Positions 1-45,880 of a stretch of DNA of 45,880 nt are shown one piece after another. The notes under the pieces are model-generated. The model was not told where the DNA came from, searched no databases, and saw nothing but the letters and a program-made list of their open reading frames with translations. Position numbers and translations under genes: made by a program. The DNA comes from Candidatus Aegiribacteria sp. MLS_C (GTDB lineage Bacteria > Fermentibacterota > Fermentibacteria > Fermentibacterales > JCC-6). The stretch's first letter is position 1, and the number at the start of each line of letters is the position of its first letter. The stretch is taken from contig LQBI01000010.1 in the NCBI GenBank assembly GCA_002030045.1, positions 1 to 45,880 of the forward strand. The letters run 5' to 3'.

Positions 1-782
1 GAGGGCCTAACAACCGTACCGGCAAGTGCGGGGAGGACATGCTGCTCAGCGTGCCTCCGGGCACGGTGGTCTACGATGCGGAAACCGGCGAGGAGCTTGG
101 CGACCTAACCCAGGACGGCCAGAGGCTGGTGGCCGCACAGGGCGGGCAGCCGGGGAGGGGCAACGCCTCCTTTGCCACTCCGAGGGTCCGAGCGCCCAGG
201 AAGGTCACGAAGGGTCAGCCGGGGCAGAACAGGAGGATACGGCTGGAGCTGAGCCTCATAGCCGATGCCGGGCTTGTGGGCGTGCCCAACGCCGGCAAAT
301 CGACGCTGCTTTCGACCGTCAGCGCCGCCAGGCCGAGAATAGCCGATTATCCATTCACCACACTGAACCCGGCGCTGGGCCTGGTAAGGATGGACCGGGG
401 CTTCAGCTTCGTACTGGCGGACCTTCCCGGCCTGCTCGAGGGGGCCAGCAGGGGAGTGGGCCTGGGACTGCAGTTCCTTCGCCACGTGGAGCGGACGCGG
501 ATACTGGTGTACGTTTTGGGGATGGGCCTGGAGATGACGCCGCTGCAGCAGTACAGGACGGTCAGGGAGGAAGTCCTGGCCTACGACCCCGGGCTGGAGG
601 AGCTGGAGGAGATACTGGTCCTCTCCAGGACGGACCTGGCCTCCGAGGAGGAAGTGTCCGAGGCTCTGGGCTCCCTTCCAACAGGCGCCCTGCCGGTGAG
701 CGCGGTTACCGGAAGGGGCATCGATGAGTTCCTGCGGGCGGTCTCCGGGGCGGTGGTCAGGCTGAGGAGCGCGGCGGAATGA
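1..782 (+). CDS. obg: GTPase Obg/CgtA, 5' end missing
   Basis: Ribosome-associated GTPase of the Obg family, involved in late 50S assembly and stress control. The reading frame is open from base 3, and the first visible codons (GPNNRTGKCGED) belong to the glycine-rich Obg fold, so the true start lies before the window; the ATG at 39 is internal. The G domain shows G1 GVPNAGKST (about 279-305), the switch region PFTTLNP, G3 DLPG and a G5-like SA motif. The usual G4 NKxD appears as SRTD, which is odd. The protein ends just after the G domain, with no C-terminal TGS/OCT extension. Its stop overlaps the dprA start as ATGA, so the two are translationally coupled. Confidence 0.95.
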   Translation, partial: GPNNRTGKCGEDMLLSVPPGTVVYDAETGEELGDLTQDGQRLVAAQGGQPGRGNASFATPRVRAPRKVTKGQPGQNRRIRLELSLIADAGLVGVPNAGKSTLLSTVSAARPRIADYPFTTLNPALGLVRMDRGFSFVLADLPGLLEGASRGVGLGLQFLRHVERTRILVYVLGMGLEMTPLQQYRTVREEVLAYDPGLEELEEILVLSRTDLASEEEVSEALGSLPTGALPVSAVTGRGIDEFLRAVSGAVVRLRSAAE

Positions 783-1825
783 CCAGGGAAGCCGTTCTCC
801 TCGCATCCTGGGAGGGGGTCCGCAGGGAGGAGCTGCGGAAGCTCCTGCGGAACTACCGGCCGGAGGAGGCGCTGGCGATCCTTGAGAGGGAGGTCCCCGG
901 GGGCAGACCAGACCCGGAGGAGGTCGACGCTTCCGTCGAGAAGGCCTCGAAGCTGGGAATGGGGGCCGTGGTATACGGCGGCGATGAATATCCTGAGATA
1001 CTGTCGGAGATACCGGACCCTCCCGCGGTGCTGTTCCACCTGGGGGACCTGGAGGGTTTCCTGGGCATGCCCGCCATAGCCGTGATCGGTTCCAGGAGGT
1101 GCACGGCCTACGGCAGGAAGGTGGCCAGGACCCTTTCGGCGGACTTCGCGGACGCCGGGGTCGCGGTGGTCAGCGGTCTTGCCAGAGGAATAGACGGGGA
1201 GGCCCACAGGGGCGCAATGGACGCCGGGGGCGTTACCATGGCGGTGCTGGGGAGCGGACTGGACGTTATCTACCCTCCGGAGCACGACAGGCTGGCCCAG
1301 CGCATCCTGGAGAGGGGCGTCCTCCTCAGCGAGTACCCTCCCGGGACCACTCCGGCGAAGTACCGGTTCCCGGAGCGGAACAGGCTCATAAGCGGCTTCT
1401 CGCTGGGAGTGGTTGTGGTCGAGGCGGGCAGGAGGAGCGGGACCATGATAACGGTGAACACTGCCCTGGACCAGGGCAGGGAGGTCTTTGCCGTACCCGG
1501 AGAGGTCACCCGGGCGTTTTCCATGGGGACCAACATGCTGCTGCGGGACGGAGCGGGAGTGGTGATAACCGCCTCCGACGTTCTGGAACCCCTGGGCATC
1601 CTGCCAGTCGACGGTACCGCGCCGGAGGGCCGAATGCCGGAGAGCGAGACCGGCAGGGTTATAGTGGGACTTCTCTCCGAGGAGACGCTGCATTTCGACA
1701 GCATACTGCGCATGTCGGGAATGGGCAGGGCCCTGCTGCAGACCGAACTCCTGGAACTTGAGATGACCGGCATCGTGGTCCAGCACCCGGGGAAGCTCTA
1801 CTCCCTCAGGCGTCCGATCTCCTGA
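779..1825 (+). CDS. dprA: DNA-processing protein DprA (Smf)
   Basis: Loads RecA onto incoming single-stranded DNA during natural transformation. The protein is 348 residues. A helical N-terminal part is followed by the Rossmann-like DprA core (from about residue 100), with AVIGSRRCTAYG, GLARGID, SEYPPGT, FPERNRLISG and GRRSGTMITVNTALDQGREV in the expected order. A C-terminal winged-helix-like segment (about 290-345) completes the usual three-part layout. The start overlaps the obg stop. The 3' end overlaps the convergent shikimate kinase gene by 20 bp. Competence is suggested only by this gene and pilT; no ComEA/ComEC is present here. Confidence 0.96.
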   Translation: MTREAVLLASWEGVRREELRKLLRNYRPEEALAILEREVPGGRPDPEEVDASVEKASKLGMGAVVYGGDEYPEILSEIPDPPAVLFHLGDLEGFLGMPAIAVIGSRRCTAYGRKVARTLSADFADAGVAVVSGLARGIDGEAHRGAMDAGGVTMAVLGSGLDVIYPPEHDRLAQRILERGVLLSEYPPGTTPAKYRFPERNRLISGFSLGVVVVEAGRRSGTMITVNTALDQGREVFAVPGEVTRAFSMGTNMLLRDGAGVVITASDVLEPLGILPVDGTAPEGRMPESETGRVIVGLLSEETLHFDSILRMSGMGRALLQTELLELEMTGIVVQHPGKLYSLRRPIS

Positions 1826-2333
1826 GCTTCTCGAGCAGCCTGCCGGCGGTCTCCTCAGGCGCGAGCCCTGTGGTGTCGATCGGGGCCGGAAGCGAAGCGT
1901 AGTGTCCCCTCCTGGACGCCAGGAGGGTCTTCAGCGAAGTGACATCCTTCACCAGGGGTCTGCTGCCCTCCTGAAGGCGCGCCCTGGACATGAGTTCGTC
2001 ATCCCCGGCGGTGAGCATCAGGAGCACTCCGGAGGCCATCGCCGCCTCCAGGTTGCCGGGTCTCAGGAGGCAGCCTCCCCCGAGGGCTGCCACGAAGCCT
2101 CCGTTTCGGGCTGCCACCTCCATCAGCGCCTGCGTCTCCAGGTCCCTGAAGGCCTCCTCCCCAAGTCGGACGAATATGTCCGGAACGGACATGCCCGCTG
2201 CGGATTCGATCACCCGGTCGAGATCCACGAAGGGGACTCCCAGCTGGAGGGCCAGTATCACTCCCGCCGCGGTCTTCCCGGAGAAGGGAGGACCTCCTAT
2301 GAAAACACGGGCTTCTGTGCTTTGTGTATCCAT
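1806..2333 (-). CDS. aroK: shikimate kinase
   Basis: Phosphorylates shikimate at the 3-hydroxyl with ATP, the fifth step of the chorismate pathway. About 175 residues, normal for the family. A P-loop GGPPFSGKT near the N-terminus is followed by VDLDRVIE, GEEAFRDLE, ALGGGCLL and SRPLV, matching the nucleotide-binding, shikimate-binding and lid motifs. I place the start at the ATG at 2331-2333 because upstream in-frame residues do not look like this family; no clear Shine-Dalgarno sequence precedes it, so the start is uncertain. It is the only reverse gene in the first 17 kb. It overlaps dprA tail to tail and is divergent from the HU-CBM48 gene. Confidence 0.9.
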   Translation of the reverse strand: MDTQSTEARVFIGGPPFSGKTAAGVILALQLGVPFVDLDRVIESAAGMSVPDIFVRLGEEAFRDLETQALMEVAARNGGFVAALGGGCLLRPGNLEAAMASGVLLMLTAGDDELMSRARLQEGSRPLVKDVTSLKTLLASRRGHYASLPAPIDTTGLAPEETAGRLLEKLRRSDA

Positions 2334-2530
2334 TGAACAATGATAATCCGCAGAATCACCCGAAGACAGGGCGGACAGGTTGACGGTCAGGAGCCCGTGA
2401 TGTATTGACTTCATCGTCGGTCGTTCCAACGGCCGATGCCATGGAGAGATAATATTGCTCCCCATGCTTTCGCCCTTCATTCCGCGCCGCCCCCGGGGAA
2501 GGCGGCCCCGAGACCTTGATTGGAGCATTC

Positions 2531-3061
2531 ATGACCAGGGACGAGCTGGCCGGAGAAGTGGCCGAGAGGACGGGCGTGAGCAGGAAGGTGGCGAGGACGG
2601 TCCTCTCCTCCGTCATAGAAGTGATAACCGAGCGGCTCTGCAGCGGAGAGAACGTCTACTTCAGGGGTTTCGGGTGCTTCGAGACCAGGGAGGGGAAGAA
2701 GAGGAGGGCACGGGATCCCCAGGGGGAGGGACTGATAGAGATACCGCCCAGGATGCGCCCGGTGTTCCGCCCCTACAAGGACCTGAAGGACGTGGTGCAG
2801 GAGAGCCTGGGCAAGCGTGTCACGGTGGACTTCCTGTGCCTCTCGGCCAAGAACGCCAGGAAGGTCTCGGTGGTGGGCAGGTTCAACGGCTGGAACGAGA
2901 ACAGCAACCCCATGCAGCGTCTTCCCGACGGCAGCTGGGTCGGTGAGCTGGAGGCGGTCTCCGGCCAGACCCTGAGGTACCAGTACTGGATAGACGGCAG
3001 GCTGGAGAACGACCCCGCATTCCCATCGGACAAAAAGGGCGTCACAGTGAGGCAGATCTGA
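2531..3061 (+). CDS. HU/IHF-type DNA-binding domain fused to a CBM48/AMPK-type glycogen-binding domain
   Basis: A two-domain protein of 176 residues. Residues 1 to about 90 are a complete HU/IHF fold: MTRDELAGEVAERTGVS, then FRGFGCFE, a basic arm RRARDPQGE, the IEIPPRM strand and PVFRPYKDLKDVV. Residues about 105-175 match the isoamylase N-terminal/AMPK-beta early-set fold, with VGRFNGWNE, a DGSWVGEL strand, a YQYWIDG strand and an ENDP turn. ATG 2531 is preferred over the TTG at 2516 because GGAG (2522-2525) sits five bases upstream and HU proteins begin here. A 6-bp GC hairpin (2486-2506) lies in the leader. The stop overlaps the ftsK start by one base. Whether the second domain binds glucan is unknown; the fusion is the notable point. 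Confidence 0.85.
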   Translation: MTRDELAGEVAERTGVSRKVARTVLSSVIEVITERLCSGENVYFRGFGCFETREGKKRRARDPQGEGLIEIPPRMRPVFRPYKDLKDVVQESLGKRVTVDFLCLSAKNARKVSVVGRFNGWNENSNPMQRLPDGSWVGELEAVSGQTLRYQYWIDGRLENDPAFPSDKKGVTVRQI

Positions 3062-5343
3062 TGGCCGCCAGGAGGCGCACCGCATCCAGGAGGACACGGG
3101 GCAGGGGCCCGGGAAGAACGAGGAACATCCTGCTGGTAATCGTTCTCTTCCTGGGAGTGGCGGTAGCTGTGGTCCTCGCGGTTCCGGCGCCGGGTTTCGC
3201 CGGAAGTGTGAGGCATTTCCTCTTCGAAAGGCTGGGATGGCTTTCCGTCCTGGTCCCGCTCTTCCTCCTCCATACCGGCGCATGGCTCCTGGACCTCAAG
3301 TTCAGGAGGTCGGGCTTCAGGGTGCTCTCCGGCATCGCCATCACCGGCTACTTCTTCGCCGCCGTGCTGGACTTCGTGGTCAGCAGGCGGGTGTACGGGT
3401 TCCACAACGAGCCCGGAGGCACCGTGGCGGGAGGCATAGGGGACCTCCTGGTCCCGGTGGTGGGAGCGCCCATCACCTTCCTGATACTCTTCACCGCCTT
3501 CACCGCGTCGCTGGTGGCCTTCACCGGCTGGGACATAGCCGACGACTTCCGATCGCTGGCGGACGGGCTGCAGGGACTCCTGGAGCGTGACCGGAGCAGG
3601 GCCGGGGAGAAGCCTTCAGGGAAGAAGAGAACTTCCGAGCCGGAGAAGAGACCGGCGGTCCAGGGGGAGAAGGCTGCCGCGCCGGATGAGGGAACGGCCC
3701 GTCAGGGTTCGAATAACGCCTGGTCCAGGAACACCGACCGGGGAGGTGCGGAGGTTTTGGGTTTCGATAGCGGTGGGACCGGCAATGGGAAGGCCGCCGC
3801 GAACGGAGGGACCGTAACTCCGGCGCCGGAGACCGGCAGGAGGAGACTGAGCCCGGGAGAGGAACCCTTCGGGCGGCGTCCTCCGTTCCACGAGGGTTCC
3901 GAGGACGCCGACGGCTACAGCAAGCCTCCCTTATCGTGCCTGGACATGCCCGACGAGAAGGCCAGGGTGAGGATGACGCGGGAGAAGCTGGACGACCTGG
4001 CTGACATGCTGGTGGAGAAGCTGGCGGATTTCGGGATTGAATGCACGGTCTCCAATACCTGTCCCGGGCCGGTCATCACCAGGTTCGAGGTGGAGCCCGG
4101 TCCCGGCATAAAGGTCAACAGGTTCGTGGCCCTCTCCGATGACCTGGCGCTGGCACTGAAGGCGAAGCGCATTAGAATACTCGCTCCTGTCCCGGGGAAG
4201 GGAGCCGTGGGTATCGAGGTGCCCAACCCCACTCCCGAGACCGTCTATCTCCGGGAGGTGATAGACATGGTGGACGACCAGGAGCTGCCCATAGCCCTGG
4301 GGAAGAAGATAGAGGGGGAACCCTTCGTGGCTGACATCACCGCCATGCCCCACCTGCTGATAGCAGGAGCCACAGGTTCTGGCAAGAGCGTCTGCATACA
4401 CTCCATCATAGCCTCCATGCTCCTCACCAAGTCGCCCTCCGAGGTCCGCCTGGCGATGATCGACCCCAAGATGCTGGAGCTGTCCATCTACGAGGGGATA
4501 CCCCACCTCTGGGCTCCCGTGGTCATCGAGACGGAGAAGTCCACCCTGCTGCTGGATGCCCTTGTCCGGGAGATGGAGAACCGCTACAAGAGGCTCTCCA
4601 GGATGGGGGTAAGGTCCATACAGGAGTTCAACTCCAAGCTGACCCCGGAATCGGAGGACGAGCGCATACCCTTCATAGTGTTCTTCATAGACGAGCTGGC
4701 GGACCTCATGGTGACGGTCTCCAGGGACATTGAGCCGGCCATCGCCAGGCTGGCCCACATGGCCAGAGCGGTGGGCATACACATGGTGCTTGCCACTCAG
4801 CGCCCCTCGGTGGACGTCATCACCGGTGTCATAAAGGCGAACTTCCCCTCCCGCATCGCTTTCAACGTGCAGTCCAAGACCGACTCCAGGACCATCCTGG
4901 ACATGAACGGCGCCGAGAAGCTTCTGGGCAAGGGGGACATGCTCTTCCTTCCCGCCACATCCCCTGAGCCCATAAGGATACACGGAAGCTTCATCTCCAC
5001 CGAGGAGACCAGAACCATAGTGGAATACCTGAGGGACCAGCCATCCATGCCCTACGAGTACGATTTTCCTCAGGAGACCTCCATCGGTGCCGGCGGATCC
5101 TCCGGGGCGGAGATAAGCGACCCGCTGTTCCAGAAGGCCCGGGAGGTTGTTGTGCTTTCGCAGCAGGGTTCGGTCTCGATAATCCAGAGGAAGCTGAGGG
5201 TAGGCTACTCCAGGGCTGCCAGCCTCATCGACATGCTGGAACAGGCCGGGGTGGTCGGACCCTTCCAGGGAAGCAAGGCCAGGGAAGTGCTCATGAGCCC
5301 TGAGGAACTTGAGGGTGAGGATGATACCGATGAAGAGGAATAG
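3061..5343 (+). CDS. ftsK: DNA translocase FtsK/SpoIIIE
   Basis: Septal DNA pump that clears chromosome termini at division. The protein is 760 residues. Four N-terminal membrane segments (about 20-40, 58-76, 86-107 and 133-157) are followed by a charged, Gly/Pro-rich linker (about 180-290). The motor follows, with Walker A GATGSGKS near residue 437 and Walker B IVFFIDELADLM near 540, then ATQRPSVDVITG. The C-terminal winged-helix gamma domain (about 686-750) contains SIIQRKLRVGYSRAASLIDMLE, so DNA-sequence reading (KOPS-type) is expected. It directly follows the HU-CBM48 gene, and its last 14 bases overlap the next lipoprotein gene. Confidence 0.97.
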   Translation: MAARRRTASRRTRGRGPGRTRNILLVIVLFLGVAVAVVLAVPAPGFAGSVRHFLFERLGWLSVLVPLFLLHTGAWLLDLKFRRSGFRVLSGIAITGYFFAAVLDFVVSRRVYGFHNEPGGTVAGGIGDLLVPVVGAPITFLILFTAFTASLVAFTGWDIADDFRSLADGLQGLLERDRSRAGEKPSGKKRTSEPEKRPAVQGEKAAAPDEGTARQGSNNAWSRNTDRGGAEVLGFDSGGTGNGKAAANGGTVTPAPETGRRRLSPGEEPFGRRPPFHEGSEDADGYSKPPLSCLDMPDEKARVRMTREKLDDLADMLVEKLADFGIECTVSNTCPGPVITRFEVEPGPGIKVNRFVALSDDLALALKAKRIRILAPVPGKGAVGIEVPNPTPETVYLREVIDMVDDQELPIALGKKIEGEPFVADITAMPHLLIAGATGSGKSVCIHSIIASMLLTKSPSEVRLAMIDPKMLELSIYEGIPHLWAPVVIETEKSTLLLDALVREMENRYKRLSRMGVRSIQEFNSKLTPESEDERIPFIVFFIDELADLMVTVSRDIEPAIARLAHMARAVGIHMVLATQRPSVDVITGVIKANFPSRIAFNVQSKTDSRTILDMNGAEKLLGKGDMLFLPATSPEPIRIHGSFISTEETRTIVEYLRDQPSMPYEYDFPQETSIGAGGSSGAEISDPLFQKAREVVVLSQQGSVSIIQRKLRVGYSRAASLIDMLEQAGVVGPFQGSKAREVLMSPEELEGEDDTDEEE

Positions 5344-5980
5344 TACCGTTGCGCTGCTTTCGCTACTTGCCGTTCTTGCTGCCTGCGGCGGTGGAGGCGA
5401 GGAATTCGACCGTTCCGGGTTCATGACGGGCGAGACCGAAGAGGCCCTGTTCACCAGAGGCTGCCAGCAGTACCTGAGAGGAAGCCTCACCAGCTCCAGG
5501 GAGACCTTCAACTCCCTCATATACAGGTTCCCTGACTCGCCGCTCCGGAGCGACGCCCAGCTGGCGGTAAGGAGGATAGAGTCCGACCTGACAGGCGAGG
5601 TACCCGTCATTTCCGACACGGGTCGAGTACCCAGGAGGGTCTTCCCCTCGGTCGCCCTGGTGGGGACGCCCTCCGTTATCCATACGGTGGGACAGCTGGA
5701 GGGGCTTGTGGCTGCCACGGGAACTCCTCCGCTGACCATACAGGATCCGGGCGCCCCCGACGTTACGCTGGTCCTCTATCCGGAAGGCTATCTCGAAGAG
5801 GCGAACCAGGTGTCGGACTCGCTTTCCGGCTGGCTCTCCTCCCATACCTCGGTACCGGTCCAGCCAGGCGGCGACATCATATCGACCGTTGCCCCCCAGC
5901 ACTCGGGAGTGGTGGTGGTGATAGGCAAGGACGCCACCGTCGATCCCTTCCTCCTGAGAGAGAGCCCCGTGGAACCCTGA
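5330..5980 (+). CDS. TPR-like lipoprotein of unknown role
   Basis: A secreted lipoprotein of 216 residues. The N-terminus is a lipoprotein signal with lipobox LAAC, followed by a glycine run. Residues about 35-85 form a helical repeat of the YbgF/BamD style (ALFTRGCQQYLRGSL, RFPDSPLRSDAQ). The C-terminal half, containing DVTLVLYPEGY and SGVVVVIGKDA, is alpha/beta in character and may resemble a LytR_C-type domain; that is a guess. I chose ATG 5330 because GGGTGAGG (5313-5320) lies nine bases upstream and the signal peptide is then of normal length; ATG 5321 is also possible. It is followed by the LolA-like gene, in line with an envelope role. Confidence 0.8.
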   Translation: MKRNSTVALLSLLAVLAACGGGGEEFDRSGFMTGETEEALFTRGCQQYLRGSLTSSRETFNSLIYRFPDSPLRSDAQLAVRRIESDLTGEVPVISDTGRVPRRVFPSVALVGTPSVIHTVGQLEGLVAATGTPPLTIQDPGAPDVTLVLYPEGYLEEANQVSDSLSGWLSSHTSVPVQPGGDIISTVAPQHSGVVVVIGKDATVDPFLLRESPVEP

Positions 5981-6077
5981 TGCCCCTCGGGGTTAGATAC
6001 AACCGGGAAATGTCTGTAAAGGCGTCAGGCCCTGAGTGCCTTCCGCCGGCCTCAGGCTTGGAGATGGAAGGAGACCA

Positions 6078-6668
6078 ATGATCCCAGTGCTGCTGCTGAC
6101 AGCCGCCGTATGCTCCTCGCCGCTGGACCCGCTCCTGGCGAAGCTGGAGGCGGCGGTTTACATGACGGGCAGTTTTCGGCAGGTTGACTTCTGGGCGCTT
6201 ACGCTGGAGGATGAGGTCTCCGTCGGCACAATGCACCTGGCCAGGCCGGACCTTTTCAGGCTCTCCTACGACGACCCCGCCGGAGCCGAGACCGGTTTCG
6301 ACGGTTCCGTCCTCTACACGGTCGAGCCGGAGGTTGAACAGGTGGTCATCTACGGAGACCGTGAACCCGGGAGCTTCCTGCACCTGCTTGAAGAGGCCGG
6401 TGATTCCACCGCGTGCCGCATTCTCGACACAGGGCCCGACAGCACCAGAGTGGAACTGGAGGGGGACTTCGGCCAGGGGATAATCCTCATGGAGGTGGGT
6501 TTCACCGTCTCCGACAGCCTCCCCTACCTGTTCTCCACCACTGACCTCAACGGTAACAGCACCACCTACATGCTCCACGGCATTACCGCTTCCGGTTCGG
6601 TTCCCCAGGGGGTTTTCGGTCTGGTGGTCCCGGAGGGCTACGAGACCGTGGAACCCGAGGGGACCTGA
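6078..6668 (+). CDS. LolA-like outer-membrane lipoprotein carrier
   Basis: Likely a periplasmic protein of 196 residues with a short signal peptide (MIPVLLLTAAVCSS). The following sequence fits the LolA/LolB beta-barrel pattern: GSFRQVDFWALTLEDEVSVG, then MHLARPDLFRLSYDDP, then YTVEPEVEQVVIYGD. In LolA this fold shuttles lipoproteins to the outer membrane. AAGGAG (6068-6073) precedes the ATG. The assignment rests on pattern only, and no second Lol component lies in the window. rimO begins one base after its stop, so the two are probably co-translated. The 97-bp gap to the upstream lipoprotein gene holds only a weak 6-bp inverted repeat. Confidence 0.75.
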   Translation: MIPVLLLTAAVCSSPLDPLLAKLEAAVYMTGSFRQVDFWALTLEDEVSVGTMHLARPDLFRLSYDDPAGAETGFDGSVLYTVEPEVEQVVIYGDREPGSFLHLLEEAGDSTACRILDTGPDSTRVELEGDFGQGIILMEVGFTVSDSLPYLFSTTDLNGNSTTYMLHGITASGSVPQGVFGLVVPEGYETVEPEGT

Positions 6669-6669
6669 C

Positions 6670-7923
6670 TTGCCCGGAGCCTTCGTCCTGACCCTCGGCT
6701 GCCCGAAGAACGAGGCGGACTCGGATTCCTTCCAGGCGTGCCTGCGTGCCGCCGGATGGGAACTGATCGACGATCCTGAGGACGCCGACCTCCTCCTGCT
6801 GAACACCTGCGCGTTCATACAGCCGGCTGTGGAGGAGTCGATGGAGGCCATCGGCGAGGCCCTGGACTGGAAATCCAGGAAGCGGTCCAGAAAGCTGGTA
6901 CTTGCCGGCTGCCTTCCCGGAAGGTTCCATGACGACGGCTCCGGCGGACTGTCGGACTTCGACCTCATCATCGGACCCGCCGATACCGGCGGCCTCCTTG
7001 ACTGGCTGGGACTTCCCCCTGAGAGTGTTCCCGGGGTCTACGGCCGCCGACACCTCAGGTACCTGAAGGTATCCGAGGGCTGCTCCAACCGGTGCGCCTA
7101 CTGCACCATACCTCTGATACGGGGCCCGAGGAGGGACAGGAGTACGGGAGAGATACTGCGCGATGCCGCCATGATGGTGCACCAGGGAGCAGGGGAGATC
7201 GGGCTGGTGGGCCAGGATACCGGCGCCTGGTCGGAAGATGGAGGAATCCACCGTCTTGTCGGCACGCTGGCGGAGGAGTACCCGGATGTATGGTTCAGGC
7301 TCTACTACCTCCACCCGGCCCACATCGTCCCGGGTCTTGCCGGGCTCATGACGGAACACGGGAACGTCATGCCCTACCTGGACGTCCCCGTACAGCACTG
7401 CTCCGACAGGATACTGAAAAGGATGGGCAGGGGTTACGGCCGCGCACTGCTGGAGGAACTCTTCACGGGCTTCGACGACTCCGTTGCGGACCTGGCGGTA
7501 AGGACCACGGTCATAGTGGGCTATCCCGGCGAGACGGAGAATGAGTTCCTCGAGCTGATGGGCTTCCTTTCCCGCCACCGGTGCATCAGGACCGTGGCCG
7601 CCTTCCCCTTCTGGCCGGAGGAGGGTACTACGGAATACTTCAGGATCCGTCCCGGGGAGCTTCCTTCCCCGGAGACGGTCCAGTCCAGGCTTTCGCAGGT
7701 AGGCGATGCGGCTGACGCGCACTACCGTGACTGGGGCGAACGGCTGGAGGACAGGGTCCTGCAGGTGATGGTGGATTCGCCGGGCACCGGCCACACGGTC
7801 TTCGATGCTCCGCTGGTTGACGGCACCTGCTTCCTCGAGTCCGACGAACCTGAGGGGACGGTCCTGGAATGCAGGATAACCGACTATGAGGGTCCGGATC
7901 TGACCGCCGAGGTGATTGCGTGA
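6670..7923 (+). CDS. rimO: ribosomal protein S12 methylthiotransferase RimO
   Basis: Radical-SAM methylthiotransferase that modifies an aspartate of ribosomal protein S12. The protein is 417 residues. The N-terminal domain carries three cluster cysteines in LGCPKNEADS (Cys11), LLNTCAF and VLAGCLPG. The radical-SAM motif is EGCSNRCAYCTIPLIRG (about 139-155). The LGCPKN start and IPLIRG end favour RimO over MiaB. A C-terminal TRAM-like segment covers about the last 65 residues. The start is TTG with GAGGGGA upstream. The last 30 codons lie inside a tandem duplication whose second copy sits just downstream without this stop codon. Confidence 0.93.
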   Translation: MPGAFVLTLGCPKNEADSDSFQACLRAAGWELIDDPEDADLLLLNTCAFIQPAVEESMEAIGEALDWKSRKRSRKLVLAGCLPGRFHDDGSGGLSDFDLIIGPADTGGLLDWLGLPPESVPGVYGRRHLRYLKVSEGCSNRCAYCTIPLIRGPRRDRSTGEILRDAAMMVHQGAGEIGLVGQDTGAWSEDGGIHRLVGTLAEEYPDVWFRLYYLHPAHIVPGLAGLMTEHGNVMPYLDVPVQHCSDRILKRMGRGYGRALLEELFTGFDDSVADLAVRTTVIVGYPGETENEFLELMGFLSRHRCIRTVAAFPFWPEEGTTEYFRIRPGELPSPETVQSRLSQVGDAADAHYRDWGERLEDRVLQVMVDSPGTGHTVFDAPLVDGTCFLESDEPEGTVLECRITDYEGPDLTAEVIA

Positions 7924-8069
7924 TGGGATTTGCGGCCCGGCCGCTCCGCTGCTGCCCGAGTACGACATACCGGAGAGGACGGTCCTGGAATGCAGGGTAA
8001 CCGACCATGAGGGTCCGGATCTGACCGCCGGGGTGCCTGCAAGATGGGATTTGCGGCCCGGCCGCTCCG
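7831..8069 (+). repeat. 118-bp imperfect tandem duplication at the rimO 3' end
   Basis: Copy A spans 7831-7948 and copy B 7952-8069, a period of 121 bp. From 7857 and 7978 onward the copies differ at only about 7 of 92 bases; the first 26 bases are more diverged. Copy A contains the last codons and stop of rimO. Copy B carries the same peptide pattern (TVLECRVTDHEGPDLTAG) in another frame, with the stop lost. Each copy ends in the palindrome GCGGCCCGGCCGC. Copy B ends 99 bases before the next gene. The 7924-8168 spacer holds nothing else I recognise. Confidence 0.9.
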
Positions 8070-8168
8070 TTCTTATCTTTGTGTCTGCGATGGCGCCTTC
8101 CTGGACGAGGACGCCGCATTACCAGGGACCCGGGGGGCAGAACCGTATTCGAACGAGAAGGACTTGAT

Positions 8169-8756
8169 ATGCATACCATTCTGATCGCTGGCATCCTCGC
8201 CGTCGTGCCCACCAACATGGAGATGGCGGAGGACGCTCTGGTGATGGCACTGGAGGAGCTTCCGGCGCAGCTGGCAGCTCTTGGGGCCTCGGAGGTGAAC
8301 GTGGAGGTCTCCGGCGAACACACCGGCAACTGGTTCATCAAGCAGACCGTGTTGTCCGTGCTTCACGAGTCGGGTATCACCGTCACCGACTGGACCGATC
8401 CCGAGGATCCGTCCATGGTCCTGAGGATCCGGCCCATGGAGCTTTCAGTGGACTACGGCGGCGTCAGCAGACCATGGATAGTGGGCAACAAGAGGGTGGA
8501 GCGCATCGCCAAGTGCGAACTGATGAGCACGCTGCTGGACGGGGACGGGGAAATACTGTTCAACCTGAGGACGAGCGGTCTTCGCCAGGACGTGGTCTCA
8601 TGGTCCGAGACCGAACTGCTGGAGGGATCGACGGAATGGGAATGGCTGTCGGGGGAACTCCCGCAGAACAGCGGCGGAGGAATACTCGAGCCCATCGTCG
8701 TCACCGGCGTGGTCGCCAGCCTGGTGTACCTCTTCTATTCCAGCAGGGCGGAGTAG
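8169..8756 (+). CDS. secreted/membrane hypothetical protein
   Basis: A protein of 195 residues that I do not recognise. It starts with a short hydrophobic signal-like stretch (MHTILIAGILAVVPT). The middle is an alternating helix/strand region including VLHESGITVTDW and LVLRIRP-like strands. It ends with a hydrophobic segment (about 172-190, ILEPIVVTGVVASLVYLFY), which would anchor the C-terminus in a membrane. AGAAGGA (8156-8162) precedes the ATG at good distance. The next gene begins six bases after its stop, so it is probably part of the following lipoprotein/bamD operon. The central layout loosely recalls CsgG/FlgO-like periplasmic proteins, but this is weak. Confidence 0.7.
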   Translation: MHTILIAGILAVVPTNMEMAEDALVMALEELPAQLAALGASEVNVEVSGEHTGNWFIKQTVLSVLHESGITVTDWTDPEDPSMVLRIRPMELSVDYGGVSRPWIVGNKRVERIAKCELMSTLLDGDGEILFNLRTSGLRQDVVSWSETELLEGSTEWEWLSGELPQNSGGGILEPIVVTGVVASLVYLFYSSRAE

Positions 8757-8762
8757 GCCCAG

Positions 8763-9776
8763 GTGACTGCCCGGTCGGTGGTCACCGTCCTGTTCTGCGC
8801 ACTCGTTCCGGTCTCCTGCTCACCCGGTGAGGACACCGGCGATACCGTTGAGGAGGCCCGTCTTCTCAGCAGGTCCGGCAACTACGTGCAGGCCCTGATG
8901 CTCTTCGAGGAGGCCGTGGCGATGGGGGACAGCCAGCCTTCCGTGCTCCTGGACTACGCCGAGACGGCGGTCCTTGCCGCTCAGTCCGAGAGGAGCACCC
9001 TCTACCGCCAGAAGGCAAGGGTCGCTGTGGAGGTTCTCTCCGGCAGGCCGGGCGACGTAGATCCCAGGGAAGTGGGCGAACTCTGGCGCAGGCTTGCCTG
9101 GGAGATGGCAAGACACGCGGATTCACTGCAGGCCTTCCAGTGTTTTGAGAGGTCCCTGGAGTTCGACCTGCAGGACATCTTCGAGTCGGAGTGGCTGCTG
9201 AGGGGAACCTACGCGGGCAACCACCTGGAGCTTCTCGCGGGAATACCTGACAGTCTTACCGGTACGGCGGCGGACAGCATTCTGGAGAGGGCGGCGGAGC
9301 GTTTTCTGGTGGAACTGGACAGGATCCCCAGGGCCAGAACGGACCTCAGGGAGGCCATACTCCGCGCGAAGGCGGACCTGCTGCCCTACACCGGACGCAG
9401 GGAGGACGAACTGGCGGTGCTCACGGAACTCGACAGGCTCGGCGGGATAGAACCGGACATGAGGCTCCGCAGGATCGACCTCCTTCTCGAGGCCGCCGGG
9501 GAGGATCTCGCCAGGAACATGCCCGCAATGGCCAGGCAGAAACTGCTGGAGGTATGGGACTCCAACTTATCCGGAGAGCGAATAGAGGCCGCGTACATGC
9601 TGGGACTCATGGAGGAGGACGACGGCAACGTGGAGGCCGCCCTCATGTGGTACAGGAGGGCGTGCTCGGTGTCTCCCGGATCGTCTTCGGCAGCGGCACA
9701 GCAGGCTGCGGCAAGGAGGGATTCGTTGACCTACGACAACCCCGGGGATGGAGTGACCCTGCAAAATGTTCAATAG
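8763..9776 (+). CDS. TPR-repeat lipoprotein
   Basis: A lipoprotein of 337 residues with a signal ending in lipobox PVSC. Helical repeats dominate the rest: EARLLSRSGNYVQALMLFEEAV, SLQAFQCFERSLEFD and EDDGNVEAALMWYRRACSVSPG all fit the tetratricopeptide pattern. Such proteins act as periplasmic scaffolds. The start is GTG, placed by the signal peptide. The stop overlaps the bamD start by 11 bases, suggesting the products are made together. It may act with BamD at the outer membrane; this is inference from position. Confidence 0.82.
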   Translation: MTARSVVTVLFCALVPVSCSPGEDTGDTVEEARLLSRSGNYVQALMLFEEAVAMGDSQPSVLLDYAETAVLAAQSERSTLYRQKARVAVEVLSGRPGDVDPREVGELWRRLAWEMARHADSLQAFQCFERSLEFDLQDIFESEWLLRGTYAGNHLELLAGIPDSLTGTAADSILERAAERFLVELDRIPRARTDLREAILRAKADLLPYTGRREDELAVLTELDRLGGIEPDMRLRRIDLLLEAAGEDLARNMPAMARQKLLEVWDSNLSGERIEAAYMLGLMEEDDGNVEAALMWYRRACSVSPGSSSAAAQQAAARRDSLTYDNPGDGVTLQNVQ

Positions 9777-10527
9777 AAAATGCTTAAAGGCTGCAATTAC
9801 AGCCGTCATACTGATGTCGGCGTTCATGACCATCTCCTGCGGCAGGAATTTCGACACCGGCAACATGGACAGGGAACAGCTGGAGGAGCTGGCAGATCAG
9901 GTCTTCCAGGAGGGCGACTTCAGCGGGGCTTCCCGGCTGTACACCGAACTGATGTTCACCTACCCCGGCTCTCCTCTGATGGACCTCTACCTGTACAGGA
10001 TGGGTACGGCCGAAGCCGGCAACAGGTTCTGGGCCGATGCTCTGTTCTACTTCGACAGGGTACAGAGCGAGTATCCCAGGAGCCAGTGGGCAGACGACTG
10101 CTCCTTCCAGTCCGCCAGGGTATGGTGGGAGCAGCGGTACGACTACAGGAAGGACTTGACCCCGGTGCTCAACTGCAGGGAGCAGCTGGAGGACTTCTAC
10201 GACCGGTATCCCGGATCGGTGCTGGTGGAGGATGCGGACAGCCTGATGTCCGGGGTCAACGACTACCTGGCCAGGAGGGCGCTCTTCATAGGACGGTTCT
10301 ATACAAGGCGGGAGCGGTACGACGCAGCCCTGCTCTACCTCAGGGAAGCCCTTAACGACTACGGTGAACCGCAGTGCCGCGGAGAGATACTCATATCCGT
10401 GGGTGACGTTTACGCTGCGAAGGGCAACGACTACACCGCGAGGGAGTTCTACCAGAGGGCGGTGGACCAGTGCGACCTGACGGAGGAACAGCTGGAGGAA
10501 GTCCGGTCAAGACTCGATGAACTCTGA
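9766..10527 (+). CDS. bamD: outer-membrane assembly lipoprotein BamD
   Basis: Essential lipoprotein of the BAM complex, which inserts beta-barrel proteins into the outer membrane. The protein is 253 residues, the usual length. The signal ends in lipobox TISC. TPR units are clear, including ELADQVFQEGDFSGASRLYTE, a TYPGSPLMDLY loop, ALFYFDRVQSEYPRSQWADD, and C-terminal AALLYLREALNDYG. The paired YPGS and YPRS loops are typical of this family. It overlaps the TPR lipoprotein upstream and nadD downstream by 11 bases each. Its presence is strong evidence for a diderm host. Confidence 0.88.
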   Translation: MFNRKCLKAAITAVILMSAFMTISCGRNFDTGNMDREQLEELADQVFQEGDFSGASRLYTELMFTYPGSPLMDLYLYRMGTAEAGNRFWADALFYFDRVQSEYPRSQWADDCSFQSARVWWEQRYDYRKDLTPVLNCREQLEDFYDRYPGSVLVEDADSLMSGVNDYLARRALFIGRFYTRRERYDAALLYLREALNDYGEPQCRGEILISVGDVYAAKGNDYTAREFYQRAVDQCDLTEEQLEEVRSRLDEL

Positions 10528-11110
10528 TATGACCGGTCTGCTGGGAGGGACCTTCGATCCTCCCCATTACGGGCACCTTGTGCTGGCAATGGAAGCATGC
10601 ACCCGGTTCGCGCTGAGGGGGGTCATCCTGGTCCCCTCCAGGTTGCCTCCCCACAAGGGCGGCGGGTCCGTAACTCCGTTCCATCACCGCCTGGAGATGA
10701 CCCGGCTGGCGGCGGAGGGCGCAGATGAGCTGTCGGCAGAGGACCTTGAATCCGAGTCCGGGCCGTCCTGGACGGTGAACCTTCTGGAGAAGCTCTCCGG
10801 TCAGGGGATGAGGATATGCTTCATCATGGGCATGGACAGCCTTACCGAACTCCACACCTGGAGGGACCCGCACCGGATCGCCTCACTTGCCCGCATGGTT
10901 GCCGGGACAAGACCGGGCTTCGATCCCTCCCGGGCAGCGCCCGGGATACTGTCCCTGGTGGAGACCTTCGACATGCCGGGCATGTGCATCTCCTCGAGCC
11001 AGCTGAGGGAAAGGTTTGCCGAAGGTCTCAACACGCGGTATCTTCTACCGGAAAAAGTAAGGGACTATATAAGGGAGAACGATCTCTATGCCAGAGGAAA
11101 AGGCTGTTGA
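10517..11110 (+). CDS. nadD: nicotinate-nucleotide adenylyltransferase
   Basis: Joins nicotinate mononucleotide and ATP to form deamido-NAD. The protein is 197 residues. It shows GGTFDPPHYGHL at the N-terminus (the HxGH nucleotidyltransferase motif), then PSRLPPHK, FIMGMDSLTELHTW and the ISSSQLRE motif that closes the ATP site. All key features of the family are present. The start is ATG 10517, inside bamD; ATG 10529 is an alternative only four codons in. The 3' end overlaps pilT by 23 bases. Confidence 0.95.
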   Translation: MNSDMTGLLGGTFDPPHYGHLVLAMEACTRFALRGVILVPSRLPPHKGGGSVTPFHHRLEMTRLAAEGADELSAEDLESESGPSWTVNLLEKLSGQGMRICFIMGMDSLTELHTWRDPHRIASLARMVAGTRPGFDPSRAAPGILSLVETFDMPGMCISSSQLRERFAEGLNTRYLLPEKVRDYIRENDLYARGKGC

Positions 11111-12197
11111 CAAACTCCTGAGCGCCATTCTGGACGACGACGTGAGCGACGTCCACTTCAAGGTGGGAAGCAAACCCATCGTCAGACGATCCGGTTCAAT
11201 AGTCCACGTGGAAGAGTTCTCGGTGATGAAGAGCGAACACCTCCGCAGAATAATCATGGAGATGCTGAACGAGAGGCAGGCGGAGAAGTTCTCCGCCGGA
11301 GAGGAACTTGACCTGGGCTACGCCCTTCAGGGCAGCTCCAGGTTCAGGGTCAACATCTACCATCAGCGGGGCACTCCGGCCATGGTCATGAGGAGGATAC
11401 CCTTCGAGGTCCCGGAGATAGATCAGCTCGGCCTCCCCCAGGTGGTCAAGAAGCTGTCCATGGAGCAACGGGGTCTCATACTGGTAACAGGCGCAACGGG
11501 TACCGGCAAGTCCACCACGATAGCGGCGATGATAGACCACATCAACAAGAACCGTGACGCCCACGTGGTGACCATCGAGGATCCCATCGAGTTCCTTCAC
11601 CGGGATAACAGGTCCACCATCTGTCAGAGGGAGGTGGGCATCGACACGAAGGACTGGGCCACCGGCCTCAAGTCCGTCTTCCGCCAGGACCCGGACGTCA
11701 TCCTCATAGGCGAGATGAGGGACGTGACCTCCATATCCACGGCCCTGGTCGGTGCCGAGACTGGGCATCTTGTCCTCAGCACCCTGCATACCACCAACGC
11801 CGTGGAGACCATTTCCAGGATCATCGATGTCTTCCCCTCCGAGCAGCAGCACCTGGTGAGGCTCCAGCTGGGGCAGCTGCTGGTGGGGGTCATCTCGCAG
11901 AGGCTCCTCCCGTCAAAGGAGGACGTGAGCAAGAGGGTGCTGGCGGCGGAGATCCTGGTCCAGTCCTCGACCGTCTCCGAGTGCATAATCCACCCCGACA
12001 AGACCTACCTGCTGACGGAGACCATGGAGAAGAGCTTCACCCAGTACGGGATGCAGACCTTTGACATGGCGGTATACAACCTTATAGTGAACGAGAAGAT
12101 AGACAGGGAGACAGCCATGGCGGCTGCCTCCAACCCGACGAAGCTCGATCTGAAGCTCAAGGGGATAGAGACGGCATCTGACTGGAGGATGGAGTGA
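11088..12197 (+). CDS. pilT: type IV pilus retraction ATPase PilT-like
   Basis: Hexameric ATPase of the GspE/PilT family, 369 residues. The N-terminal PAS-like domain (SDVHFKVGSKPIVRRSG) is followed by Walker A GATGTGKST, the Asp box VTIEDPIEF, Walker B DPDVILIGEMRD and the His box HLVLSTLHTTNA. The order and lack of a zinc-finger segment fit PilT/PilU rather than PilB. AAGGGAG (11071-11077) lies upstream of the ATG. No pilin, PilB, PilC or PilQ gene is in the window, so the pilus genes must be elsewhere. It is translationally linked to nadD and the NfeD-like gene. Confidence 0.92.
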   Translation: MPEEKAVDKLLSAILDDDVSDVHFKVGSKPIVRRSGSIVHVEEFSVMKSEHLRRIIMEMLNERQAEKFSAGEELDLGYALQGSSRFRVNIYHQRGTPAMVMRRIPFEVPEIDQLGLPQVVKKLSMEQRGLILVTGATGTGKSTTIAAMIDHINKNRDAHVVTIEDPIEFLHRDNRSTICQREVGIDTKDWATGLKSVFRQDPDVILIGEMRDVTSISTALVGAETGHLVLSTLHTTNAVETISRIIDVFPSEQQHLVRLQLGQLLVGVISQRLLPSKEDVSKRVLAAEILVQSSTVSECIIHPDKTYLLTETMEKSFTQYGMQTFDMAVYNLIVNEKIDRETAMAAASNPTKLDLKLKGIETASDWRME

Positions 12198-12532
12198 TGG
12201 TTGCGAATATGGTCAGGATCACGCTGGACGCGGTGCCGCTGGTCATAACCGGCGGGGTCGTACTGCTGCTGCTGGGTCTCCTCCAGCTCTACCTCGGGCT
12301 GAGGGCCCAGAGGGGCCCCAGCGTCACAGGTGAGGAGACCATGGTCGGAAGGACTGGAATAGTCAGGAAGGCGGAGGGTTTCCGCGACCGCTCGGTGGTG
12401 GAGATAAGGGGAGAACTGTGGTGGTGCATCCCCATGAGCAGGCGGGTGGAGCTGAAGGAGGGTGCCACCGTCACCGTGGTGGGTGTATCCGAGGATTCGA
12501 TGATACTTGAAGTCGACGTTCTGGACAGCTGA
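12197..12532 (+). CDS. NfeD-like membrane protein with OB-fold domain
   Basis: A protein of 111 residues with one hydrophobic N-terminal span (about residues 12-35). A soluble OB-fold-like domain of the short NfeD type follows: MVGRTGIVRKA, VEIRGELWWC and LKEGATVTVVGV. NfeD proteins pair with SPFH/slipin proteins in membrane microdomains, and the next gene is exactly such a slipin. I use ATG 12197 with GGAGG (12184-12188) upstream; the GTG one codon earlier is also possible. Its start overlaps the pilT stop as TGATG. No long-form NfeD serine protease domain is present. Confidence 0.85.
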   Translation: MVANMVRITLDAVPLVITGGVVLLLLGLLQLYLGLRAQRGPSVTGEETMVGRTGIVRKAEGFRDRSVVEIRGELWWCIPMSRRVELKEGATVTVVGVSEDSMILEVDVLDS

Positions 12533-12564
12533 AGAAGCGAAGCTAGAAAAGGAAGGGAGTCGCA

Positions 12565-13323
12565 ATGGGGCCAGGAATCATAGTGGTGCTGGCGATCCTG
12601 TTCATATTCCTTCTTTCGGCCCTCAAGGTGCTGAAGGAATACCAGAGAGGGGTCATATTCAGGCTCGGTAAGGTGATAGGGCTCAAGGGACCGGGGCTGA
12701 TCATAGTCTGGCCCATGATCGACAGTATCAGGCGGGTGGACCTCAGGGTGGTGACCATGGACGTTCCCCCTCAGGACGTCATCACCAAGGACAACGTCTC
12801 CGTGAGGGTCAACGCCGTGGTCTACTTCAGGGTGGTGGATCCCAGGAGCGCTGTCCTAGAGGTGGAGAACTACATCTACGCGACCAGCCAGCTGGCCCAG
12901 ACCACCCTCAGGAGCGTACTGGGCGAGGCCTCCCTCGACCAGCTGCTCTCGGAGAGGGACGACATCAATGCCAAGCTCCAGGACATTCTCGACAGGATGA
13001 CCGACCCCTGGGGCATCAAGGTGGGCACGGTGGAGGTCAAGCACGTGGACCTTCCCGAGGACATGCAGAGGGTAATGGCCAGGCAGGCCGAGGCGGAGAG
13101 GGACAGGAGGGCCAAGATAATCAGGTCCGACGCCGAGTTCCAGGCCGCGCAGAAGCTTGCCGACGCTGCGGACATCATCGACGCCCATCCCGTCGCCCTT
13201 CAGCTGAGGTACTTGCAGACCCTGTCCGAGATAGCCGTGGAGAACAACTCCACCACCATATTCCCGCTGCCCATCGAGCTTCTGAAGCCCTTCCTGAGCA
13301 AGCTCGAGGGCGGCAAAGGGTAG
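12565..13323 (+). CDS. slipin / stomatin-like SPFH protein
   Basis: A membrane-anchored scaffold of 252 residues. One N-terminal transmembrane helix is followed by the SPFH domain: [40 protein letters not shown] and VYFRVVDP. The coiled-coil part has [17 protein letters not shown]. Slipins oligomerise at the inner membrane and are usually encoded next to NfeD, as here. A strong AAGGAAGGGAG-type ribosome site precedes the ATG. dapA begins seven bases after its stop. The cellular role is inferred from the family. Confidence 0.93.
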
Positions 13324-13329
13324 CCGGCC

Positions 13330-14199
13330 GTGTTCGGCGGCGCCATAACGGCACTCGCCACACCGTTCCGGAACGGTTCATTCGATGGCGGGGCCATGGC
13401 GAAACTGGTGGACTGGCAGATAGAGGAGAACATAGACGGCCTGCTGGCGTGCGGTTGCACCGGGGAGGCTGCGACCCTCACACACCGCGAGCACCTGGAG
13501 GTCATCGAGAAGGTGCTGGATGCCACCGGGGGAAGGGTGCCGGTCATAGCCGGCACCGGCAGGAACGACACCGCCTCGTCCATCAGCCTCTCGAGGGAGG
13601 CGGAGGGACTGGGGGTGGACGGCGTCCTCCTCATAACCCCCTACTACAACAAGCCGACCCCGGCGGGACAGGTGGAGCACTTCACCAGGGTGGCGGATGC
13701 GGTCGACTGCCCGGTGATACTCTACAACGTTCCCGGAAGGACGGGGACGAACATGCTTCCCGAGACGGTGGCCCGTCTGTCTGAACACCCGAGGATAGTG
13801 GCGATAAAGGATGCCGCGGGGTCGGCAGAGCGGGTCACCGCTATTCGCGGACTCTGCGACATCACCATCCTCAGCGGTGACGACCCCATAGCGATGGCCC
13901 AGATCGCCCTTGGTGCATCGGGCGTAATCTCGGTGGTCTCCAACGTTGCTCCGGGGCATACTGCCAGGATGGTATCCATGACACTCGGCGGCGATCTGGA
14001 ACACGCCAGGGAGGTACAGGACCTCCTGTACCCGGTGATGAGGGCACTCTTTCTCGAGACCAACCCGATTCCGGTAAAGAAAGCCCTGCAGCTCATGGGC
14101 TTCTGTACGGATGAGATGAGGCTTCCCCTCGTACCAATGTCCGAAGGACTGGTCCCGGCTCTTCGGAATGCCCTCATGGGGGCCGGACTGCTGGAATGA
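13330..14199 (+). CDS. dapA: 4-hydroxy-tetrahydrodipicolinate synthase
   Basis: Condenses pyruvate with aspartate semialdehyde in lysine and diaminopimelate synthesis. The protein is 289 residues, a TIM barrel. ITPYYNKPT, ILYNVPGRTGTN (catalytic Tyr) and VAIKDAAG (Schiff-base Lys) are present. The usual GTTGE loop reads GCTGE, so the residue matching E. coli Thr44 is cysteine. The start is GTG 13330. It overlaps dapB by four bases (ATGA), giving consecutive pathway steps in one operon. Related aldolases share this fold, but adjacency to dapB supports the name. Confidence 0.92.
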   Translation: MFGGAITALATPFRNGSFDGGAMAKLVDWQIEENIDGLLACGCTGEAATLTHREHLEVIEKVLDATGGRVPVIAGTGRNDTASSISLSREAEGLGVDGVLLITPYYNKPTPAGQVEHFTRVADAVDCPVILYNVPGRTGTNMLPETVARLSEHPRIVAIKDAAGSAERVTAIRGLCDITILSGDDPIAMAQIALGASGVISVVSNVAPGHTARMVSMTLGGDLEHAREVQDLLYPVMRALFLETNPIPVKKALQLMGFCTDEMRLPLVPMSEGLVPALRNALMGAGLLE

Positions 14200-14945
14200 G
14201 GCTCTGCGTCTTCGGCAGCGAGGGCAGGATGGGAAGGGCCATCAGGGAAGAGGCCGGCGATTCTGTGGTTGCCTGTTACGATACGGTCCCGCCGGGGACC
14301 CCTCCGGGGGTCCCGCTGGCGGGACATGTGGACGTGATGCTGGACTTCTCCCTGCCCGAAGCCTGGGACGACCTGGACCGGCTGCTGGAGCCCCTTGATT
14401 GCGCCCTGGTAACGGGGACCACCGGTCTCGGTCCGGGGCACAGGGAGATGCTGGACTTCTGGGCTTCCCGCAGGGCGGTGTTCGCCGCTTCCAACATGAG
14501 CCTGGGTGTCCATGTCCTGGGCAGGCTGCTGGGAACAGCCGCCAGGATGCTGGCTTCGGCGGGGGATACGGGCGGGGATTTTTCCCTGGAGGTCGTGGAA
14601 CTGCACCATGGAGGCAAGGTTGACAGTCCCAGCGGTACCGCCCTGAAACTGGTGGAGATATGGGAGGAAGTGAACGGACCCGCAACCCGGACACTCGGAA
14701 GGTCCGGACCTGTGGGACCCAGGAGGCTGGACGAGGTCGGCATACACTCCCTGAGGGGAGGGGACGTAGCCGGGGAGCACCAGCTGCACCTCCTCGGTCC
14801 GGGAGAGCGACTGGTCCTGGCCCACTCCGCCACCGGAAGGAGGACATTCGCCCTGGGAGCCCTCCGGGCGGCCGAGTTCGTGAAGGACATGGGACCGGGA
14901 CTCTACTCAATGGATGACTTGCTGGGAGGGGATGCAGGACCATGA
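14196..14945 (+). CDS. dapB: 4-hydroxy-tetrahydrodipicolinate reductase
   Basis: NAD(P)H-dependent reduction of the DapA product. The protein is 249 residues. It shows the nucleotide-binding VFGSEGRMGRAI, DFSLPEA, TGTTGL, SNMSLGVHVL and the substrate/catalytic stretch ELHHGGKVDSPSGTAL, with the histidine pair, lysine and PSGTA in place. It is linked by four-base overlaps to dapA upstream and to the MEMO-family gene downstream. The product feeds peptidoglycan cross-linking and lysine synthesis. Confidence 0.95.
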   Translation: MRLCVFGSEGRMGRAIREEAGDSVVACYDTVPPGTPPGVPLAGHVDVMLDFSLPEAWDDLDRLLEPLDCALVTGTTGLGPGHREMLDFWASRRAVFAASNMSLGVHVLGRLLGTAARMLASAGDTGGDFSLEVVELHHGGKVDSPSGTALKLVEIWEEVNGPATRTLGRSGPVGPRRLDEVGIHSLRGGDVAGEHQLHLLGPGERLVLAHSATGRRTFALGALRAAEFVKDMGPGLYSMDDLLGGDAGP

Positions 14946-15757
14946 TCAGGAGACCGGCCGTGGCCGGAATGTTCTATCCCGCAGGGGCGCATGACCTCGA
15001 GAGGACGGTCAGGGGATACATAAGAGGTTCGGGCAGGTCACCGGAAAGCGGTGTAGCCGGCATAGTGAGCCCCCACGCCGGTTACGTCTACTCCGGGGCG
15101 GTGGCGGGAGCCGCCTTCGCAACGGCTCCCGATTCGGTCAGTTGCGTTGTCATCGTGGCCCCTCCGCACAGGTATCCGGTGAGTGGTGGATCGGTCTTCG
15201 ACGGAGAAGGGTATTCCACGCCCATAGGTGTGGCTCCGGTGAACAGGAAGGTGACCGGGTCCCTGCTGGATTCGGGGCTCTGCTTCCAGCCTGCGGCACA
15301 CCTGAACGAGCACTCGGCGGAGGTACAGGTGCCCTTCGTCCAGGTCCGCTGGCCCGACGCCTCTATAGCAGTGGTGCTGCAGGGATCGGATTCGCCATCC
15401 TTCAGCAGGGAGCTGGCGGAGGCGATAGACGCTGCGGTGAGCGGAGAGCGGCGGCCTCTTCTGGTGGCCTCCAGCGACCTGTCCCACTACCACTCCGAGA
15501 CGGTGGCCAGGCAGAAGGATTCGCTCATGATCCGCGCGTTCCTCAGCGGGGATGCCCGTCGTCTGCGCGAGGCTGCCGCCGAAGGTGGCGAAGCCTGTGG
15601 CATCGGACCCATCGGGACCCTGATGGAGTATGCCCGAATAAGGGGATGCACCAGGTTCGAGGAGATCATGTGGACCACCTCCGCCGAAGCCAGCGGGGAC
15701 AGCAGCTCGGTGGTGGGTTACTTCGCCGGCTGCTGCGCCGAAGAAGGAGTGGAATGA
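14942..15757 (+). CDS. amrB: MEMO1-family protein (AmmeMemoRadiSam system protein B)
   Basis: A protein of 271 residues of the MEMO family, related to extradiol dioxygenases. Potential metal ligands and conserved patches are present: SPHAGYVYSG, HSAEVQVPF, ASSDLSHYH and the cysteine in EACGIGP. The biochemical role of bacterial MEMO proteins is not settled; human MEMO1 has been linked to redox and iron biology. It is directly followed by the AMMECR1-domain gene, which is the standard pairing. The third partner, a radical-SAM protein, is not in the window. Confidence 0.93.
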   Translation: MIRRPAVAGMFYPAGAHDLERTVRGYIRGSGRSPESGVAGIVSPHAGYVYSGAVAGAAFATAPDSVSCVVIVAPPHRYPVSGGSVFDGEGYSTPIGVAPVNRKVTGSLLDSGLCFQPAAHLNEHSAEVQVPFVQVRWPDASIAVVLQGSDSPSFSRELAEAIDAAVSGERRPLLVASSDLSHYHSETVARQKDSLMIRAFLSGDARRLREAAAEGGEACGIGPIGTLMEYARIRGCTRFEEIMWTTSAEASGDSSSVVGYFAGCCAEEGVE

Positions 15758-16311
15758 TGCGTTCGGAGGACGACCGCCGTAGACTCCTGGAGCTGGCAAG
15801 GGCCTCCGTGAGCGCTGCAGCCACCGGCGGACCTCTTCCCGAAGTACCCGATGAAGAGGTTTTCCAGGCTCAGGGAGGGGCATTCGTCACACTCAAGAGG
15901 AACGGTTCCCTGCGCGGATGCATCGGCCACTTCACGGGAACGGGCACCATAGGCAGGACGGTGGTCGACATGGCCGCAGCAGCCGCCACCGGGGATCCCA
16001 GGTTCCCCTCCGTGCGGCCGGAGGAGGTTGGCCGGCTGTCCATCGAGATATCGCTGCTGAGCCCGATGGAACCGGCCCGGCCGGAGGAAGTGGTCCCCGG
16101 TGAGCACGGGCTCTACATCAGGGATGGATTCAGGTCCGGTACGCTGCTTCCACAGGTGGCACGCGAGGAGGGATGGGACAGGGAAACGTTCCTGGCCCAC
16201 ACCTGCCTCAAGGCGGGACTGCCGCCGGACAGCTGGCGGAGGGAGGGCGTCGAGATCTACACATACACCGCTGAGGTGTTCGGCGAGAAAATGAAAGGAG
16301 CCGGAAGCTGA
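15757..16311 (+). CDS. amrA: AMMECR1-domain protein (AmmeMemoRadiSam system protein A)
   Basis: A protein of 184 residues with the AMMECR1 fold. The signature LRGCIGHF, followed by AAATGDPRFPS and IEISLLSPME, is intact. Function is unknown across the family. I use ATG 15757, which gives a seven-base spacing from AAGGAG (15744-15749); the ATG three bases earlier is equally in frame. It overlaps the MEMO gene by one base, so a fixed ratio of the two products is likely. It also overlaps the next lipoprotein gene at its stop. Confidence 0.93.
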   Translation: MRSEDDRRRLLELARASVSAAATGGPLPEVPDEEVFQAQGGAFVTLKRNGSLRGCIGHFTGTGTIGRTVVDMAAAAATGDPRFPSVRPEEVGRLSIEISLLSPMEPARPEEVVPGEHGLYIRDGFRSGTLLPQVAREEGWDRETFLAHTCLKAGLPPDSWRREGVEIYTYTAEVFGEKMKGAGS

Positions 16312-16964
16312 TGAGGTACTTCTTGGTTCTTATGGTGATCATCATGGCGGGATGCAGGCTGCCGGGAGTAGGAGAGCTGGAGGAGAGGGTTGACGATCTG
16401 GAGACCACCGCAGTCTACGACGATTCCGATCTGAAGGAACGCCTGGACTACGTGGAGGAGGAGATCGTCATCCTCGGCATGCGTGTAACCGCCATCGAGA
16501 CCGGCGGAGTGGCGGAGATCCCGAACGAGCCCCACGAGGGTACGGCTCCGGTCCAGGTGCAGGAACCGCTTACACCGCCGGCCGAGCCGTCCGTAATAGG
16601 CCTGGAGGACGTAAACGGCCTGAACGAATCGCTGGAGGAACTCTGGACCGCCATGGACGACAGCATCGCATCCCTTGACGGTGACATCACCGAGATGGAC
16701 GGTTCCATGGAGGGACTCCTCCTGCAGGTGGATACGCTGAACCTCAGGATAGACAGTCTCGAATCCCTGAACGATTCCCTCGGCGTACAGCTGGAGGACC
16801 TGGAGGAGACGGTTCAGAACCTCAGCTATACCGTTCAGAACCTCCGCAACGCCAGTTCCTCATCGTCTTCGGGAGGAAGGGGAAGCACATCATCCTCCAC
16901 CGGGACCAGGGGAGGGACTTCCAGCAGCACGTCCAGCAGTTCGAGTTCATCCGGCGGCAGGTAG
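16311..16964 (+). CDS. coiled-coil lipoprotein with Ser/Gly-rich tail
   Basis: A lipoprotein of 217 residues with lipobox IMAGC. Three heptad-rich segments are visible: LEERVDDLETT near the start, then a region around residues 100-130, and a strong one (about 135-178, including RIDSLESLNDSLGVQLEDLEE). The last 35 residues are nearly all Ser, Gly, Thr and Arg, a flexible tail. The shape recalls YbgF/CpoB or Lpp-like spacer proteins, but no family is clear. It is the last gene before the 16981-17011 hairpin. Confidence 0.8.
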   Translation: MRYFLVLMVIIMAGCRLPGVGELEERVDDLETTAVYDDSDLKERLDYVEEEIVILGMRVTAIETGGVAEIPNEPHEGTAPVQVQEPLTPPAEPSVIGLEDVNGLNESLEELWTAMDDSIASLDGDITEMDGSMEGLLLQVDTLNLRIDSLESLNDSLGVQLEDLEETVQNLSYTVQNLRNASSSSSSGGRGSTSSSTGTRGGTSSSTSSSSSSSGGR

Positions 16965-16980
16965 CCGACCGGAAAGGAAC

Positions 16981-17011
16981 GGCGGTGAGGGGTCCCGGAC
17001 CCTTCACCGCC
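16981..17011. terminator. strong bidirectional hairpin between convergent genes
   Basis: A 15-bp stem with one mismatch (GGCGGTGAGGGGTCC against GGACCCTTCACCGCC) and a one-base loop. It lies between the lipoprotein stop (16964) and the tyrS stop (17025). There is no T-run on either side, so termination would depend on the stem itself. This is the clearest terminator-like element in the window. Confidence 0.75.
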
Positions 17012-17024
17012 TCTTCACGCAGCC

Positions 17025-18266
17025 CTACCTCGCCCCGGTGAATACCACCCTGTAGTACCTCTTCTTGCCGGCCCTCAGCAGAGTGCTGTCCGGTGCGGAC
17101 CGGCTGTCAAGCTCGGCCACCGGATCTTCCAACCTGTTGCTGTCCACGTAGAGTCCTCCCTGGCTGGCAAGCCTTCGCACATCGCTCCTGCTGGCGCACA
17201 GGCCGGTCTCGACGAAGAGGTCCAGCCATGTCAGCCCCTCTTCCAGCCTGCTTCGCGGCACCTCCAGGCTGGGAACCTCCTCATGAGAACCGCTGCCCTC
17301 GAAGAGGGCCCTGGAGGCGCTCCGGGCGTTCTGCGCCTCTTCGGTCCCGTGGGCTATGGAAGTGGCCTCGAGGGCAAGCCTCTCCTTCACCACCCTTAAG
17401 TCTGCGCCCCTAAGAAGGGCAAGTTCGTTGATCTCCTCCATGGGCACGAAGGTGTAGAGCTTCAGGAAGTAGACAGCGTCCCTGTCGTCAACGTTTATCC
17501 AGAACTGGTAGTATTCGTAGGGACTGGTGAGCCCGGGGTCCAGCCATACGGCTCCCCCTGCCTGGCTCTTGCTCATCTTCTCGCCGGAGGCGGTGGTGAC
17601 GAGGGGGCAGGTGAAGCCCCATGTCTCCGCCCCTTCAGTCCTTCTTATGAGGTCTATGCCCGATACTATGTTGCCCCACTGGTCCGATCCTCCCACCTGC
17701 AGGACGCATCCGTGACTGCGGTAGAGGTGCAGGAAGTCATAGGCCTGCAGCAGGCTGTAGCTGAACTCCAGGAAAGACAGACCGGTCTCGAGCCTCAGCT
17801 TGACCGATTCCGCGGCCAGCATCCTGTTGATGCTGAAATGACGGCCCACTTCCCTCAGGAATTCAATGTGGTTCAGCTTCGAAAGCCACTCGTAGTTGTC
17901 CAGCAGGAGGGCACCGTTCTTCCTGTCCTGCGAAAAGTCCAGGAAACGTTTCATCTGTTCCCTTATGGACCCGGCCCACCGGGAGACCGTGTCCCTTGAC
18001 TCGAAGGTCCTCTCTGTGCTCCTTCCCGATGGGTCACCCACGAGGGCCGTACCGCCCCCGATGACTATTATCGGCCTGTGTCCGGCATCCTGCAGGTGTC
18101 TGGCTATCATGAGCGGCACGATATGTCCCAGATGCAGGCTTCCGGCCGTGGCGTCGAAACCGATATAGAAACTCAGCGATGGACCGTCCAGCAGTTCGGA
18201 CAGCTTCTCCTCCGCCGTCATCTGGTAGATGAGCCCTCTCTCGCCGAGTATCCTGAGCAGTTCCAA
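17025..18266 (-). CDS. tyrS: tyrosyl-tRNA synthetase
   Basis: Class I aminoacyl-tRNA synthetase charging tRNA-Tyr. The protein is 413 residues. The HIGH-type motif reads HLGH (in SLHLGHIVPL) and the second signature is EKMSKS. FDATAGSLH, LQAYDFLHLY and GGSDQWGNI fit the tyrosine-binding pocket. A C-terminal S4-like domain (about 345-413) includes GLCASRSDVRRLASQGGLYVD. The start is TTG 18266 preceded by GGAGGAAGGGAG on this strand. It diverges from upp across a short spacer containing a perfect 9-bp dyad. Confidence 0.96.
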   Translation of the reverse strand: MELLRILGERGLIYQMTAEEKLSELLDGPSLSFYIGFDATAGSLHLGHIVPLMIARHLQDAGHRPIIVIGGGTALVGDPSGRSTERTFESRDTVSRWAGSIREQMKRFLDFSQDRKNGALLLDNYEWLSKLNHIEFLREVGRHFSINRMLAAESVKLRLETGLSFLEFSYSLLQAYDFLHLYRSHGCVLQVGGSDQWGNIVSGIDLIRRTEGAETWGFTCPLVTTASGEKMSKSQAGGAVWLDPGLTSPYEYYQFWINVDDRDAVYFLKLYTFVPMEEINELALLRGADLRVVKERLALEATSIAHGTEEAQNARSASRALFEGSGSHEEVPSLEVPRSRLEEGLTWLDLFVETGLCASRSDVRRLASQGGLYVDSNRLEDPVAELDSRSAPDSTLLRAGKKRYYRVVFTGAR

Positions 18267-18314
18267 GACCAGCTCCCTTCCTCCGGCCCGACTGGCAGAC
18301 GGCCCGCCGGCTTC

Positions 18315-18347
18315 TTATGTTCCCGACTGTCGTAACCTGGAACATAA
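18315..18347. promoter_or_regulatory. 9-bp perfect dyad in the tyrS-upp divergent spacer
   Basis: TTATGTTCC (18315-18323) and GGAACATAA (18339-18347) are exact inverted copies separated by 15 bases. The right arm overlaps a possible upp -10 box CATAAT (18343-18348), 14 bases before the ATG. This suggests an operator, a divergent promoter, or an RNA hairpin in the upp leader. No -35 of consensus type is obvious. Confidence 0.5.
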
Positions 18348-18361
18348 TACCGGAGGGAACA

Positions 18362-18973
18362 ATGGAAACCATCGAGTTCGAACACCCTCTGGCCAGGAGC
18401 ATCCTGACCAGGATGCGGGACAGGGACACAGGGCCGGACGAGTTCAGGAGACTGGCGCACAGGATGGGGTTCATGCTGGCGGTGGAGGCCACCCGCAACA
18501 TACGCACGGCACCGATGCACGTGGAAACCCCCATGGAGCCCACATTGGGCGAGACCACCGTTGACAGTCCCGTCATCATGCCCGTTCTCAGAGCGGGGCT
18601 AGGCATACTGGCACCCTTCCAGGAGCTGCTCCCGGATTCGAAGGTGGCCTTCGTCGCCCTCAGGCGGGACGAGGACACGGGCAGGCCTGACTGGCTCTAC
18701 GATTCGGTGCCGGACCTTGCCGGAAGTCAGGTCATAGTGCTGGATCCCATGCTGGCCACCGCCGGAACCGCCAGCGCCGTTCTGGACTACCTTGCAGATG
18801 CCGGAGTGCGCGAGACGACCCTCGTGAGTGTCGTCGCAGCCCCGGAAGGCATTCACAGGCTGGGTGCCTACGAGAACCTTACCGTGATCACGGTATCGGT
18901 GGACAGGGAACTTGACGGCAGGTGGTTCATCCTTCCGGGCCTGGGGGATTTCGGCGACCGTCTGTACAACTGA
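18362..18973 (+). CDS. upp: uracil phosphoribosyltransferase
   Basis: Salvages uracil to UMP using PRPP. The protein is 203 residues. It has EFEHPLARSILTRMRD at the N-terminus, PVLRAGLGIL, the PRPP loop DPMLATAGTA, and the C-terminal GLGDFGDRLYN. The PRPP loop usually reads ATGG; here it is ATAG, a small deviation. GGAGGG (18352-18357) lies five bases before the ATG and fixes the start. It heads the rightward operon beside the divergent tyrS. Confidence 0.93.
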   Translation: METIEFEHPLARSILTRMRDRDTGPDEFRRLAHRMGFMLAVEATRNIRTAPMHVETPMEPTLGETTVDSPVIMPVLRAGLGILAPFQELLPDSKVAFVALRRDEDTGRPDWLYDSVPDLAGSQVIVLDPMLATAGTASAVLDYLADAGVRETTLVSVVAAPEGIHRLGAYENLTVITVSVDRELDGRWFILPGLGDFGDRLYN

Positions 18974-19002
18974 TCCCGTTCCGGTGTTAAGGAGTATGCG
19001 AT

Positions 19003-20196
19003 ATGGACGGCAGGGGGCTCTTCATCGCGGGAAGCGACATGAACGCGGGGAAGACCACCTTCAGTCTCGGTCTGATCTCGTGGCTTGACGAGAACTCCGC
19101 CGGAAGCGCCACCTTCATGAAACCCATGGGGCAGAAGACCCTCCTGAGGGACGGCGAGTCCGTGGGAGAGGACACGTTCCTGGTGAACAGCTCCCTGGGA
19201 CTGGACATGCCGCCGGAGTTCACCGCACCCTTCACAATGTCCTCGGGCATTGCGCAGAAGTACCTGTCGGGGGAGGGACCGGGTGACATCGGCAAGCGTA
19301 TCAGAAAGGCCTACAGATACCTGCGCTCCCGGTCCGACATGGTCGTTGTCGAGGGGACCGGGCACCCCGGTGTCGGTGCTGTCTTCGACCTTTGCAACGC
19401 CAGTGTTGCGGGGCTTCTCGACCTGCCCGTGCTCCTGGTCCTGGACGGCGGGATAGGCAGTACGATCGACAGGTATGCCCTGTGCAGCAGCCTCTTCAGG
19501 GAGCATTCCGTACACATCCTCGGAGTAGTGATAAACAGGGTCCGGGAGAGCAAGATGGACAAGGTGAGGAGCTACCTGGACCCCTGGTTCGAGGCCGAGG
19601 GGATTCCCGTGTTCGGTTACATACCCTACGTCAAGTCCCTTGCCCGGCCTTCCATTGGCATGCTGGGAAGGGAGCTGGGTTTCCAGGCGCAGGAGAACGG
19701 GGCCGGGACATCCCCGCATCCTGCGGAGGGCTTCATTGCGGGTTTCGGCAGCACATCGGAGATACTCGGAGGAATAGCGGAGAACCCCGGGAGCGCCCTG
19801 CTTCTCAGCGCATGCCGGGAGGAGGTGCTCGATGCCGTGATGGCCCGCAGGCTCTCGGGAGCCCTGGCAGAGGGTCCCGGCGCCATCGTCCTCTGCGGAT
19901 CAGGCTCAGGGTCCCCACCCCAGACGGCGGAGGGATGCGCAAGGCTCGGCATACCTCTCTACACCACAGGCAGGAGCGCCGAGGACTCGGTCTCGATACT
20001 CAACCGGAGGGTCTTCAAGGTGGAACCGGGTGAATCCGTCAAGATCGGTGAGATAGTGAGGACTGTCAAGTGCAGTGTGGACCTCCAGGCTCTGATGGAA
20101 GCCGTCAGGTCCCCGGTACGGGGGACGGAGGCCGGAGAACCGGGCAGGGCGGCCAGGTTCAGGTCGTGGCTGTCCAGGGTGTTCGGCAGGAAGTGA
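19003..20196 (+). CDS. BioD-like P-loop protein resembling the Pta N-terminal region
   Basis: A protein of 397 residues. The first ~220 residues are a dethiobiotin-synthetase-like P-loop domain, with SDMNAGKTTFSLGL at the N-terminus, VVVEGTGHPGVG, and VLLVLDGGIGSTID. The second part (about 240-365) resembles the DRTGG-type domain seen between the BioD-like and catalytic parts of long phosphotransacetylases. No phosphotransacetylase catalytic domain follows. The C-terminus is basic. Stand-alone proteins of this type exist but their role is unclear; a regulatory or biotin-unrelated ATPase function is possible. TAAGGAG (18987-18993) precedes the ATG. Confidence 0.8.
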   Translation: MDGRGLFIAGSDMNAGKTTFSLGLISWLDENSAGSATFMKPMGQKTLLRDGESVGEDTFLVNSSLGLDMPPEFTAPFTMSSGIAQKYLSGEGPGDIGKRIRKAYRYLRSRSDMVVVEGTGHPGVGAVFDLCNASVAGLLDLPVLLVLDGGIGSTIDRYALCSSLFREHSVHILGVVINRVRESKMDKVRSYLDPWFEAEGIPVFGYIPYVKSLARPSIGMLGRELGFQAQENGAGTSPHPAEGFIAGFGSTSEILGGIAENPGSALLLSACREEVLDAVMARRLSGALAEGPGAIVLCGSGSGSPPQTAEGCARLGIPLYTTGRSAEDSVSILNRRVFKVEPGESVKIGEIVRTVKCSVDLQALMEAVRSPVRGTEAGEPGRAARFRSWLSRVFGRK

Positions 20197-20209
20197 CGGT
20201 TACCGTGCC

Positions 20210-21613
20210 ATGAGATCCAGGGTGTTGCTCATAACGCTGTTCCTGGTGGCCATGGGAGCCACCTTCCTTTTCCGGAACCCCCACAGGCAGACCGGCGGTG
20301 ATCCCTGGCCCTTCCAGGCGTACATGCGGAGGACCATGGAGTTCAGGAACTCCCTCGAGGCGATCCTTGCGGACACCATGGAGATCAGGACCGCCAGGGT
20401 GGAGGAGGGCGGCACCCTGGGAGGCCTCCTCTACCAGACCGGAATAGAGGGATCCAGGTATCTGAGCTGCTGTGAGCTTTTCATCGACAGCCTGGGATGG
20501 ACCTCGGTCAGGATAGGGGACACCCTCCAGGCCTTCTACGCAAGGGACACCCTGTTCGAGGTGAGGGGCATCCCCGTCAACCGCAGGGGGTACTTCAGAA
20601 TACTCTTCGACAGGTCCGCAGCGGCCCTGGAGTGGGAATGGGTCCCGGAGGACAACTACCGCAGGCTGCGTTCGGTGACCCTTGTGGTCAGCAGTTCGGT
20701 GTGGGAGAGCATAGCAGGCGGCGGCGTCCCCCGGGACCTCACGCCCACCGGCCATATAGTTACGGCCAGGGATTCAATTCGGGAGGTGGCCTACATAAAG
20801 AGCTTCGAGGACCAGCTTGCCAACAGGCTCTTCGTGTACGACATAGACTTCTACTACGACGTCCAGCCGGGGGACAGCGTATGGGTGCTGCTGGAGGAGG
20901 TTCGGTACCCGATGTCGCAGGAGACCTCCTTCGGAAGGATCATCGCAGCCAAGTACGATTTTGCGCTGGGCGGCATGACCGAGGCGATACCCTTCTTCCA
21001 CAGGCCGGATTCTATAGCTCCCGCCGGCACCGCGGTGATACTGGACCATTACCACCGTGACGGCGCCTCCCTCAGGACGATGTTCATCAAGATGCCGGTA
21101 CCCTTCGGAAGGATAAGCTCGGAGTACTCCGACGCCAGGATGCACCCCGTCCTTGGGTACACACGCGCCCACAGGGGGATAGACTACGCTGCGCCCATGG
21201 GTACCGAGATCTACGCGGTGGGTGACGGCGTCATATCGTTCAGGGGATGGAGCGGTGGTTACGGTAACCTGGTGAGGGTCAGGCACGTAAACGGCTACGA
21301 GACCGGATACGGTCACATGAGCAGCTTCGCGACGGGGCAGGAGGTGGGTTCCTACGTCAGACAGGGTGACGTGATAGGCTTCGTCGGCAGCACCGGACTC
21401 TCCACAGGTCCCCACGTCCATTTCGAGATGAAGAAGAACGGTTCCTACGTGAACCCGGCCACGGAGATAATGCCGCCGGCCAACCCGCTGCTGGACATGC
21501 AGCTCCAGCAGTTCAACCAGCAGCTGCCGGTTCTGGAGAGCACCTGGAGCAGGATGGCGGGCGGATGCCTTCCGGTACCCGAGGCTGAAGCGGATACTTC
21601 CGGAGCGGAATGA
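20210..21613 (+). CDS. M23-family (LytM) peptidoglycan metallopeptidase
   Basis: A protein of 467 residues with an N-terminal membrane anchor or signal (about 5-21). The C-terminal LytM domain has the zinc ligands H321 and D325 (AHRGIDYAAPMG) and H402/H404 (STGPHVHFEM), so it looks active. The region between (about 60-290) has a beta-rich segment like the OapA/LysM-type periplasmic domains of this family. It probably cleaves peptide cross-links during growth or division. An 11-bp palindrome ACGGTTACCGT lies just before the ATG and no good ribosome site is visible. Ten-base direct repeats AATGAACCCC (21609 and 21631) span its stop. Confidence 0.9.
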   Translation: MRSRVLLITLFLVAMGATFLFRNPHRQTGGDPWPFQAYMRRTMEFRNSLEAILADTMEIRTARVEEGGTLGGLLYQTGIEGSRYLSCCELFIDSLGWTSVRIGDTLQAFYARDTLFEVRGIPVNRRGYFRILFDRSAAALEWEWVPEDNYRRLRSVTLVVSSSVWESIAGGGVPRDLTPTGHIVTARDSIREVAYIKSFEDQLANRLFVYDIDFYYDVQPGDSVWVLLEEVRYPMSQETSFGRIIAAKYDFALGGMTEAIPFFHRPDSIAPAGTAVILDHYHRDGASLRTMFIKMPVPFGRISSEYSDARMHPVLGYTRAHRGIDYAAPMGTEIYAVGDGVISFRGWSGGYGNLVRVRHVNGYETGYGHMSSFATGQEVGSYVRQGDVIGFVGSTGLSTGPHVHFEMKKNGSYVNPATEIMPPANPLLDMQLQQFNQQLPVLESTWSRMAGGCLPVPEAEADTSGAE

Positions 21614-21661
21614 ACCCCCTGCACAGAACGAATGAACCCCTGACCGGCAGGAATTGAGCCC

Positions 21662-24600
21662 TTGGCAGCCACGGACATGGACATGGAGCGGGAAATCTGG
21701 GTCCGCAACGAGTTCTTCTGGGACTCCGTGTTCTCGGACATGCTCGCTTCGCTGACCGACGGAGGACCTACCAGGGTCGGGGGGCTCTGCTGTTCTGCGG
21801 TCTCCTTCGCTGCAGCCGCCGTCCACAGACTGGCCGGACCCACCGTGCTCGTGGCGCCCACTCCCACTCACGCGGAGAACCTCAGGGACGACCTTCGGGG
21901 TATCCTGGGCGAGGTCCTCTATTTCCCGGCATACGAGACCCTTCCGTTCGAGGGAGAACCTGCGCACCCCGGAGTCGTATCGGACAGGATCGAATGCATG
22001 GCGGGGCTCAAGGCCGGAAAGAGCGGGAGCATAGTGGTCATGCCGGCATCCGCCCTTGTAAAGAAGGTCCCGCCCCCGGACAATTTCGGTACGATGCGCC
22101 TCTACAGGGGCATGAGGCTTTCCGTTACGGAGCTGGAGGCCTGGCTGCTTGCGGCGGGGTACCTCAGGGAGGACGGCGTCTGGGAACAGGCTCGCTGGGC
22201 CAGACGTGGCGGCATACTGGACGTTGGAACATACGGCATGGATAACCCGGTAAGGCTCGAGTTCTTCGGAGACGAGCTGGAGTCCCTGCGTTCCTTCGAC
22301 CAGAGGTCACAGAGGAGCATAAGGAACCTGACCGAGTGCGTACTGCTTCCGGCAAGGGAGGTGATACTGTCGCCTGACCACTGGAACAGGGCAATGGAGG
22401 TGGTACCCGAGGAGCACGAGATCAGCGACAGGCTCTGGACCTCCAACGATTTCCCGGGGATCGAGCATTACCTCCCCGTCTTCCTCGACCGTTGCGTCAG
22501 CATACTGGATTACGTCGCCCCCGACGGGACGGTCATCCTGTCAGATCCGGAAGGGGTGCTGTGCAGCGTGGAGGAGACTATCGGCTTCCACATGCAGAAC
22601 TACGATCCGGAAAAGCTGCCCTTCGGGTTCTCCGCCATCTTCTTCGGCATCGACGAGATCCGCAGGCGCCTGGAGGGTTCCCGCAGGACCGTGCATTTCC
22701 TGCCCTTCCCAACGGACAGCGTTGACGTCTTCTACAGGACCGTTCCACAGGTCGGCTTCACCGGCCACAGGGAGGAGATGCTGCGCAGGCTCGGCAGCGA
22801 CCTGGAGCAGGGCATCCGAACCGCGGTCCTCTGCGATTCCCGTGCTGAGGAGGAGACCTTCAGGGAACTGCTGCCCGGGGACCTTGAGGTGGAGACCTGC
22901 GTGCTGCCGATAGCCGAGGGCTTCACGATGCCCGACCGGCATCTTTCGGTGCTGTCGGAGAGGAGACTCCTGTCGGGCAGGCGGCGGCCCGAGAGGGTCA
23001 GGCGCTACAGGGGGGGGGAGGGTCTCTCCGATTCCGCGGAGATATCTCCAGGGGATCTTGTGGTGCACCGGAGGTACGGAATAGGAAAGTTCACCGGTCT
23101 GGAGAGGATAGAGACCTCCGGGACGGTCCTCGACTGCCTGGCGGTGGAGTACAGGGACGGCGACAGACTCCTGGTGCCCATGGACGAGATCGGTTCCGTG
23201 CAGAAGTTCATGGCTCCCGAGAGCGTCAGCCCCAGACTCGACAGGATCGGGGGGGAAGCCTGGGACAGGAGGGTGAGTGCGGCCAGGAAGAAGGCCGGGG
23301 AGATAGCCGGAAGGCTTGCCGCTCTCTACTCCGAGCGCAGGGTCATGCACAGGGATCCGCTGCCGGTCCCGGGACATCTCGTGGATACACTTTCCGAGAG
23401 TTTCCCCTACGAGGAGACTCCCGACCAGATGAAGACGATCGAGAAGGTCATGGAGGATTTCGCCCGGAACTCGCCAATGGACAGGCTGGTGTGCGGAGAT
23501 GTCGGATACGGCAAGACGGAGGTGGCCGTAAGGGCCGCATACAGAGCGGTGGACGCCGGTCTTCAGGCAGCTGTGCTGGTCCCCACCACCGTACTGGCGG
23601 AGCAGCACTACTTCACCTTCAGGGACCGGCTTGCGGAGTTCCCCGTCAACGTGGACATGCTCAGCAGGTTCAGGACGCCCCAGGAGCAGAAAAGGACACT
23701 GGAGAAGCTCGCCCTGGGGGAGGTGGACGTTATCATAGGGACACACAGGCTTCTTCAGAGGGACGTCCGCTTCCACAGGCTGGGGCTTCTCGTGATAGAC
23801 GAGGAACACCGTTTCGGAGTGAGACAGAAGGAATACCTGAGGGAGCTGAGGATCGGCGTGGACACCCTTGCAATGACCGCCACCCCGATACCCCGGACCC
23901 TTCACATGGCACTGTCCGGCTTTCGGGACATATCGCTTATCGCCACGCCTCCCAGGGACAGATACCCGGTACATACCGAACTGACAGATTTCAATCCCAG
24001 GATAGTCGCCAGGGCGGTGAAGAGGGAACTGGAGAGGGACGGCCAGGTCTTCTTCGTCCACAACAGGATACAGTCCATAGAGTCCGTGAGGGAGAAGCTG
24101 CAGTCGCTGCTGCCGGAGGTGAGGATAGTGGTCGCGCACGGCAGGATGGGTCCCAGGCAGCTGGAAGAGGTCATGCACCGCTTCATGGAGGGGGAGTACG
24201 ACATGCTCCTGAGCACTTCCATAATCGAATCCGGGCTTGACCTCCCGAGGGTGAACACCATGCTGATCGACAACGCCCACATGTTCGGGCTGGCCGACCT
24301 CTACCAGCTTCGGGGAAGGGTGGGAAGGAGCCACCACCAGGCCTACTGCTACCTGATCGTCCCCCGGGGAAGGAAGCTCAATCCTGAGGCCCGGGAGCGG
24401 CTGGACGCCGTACGGAGGTTCACCGAGCTGGGGTCCGGGTGGAACGTGGCCATGCGGGACCTCGAGATCAGGGGCGCCGGAGAGTTCCTCGGTGCATCCC
24501 AGCACGGCCACATGATATCCATAGGCTACTCCATGTTCGAGGAACTCATCAGGGAGGAGGCCTCCAGGCTCAGAGGGACTGATCCGGATGCCAGAAGGGA

Positions 24601-25030
24601 AGTGAGGGTCGAAATACCGGGGAATTCCTACATCCCCGAGGAATATGTGCCTGACGTGGCTGAGAGGGTCAGGATCTACAGGTGCTTCTGGAGAGCCGGC
24701 AGCGAGGAGGACATAGACCAGTGGGCCGGTTACCTCAGGGACCGGTACGGAGAGCCCGAAGAACCTGTGAGAAATACCGTCACCAGGGCCCGCATAGCCC
24801 TCCTGGCCCGCATGTCGGGGGCCGAGGAGGTTGTGGTCAGCGGACGGAGCGGAAGACTGGTCTTCTCTTCGGGAGCCGCCTCGTCAGGCACCCTGCCGAA
24901 GAACCTGAGGTTGAGGGTGATACCCGAGAAGACCGGCAGGATATCTGTCACGGTCGATCTCGTGGACCTGGCGGAGGAACGGAAGACTGACAGGATGCTC
25001 GAACTCCTGAGGTTCATCACCGAAGACTGA
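21662..25030 (+). CDS. mfd: transcription-repair coupling factor Mfd
   Basis: Removes stalled RNA polymerase and recruits UvrA. The protein is 1122 residues. It has the UvrB-like N-terminal module, then the CarD-type polymerase-interaction domain (about 460-560; HRRYGIGKFTGLERIET). The translocase has Walker A GDVGYGKTE (near 613), VIDEEHRFGVRQKE (near 713) and TATPIPRTLHM. The TRCF C-terminal domain includes SYIPEEYVPDV. The start is TTG with AGGAA upstream; ATG 21677 is an alternative. A run of nine G (23010-23018) just before the polymerase-binding domain is a possible slippage site. Confidence 0.97.
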   Translation: MAATDMDMEREIWVRNEFFWDSVFSDMLASLTDGGPTRVGGLCCSAVSFAAAAVHRLAGPTVLVAPTPTHAENLRDDLRGILGEVLYFPAYETLPFEGEPAHPGVVSDRIECMAGLKAGKSGSIVVMPASALVKKVPPPDNFGTMRLYRGMRLSVTELEAWLLAAGYLREDGVWEQARWARRGGILDVGTYGMDNPVRLEFFGDELESLRSFDQRSQRSIRNLTECVLLPAREVILSPDHWNRAMEVVPEEHEISDRLWTSNDFPGIEHYLPVFLDRCVSILDYVAPDGTVILSDPEGVLCSVEETIGFHMQNYDPEKLPFGFSAIFFGIDEIRRRLEGSRRTVHFLPFPTDSVDVFYRTVPQVGFTGHREEMLRRLGSDLEQGIRTAVLCDSRAEEETFRELLPGDLEVETCVLPIAEGFTMPDRHLSVLSERRLLSGRRRPERVRRYRGGEGLSDSAEISPGDLVVHRRYGIGKFTGLERIETSGTVLDCLAVEYRDGDRLLVPMDEIGSVQKFMAPESVSPRLDRIGGEAWDRRVSAARKKAGEIAGRLAALYSERRVMHRDPLPVPGHLVDTLSESFPYEETPDQMKTIEKVMEDFARNSPMDRLVCGDVGYGKTEVAVRAAYRAVDAGLQAAVLVPTTVLAEQHYFTFRDRLAEFPVNVDMLSRFRTPQEQKRTLEKLALGEVDVIIGTHRLLQRDVRFHRLGLLVIDEEHRFGVRQKEYLRELRIGVDTLAMTATPIPRTLHMALSGFRDISLIATPPRDRYPVHTELTDFNPRIVARAVKRELERDGQVFFVHNRIQSIESVREKLQSLLPEVRIVVAHGRMGPRQLEEVMHRFMEGEYDMLLSTSIIESGLDLPRVNTMLIDNAHMFGLADLYQLRGRVGRSHHQAYCYLIVPRGRKLNPEARERLDAVRRFTELGSGWNVAMRDLEIRGAGEFLGASQHGHMISIGYSMFEELIREEASRLRGTDPDARREVRVEIPGNSYIPEEYVPDVAERVRIYRCFWRAGSEEDIDQWAGYLRDRYGEPEEPVRNTVTRARIALLARMSGAEEVVVSGRSGRLVFSSGAASSGTLPKNLRLRVIPEKTGRISVTVDLVDLAEERKTDRMLELLRFITED

Positions 25031-25082
25031 ACATCCCGTGAGGTGGCAGTGAACGGTCTGTTCCCCTTATATTTCCGCATTC

Positions 25083-25106
25083 GGGCGCTTGACGCCCTTT
25101 CAGGGC
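25083..25106 (+). terminator. weak GC hairpin cluster after mfd
   Basis: GGGCG (25083-25087) pairs with CGCCC (25093-25097), followed by TTT. An alternative small stem GCCCT/AGGGC spans 25094-25106. Each stem is only 5 bp, so this is at best a weak terminator or attenuator in the 110-bp gap between mfd and the next gene. Confidence 0.35.
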
Positions 25107-25140
25107 CATGCTCCCGCACAACTCTCGAAAGGAAGGTAAA

Positions 25141-26775
25141 GTGCCCCATTCCAGGATACCAGCGATGATGATACTGTTCCTCACCTCTCCGATGCTTCTC
25201 GTCTCCTGCGGAGGAGGAGGGGAGAGAGTCCTCGCCACGGGTGACGGGATAATGGTCACCGAGGAGGATTTCCACCGTGAGTTCCAGACCCTCCTTCCCG
25301 ATGACCAGGTCTCTGTGCTCCAGCCCGGAGGCAGGCTCGACCTTGTGACGCGTCTTGCCTACAGGGATATCCTCCTTCGGGAGGCTGAACAGATTCAGCT
25401 TCCCGGGATCGACGAGTGGCTGGAGATCTCTGAAACGCTTTGGAAATCACGCACATGGCTCGAACAGGAGCTTCAGGGGATGTACGAGGAGGGTCTGGAC
25501 ACAGCCGCCGTCGAGAGCATGATGTCCGTGGAAATGACCGTGCACGCTGTTCTGATGGAGGACAGCGGTTCTGCGGCAAGGGCAGGGGAACTGTGGGTTT
25601 CGGAAGGTCCTTCCTCGCCTGATTCCGGCATGGCGCTGGCCCCCTGGAGCCAGGACGGGTCCAGCTACTTCGAGTTCCACGGAGACTACTTCCATCTCTG
25701 GTCCGGCAACCCGGTTTTCGCCTCCTCGGTCCTGGGGGTTGTCGGAACGGGCCCCTCTATCTTCCCCGCCTTCGGTACATGGGCCCTTGTGGAGGCGGAT
25801 ACCGTCCACTCGGCTCTGCAAGAGTACAGCATACCCGCCGTTGCGAGGTTCTATCTGGGGTCCATGCTTGCCCTGGAAAGGGATGTGACCGTTCTCTCCT
25901 CCGCGGTCGACGCACTGGCGGAGCATTTCAGGCTCGCGGACGGGGAGTATTCCTTCGTTGATGTCCAGGACCTGGACGGTTCGATGGTCCTCGCCGAATA
26001 TCCCGGCGGTACCCTCACTCTCGACGAGGTCCTGAGGAACCAGAGGCTGGTCAGGGATGACAGCTTCTTCAGCGGCGTGCCCGTGGACTACGCTCCGTAC
26101 AGTATTCCGGAACCGATGCTGACCCCGGAGATTGACCTCTGGGCATACATCGAGAGCATGGCGGAGACGGAGAGACAGGCAGACCTGGCCGACAGGTGCG
26201 GCATTCAGTGGCCGGATGCCGAGAAAAACCTCACCATGACAGACCGTGTGCTTAACCATATGGTCCCGGGAAGGGTTCCGGAGGTGGATACCGTCGCCGC
26301 ACTGGACTTCTACGAGGAACATCGGGAACTCTACCTGATGCCCGAGCTGAGGTCGATAAAGATAGCCTACGTACCCTATGAATGGATGCCGGAGGGGGAG
26401 GTGGGCTCCTTCGATGAGCTGGACAGGTACTACAGCCACTCCGACGAGGACGGGCGTCTCATACCGACGGATCCGTGCCCGGCCGGTTTGTTCGGAGGTT
26501 ACGGGGAAGCGGTCTTCGCCGCTCCCGAGAGCGTTTTCACCGGCCCGGTGGAATACCCCGGTGACGAAGTCTTCGTGTTCTTCGAGGTGGTTGATGTAAT
26601 TCCGGCCGGCACCGACGACCCCCTTCTCATGATGCCGGTGCTGATGGAGGACTGCAGGAGGAGCATGGTCGACAGCCTGCTCGGAGAATACCTTCTGGAA
26701 CTCTGGGACGCCTACAGTATAGAGATAGACAGCACGCTGGTAAGGCAGCTGGACCCATGGGAGACCGGCTACTGA
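25141..26775 (+). CDS. SurA/PrsA-like periplasmic lipoprotein
   Basis: A lipoprotein of 544 residues with lipobox LVSC. It has the N-terminal chaperone-like segment of SurA/PrsA proteins (GDGIMVTEEDFHREFQTLL; then a helical region) and a long low-similarity middle. A C-terminal parvulin-like region (about residues 385-510; RSIKIAYVPYEW, GLFGGYGEAVFA) is poorly conserved and may not be catalytic. I use GTG 25141 because AAAGGAAGG lies directly upstream and a normal signal peptide follows. It opens a run of four such genes after mfd. Confidence 0.75.
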   Translation: MPHSRIPAMMILFLTSPMLLVSCGGGGERVLATGDGIMVTEEDFHREFQTLLPDDQVSVLQPGGRLDLVTRLAYRDILLREAEQIQLPGIDEWLEISETLWKSRTWLEQELQGMYEEGLDTAAVESMMSVEMTVHAVLMEDSGSAARAGELWVSEGPSSPDSGMALAPWSQDGSSYFEFHGDYFHLWSGNPVFASSVLGVVGTGPSIFPAFGTWALVEADTVHSALQEYSIPAVARFYLGSMLALERDVTVLSSAVDALAEHFRLADGEYSFVDVQDLDGSMVLAEYPGGTLTLDEVLRNQRLVRDDSFFSGVPVDYAPYSIPEPMLTPEIDLWAYIESMAETERQADLADRCGIQWPDAEKNLTMTDRVLNHMVPGRVPEVDTVAALDFYEEHRELYLMPELRSIKIAYVPYEWMPEGEVGSFDELDRYYSHSDEDGRLIPTDPCPAGLFGGYGEAVFAAPESVFTGPVEYPGDEVFVFFEVVDVIPAGTDDPLLMMPVLMEDCRRSMVDSLLGEYLLELWDAYSIEIDSTLVRQLDPWETGY

Positions 26776-26819
26776 CGCCGATTCACGATCACTAAGGACC
26801 GATTCCACTGGAGGAACAT

Positions 26820-27635
26820 ATGAGACATTTCCTGCTTACATTCGCCGCTCTTGCACTGCCCGGGATCGTTGCCGCACAGGTGCTGGCAACCGTAGACGAC
26901 GCCGAACTCACATGGCAGGACGTCCTGTACATGATTGGCGGAGAGCAGAACGTGCCGTACCTGGGAATATCCTCGGAGTCAAGCGCCGAGGAGGTCCTGC
27001 AGTCATGGGTGAGGGAGGAAGTCCTGGTCCGTGCCGCAAGGAGTTCCGGACTGGCTTCAGACCCCGAGATACAGCAGGTCCTGGAACAGGCCGAGAGACA
27101 GATACTGCTGGAGGCCTACATGACCGAGATAGTCGACGGCCTTCAGCCCTCGCAGCTGGAGATAGAGAACTACGTCGACGAGTGGCTCAGCACCTACATG
27201 AAGAGCATCCATGTCCGCCACATCGTTGTGGACGACCCGAACCTGGCCGGTTCCATACTGGCCAGGGTCAGTGCGGGCAGCGACTTCGCCACCCTCGCAA
27301 ACGAGTACTCAATGGGTCCAAGCGGAGCCGAGGGCGGCGACCTGGGATGGATCACCAGGGGGCAGTCGGGCTACATGGCCTTCGATGAAGCCGCTTTCCG
27401 CCTGGCGGAGGGCGAGGTCAGCGGAGTGGTCGAGACCGGCGCCGGCTACCATATAATAAAGGTCATCGAGAGCCAGCCGCTTGAACCGGCTCCCACCGAG
27501 GAGGAGATCGAACAGATGGTGGCCATGGAACTCACTCAGGCCATGCAGGAGGAAGCGATAATGGAAAGAGTGGGAGAGCTGGAACAGGGCCATGTGATCC
27601 ATACCTATCCCCAGAGGCTCATTGAACGGATCTAG
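26820..27635 (+). CDS. PpiC-type (parvulin) periplasmic peptidyl-prolyl isomerase
   Basis: A protein of 271 residues with a cleavable signal (MRHFLLTFAALALPGIVAAQ). The N-terminal helical chaperone region (about 25-125) is followed by a full parvulin domain: SIHVRHIVVDD, FATLANEYSMGPSG, GGDLGWITRGQ, AFRLAEGEVS and GAGYHIIKV. This is the most typical isomerase of the four-gene cluster. GGAGG sits just before the ATG. The next gene starts inside its 3' end by 14 bases. Confidence 0.9.
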   Translation: MRHFLLTFAALALPGIVAAQVLATVDDAELTWQDVLYMIGGEQNVPYLGISSESSAEEVLQSWVREEVLVRAARSSGLASDPEIQQVLEQAERQILLEAYMTEIVDGLQPSQLEIENYVDEWLSTYMKSIHVRHIVVDDPNLAGSILARVSAGSDFATLANEYSMGPSGAEGGDLGWITRGQSGYMAFDEAAFRLAEGEVSGVVETGAGYHIIKVIESQPLEPAPTEEEIEQMVAMELTQAMQEEAIMERVGELEQGHVIHTYPQRLIERI

Positions 27636-28530
27636 CTCCGACCGGCGACTGGTCCTGGCAGTCTGGGTACTGGCCTCCATAGTGGCGGTGTCCACCATCG
27701 CGATCCTCCTGGGCACCGGAAGGAGAGTGAACACCGTGGAGTTCCATGACCCGGATCCCGATCCCGAGCCGCAGGAGCTCGAGGTCGCTGTCAGCGTGAA
27801 TGGTTCAGCGCTATACCATGACGACCTGGCACTTCTCGGAATAGACGATCCGGCCATACTCCGGGAGTGGATCGAGGACCAGTTGCTGGCGGACCTGGCA
27901 GTGGAAAGGGGTCTGGATAACCCTAGGGTCAGCATGCTCATTAAGGACAGGGCCGGGCAGCTGCATCTGAGGGACCTGCTTCTGTCGTCGGTCTACGCCT
28001 CCGTCCCCTTCCCCGACAGTGCCGAGGTGATGGACTTCATGCGGACCGACAGCCAGGCCTACCTGGTGGAGAGACATTACTGGGAGATGGTCCTCGCCGA
28101 CCGTCAGATGGCCGACTCAGTCCACTGGAGGCTGAACCGGGGCGAGAACTTCCAGATAACGGCGGAGAACCTCTCTCTCGGGCAGAAAGCAGGGATCGGA
28201 GGGGACCTTGGCTTCATGACCGCCGGCGAACTGATGGCTTACGGGATCCCGCGGGACCATGCGCTGATCGAGGGACTGGGAGTACCTGTGGAGAGTTCAT
28301 ACGGCTGGCATGTATTCATGGTTGACGAGACCAGGCCGATGGAGGACACGGCCAGGGTGACGAGGGCCGTGGCCGACGACCTTCACAGAAGAAGGCTCCA
28401 GGCGGCCAGGGACAGCCTGCTGCAGGCAGCTATTATCAACAGCGAGATATACCTGGATCCCGTCTACGGGGAGGTAAACGCCGCTCCGGCCGGGTCCGTG
28501 CAGAACACACAGGGGGTTGACAGCCGATGA
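27622..28530 (+). CDS. membrane-anchored parvulin-like protein
   Basis: A protein of 302 residues with one N-terminal membrane anchor (about 10-30) and a Pro/Asp/Glu-rich linker (DPDPDPEPQ). A SurA-like helical region leads to a degenerate parvulin fold containing GGDLGFMTAGELMAYG and SSYGWHVFMVDE. The GGDLGF motif is kept, but spacing in the first half is unusual, so activity is uncertain. The start is TTG overlapping the previous gene, with AGAGG upstream. It is coupled to the next gene by ATGA. Confidence 0.78.
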   Translation: MNGSSSDRRLVLAVWVLASIVAVSTIAILLGTGRRVNTVEFHDPDPDPEPQELEVAVSVNGSALYHDDLALLGIDDPAILREWIEDQLLADLAVERGLDNPRVSMLIKDRAGQLHLRDLLLSSVYASVPFPDSAEVMDFMRTDSQAYLVERHYWEMVLADRQMADSVHWRLNRGENFQITAENLSLGQKAGIGGDLGFMTAGELMAYGIPRDHALIEGLGVPVESSYGWHVFMVDETRPMEDTARVTRAVADDLHRRRLQAARDSLLQAAIINSEIYLDPVYGEVNAAPAGSVQNTQGVDSR

Positions 28531-29777
28531 TCCCGATCCTGGCTGCGGCGTTATGCGCCGCAATGATGCCCGTCGAGAAGACCGTTGCGGTGGTCGAGGA
28601 CAGCCCGATCCTGCATTCACAGGTCATGGAACTGCTTATGGAGCTAGGTGTCGAACCGGAGGGGGACTTCGAGGAAATAACTGCTTCTCCGGAGTATCTC
28701 GATGCTCTCCGCGAACTCGTGGAGAACAGGCTCATGGTCCAGGCGGGTATCGACGCGGGTTACTATCCTGCCGACGAGGAAATCCGGGCGCTGGTTGAGC
28801 AGGAACTGGAGAACGAACCGGGCATGGCCGCACTGGACCAGGAAATGCTGGCCTCGATGGTGGCGGATGCCAGGGCTGCCCAGGTATTCCTGGGAAGGAA
28901 GGTCCAGGCTGCCATCGCGGAGATGCCGATGAATCCCGAGACGTTCCTCTCGGATGGCACCGGTCAGGTGGAGGAGCTTGTGATGCCCAGGAGGGTCTCC
29001 TGGATACTGGTTCCCATCGTCCCCTCCGGCCCCGACTTCCAGGCGGCATTGGTGGAAATGCAGGAGCTGAGGGACAGGATCATGGCCGGCGAATCCTTCG
29101 AGGAACTGGCGGGTGTCTACTCGGACGATGCCTCGGCTGCCAGAGGAGGCTACCTGGGCACCTTCGAACGCGGTGACATGACAAGGGCTTTCGAGGAAAC
29201 CGCATTCTCACTGGCGCCGGGAGAGGTCAGCCAGCCGGTGGCCACTACCTACGGTGTCCACCTGATCCGTCTTGATGGGGTGGAGGATGACGGCCGTATT
29301 ACGGCAAGCCACATTCTCAGGGTCGTAGAAATAGACAGCTCGGACGTTCAAGCGGCGGACTCGGTGGCCCGTGGAATAAAGGACGACATCGAGTCAGGCT
29401 CCATCGTTTTCGAGGAGGCCGCCGAACTGTACAGCATCGACGGGTCTTCGGCCGGAAGCGGGGGGGACCTGGGCGTGAAGCCACTAAGGTTCTGGATACC
29501 TGCAATAGCCGACGCAGCTGCCGACCTGGAACCGGGCCGCTGCTCCGATCCGGTACTCATTCCCGATGTGGGGGCGCTGGCCCTGATCAAGCTCCAGGAT
29601 GGCGGGGAGGGAGTGGACTGGAGTTCCTACACAGAAGAGGAGCTGAACAGCCTGGTGCAGCAGGTGGTCTACCAGGAAACCTACGTATCCATGGTGGATT
29701 CCCTGACCAGGGAGATACCCGTGATCTACCTGACAGGCGGGACATCAGCCGGGGAAGAATCCCGACTTGAGGATTGA
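28527..29777 (+). CDS. SurA-like chaperone with two parvulin domains
   Basis: A protein of 416 residues with a short signal peptide. The N-terminal chaperone part (about 15-135) is followed by a first parvulin domain (about 150-255) with ARGGYLGTFERGDM and SLAPGEVSQPVATTYGVHLIRL. A second parvulin domain (about 260-360) has TASHILRVVEI and GSGGDLGVKPLR. Two domains in tandem match SurA, which escorts outer-membrane proteins to the BAM complex. BamD is encoded earlier in the window. It overlaps the S4 gene by 11 bases. Confidence 0.85.
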   Translation: MIPILAAALCAAMMPVEKTVAVVEDSPILHSQVMELLMELGVEPEGDFEEITASPEYLDALRELVENRLMVQAGIDAGYYPADEEIRALVEQELENEPGMAALDQEMLASMVADARAAQVFLGRKVQAAIAEMPMNPETFLSDGTGQVEELVMPRRVSWILVPIVPSGPDFQAALVEMQELRDRIMAGESFEELAGVYSDDASAARGGYLGTFERGDMTRAFEETAFSLAPGEVSQPVATTYGVHLIRLDGVEDDGRITASHILRVVEIDSSDVQAADSVARGIKDDIESGSIVFEEAAELYSIDGSSAGSGGDLGVKPLRFWIPAIADAAADLEPGRCSDPVLIPDVGALALIKLQDGGEGVDWSSYTEEELNSLVQQVVYQETYVSMVDSLTREIPVIYLTGGTSAGEESRLED

Positions 29778-30027
29778 CGTCTATCTTAACCTGATCGGGA
29801 TATTCAGGACCAGGTCCGCCTCGGGCAATGCCGCGTCCTCCGGATTCGTGTTTTCCGGCGGCAGGTCCCTGAAACCCTCCCATACCGTCTGTGAGGGTGA
29901 CGAGATCACGGTGGTCAGGCCCGACGGGCGAAAGCTCACCATAGAGGTTGTTGCGGTCCCTGAAGGCAGACAGGTCTCCAGGAAGGACCGGGGGGATTAC
30001 TACAGGGTTATCGGAGGGGATCCCTGA
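29767..30027 (+). CDS. small S4-domain RNA-binding protein (RqcP/Hsp15-like)
   Basis: A protein of 86 residues. MRIDVYLNLIGIFRTRSAS, then VFSGGRSLKPSH and VCEGDEITVV match the S4 alpha-L fold and small Hsp15/RqcP proteins, which bind stalled large ribosomal subunits and take part in quality control. The start is TTG inside the SurA gene. It ends one base into ftsE. Its length fits the family. The specific role is inferred. Confidence 0.8.
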   Translation: MRIDVYLNLIGIFRTRSASGNAASSGFVFSGGRSLKPSHTVCEGDEITVVRPDGRKLTIEVVAVPEGRQVSRKDRGDYYRVIGGDP

Positions 30028-30710
30028 TGGTCATCTCATTCCAGAACGTGAGCAGGTATTATAACGACTGGCCTGCGCTGGAGAGGATCAACCTCCAGCT
30101 TGAACAGGGTGAGTTCCTGGTGGTCTCGGGTCCCAGCGGAGCCGGCAAGACAACTCTGTTCAGGCACATCTGGATGGGGGACCTGCCCAGCTCGGGCACG
30201 GTGGAGGTCGCCGGGCACTCATCGGACAGGATAGGCAGGAGGGACCTGCCGTTACTGAGAAGGAAGCTGGGAATAGTCTTCCAGGATTTCAGGCTCCTTC
30301 CCGAGCGGACCGTCTACGACAACGTTGCCCTGCCTCTGCAGGTGACCGGGACATCCCCAAAGGCCGTGAGAAGAAGGGTCTTCTCCCTGCTGGCAGAGAT
30401 GGAGCTGAACCACAGGAGGGCTTCATACCCCCACGAGCTGTCCGGCGGAGAACAGCAGAGGGTCGCCATAGCCAGGGCCATGGTGGCGCATCCTGTGATC
30501 CTCCTTGCCGACGAGCCCACCGGCAACCTCGACCCGGAGGTTTCCAGGAAGGTGATCGACCTGCTGGTCGAGATCAACAGGACGGGCACTTCCGTGGTGC
30601 TGGCAACCCATGATCCGAGACAGGTCCCCGCCGGGGTCGCCCGGTTCATCTACCTGGACAGGGGACACATGGTCAATCCCAATTCCTGGGACGGGTACGA
30701 TCAGCTGTGA
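30027..30710 (+). CDS. ftsE: cell-division ABC ATPase FtsE
   Basis: The ATPase of the FtsEX complex, which controls peptidoglycan hydrolases at the septum. The protein is 227 residues. Walker A GPSGAGKTT, Q-loop VFQDFRLLPERTVYDNVA, the signature LSGGEQQRVAIARA, Walker B VILLADEPTG and the switch histidine THDPRQ are all present. GGAGGGG is seven bases before the ATG. ftsX follows with a one-base to four-base overlap, the standard gene order. The M23 peptidase upstream could be a target, though not proven. Confidence 0.95.
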   Translation: MVISFQNVSRYYNDWPALERINLQLEQGEFLVVSGPSGAGKTTLFRHIWMGDLPSSGTVEVAGHSSDRIGRRDLPLLRRKLGIVFQDFRLLPERTVYDNVALPLQVTGTSPKAVRRRVFSLLAEMELNHRRASYPHELSGGEQQRVAIARAMVAHPVILLADEPTGNLDPEVSRKVIDLLVEINRTGTSVVLATHDPRQVPAGVARFIYLDRGHMVNPNSWDGYDQL

Positions 30711-31582
30711 TGCACCTGCTTCGGAGCGCGATCAGAGAAGGCGCGATGAACGTCGGTGGGAAACTGGCCACCTTCCTTATCACCCTGCTCATGGTGAGCC
30801 TCTCCTTCATGGTGTTCGACATCTTCCTGGTCGTATCCTGGAACCTCGGATCGGTCCTTCGCCACGAGCAGGAGAACGTGGGAATAGAAGTATTCCTGAT
30901 GGATGACGCAGGCGAGACCCAGGCCCATAACCTGGCGGATCTCATCTCAGTGATGGAGGGCGTAAGGTCGGTGTACTACGTCTCTCCCAGGGAGGCCGAG
31001 GCCATTTTCCGGGCAGACATGCCTGATCAGGCCGACCTTCTAGCGCTTCTTGGACCTCAGTTCCATCTTCCAGCCTCGCTCCAGGTCAAGCTCCATCCAA
31101 GGTACAGGACCTCGGAGAGGGTAGAGGCCCTTGCCCGTACGATTTCGGGAATGGACGGCGTCGACGACGTCGTGTACGGCAAGGAGTACCTCCCCGGCCT
31201 GACCAGGGCGGTATCGATGCTGGAGAAGCTGGTGCTTCTGGCTGGGCTGGTACTGGCCGTCAGTCTGTCCCTGGTGGTGGCGAACACAGTCAGACTGGCC
31301 GTGGCAAAGAGGGCTCTCACGGTGCAGATAATGAGTATAGTAGGGGCACCGGGATGGTTCGTGAGGATGCCGTTCATCGGAGAGGGGATCGTGACCGGTG
31401 TGGCCGGTTCCGCTGGAAGCCTTCTTCTGACAGCGGCTGTGTCGGTAATGCTTTCCCCCAGCGTTCCCCACGAGTTCCTTCCCTGGAGCTGGATAGTCCT
31501 TGTGCTAGCACTGGGCGCCTGCTCCGGCGCCGCCGGAAGCTGGATCGGAATGCGTTCGGGCATTCCCAGGCCGCGGCGCTGA
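30710..31582 (+). CDS. ftsX: cell-division permease FtsX
   Basis: Membrane partner of FtsE, 290 residues. The topology is typical: one N-terminal membrane helix (about 18-42), a long extracellular domain with EVFLMDDAGETQA and YYVSPREAEAIF, then three helices near the C-terminus (about 165-195, 220-245 and 255-282). The domain between TM1 and TM2 is the part that touches EnvC-like M23 proteins. ATG 30710 overlaps the ftsE stop; GTG 30707 is one codon earlier. Confidence 0.93.
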   Translation: MHLLRSAIREGAMNVGGKLATFLITLLMVSLSFMVFDIFLVVSWNLGSVLRHEQENVGIEVFLMDDAGETQAHNLADLISVMEGVRSVYYVSPREAEAIFRADMPDQADLLALLGPQFHLPASLQVKLHPRYRTSERVEALARTISGMDGVDDVVYGKEYLPGLTRAVSMLEKLVLLAGLVLAVSLSLVVANTVRLAVAKRALTVQIMSIVGAPGWFVRMPFIGEGIVTGVAGSAGSLLLTAAVSVMLSPSVPHEFLPWSWIVLVLALGACSGAAGSWIGMRSGIPRPRR

Positions 31583-31628
31583 ACGTGCCCTTTCAAGGCA
31601 GCCAAAAAGTGATCGGATCAACAGGGAG

Positions 31629-31641
31629 GCGGTTTAACCGC
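31629..31641. other. short palindrome between ftsX and yajC
   Basis: GCGGTTTAACCGC is a perfect 6-bp inverted repeat around one base, 40 bases before the yajC start. The spacer (31583-31680) also has a weak TGCC/GGCA stem at its left end. It may be a protein site or a minor terminator; nothing decides. Confidence 0.3.
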
Positions 31642-31680
31642 TGAGCGGGATCGCCACCGGAACAGTCGATGGGAGTCGTG

Positions 31681-32208
31681 ATGACGAGAACACTCATGGT
31701 GCTGGTACTCCTTACCGCAGGTGTGGTCGCCCAGGAAGCTGCACCCTCAGAACAGCCGGTCCAGCCCACAGCCGAGACGGTACCTGCCGACCCGCAGGAG
31801 CAGCAGACGGAAGCGGTTCCCTCCCAGCAGGCGGGACAGCCTTCCAGGACCTCTCCGGTCGATCCAGCCCCACTGCAGACAGAAACAGCACCTGCGGAGA
31901 ACTCCGAGCAGCAGCCTCAGACCTGTATGGGCGGAGGCGGCATAATGAGCTTCGTTCCCATGCTGGCGATCATAGCGATATTCTACTTCCTGATGATCAG
32001 ACCCCAGCAGAAGCAGGCCAAGATGCTCAGGGAGATGCGCGACGCATTACAGAAGGACGACAGGGTGGTAACCAGCGGAGGTATCCACGGGGTGATAACC
32101 AACCTCAAGGGTGACGTGGTCACGGTCCGGATAGCCGACAACGTCAAGATAGACGTGGACAGGAACTCCCTCACCCTGGACAGTGTTGAGAGGGATACTG
32201 GCAAGTAA
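31681..32208 (+). CDS. yajC: preprotein translocase subunit YajC with extended N-terminus
   Basis: Accessory subunit of the SecDF-YajC complex. The C-terminal half is typical: GGGGIMSFVPMLAIIAIFYF membrane helix, then RPQQKQAKMLREMRDAL and the small beta domain DRVVTSGGIHGVI. What is unusual is the N-terminus. A signal-peptide-like start (MTRTLMVLVLLTAGVVAQ) is followed by about 65 residues rich in Pro, Gln, Glu, Ala and Thr. Total length is 175 residues against about 110 in most species. GGGAG lies five bases before the chosen ATG; an ATG at 31669 is also in frame. Confidence 0.88.
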   Translation: MTRTLMVLVLLTAGVVAQEAAPSEQPVQPTAETVPADPQEQQTEAVPSQQAGQPSRTSPVDPAPLQTETAPAENSEQQPQTCMGGGGIMSFVPMLAIIAIFYFLMIRPQQKQAKMLREMRDALQKDDRVVTSGGIHGVITNLKGDVVTVRIADNVKIDVDRNSLTLDSVERDTGK

Positions 32209-32305
32209 CAGGCAGCCGGACAGGTGAAGGGGCTTTGCGCGGCAGGTGCATGAACCGTGCAATGAAGAAGGGGCGGGGAAGCCCCGGGGAAGAGCGGGTG
32301 TTGGC

Positions 32306-32833
32306 ATGAGCAGGAGACTGCAGTACTACGGTTCGGACATCCTGAGGAAGAAATCGGTGGAAGTCGATCCTTCGGAGGGGGCCGAGTACCTGCATGAACT
32401 GGTGAAGGACATGAAACAGCTTCTGACGATGGAACGGGGACTCGGCCTGGCGGCTCCGCAGGCCGGTGACAACGTGAGGGTTTTTATTCTCAACCCGGAT
32501 GAACTCCCTCTGGGAGGACGGTGGGTCTTCATGAACCCCCGCGTGGAAACCGGGGGTTCCCCGATCAAGGACGAGGAGGGATGTCTCAGCATTCCCGGGG
32601 TATTTGAAGCGGTTCGCCGGCCCTCCCGTGTCACAGTGACCGCCAGCGACCTGGAAGGCGTCCGTTTCACCCTGGAACTCACCGACTACGCCGCCAGGGC
32701 GGTGCAGCACGAGAACGACCACCTGGACGGTATTCTTTTCGTGGACAGGCTCAGCCCGATAAGGAAGAAGCTGATAAGGAAGCAGCTTTCGGAGATCCGC
32801 AGGGAGTACGCCGGCGATTCCAGGATACTCTAG
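32306..32833 (+). CDS. def: peptide deformylase
   Basis: Metalloenzyme that removes the formyl group from new proteins. The protein is 175 residues. The three family motifs are intact: GLGLAAPQAG, EGCLSIPG (Cys ligand) and the HExxH helix QHENDHLDG. ATG 32306 gives a normal N-terminus (MSRRLQYYGSDILRK); the upstream in-frame ATG at 32246 adds residues unlike the family. fmt follows 13 bases later, the common def-fmt pairing. The 97-bp gap after yajC has only a weak 5-bp GC stem. Confidence 0.95.
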   Translation: MSRRLQYYGSDILRKKSVEVDPSEGAEYLHELVKDMKQLLTMERGLGLAAPQAGDNVRVFILNPDELPLGGRWVFMNPRVETGGSPIKDEEGCLSIPGVFEAVRRPSRVTVTASDLEGVRFTLELTDYAARAVQHENDHLDGILFVDRLSPIRKKLIRKQLSEIRREYAGDSRIL

Positions 32834-32846
32834 GGAGAGCGCTCCG

Positions 32847-33788
32847 TTGACGGGACCGCTTGACCTGGTTTTCTTCGGTACATCGGAATTTGCCATTCCA
32901 TGCCTTCGGAGCATTATCCGCTCGCGCCACAACCTGCTCTTTGCAGTTACCAGGCCTCCGAGGCCTGCCGGCCGTGGAAAGAGGCTCACACAGCCTCCCG
33001 TGAGCGCCTATCTTGCCGACAGTCATCCATATATCGATGTCCATCAGCCGGAGAAACTGGATGGAGATTTCATCTCGTTCCTCAGGAACAGGGCTCCGCA
33101 CCTTATGGTGACGGCTGCCTACGGCGCCTGGCTGCCGGGAGAACTGCTCAGCGCCCCGCCTCTCGGCGTGGTCAACGTGCACCCGTCCCTTCTTCCGGTC
33201 TACAGGGGTGCTGCGCCGGTCACCAGGGCCATCCTCGACGGAAGGGGGGAGACCGGCGTCTCCTTCATGCTGACCGACGAGGGATGGGATACCGGGCCTC
33301 TGATAGAAGTGTTCTCATGCGGGATAAGGGATGACGACACCTCCGGGACACTGGAGGAGCGCCTGGCCCGGCTTGCCGGAGAGAAGGTGGTCCAGGTGCT
33401 GGAAGACTACGGAGCCGGTCTCCTGGAACCTGTACCCCAGTCCGGGAAGGCTCTCTACGCGGATAAGGTCAGCACCATGGAGACTTGGATGGACTGGAAT
33501 CGACCCGCCTCGGAGCTGGAGAGGATGGTACGGGCCTTCCAGCCTTCTCCCGGTGCCAGGACGACCCTGCGTGGAAGACTGATCAAGATACTGGCCGCCG
33601 AGGTTGCTGGAACTGCCGGCATTCCGCCGGGGGAGCTGGTGGCCGGCCGGGATGGACTCACCGTGGGCTGCGGCGACGGTTCACTACGCGTCCTAAGGCT
33701 GCAGCCATCCTCCAGACGCGCCATGACGGCACAGGAGTTCCTGAGAGGGTTCCTGCCGGAGGATGGAGCCCGATTTGAAAGCCCCTGA
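32847..33788 (+). CDS. fmt: methionyl-tRNA formyltransferase
   Basis: Adds a formyl group to initiator Met-tRNA. The protein is 313 residues. FFGTSEFAIPCL at the start, the formyl-folate site NVHPSLLPVYRGAAPV with the catalytic HPS, FMLTDEGWDTGP, and a C-terminal OB-type domain (about 205-305) match the family. The start is TTG 32847; there is no closer ATG. It lies just after def and overlaps the DUF116 gene by up to 26 bases. Confidence 0.95.
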   Translation: MTGPLDLVFFGTSEFAIPCLRSIIRSRHNLLFAVTRPPRPAGRGKRLTQPPVSAYLADSHPYIDVHQPEKLDGDFISFLRNRAPHLMVTAAYGAWLPGELLSAPPLGVVNVHPSLLPVYRGAAPVTRAILDGRGETGVSFMLTDEGWDTGPLIEVFSCGIRDDDTSGTLEERLARLAGEKVVQVLEDYGAGLLEPVPQSGKALYADKVSTMETWMDWNRPASELERMVRAFQPSPGARTTLRGRLIKILAAEVAGTAGIPPGELVAGRDGLTVGCGDGSLRVLRLQPSSRRAMTAQEFLRGFLPEDGARFESP

Positions 33789-34515
33789 GAGGGTCCTTCT
33801 CCTCTTCCACCTAGGCCTGGCGCTGTTCTTCCTCCTCCCTGCGGTTCTTCTTCTCCTCCTGCTCCGCACTCTCGGAGCCGGCCCTGCAACCGCCGTTTTG
33901 GCGGGTGTATCCCTGCTGCTGATCTCACAGCTCACTGCCTTCCTCTACCGAATAGGGCACCGTGGTTCATCGGGGGGCAGGATACTGAGGCTCTCCTACC
34001 TGACCCTCAAGCTCCTGCAGGCGGCCCGCATGCTGCCGGAGTACGCTCCCGAGAAGATGGTCATTGCCATGAACAACAGACGGATACTGGGGAAGGCCGG
34101 TGGCTTCAGGCCGGAGCGGACACTGATACTGCTGCCCCACTGCCTGCAGGACCATACCTGCCCCATAAGGCTTACATTCGACCCCGACGCATGCAGGCGA
34201 TGCGGCAGATGTCCGGTGGCGGGCCTTCTCGAGGTCAGGGACAGGTACGGGACGGAGCTTGCGATCGTATCGGGAGGAACCGCGGCAAGGAAGGTAGTTA
34301 GGGAGACCAGGCCTGACCTCATAGTTGCGGTGGCCTGTCCGGTCGACCTATCGCTCGGCATCCTGGACGTCAGCCCGATACCCGTGGTGGGTGTACTGAA
34401 CCAGTGGATCAACGGACCCTGCTTCGATACCTGGGTCGATCCCGCGGAACTCGAGGCGGCCCTCGCACTGTTCCTGTCCGGACCTGCGGCGGACTCCGGC
34501 GCTAAATCCTCCTGA
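33763..34515 (+). CDS. DUF116-family membrane protein with cysteine cluster
   Basis: A protein of 250 residues. Two hydrophobic spans (about 12-36 and 43-62) precede a soluble domain that begins with the DUF116 hallmark LLPHCLQD. The cysteines CPIRL and CRRCGRCPVAG suggest an iron-sulfur or zinc site, and CPVDLSLG and NGPCFDTWVD follow. Function is unknown. The start may be ATG 33763 or the TTG at 33775, which has GGAG six bases upstream. It is translationally coupled to fmt and overlaps the convergent pepF by 14 bases. Confidence 0.87.
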   Translation: MEPDLKAPERVLLLFHLGLALFFLLPAVLLLLLLRTLGAGPATAVLAGVSLLLISQLTAFLYRIGHRGSSGGRILRLSYLTLKLLQAARMLPEYAPEKMVIAMNNRRILGKAGGFRPERTLILLPHCLQDHTCPIRLTFDPDACRRCGRCPVAGLLEVRDRYGTELAIVSGGTAARKVVRETRPDLIVAVACPVDLSLGILDVSPIPVVGVLNQWINGPCFDTWVDPAELEAALALFLSGPAADSGAKSS

Positions 34516-36316
34516 GGACTTCCTCGAGCTGGTCGAGAGTGCCTGACATCTTATTCAGCGCGGAATCCACCGGTAGGGGAGTGGTAAGGTCCACCCCGGT
34601 GCCTTTCAGAAGCTCAAGGGGGGGGCTGGAGGCCCCTCCGGCCAGGAACTCCATATAGTCCTCGACTGCTCCGGGAACTCCCTCGAGTATCCTGCGGGAG
34701 ATGTCCACAGCTGCCGAGAGGCCGGTTGCGTACTTGTAGACGTAGAAGTTGTAGTAGAAATGCGGTATCCTGGACCACTCGGACGCTATCGGACCGTCCT
34801 CCCCGTCCCAGGCGAAGGCGTCGCCGTGATAGATGCGGACCAGTCCGTAGTAGGTTTCGTCGAGCCAGTCAGGTGTCAGTGAGCCGCCTGATTCCAGATG
34901 GCCGTGGAGTAGCTTCTCGAACTCCGCGAACATGGTCTGCCTGACGATGGTGGACCTGAATTTCCCCAGGAGATGGTCCAGGAGGAAGGCCCTGGACGCA
35001 TCATCATCCATCCTTCGAAGCAGCAGGTCGGTCAGGAGCATCTCGTTGGTCGTTGATGCAACTTCAGCCACCAGAATACGGTACTCCGACATATGGTAGG
35101 GCTGGTTCCTGCGGGACAGCAGGCTGTGCATGGAGTGCCCCGCCTCGTGGGCCAGTGTGAACACGCTGGAAAGGGTGCCGTTGAAGTTGTGGAGAATGTA
35201 GGGGCTGGAATCGTAGCAGCCTCCGGAATACGCTCCCGAGCGCTTCCCGGTGTTTTCGTACCTGTCCACCCACCTGTTCTCGAGACCCTCCCGGAGGGCT
35301 TCGGTGTATTCCCCTCCGAGTACCGATACGGCCTCCAGCGTCAGTGACACTGCGTCCTCCCAGGTGTACTCTCCCCTGGCCTCGGGTACGATGGGCACGT
35401 AGACGTCGTACATGTGAGCTTCATCGAGCCCCAGGACATCCTTTCTCAGCCGGTAGTACCTGTGGACTGCGGGAAGGTTGCGGTGTACGGATTCCAGAAG
35501 CGCGTCGTATACCTCGGTTCCGACCCTGTCATTGAACAGCGAGGCTTCAAGGGCCGAACCGAAATTCCTGGCCCTGGCCCGGAAGACACCCGCCTTCACG
35601 TGTCCCTCAAGAAGGGCCGCCATGGTGGACACGTTGCCCAGCACCTCGGTGTAGAAGCCGGAGAAGACGTCCCTGCGGACGCGCCTGTCCCCCTTCTGCA
35701 GAAGGGCGTTGAAGTTGCCGTTGGTCAGCTGTACGGTCCCGTCCACGGTATCCACCTCCGGCATCCTGGCCGGCATGTCCACGTTGCTCAGCTTTCCGAA
35801 GGCGTTGTAGAAACCCGCCACCACCTCTCCCATACCCGCCAGGAGCTTCTCCTCGGCGTCCGAGAGGACATGGGGCCTGTACCTGAGTATGTCCTGCAGC
35901 CATACCCTGTACGGCGCAATGGTCTCGCTTTCCATCCAGGAATCCATTGTCTCCCCGGGGATGGACAGGAGTTCGGGCGTGAAGAAGGCGGAGGCCTCCG
36001 CAGACTTGGAAACCCTGGACTCTATCCTTGATGCCAGGCCGCCGTAATACGAGGAGGACAGGTCCTCGTCCCTCCTCATGCCCGCCCATGTATGCAGCTT
36101 GTCAAGGAGCCTGCGCTGCGCAAGCAGTTCCTCGATCGCGCTCACAAGGACCTCGGGCGACTCGCCGAGCCTTCCCGACCACCTGCGTATACTTTCGGGG
36201 AAGGATTCGGTCTTCACGAAGTCCTTCTCCCACTCATCGGCGGAAGCGTAGAGTTCCTCGACGTTCCATCTGGCTTCCTCCGGTACCTCGCTCCTCAAAG
36301 TAGGTCTGTCGGCCAT
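34502..36316 (-). CDS. pepF: oligoendopeptidase F (M3 family)
   Basis: Zinc peptidase that cleaves short peptides in the cytoplasm. The protein is 604 residues. The M3 catalytic motif is HEAGHSMHS (residues 390-394 for HEAGH), with the downstream glutamate in VAEVASTTNEML. The N-terminal part (RWNVEELYAS, IEELLAQRRLLDKLHTWAG) is typical of PepF. No signal peptide is seen. It is the second gene of a short reverse operon, 11 bases after the thioesterase-like gene. Its 3' end overlaps DUF116 with no room for a terminator. Confidence 0.95.
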   Translation of the reverse strand: MADRPTLRSEVPEEARWNVEELYASADEWEKDFVKTESFPESIRRWSGRLGESPEVLVSAIEELLAQRRLLDKLHTWAGMRRDEDLSSSYYGGLASRIESRVSKSAEASAFFTPELLSIPGETMDSWMESETIAPYRVWLQDILRYRPHVLSDAEEKLLAGMGEVVAGFYNAFGKLSNVDMPARMPEVDTVDGTVQLTNGNFNALLQKGDRRVRRDVFSGFYTEVLGNVSTMAALLEGHVKAGVFRARARNFGSALEASLFNDRVGTEVYDALLESVHRNLPAVHRYYRLRKDVLGLDEAHMYDVYVPIVPEARGEYTWEDAVSLTLEAVSVLGGEYTEALREGLENRWVDRYENTGKRSGAYSGGCYDSSPYILHNFNGTLSSVFTLAHEAGHSMHSLLSRRNQPYHMSEYRILVAEVASTTNEMLLTDLLLRRMDDDASRAFLLDHLLGKFRSTIVRQTMFAEFEKLLHGHLESGGSLTPDWLDETYYGLVRIYHGDAFAWDGEDGPIASEWSRIPHFYYNFYVYKYATGLSAAVDISRRILEGVPGAVEDYMEFLAGGASSPPLELLKGTGVDLTTPLPVDSALNKMSGTLDQLEEVLRRI

Positions 36317-36327
36317 TGCATTCCAAT

Positions 36328-36753
36328 CTATTCCGAGTATTTCCTCGAGGTTCTGTCCATGAATTCCTCGAGATCGACCACGTACCTCTCATGGATCCCG
36401 CTGCCCACCGTGCCCAGCCTGTCGGCGGCCCGGACACGGAAGACGAGCCTTCTGCCGCACGCCTCCGTGACAGCAGCCGTTACCGTCACCATTTCTCCGA
36501 CCGGAGTTGCCGAAACGTGCTGGATATCCACCCTGGTACCCACGGTGGTGAAGCCTTCGGGAAGACTGCCCTGTACGGCGTCCCTTGCTGCTTTCTCGAA
36601 GAGAAGTACCATCGAAGGCGTGGCGAGCACGTCAACGCCTCCGGACCCCACCGCAGAGGCGGTCAGGGAAGCATCTACACGGATCTCGACGGAACGCCGG
36701 AGTCCTACCAGGTCCGTCAGTTCCAGGGCAGCATGCTTTCTATCGTTTTCCAC
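36328..36753 (-). CDS. hotdog-fold thioesterase, FlK (fluoroacetyl-CoA thioesterase)-like
   Basis: A protein of 141 residues. The pattern VLATPSMVLLFEKAA, then TVGTRVDIQHVSATPVGEMV, GRRLVFRV and IHERYVVD matches the FlK-like branch of hotdog thioesterases. Members of this group hydrolyse acyl-CoA thioesters, and only a few act on fluoroacetyl-CoA, so the true substrate is unknown. The start is GTG 36753, with GGGAG eight bases upstream on this strand. A good promoter (36806-36833) lies upstream. It precedes pepF in the same transcript. Confidence 0.88.
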   Translation of the reverse strand: MENDRKHAALELTDLVGLRRSVEIRVDASLTASAVGSGGVDVLATPSMVLLFEKAARDAVQGSLPEGFTTVGTRVDIQHVSATPVGEMVTVTAAVTEACGRRLVFRVRAADRLGTVGSGIHERYVVDLEEFMDRTSRKYSE

Positions 36754-37119
36754 AGGATAACTCCCGGCGCAGGAGGAGGAACGGTATTTACGGTGAGCAG
36801 CTGTTAATATACATTATGGCTCATTGTTTTCAACTGTACCGGAAGCGTCCGGCTTTCGCCTCTAATATGGAAATGATCGACAGGATTTGATCGGGCACAT
36901 GGACATGAGATCACCGGTATATCTGATGGAAGCCGCCCTGGTGCTCTATCCGGCATGCGCCGGGGAGGTGGACTCCTCTTTACCGCCGTCATCGCCGGGG
37001 CCAGCGGGAGCCGGGACTGCTGCCGCGGCGTGAGGTCGCTTGATAGCAGTACTGTCGCTCGGAAATGCCCTGGATGACTTTTCCGCACCCCTTGCGGACG
37101 ACCCGGACCGGAGATGATA
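36754..37119. other. 366-bp spacer between divergent operons
   Basis: The left end holds the promoter of the reverse thioesterase-pepF operon. The rest has no clear gene. A 44-codon frame at 36899-37033 (MDMRSPVYLMEAALVLYP...) ends in a Pro/Ala/Gly-rich tail, lacks a convincing ribosome site, and I do not count it as a gene. No clear promoter for the rightward gene was found. Confidence 0.5.
36806..36833 (-). promoter_or_regulatory. sigma70-like promoter for thioesterase-pepF
   Basis: On the reverse strand a -35 box TTGAAA (36828-36833) and a -10 box TATATT (36806-36811) are separated by 16 bases. The region is AT-rich compared with its surroundings. Transcription would start near 36799, about 45 bases before the GTG start. 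Confidence 0.55.
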
Positions 37120-38499
37120 ATGCGAGATTGTATCCACGGTATCGACGTGATGGTCCCCCTCCTGGACGGCAGGACCGTCCGCTACGTTAACCTCGACAAC
37201 GCGGCAAGCACTCCGCCCATGAAGTCGGTGGTCAAGGCCATCAACGATCTGGCGCCGTACTATTCCAGCGTCCACAGGGGCACCGGCTTCAAGTCCAGGC
37301 TCTGCACGGAAGCCTACGACAGGGCACACGAGATAATAGCCGAGTTCGTCGGTGCTGACATGCGGACAAACACCGTGATATTCGTGAAGAACGCCACTGA
37401 AGCCATCAACAAGCTCTCACACAGGCTGCTGGCCCCGGACGGATCCATAGTGGTGACGACCAGGATGGAGCACCATTCCAACGACCTCCCGTGGAGGGAC
37501 CATTTCCGGACCGTACATGTTCGGGTGGAAGCGGACGGAAGGCTGGACGAGGACCATTTCGACGGGATACTGAAGGAATACGCCGGCAGGATAGCACTGG
37601 TGGCAGTCACCGGCGCATCCAACGTAACCGGGTTCATTCAACCGGTACACAGGCTTGCCGAGAAGGCCCACGCCGCCGGGGCCAGGATACTCGTCGACGC
37701 GGCCCAGCTGGCTCCCCACAGGAAGATAGACATGCGGTCCGACGACGCTCCCGACCACATCGACTACCTGGCCCTCGCCGGCCACAAGATGTACGCCCCC
37801 TACGGTACCGGCGCCCTGATAGGCCCCACGGAGGGGTTCAGGGACGGAGCGCCGGACTACTGCGGAGGCGGCACTGTGAACGTGGTCACAGCCGACGAGG
37901 TCTACTGGGCCGGTATGCCCGACCGCGACGAGGCCGGCAGCCCCAACGTCATGGGGGCCGTGGCCATGGCAGCCGCCGCCCGGACACTGATGGAACACGG
38001 CATGGAGACCGTTGCTGAGCACGAGAGGGTACTGACGGAATACACACTCGAGAGACTGGGGGCAATGGCCGACGTGAGGGTCTACGGCGAGACCGACCCG
38101 GCAAGGGCCGGCGAGAAGGTAGGAGTGATACCCTTCAACCTCGCCGGGACCGACCACTCCCTGCTGGCCGCAGTAGCGGGATTCGAATGCGGAGTGGGAG
38201 TCAGGAACGGCTGCTTCTGCGCCCATCCCTACGTCGTGGAGCTGCTCGCATTATCGGAACCCGAGATGAGGAAATGGCGGGAGCAGTTCCTGAGGGGTGA
38301 CAAATCGGGAATGCCCGGCATGGTAAGGATGAGCTTCGGATGCTACAGCACACTTGAGGATGTGGACAGGCTGCTGGAAGCCCTGGAGATGATAAGGAAC
38401 AGGGAATACGTCGGAGACTACCGCCAGGTCCCGGAGACCGGGGAATTCCTTCCCGTCGGCTACGATGACGATTTCTCGAGATACTGGCTCTACCCCTAG
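37120..38499 (+). CDS. cysteine desulfurase-like class V aminotransferase (SufS/CsdA type)
   Basis: PLP enzyme of 459 residues. LDNAASTPP at the start, NATEAINKLSHRL, TRMEHHSNDLPW, the PLP lysine in AGHKMYAPYG (about Lys223) and GVRNGCFCAHPY (Cys365/Cys367, the persulfide-forming position) are present. It therefore probably releases sulfur from cysteine or a related donor. Several residues after the Cys loop and a 50-residue C-terminal extension (to YWLYP) differ from standard SufS. I use ATG 37120 with GGAG six bases upstream; ATG 37114 is possible. No SufB/C/D or IscU lies nearby. Confidence 0.88.
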   Translation: MRDCIHGIDVMVPLLDGRTVRYVNLDNAASTPPMKSVVKAINDLAPYYSSVHRGTGFKSRLCTEAYDRAHEIIAEFVGADMRTNTVIFVKNATEAINKLSHRLLAPDGSIVVTTRMEHHSNDLPWRDHFRTVHVRVEADGRLDEDHFDGILKEYAGRIALVAVTGASNVTGFIQPVHRLAEKAHAAGARILVDAAQLAPHRKIDMRSDDAPDHIDYLALAGHKMYAPYGTGALIGPTEGFRDGAPDYCGGGTVNVVTADEVYWAGMPDRDEAGSPNVMGAVAMAAAARTLMEHGMETVAEHERVLTEYTLERLGAMADVRVYGETDPARAGEKVGVIPFNLAGTDHSLLAAVAGFECGVGVRNGCFCAHPYVVELLALSEPEMRKWREQFLRGDKSGMPGMVRMSFGCYSTLEDVDRLLEALEMIRNREYVGDYRQVPETGEFLPVGYDDDFSRYWLYP

Positions 38500-38508
38500 C
38501 GGGAAAGC

Positions 38509-38536
38509 GGACGGCATTGCCGATGGTATGCCGTCC
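38509..38536 (+). terminator. perfect 9-bp hairpin after the desulfurase gene
   Basis: GGACGGCAT (38509-38517) and ATGCCGTCC (38528-38536) are exact inverted copies with a 10-base loop. It starts ten bases after the stop codon. AGAATTTG follows, so there is only a short T-run. It may end or reduce transcription into the next gene. Confidence 0.5.
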
Positions 38537-38558
38537 AGAATTTGATTGCGAGGTTGGA

Positions 38559-39761
38559 ATGTCCTCTCGAGCAGGCATGACGGTTGACAGGGTACTCGTT
38601 CTATCCGCCGCGGCACTTGTGCTGTCGTGCGGCGAAGGCCGGGAGGGTCCGGGACAGGCAGCCGAAACCGAATCGGCAGCGGCGGAGGCTCCTTTCGTCA
38701 ACGCCGACAGCGCGGCTCAGGCGGTAACGGAATGCAGTTACGGGTTCCTGCTCTACGGTACGGGAAGCCTGCAGGAGGAGCCCAGGGTGGTCGGCACCGT
38801 GGCGGGCAGGGTCCTTGAGGGAGAGGATGCGCCCCTTCTCAGGGTAAGCCTGGGTTACGATTCCGTTCCCGATGACGGTATAGCTCCGGAGGCCTCGCTG
38901 CTCCTGGTATCCGGGACTGACTCCGCCTACGCCTACAACCTGCAGGACAGCATCCTGGAAAAGGGATCCCTGAATGAGGGCGGCACCGACCTCCTCAGAC
39001 CGGCCGCCTACGTGATAATGAACGAGTTCTTCATCGACGGCCCCTTTTCGGACGAGATAGGTGCCGATTCCATCTTGTTCAGCGGTAACGCCGAGGTGGA
39101 CGGCGTGCCGTGCACCCAGTGGCTGGTGGATTACCGAGGAGGCTCAAGGGCCCTGTGGAGCCTCGGGGTCGAAGACCATCTGCCCCGTCGAGTCGAGCGG
39201 ATGATCACCGGTCGGGACGGAGAACCCCTGTCCGTGATCCTTGAGATAAGCGGTCTGGAGATCAACTCAGGTCTGCCGGATTCGCTCTTCGAGATGGGGA
39301 TGCCCGCATCCGAGGTCATCGGCTACAGCGCGTTCCTGACCGTGGGTACTGCGGCGCCGGAATGGACCCTTCCGGACCGGCACGGCGAGGAAGTATCCCT
39401 CTCGGACCTCAGGGGCAGGATCGTAGTCCTTGATTTCTGGGCTACCTGGTGCGGGCCATGCGAAGCGGTCATGCCTGCCGTGCAGGCAGTTCACGAATCG
39501 TACCCGGGGGATGAGGTCGCTGTTTTCGGAGTTAACGTATGGGAGGACGGGGACCCAGCCGCCTTCATGGACGAGATGGGTTTCACCTACGGGCTCCTGC
39601 TGAATGGCGACCATGTGGCGGAGGATTACCTGGTGTCGGGAATACCGACGATGTACGTCATCGATCCCGAGGGCATGGTGGCCTTCGTCGAGGTGGGGGC
39701 CAATCCGGACATAGCAGCGCTTCTGGACGAAGCGGTCGGGAGACTGCTCCGGGAGGACTGA
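38559..39761 (+). CDS. TlpA-type thioredoxin-fold lipoprotein with extra sensor-like domain
   Basis: A lipoprotein of 400 residues with lipobox VLSC. The middle (about 45-265) is a beta-rich domain, with ECSYGFLLYG and an FLIDG-like repeat, similar in feel to LolA/DUF4412-type domains. The C-terminal part is a TlpA/ResA thioredoxin: APEWTLPDRHGEEVSLSDLRG, then FWATWCGPCEAVMP (active-site CGPC) and cis-proline SGIPTMYVID. It likely reduces disulfides outside the cytoplasm. ATG 38559 has GGTTGGA upstream; ATG 38577 is an alternative. Confidence 0.88.
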   Translation: MSSRAGMTVDRVLVLSAAALVLSCGEGREGPGQAAETESAAAEAPFVNADSAAQAVTECSYGFLLYGTGSLQEEPRVVGTVAGRVLEGEDAPLLRVSLGYDSVPDDGIAPEASLLLVSGTDSAYAYNLQDSILEKGSLNEGGTDLLRPAAYVIMNEFFIDGPFSDEIGADSILFSGNAEVDGVPCTQWLVDYRGGSRALWSLGVEDHLPRRVERMITGRDGEPLSVILEISGLEINSGLPDSLFEMGMPASEVIGYSAFLTVGTAAPEWTLPDRHGEEVSLSDLRGRIVVLDFWATWCGPCEAVMPAVQAVHESYPGDEVAVFGVNVWEDGDPAAFMDEMGFTYGLLLNGDHVAEDYLVSGIPTMYVIDPEGMVAFVEVGANPDIAALLDEAVGRLLRED

Positions 39762-39871
39762 CCCGGTTTTTCTCCGCAGCAGCGTCTCCATGACCGCTTC
39801 GGCAACATGTTTTGCTCAAAGGTGTCCAGGGGGTCCTCCGGTTTTGCATGCGGCTACGGGCGCTGTTATTG

Positions 39872-41695
39872 ATGAAGGTCCTCCTCAACCTCGCACGCGT
39901 GGAAGGCGGTGGGCAACTGACCGGCGATATCGCGCTGACGCTGGCCGTTCTCGGTCTTGCGGTGGTGCTGTTCGCGACTGAACTCTTTCGAGTGGACCTG
40001 ACCGCTGTCATCATCATGCTGCTCCTTCCGTGGCTCGGTCTGGTGGAGCCCATGGAGGCCTTCTCCGGATTCTCCAGCAACGCTGTGATAGCCATGATAG
40101 CGGTCATGATACTGGGCTACGGCATCGACGCATCCGGCGCCATGAAGAGGGTGGCGTCGCCCGTCACCAGGATGGCAGCCGGCAGCGAATCCAGGCTCCT
40201 GGCCATCGTATCCGCCGCCGTGGGTCTTACCTCGGCGTTCATGCAGAACATAGGTGCCACCGTTCTCTTCCTTCCTGCGGTAAGGAGGATATCCAGGCAA
40301 TCCGGGTTCAGCCTGCCCAGGCTGCTCATGCCGCTGGGTTTCGCCGCCATCCTGGGCGGGACGATGACAATGGTCGCCAGCGGCTCGATGATAATCCTTA
40401 ATGACCTTCTCCGGCAGCGGGGCCAGGACACCTTCGGCCTGTTCAGCGTGACACCTGTCGGTCTCGTGCTCCTGGCGGTGGGGATCGGCTATTTCCTCAC
40501 CATGGGCAGGCGTCTCCTTCCCGAGGCCGCCAGTCCGGACAGGGAGGAGGACCTGGCCCGGGAGTGGGACATTCCCGCCTCGGTCAGGATAGTGGACATA
40601 CCGGAGGACAGCCCTCTTGTGGGCAGGACCGTTGAGGAGGCGGACCTGTGGGAAGCAGGGGGAATACATCTCCTGGCCCAGTCCAGGATGGGTGACGTGC
40701 TCTTTGCGCCCTGGCGCGGTACGGTCTTCAATGCCGGCGACAGGTACGCCCTGATAGGGGAACAGGCTTCTGTCCAGGGTTTCATCGGGGCCAACAGGCT
40801 CGAGACCGACGATGAGCCCTGCCAGTTGCGTAGAAGACTGGAATCGGAGGACGCGGGTTTCGCCGAGGTAGTCGTTAGGCCCAGGTCCGGAGCACAGGGC
40901 CGGACCATTCGACAGATGGCGATTCGAAGGAGGTTCGGCGTCGAACCTCTGGTGATAGGTTCCGGAGGGGAGAGCTTCAGGGGGGACATATCCGACCGGC
41001 CGCTGCGCGGCGGGGACACCATTGTAATCCATGGACCCTTTTCCAGCATAGCCGCACTTGGACGCGGCGGCGATTTCATGCTGGCAAGCAGGGTCCCCGA
41101 GACGAGGAGCCTGAAGGAGAGGCCGCTTCTCGCCGTCCTGCTCTTCGCTGCCGGACTGGTGCTGGCCATAACCGGCTTCAGGCTCAGCCTGAGCCTCATG
41201 ACCGCCGCCATCGCCATGGTCCTTCTTCGAGTGATCACGATAGACGAGGCATACAGGGCAGTGGAGTGGAGGACCGTCTTCCTGCTGGCAGGCCTTCTTC
41301 CGCTGGGCATTGCGATGGAGAGGAGCGGGACCGCCTCCTTCCTGGCCGAGTCGGCCGTGTCACTGGTGAGCGATGCACATCCAATGGTCCTGATGGCAGC
41401 GGTTGCCGTCCTGGCGACTGTCTTCACGCTCTTCATGTCGAACGTGGCTGCGACCGTCCTGCTGGCACCTCTGGCGATGCTGATGGCCTCCGACTGGGGT
41501 ATCGAACCCCGGGCGATGGCCATACTGGTGGCGATATGCGCCTCCAATTCCTTCGTTCTGCCCACTCACCAGGTGAACGCCCTCCTGATGGCATCGGGGG
41601 GATACAGGAATTCCGACTACATGCGTGTCGGAGGGATAATGACGGTTCTCTTCATAGCGTTCGCCGTGCCGCTTGTGTATCTTCTCTTCGCATAG
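39872..41695 (+). CDS. SLC13-type permease with two RCK-C (TrkA-C) domains
   Basis: A polytopic membrane protein of about 607 residues. About five N-terminal helices precede a cytosolic insert holding two RCK-C-like domains (about 220-300 and 330-400; ASVRIVDIPEDSPLVGRTVE and GAQGRTIRQMAIRRRFGVE). About six more helices follow, including the SNVAATVLLAPLA and ICASNSFVLPTHQVNALL motifs of the anion-transporter superfamily. This layout matches bacterial and algal sulfate or thiosulfate-type SLC13 transporters, but the substrate cannot be read here. The start is uncertain; GTG 39899 and ATG 39848 are alternatives. Confidence 0.87.
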   Translation: MKVLLNLARVEGGGQLTGDIALTLAVLGLAVVLFATELFRVDLTAVIIMLLLPWLGLVEPMEAFSGFSSNAVIAMIAVMILGYGIDASGAMKRVASPVTRMAAGSESRLLAIVSAAVGLTSAFMQNIGATVLFLPAVRRISRQSGFSLPRLLMPLGFAAILGGTMTMVASGSMIILNDLLRQRGQDTFGLFSVTPVGLVLLAVGIGYFLTMGRRLLPEAASPDREEDLAREWDIPASVRIVDIPEDSPLVGRTVEEADLWEAGGIHLLAQSRMGDVLFAPWRGTVFNAGDRYALIGEQASVQGFIGANRLETDDEPCQLRRRLESEDAGFAEVVVRPRSGAQGRTIRQMAIRRRFGVEPLVIGSGGESFRGDISDRPLRGGDTIVIHGPFSSIAALGRGGDFMLASRVPETRSLKERPLLAVLLFAAGLVLAITGFRLSLSLMTAAIAMVLLRVITIDEAYRAVEWRTVFLLAGLLPLGIAMERSGTASFLAESAVSLVSDAHPMVLMAAVAVLATVFTLFMSNVAATVLLAPLAMLMASDWGIEPRAMAILVAICASNSFVLPTHQVNALLMASGGYRNSDYMRVGGIMTVLFIAFAVPLVYLLFA

Positions 41696-41709
41696 GAAAG
41701 GAGAGACCG

Positions 41710-43155
41710 ATGCTGCTTAAGCATTTCTTCATACCGAAACTGGCCCACAGCTCGTACCTGCTGGCTGGGGACAGGACCTGCGCCATTGTAGACCCCTCAA
41801 GGGACGTCCAGGTATACCTTGACGCCGCCGAGGAGCTTGACCTGAGAATAACCCACATACTCGAGACTCATCTGCACGCCGACTTCATCTCAGGTCACAT
41901 GGACCTGGCGAAATCCACTGGGGCTGAGATATACGCACCGGCTTCCGCCGAATGCGAATTCCCCCACAGGCCGCTCTCGGAAGGCGACGTGTTCAGGCTG
42001 GAGGACATGGCCCTCCGTATCATAGAGACCCCGGGCCACACCCCGGAGCACATCTCCTACGTCGTCACGGACACTTCCAGGGGGGATGATCCCGTGGGTG
42101 TCTTCTGCGGCGATACTCTTTTCGTTGGTGACGTGGGCAGGCCCGACCTTTTTCCCGGCAGGGCCCGGGAGCTTGCTGACAGGCTATACGACAGCCTGGC
42201 CAAGCTGATGGCGCTGCCCGATTTCTGCGAGGTATACCCGGCCCACGGGGCCGGTTCCCTCTGTGGAAGGTCCATGGGGGCCAAGTGGAGGAGTACCATA
42301 GGTTTCGAACGCAGGTACAACCCCGCACTGCAGATAGGGGACAGGGAAGAGTTCATACGGTCCCTCACCACAGACATGCCGCCGGCGCCGGACCACTTCT
42401 CCAGGTGCAGCGACATAAACAGGCGGGGACCGGCGCTGGTCTCCAGCTTCGACCCCCTGAGCAAGCTGTCCCCCGGGGATTTCAGGGAAGCAGCCGGTAA
42501 GGACGGCAGTTTCGTGCTTGATGTCAGGCGTTACGACGCCTTCGGAGGGCAGCACGTGCCGGGCTCATGGAGCATTGATTTCACAGGCAACCTTCCGACA
42601 TTTGCCGGATGGGTCGTCCCCCCGGACAGGGACATCTACCTGGTGGCCACCGACGCCGAGGAAGCGAGACAGACAGTGGTCTGGCTCCGAAGGGTGGGTC
42701 TTGACAGGGCCAGGGGCTGGCTGGACGGCGGCATGTTCGCATGGGCCACATACGGACTCCCCACAGCCCACCTTCCGCAGCTTTCGGTGCTGGAGGCCGG
42801 AGAACTCCACTCGGATGGCATGAGACTCCTGGACGTCAGGGCGTCATCGGAGTTCGAGGATTCACACGTCGGAGGAGCGGAGAACCTTCCAGCTCCGGAC
42901 CTGAGGGCCAGGTCCGACGAGCTGGACAGGGACGAGGACATAATGATCGTCTGCAGCACAGGGCACAGGTCGACCCTTGCGGCCAGCATTCTGATGTCCA
43001 TGGGATTCTCCAGGCTGCACAACGTGGCGGGAGGGATGAAGGGCCTCAGCGCGGCGGCCCTTGCCCCGGCGTGCGTAATGTGCAGCATACCCCACGGTCC
43101 GAAGCTCCTTGTCCGCAAGGTTGGGGACACAGTCGAGAAACCCAGGGTAGGCTGA
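41710..43155 (+). CDS. MBL-fold hydrolase fused to two rhodanese domains (persulfide dioxygenase/sulfurtransferase-like)
   Basis: A protein of 481 residues. The N-terminal metallo-beta-lactamase domain has THLHADFISGH, ETPGHTPEHISY and FCGDTLFVGDVGRPDLF, as in ETHE1/BLH proteins that oxidise glutathione persulfide or related species. Two rhodanese-like domains follow. The first (about 255-345) lacks the active-site cysteine (VATDAEEA at that spot). The second (about 365-450) keeps it in VCSTGHRSTL. GGAAAGGAG precedes ATG 41710. It follows the SLC13 gene by 14 bases and is followed by DUF1622. Confidence 0.92.
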   Translation: MLLKHFFIPKLAHSSYLLAGDRTCAIVDPSRDVQVYLDAAEELDLRITHILETHLHADFISGHMDLAKSTGAEIYAPASAECEFPHRPLSEGDVFRLEDMALRIIETPGHTPEHISYVVTDTSRGDDPVGVFCGDTLFVGDVGRPDLFPGRARELADRLYDSLAKLMALPDFCEVYPAHGAGSLCGRSMGAKWRSTIGFERRYNPALQIGDREEFIRSLTTDMPPAPDHFSRCSDINRRGPALVSSFDPLSKLSPGDFREAAGKDGSFVLDVRRYDAFGGQHVPGSWSIDFTGNLPTFAGWVVPPDRDIYLVATDAEEARQTVVWLRRVGLDRARGWLDGGMFAWATYGLPTAHLPQLSVLEAGELHSDGMRLLDVRASSEFEDSHVGGAENLPAPDLRARSDELDRDEDIMIVCSTGHRSTLAASILMSMGFSRLHNVAGGMKGLSAAALAPACVMCSIPHGPKLLVRKVGDTVEKPRVG

Positions 43156-43165
43156 GGGGAACAGT

Positions 43166-43522
43166 ATGGAGAACTTACTGGTTCCCGTGATGCGCTACGC
43201 CGCAGGCGCAGCAGAACTGGCAGCGGCTGTTGTGGTGAGCATCGGGATGGTACAGGCGCTCTGGATATACATCTTCAGGAACGTCTGCATGAAGTGCCAC
43301 TTTAACCAGCATGTCAGGGGCAGGCTGAGACTGGGCCACGCACTGTCCCTTGCCCTGGAGCTGCTGATAGGGGCCGACATACTCAAGAGCGCACTTGACC
43401 CGAGCTGGACGGAGCTGGGCCAGCTGGGAGCCATCGTGCTGATAAGGACCGTGCTTAACTACTTCCTCCTCTGGGACATGAGGAAGATCAGCGAGGAGCC
43501 GGAGGATGAGATAGTCGCCTGA
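43166..43522 (+). CDS. DUF1622-family membrane protein
   Basis: A protein of 118 residues with three to four hydrophobic helices (about 8-28, 55-75, 85-105). NVCMKCHFNQHVRGRLRLGHALSLALELLIGAD is partly recognisable as the DUF1622 pattern, with the two cysteines in a CMKCH sequence and RGRLRLG. Function is unknown. It lies ten bases after the MBL-rhodanese gene. Position suggests a role in sulfur handling or transport. Confidence 0.82.
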   Translation: MENLLVPVMRYAAGAAELAAAVVVSIGMVQALWIYIFRNVCMKCHFNQHVRGRLRLGHALSLALELLIGADILKSALDPSWTELGQLGAIVLIRTVLNYFLLWDMRKISEEPEDEIVA

Positions 43523-43596
43523 TCTCTCGGCAGAAGTGATGCAGGCATTGTAGATGCGACGGGCATGTATCCTTGCTCCGTTAAGGGGGCCCGCAG

Positions 43597-44229
43597 ATGA
43601 ACGCAGTATCAGACAGACTGAAGCAGGTGCTGGAAGAAGTAGCCGCGTGCTTTGACGGTGTTCCCGGTGCGAAGGGCGGATCCTCGGCCACTCCGGAAAA
43701 GCACGATGAGATCCTCTCGGATTCGGGACATCCCTACTCCGGATTTGCTGAACAGAAGAAACTGGGCAGCTGCGCGGGTACTTACCGCGGAAGACCCGTC
43801 TCGGTCTCCTTCCACAGGGGCAGCGAGCTTACCATCTCCATTCGGAGCTCGGCTCCCTGCCTCTTCAGGATCGTCCGCAACACCCTCGGAGCAAGGCTGA
43901 ACATACTGGGAGGGCGGCGGGTCCTTTCCGAGGACCAGGTCTTCGACCAGAGCTTCATAATAAGGGTATCAGGAGGCTGCGGACTCGACTCCTTCTTCCA
44001 GAGGAGCGATGTGACCTCCGTGATGAACGGTCTCATGCCATTCTACTCGCTGAACTCGAAACCGGGATCCATGGTCCTGGCCAGCGATTTCGACGAGTAT
44101 ACGGTAAGACCGGACCAGATCACCGGCAGGCTCGAGACCCTGGCGGCATTGGCGGACACCCTGGAGGAGGCCACGGCGGACAGCATCGCCCGTGGGGACG
44201 GAGGAGTTTTAATCTCAGACGCTGAATAA
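43597..44229 (+). CDS. hypothetical protein of an unnamed conserved family
   Basis: A protein of 210 residues, not named. No signal or membrane segment. The core follows a pattern I have seen in many unassigned bacterial proteins: GTYRGRPVSVSFHRG, RNTLGARLNILGG, DQSFIIRVSG and a C-terminal ETLAALADTLEEA helix. Four cysteines are scattered (about 19, 58, 88 and 126) with no cluster motif. AAGGGGGCCCGCAG precedes the ATG. It is 74 bases from DUF1622 and convergent with the UPF0316 gene five bases away. Confidence 0.72.
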   Translation: MNAVSDRLKQVLEEVAACFDGVPGAKGGSSATPEKHDEILSDSGHPYSGFAEQKKLGSCAGTYRGRPVSVSFHRGSELTISIRSSAPCLFRIVRNTLGARLNILGGRRVLSEDQVFDQSFIIRVSGGCGLDSFFQRSDVTSVMNGLMPFYSLNSKPGSMVLASDFDEYTVRPDQITGRLETLAALADTLEEATADSIARGDGGVLISDAE

Positions 44230-44234
44230 ATAGT

Positions 44235-44795
44235 CTATTTCTTCTTGAAGATATGCCTCCACCGAGCAGATTCGATGGTGGAGGGTATCTTTCCGCTTCC
44301 CAGCGTACCCACCGGTTCCGTGACGAAGAAGATATCGGGATCTATCCCTCTGACCTCCTGCATTATGTCCTTGAAATCCCTCCTGGCGCATACTATGTAT
44401 AGCTCCGTGACGGAACCGGTCATTCCGGAACCCTGGAATTCAGTAACTCCGAAGCCCATGGACCTTATCCTGTTGGCAAGCTCCGATGCGCTACCCCTCG
44501 CCATTATCTTTATGACGATACTGCCCATGGCCAGGCGTCTCTCGATGGTTATTCCCACCACATTCCCCGTGGCGAAACCAAGCGAGTAGAACACAGCCAG
44601 TACCGGGTTTGCCTGGACCTGGCCGATCACGGCTGAGATGACACCGAGCCACACGCTCACTTCTACGAAGCCCAGCATGAAGGCGAGGAGGGTCCTTCCC
44701 TGCACGATGCTGATGGTCCGTATAGTGCCGAGGGTAACGTCCAGTACCCTTGCCAGGAAGACGAGCGACCCTGTCAGGAGAATCATCCATGTCAT
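44235..44795 (-). CDS. UPF0316 membrane protein (DUF5698/DUF2179 type)
   Basis: A protein of 186 residues with three membrane helices: FLARVLDVTLGTIRTISIVQGR and FMLGFVEVSVWLGV are the hallmark of this family. A soluble C-terminal DUF2179-like domain follows (MGFGVTEFQGSG, IVCARRDFKDIM). Function is unknown. ATG 44795 is chosen over the longer frame because the family begins with a short lead before RVLDVTLG and GAGGGA sits upstream on this strand. Confidence 0.9.
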   Translation of the reverse strand: MTWMILLTGSLVFLARVLDVTLGTIRTISIVQGRTLLAFMLGFVEVSVWLGVISAVIGQVQANPVLAVFYSLGFATGNVVGITIERRLAMGSIVIKIMARGSASELANRIRSMGFGVTEFQGSGMTGSVTELYIVCARRDFKDIMQEVRGIDPDIFFVTEPVGTLGSGKIPSTIESARWRHIFKKK

Positions 44796-44869
44796 TCCGG
44801 TCCCTCTTTCACCCAGTGGGTCCCGTGAATACACAGGACCGTTCCGATTACCTCCAGATGATTTCGGAA

Positions 44870-44875
44870 TATAAT
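44870..44875 (+). promoter_or_regulatory. consensus -10 box for the small lipoprotein gene
   Basis: A perfect TATAAT lies 44 bases before the ATG of the next gene, in the spacer between divergent genes. No -35 of consensus type sits at the right distance; TTACCT (44848-44853) is the nearest candidate, 16 bases upstream. Confidence 0.4.
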
Positions 44876-44919
44876 ACCTGTCGAGGAACATCGGAGTTAT
44901 GCATTGAAAAGGGGGAACC

Positions 44920-45285
44920 ATGAAAACAGGCCATGCTACGGCTTTCCTTCTCCTGCTCCTCGTCTACTTCGGATGCAGCCAACCGGCCGGTCCGGGGGAG
45001 GTGGCCAGGGAGTTCTTCGGGCACCTTCAGCACGGCCAGCCGGAAAGGGCCCGGGAACTCCTTTCCCGGGATACTCGGGACGAACTGGACCACCATTTCG
45101 GTGGGAAAAGGATAATAGGTTTCGTCATCGATGATGTCCGCATATCCGAGGACGGCAACAGCGCTTCCGCAGCCTGGAGCACCGAGATCGAACCCTTCGG
45201 TCCCGGTGACAACAATGAGGGCGGCCGGCTGGAACTGGGCAGGGATGAGAACGACCACTGGCTGATAACAGGATTCGGGAACTGA
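44920..45285 (+). CDS. small lipoprotein, NTF2/DUF4878-like
   Basis: A lipoprotein of 121 residues with lipobox YFGC. The rest (VAREFFGHLQHGQPERARELLS, then a beta region and LELGRDENDHWLITGF) fits the cystatin/NTF2-like lipoproteins of DUF4878 type, which have no known reaction. It has its own TATAAT box upstream. The gene to its left diverges from it. No clear link to neighbours. Confidence 0.78.
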   Translation: MKTGHATAFLLLLLVYFGCSQPAGPGEVAREFFGHLQHGQPERARELLSRDTRDELDHHFGGKRIIGFVIDDVRISEDGNSASAAWSTEIEPFGPGDNNEGGRLELGRDENDHWLITGFGN

Positions 45286-45321
45286 CAGGACGCTGAGCAT
45301 CATTCCGTAGGTTGCAGGGTC

Positions 45322-45364
45322 ATTCAGGAAGTATTAATGATTATTATATATTCAGGTCTATAAT
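45322..45364 (+). promoter_or_regulatory. AT-rich promoter/operator region of the ArsR gene
   Basis: TATAAT (45359-45364) lies 22 bases before the GTG start. ATTATA (45344-45349) and TATAAT form an inverted pair around a 9-base gap. ATTCAGG occurs twice as a direct repeat (45322 and 45350). Such elements suit an autoregulated ArsR promoter. No consensus -35 is visible. Confidence 0.45.
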
Positions 45365-45386
45365 ACAAATAACAAGAAGGATATCC

Positions 45387-45521
45387 GTGACCGATCAGAA
45401 CGGTGAAAGGCTGAGGAGGAGGGCCGAAGTACTTGCCGCCCTGGCCAGCGAGACCAGACTCCTGATACTCGAACATCTGCAAGAAGGGGAGATGACTGTA
45501 TCGCCTGAATTCAACTCGTAA
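45387..45521 (+). pseudogene. ArsR-family regulator truncated by IS30
   Basis: Only 44 codons remain. RRRAEVLAALASETRLLILEHL and GEMTV match the first helices of ArsR winged-helix repressors. The frame should continue into the DNA-recognition helix but instead runs into the left end of an IS30-family element and stops at 45519. The start is GTG with AAGAAGG upstream (45374-45380). No sensing cysteine can be judged because that part is lost. The gene is very likely non-functional; the missing 3' part should lie beyond the far end of the IS. Confidence 0.82.
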
Positions 45522-45880
45522 GTGCAACGCAAATGGTTTGTGTTGGTGGGTAAGCTGTTGTAGGATTGACAGCGTCGACCATCAATCAACCATAAGGAGC
45601 ACTTATGTCACACAAACAGCTTACCCAAGAGGAACGATACCAGATTTATGCACTTTTGCAAGCGGAGCATAATCAGACTGAGATTGCGGAAGTGCTTGGA
45701 CGGAACAAATCATCCATTTGCAGGGAGTTGCAGCGAAATACTGGAAAACGCGGCTATAGGCCTCGTCAGGCGCATATGAAGGCCATGGAGCGCAGGAGAT
45801 CGAAGGTTCGGCCTCGATTCTCAAGTCCCCTATGGCCATTTATCGAGGATCTTCTCCGGAAGGACTGGAGTCCCGAACAG
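45506..45880 (+). mobile_element. left end of an IS30-family insertion sequence
   Basis: From about 45506 the base composition and codon use change abruptly (less GC, CAA/AAA/ATT codons). The likely left terminal repeat begins TGAATTCAACTCGTAAGTGC. A TTGACA box (45566-45571) precedes the transposase gene, which is IS30-type by sequence. The right end is outside the window, so the exact boundary and target duplication cannot be defined. Confidence 0.8.
45605..45880 (+). CDS. IS30-family transposase, 3' end beyond the window
   Basis: The frame is open for 92 codons to the window edge. MSHKQLTQEERYQIYALLQ and TEIAEVLGRNKSSICREL form the HTH_38-type DNA-binding domain typical of IS30 transposases, followed by GYRPRQAHMKAMERR. 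The DDE catalytic domain would lie past the edge. AAGGAG (45594-45599) is five bases before the ATG, and TTGACA (45566-45571) gives a consensus -35. Codon use differs sharply from the host genes, a sign of recent arrival. Confidence 0.9.
   Translation, partial: MSHKQLTQEERYQIYALLQAEHNQTEIAEVLGRNKSSICRELQRNTGKRGYRPRQAHMKAMERRRSKVRPRFSSPLWPFIEDLLRKDWSPEQ

Follow-up and report, generated by a model that had tools for sequence, protein, structure and literature searches.

Why does the tail of rimO stand twice, head to tail, in front of the next gene, when the second copy cannot serve as the end of the protein? The locus was examined in a window of 45,880 nt (the whole stretch of DNA that was analysed), and the features discussed below are collected in Table 1. 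It explains how a partial gene copy may look conserved without being protein.

Table 1 Features at the junction between rimO and the next gene, in window coordinates.
Feature	Position	Strand	Description
rimO-like gene	6670..7923	+	UPF0004 + radical SAM + TRAM_2; TTG start as listed; last 97 nt in copy A
Copy A	7827..7948	+	final 97 nt of rimO, with the stop TGA at 7921-7923, and the 25 nt that follow
Orphan -35-like box TTGCGG, copy A	7930..7935	+	no -10 at 17-nt spacing
Copy B	7949..8069	+	rimO tail in decay, with 1 nt deleted and AGA in place of the stop TGA; last 27 nt as in copy A
-35-like box TTGCGG, copy B	8051..8056	+	TGGCGY in relatives
GCGGCCCGGCCGC "palindrome", copy B	8053..8065	+	end of -35-like box plus spacer; not conserved, other letters in relatives
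-10-like box TATCTT (TATCTTTG)	8074..8079	+	not part of the duplicated unit; separated by 17 nt from the -35-like box before it; without variation in aligned genus members
Downstream gene	8169..8756	+	195 aa; conserved beside rimO in the family; AAGGA ribosome-binding site 8158-8162

A local tandem duplication at the end of rimO

TRF placed a tandem array at 7827-8069 of the window (period 121, 2.0 copies, score 388), and a repeat search of the window gave the same start-to-start spacing of 121 nt between the two copies. In a gapped alignment, copy A (122 nt) and copy B (121 nt) were identical in 108 of 122 columns (now 88.5%) and differed by 13 substitutions and one 1-nt deletion, the latter in B. 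The right three quarters of this alignment, from 7856 on, held 7 mismatches in 93, which agrees with the ~92% over 92 bases given in an earlier note on this DNA, and the final 27 nt, spanning the stop region and the -35-like box, were identical. GCGGCCCGGCCGC stands at 7932-7944 in A and at 8053-8065 in B and has no other occurrence in the window at up to 1 mismatch. That note had recognised the tandem duplication of the rimO tail, with a start (7831) that TRF and the alignment place ~4 nt too late and a unit (118) ~3 nt too short. Since the remaining tandem arrays of the window have periods of 15-21 nt only, and none comparable to 7827-8069 was found elsewhere in it by TRF, the duplication is real and far beyond chance.

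The duplication is confined to one place. A 256-bp query matched the 2.98-Mb genome solely at its own locus, with no further copies elsewhere in the genome of the kind that a dispersed repeat family would have, and a 23-nt end motif, allowed up to 3 mismatches, was found in the genome only at copies A and B. No second rimO tail was seen in any relative whose junction between rimO and the next gene was read; these relatives have a single rimO tail, and wherever the contig extends to the next gene, that gene comes directly after it. The rimO stop lies 245 nt (124 + 121) before the next start codon in the window and 123 nt before it in the nearest relative (G006), and the DNA both upstream and downstream of the duplication is collinear with relatives. 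The relatives that can be named are metagenome-assembled genomes of Candidatus Fermentibacteria/Aegiribacteria, and the closest RimO among those examined was 64% identical. Given head-to-tail adjacency of the copies, a single occurrence in the 2.98-Mb genome and none at the orthologous sites of the relatives examined, we conclude that a genome of Candidatus Fermentibacteria/Aegiribacteria type has here undergone a tandem duplication that is local and lineage-specific, and that no dispersed repeat is involved; our confidence in the duplication and in its local nature is high. The search of the unit against the genome and relatives, which the earlier note had proposed as a check, thus came out for a local duplication and not for a repeat family, and the idea of a dispersed repeat invading rimO found no support.

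Copy A remains coding and copy B has decayed

The best NCBIfam family for the rimO product was TIGR01125 (RimO), whose cut-off of 357 was not reached by the score of 283 bits; the product exceeded the cut-off of the broader MiaB/RimO model TIGR00089, and Pfam TRAM_2 was placed at residues 364-416. It is copy A that serves as the end of rimO. The changes in A and B were polarised using relatives: copy A had its own changes at 7832, 7847 and 7915, all still coding and milder than those of B. In copy B, sites otherwise invariant in relatives were hit by a deletion (7835) and by changes from Gly to Arg (7855), Glu to Gly (7910) and Leu/Ile to Pro (7916), a further disabling change fell on the conserved site 7846, and the change at 7921 turned the TGA of A into AGA (8042-8044 in B). 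The lost stop had been noticed before, and together with the frameshift near the left end it bears out the view that copy B is unreadable as RimO. As polarised changes were found in each, both copies have evolved since the duplication, A in its role as protein and B free of constraint at the protein level. Copy B derives from this very rimO, since both copies carry the lineage-specific residues TVLEC and EGPDLTA. The differences between A and B are not concentrated at synonymous sites, and third codon positions account for few of them, so copy A gained few synonymous changes, although the numbers are too small to press.

An 83-aa ORF with a TTG start (7916-8167, plus strand) runs through copy B and ends just before the start codon at 8169. 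It was considered as a translation of copy B and rejected; the 72 aa that were searched (7949-8164) matched no family. An automatic annotator might nevertheless call it a gene.

A promoter-like element spans the right edge of the duplication

On its right the unit ends inside a conserved promoter-like element of the next gene, a point that the earlier note had missed. A block such as TGATGGGTGTGGCGTATCATCGCCTCCGGTTTTATCTTTG comes directly after the rimO stop in the 14 nearest relatives (L003-L016), and after it, where the contig reaches, the next gene. The conserved boxes of this block are TGGCGY and TATCTT, whose spacing is constant (one exception by 1 nt) while their distance from the stop and the letters between them vary. 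A related genus (L017-L021, L023-L029) has TGGCR-N18-TATAAT at the junction. With the window counted in, 27 of 30 genomes carry T(T/G)G-N20-TAT(A/C)(A/T)T at the junction, 26 of them among the 29 relatives, whereas shuffled sequences gave an expectation of 0.18; these genomes are related, and the 27 occurrences are not 27 independent events. Across 1.25 Mb of the genome, the window included, TTG-N20-TAnnnT formed a spacing peak upstream of genes, with 46 forward matches compared with 9-20 (about 12) at other gaps and with 4.3 scaled from coding sequence. In every member of the related genus that was read, the first box sits inside the coding end of rimO, and the protein end and the promoter-like element share letters.

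Within the window the element is intact only across the boundary between copy B and its right flank, which together keep every invariant column of the family-wide element, and TTG-N20-TATCTTTG occurs exactly once in the genome, at this boundary. Because the right edge of the duplication (8069/8070) falls within the spacer between the -35-like and -10-like boxes, copy A is left with an orphan -35-like box and copy B re-supplies a -35 to the unduplicated -10. The 17-nt spacer lies within the 16-18 nt of sigma-70-type promoters, and the same geometry is the one enriched upstream of genes in this genome. TTGCGG matches TTGACA at 3 of 6 positions, TATCTT matches TATAAT at 4 of 6, and a generic sigma-70 scan found no promoter here, for which reasons we call the element promoter-like rather than a proven sigma-70 member. 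There is nonetheless good reason to regard the block after rimO as the putative promoter of the next gene. With the right edge of the unit inside that element, copy B would act at the level of DNA, one of the two roles (RNA or DNA) that had been suggested for it. The 195-aa product of the next gene had no match in Pfam, NCBIfam or PHROGs and is uncharacterised.

Two other readings of the junction block were rejected. A Bacteroidota-type -33/-7 promoter (TTTG...TAnnTTTG) would fit TATCTTTG, but the window contains a single TAnnTTTG where 3.7 would be expected, and few upstream sites carry it; given this rarity and the genomic peak at TTG-N20-TAnnnT, the ordinary reading with a 17-nt spacer is preferred. 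The post-stop block of the relatives was also considered as a conserved peptide (W-R...S-G-F-I-F); its -10 hexamer is invariant at synonymous positions, the stop codons before it differ and there is no common start codon.

A possible history of the junction

These observations suggest an ancestral state in which the next gene had its promoter within 7-13 nt after the rimO stop. In this lineage a short tandem duplication would then have doubled the final ~97 nt of rimO with the stop codon, together with the -35 part of the promoter, the right breakpoint falling in the spacer between -35 and -10. Copy A, adjoining the rest of rimO, would have kept coding for the end of the TRAM domain, while copy B, adjoining the -10 box, would have kept only the -35 half of the promoter and lost its coding meaning, and one compact junction would have become two separated single-purpose copies. 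That the duplication ran through such a gene-end/promoter junction, with A keeping the gene end and B the promoter half, is in our judgement probable. In the sequence, the coding role is gone from B and the -10 is absent from A. Whether this amounts to sub-functionalisation at ~120 nt, with purifying selection acting separately on copy A (as protein) and on the last ~27 nt of copy B (as promoter), we put forward tentatively, at slightly less than an even chance; for continued selection on copy B as such our confidence is moderate. The identical 27-nt right end is as expected if B keeps promoter DNA, yet copy A has the same letters without needing them, and the identity is weakly unusual (P ~0.02, or ~0.08 without the divergent left end), which by itself makes it weak evidence for selection.

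The present edges could be explained by slippage at a short repeat. GCTCCG is found at 7807-7812 and again at the unit end (7943-7948), and copy B continues GCTCCG-CTG like the upstream site, after which a gap of 14 nt lies between CTG repeats. Template slippage between the two GCTCCG sites may thus have produced a 136-nt duplication, from which 14 nt between the CTG repeats were later deleted in B.

Alternative explanations

Next to this history, a neutral tandem duplication fares best: the breakpoint would bear an incidental relation to the promoter, copy B would merely be decaying, and the next gene would be expressed chiefly by transcription running on from rimO, or else from another site. 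Tandem duplications are no rarity in this genome (20 TRF array rows with a period of at least 40 nt, some overlapping, in 1.25 Mb), and the identity of the promoter part of B exceeds expectation only weakly, as a neutral course would have it. The upkeep of the two-box element at the junction across the family, and of all its invariant columns in B and the right flank, argues the other way, and we regard neutrality as unlikely.

An intrinsic terminator or RNA structure after rimO, in which case the duplication would have doubled a hairpin, is considerably less probable still. The window block can fold (GCGGC-CCG-GCCGC) with a T-rich stretch after it, and single-sequence folds of relatives reach ~-5 to -14 kcal/mol. 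The consensus fold of the junction block in relatives, however, came to -0.18 kcal/mol with no pair changed on both sides; Rfam gave no match to a known RNA family at the duplication, the scan gave no terminator-like site, and the junction showed no conserved GC-rich stem with compensatory changes followed by a T run. Two boxes at constant spacing with a free spacer likewise speak against a hairpin. The RNA half of the role proposed for copy B is not borne out, and the conserved functional palindrome proposed along with it dissolves into -35/spacer DNA, the relatives having no palindrome there.

The two copies could also be versions of a single rimO end from two strains, which metagenome assembly placed in tandem. 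The related genomes that can be named are metagenome-assembled, so that of the window probably is too, and the 27-nt exact repeat at the copy ends would suit such a join; a frameshifted B with no stop is no functional strain variant, though, and neither the spread of the A/B differences beyond synonymous sites nor the collinear flanks favour an artefact, which we consider highly improbable. A dispersed mobile or repeat element inserted at rimO, brought to mind by the 13-nt palindrome at the unit end, deserves practically no weight and within this genome is already refuted by its one locus and by a unit made of rimO-specific coding sequence.

Relation to known systems

As a mutation the event is of an ordinary kind. 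It resembles the short tandem duplications that arise by replication slippage or template switching (head-to-tail, two copies, ~120 nt, a single locus and possibly a 6-nt end repeat), and differs from typical ones in that its edges lie inside a gene end and inside a promoter and that the copies, instead of being lost, now stand at 88.5% identity. The fate of the copies recalls duplication-degeneration-complementation (subfunctionalisation), each keeping one ancestral role and losing the other; that model concerns whole genes, whereas here the unit is a 121-nt junction of a gene 3' end and half a promoter, and its retention by selection is something we infer. The element itself is like a housekeeping (sigma-70 type) promoter situated at, or within, the end of the gene upstream, with two boxes and a 17-nt spacer and, in the related genus, a -35 inside rimO coding sequence; unlike such a promoter its -35 is TGGCR/TTGCGG, not TTGACA, and its activity is a prediction. 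A search of the open-licence literature yielded nothing relevant as a comparable case. The position of the duplication is mildly instructive, as a gene end was parted from a putative promoter which, in related genomes, adjoins it or shares its letters. It illustrates cleanly how a short duplication can pull apart neighbouring or overlapping functions in compact bacterial genomes. The locus also draws attention to TTG-N20-TAnnnT as an apparent promoter geometry in Fermentibacteria-type genomes and to the promoter-like element that the family shares where rimO ends.

Some minor observations were made along the way. G004, of the same genus (98% complete, 1.9 Mb), had no close RimO, its best match being at paralogue level only, and no match to the 8169-8756 gene; the rimO/next-gene pair seems to have been lost together. 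In G017 (C144:32191-33422), rimO appears as two overlapping matches in different frames (residues 1-182 and 173-416), which indicates a frameshift or a sequencing error. Several arrays unrelated to this one, in which units of 44-71 nt recur 2.5-4 times with 96-98% match, lie elsewhere in the genome (L040:5587-5723, L045:10638-10820, L048:13302-13443, L139:1534-1714 and L145:4144-4283), and some of them contain inverted repeats, e.g. ACCCGGGGCTGCGGCCCCGGGT.
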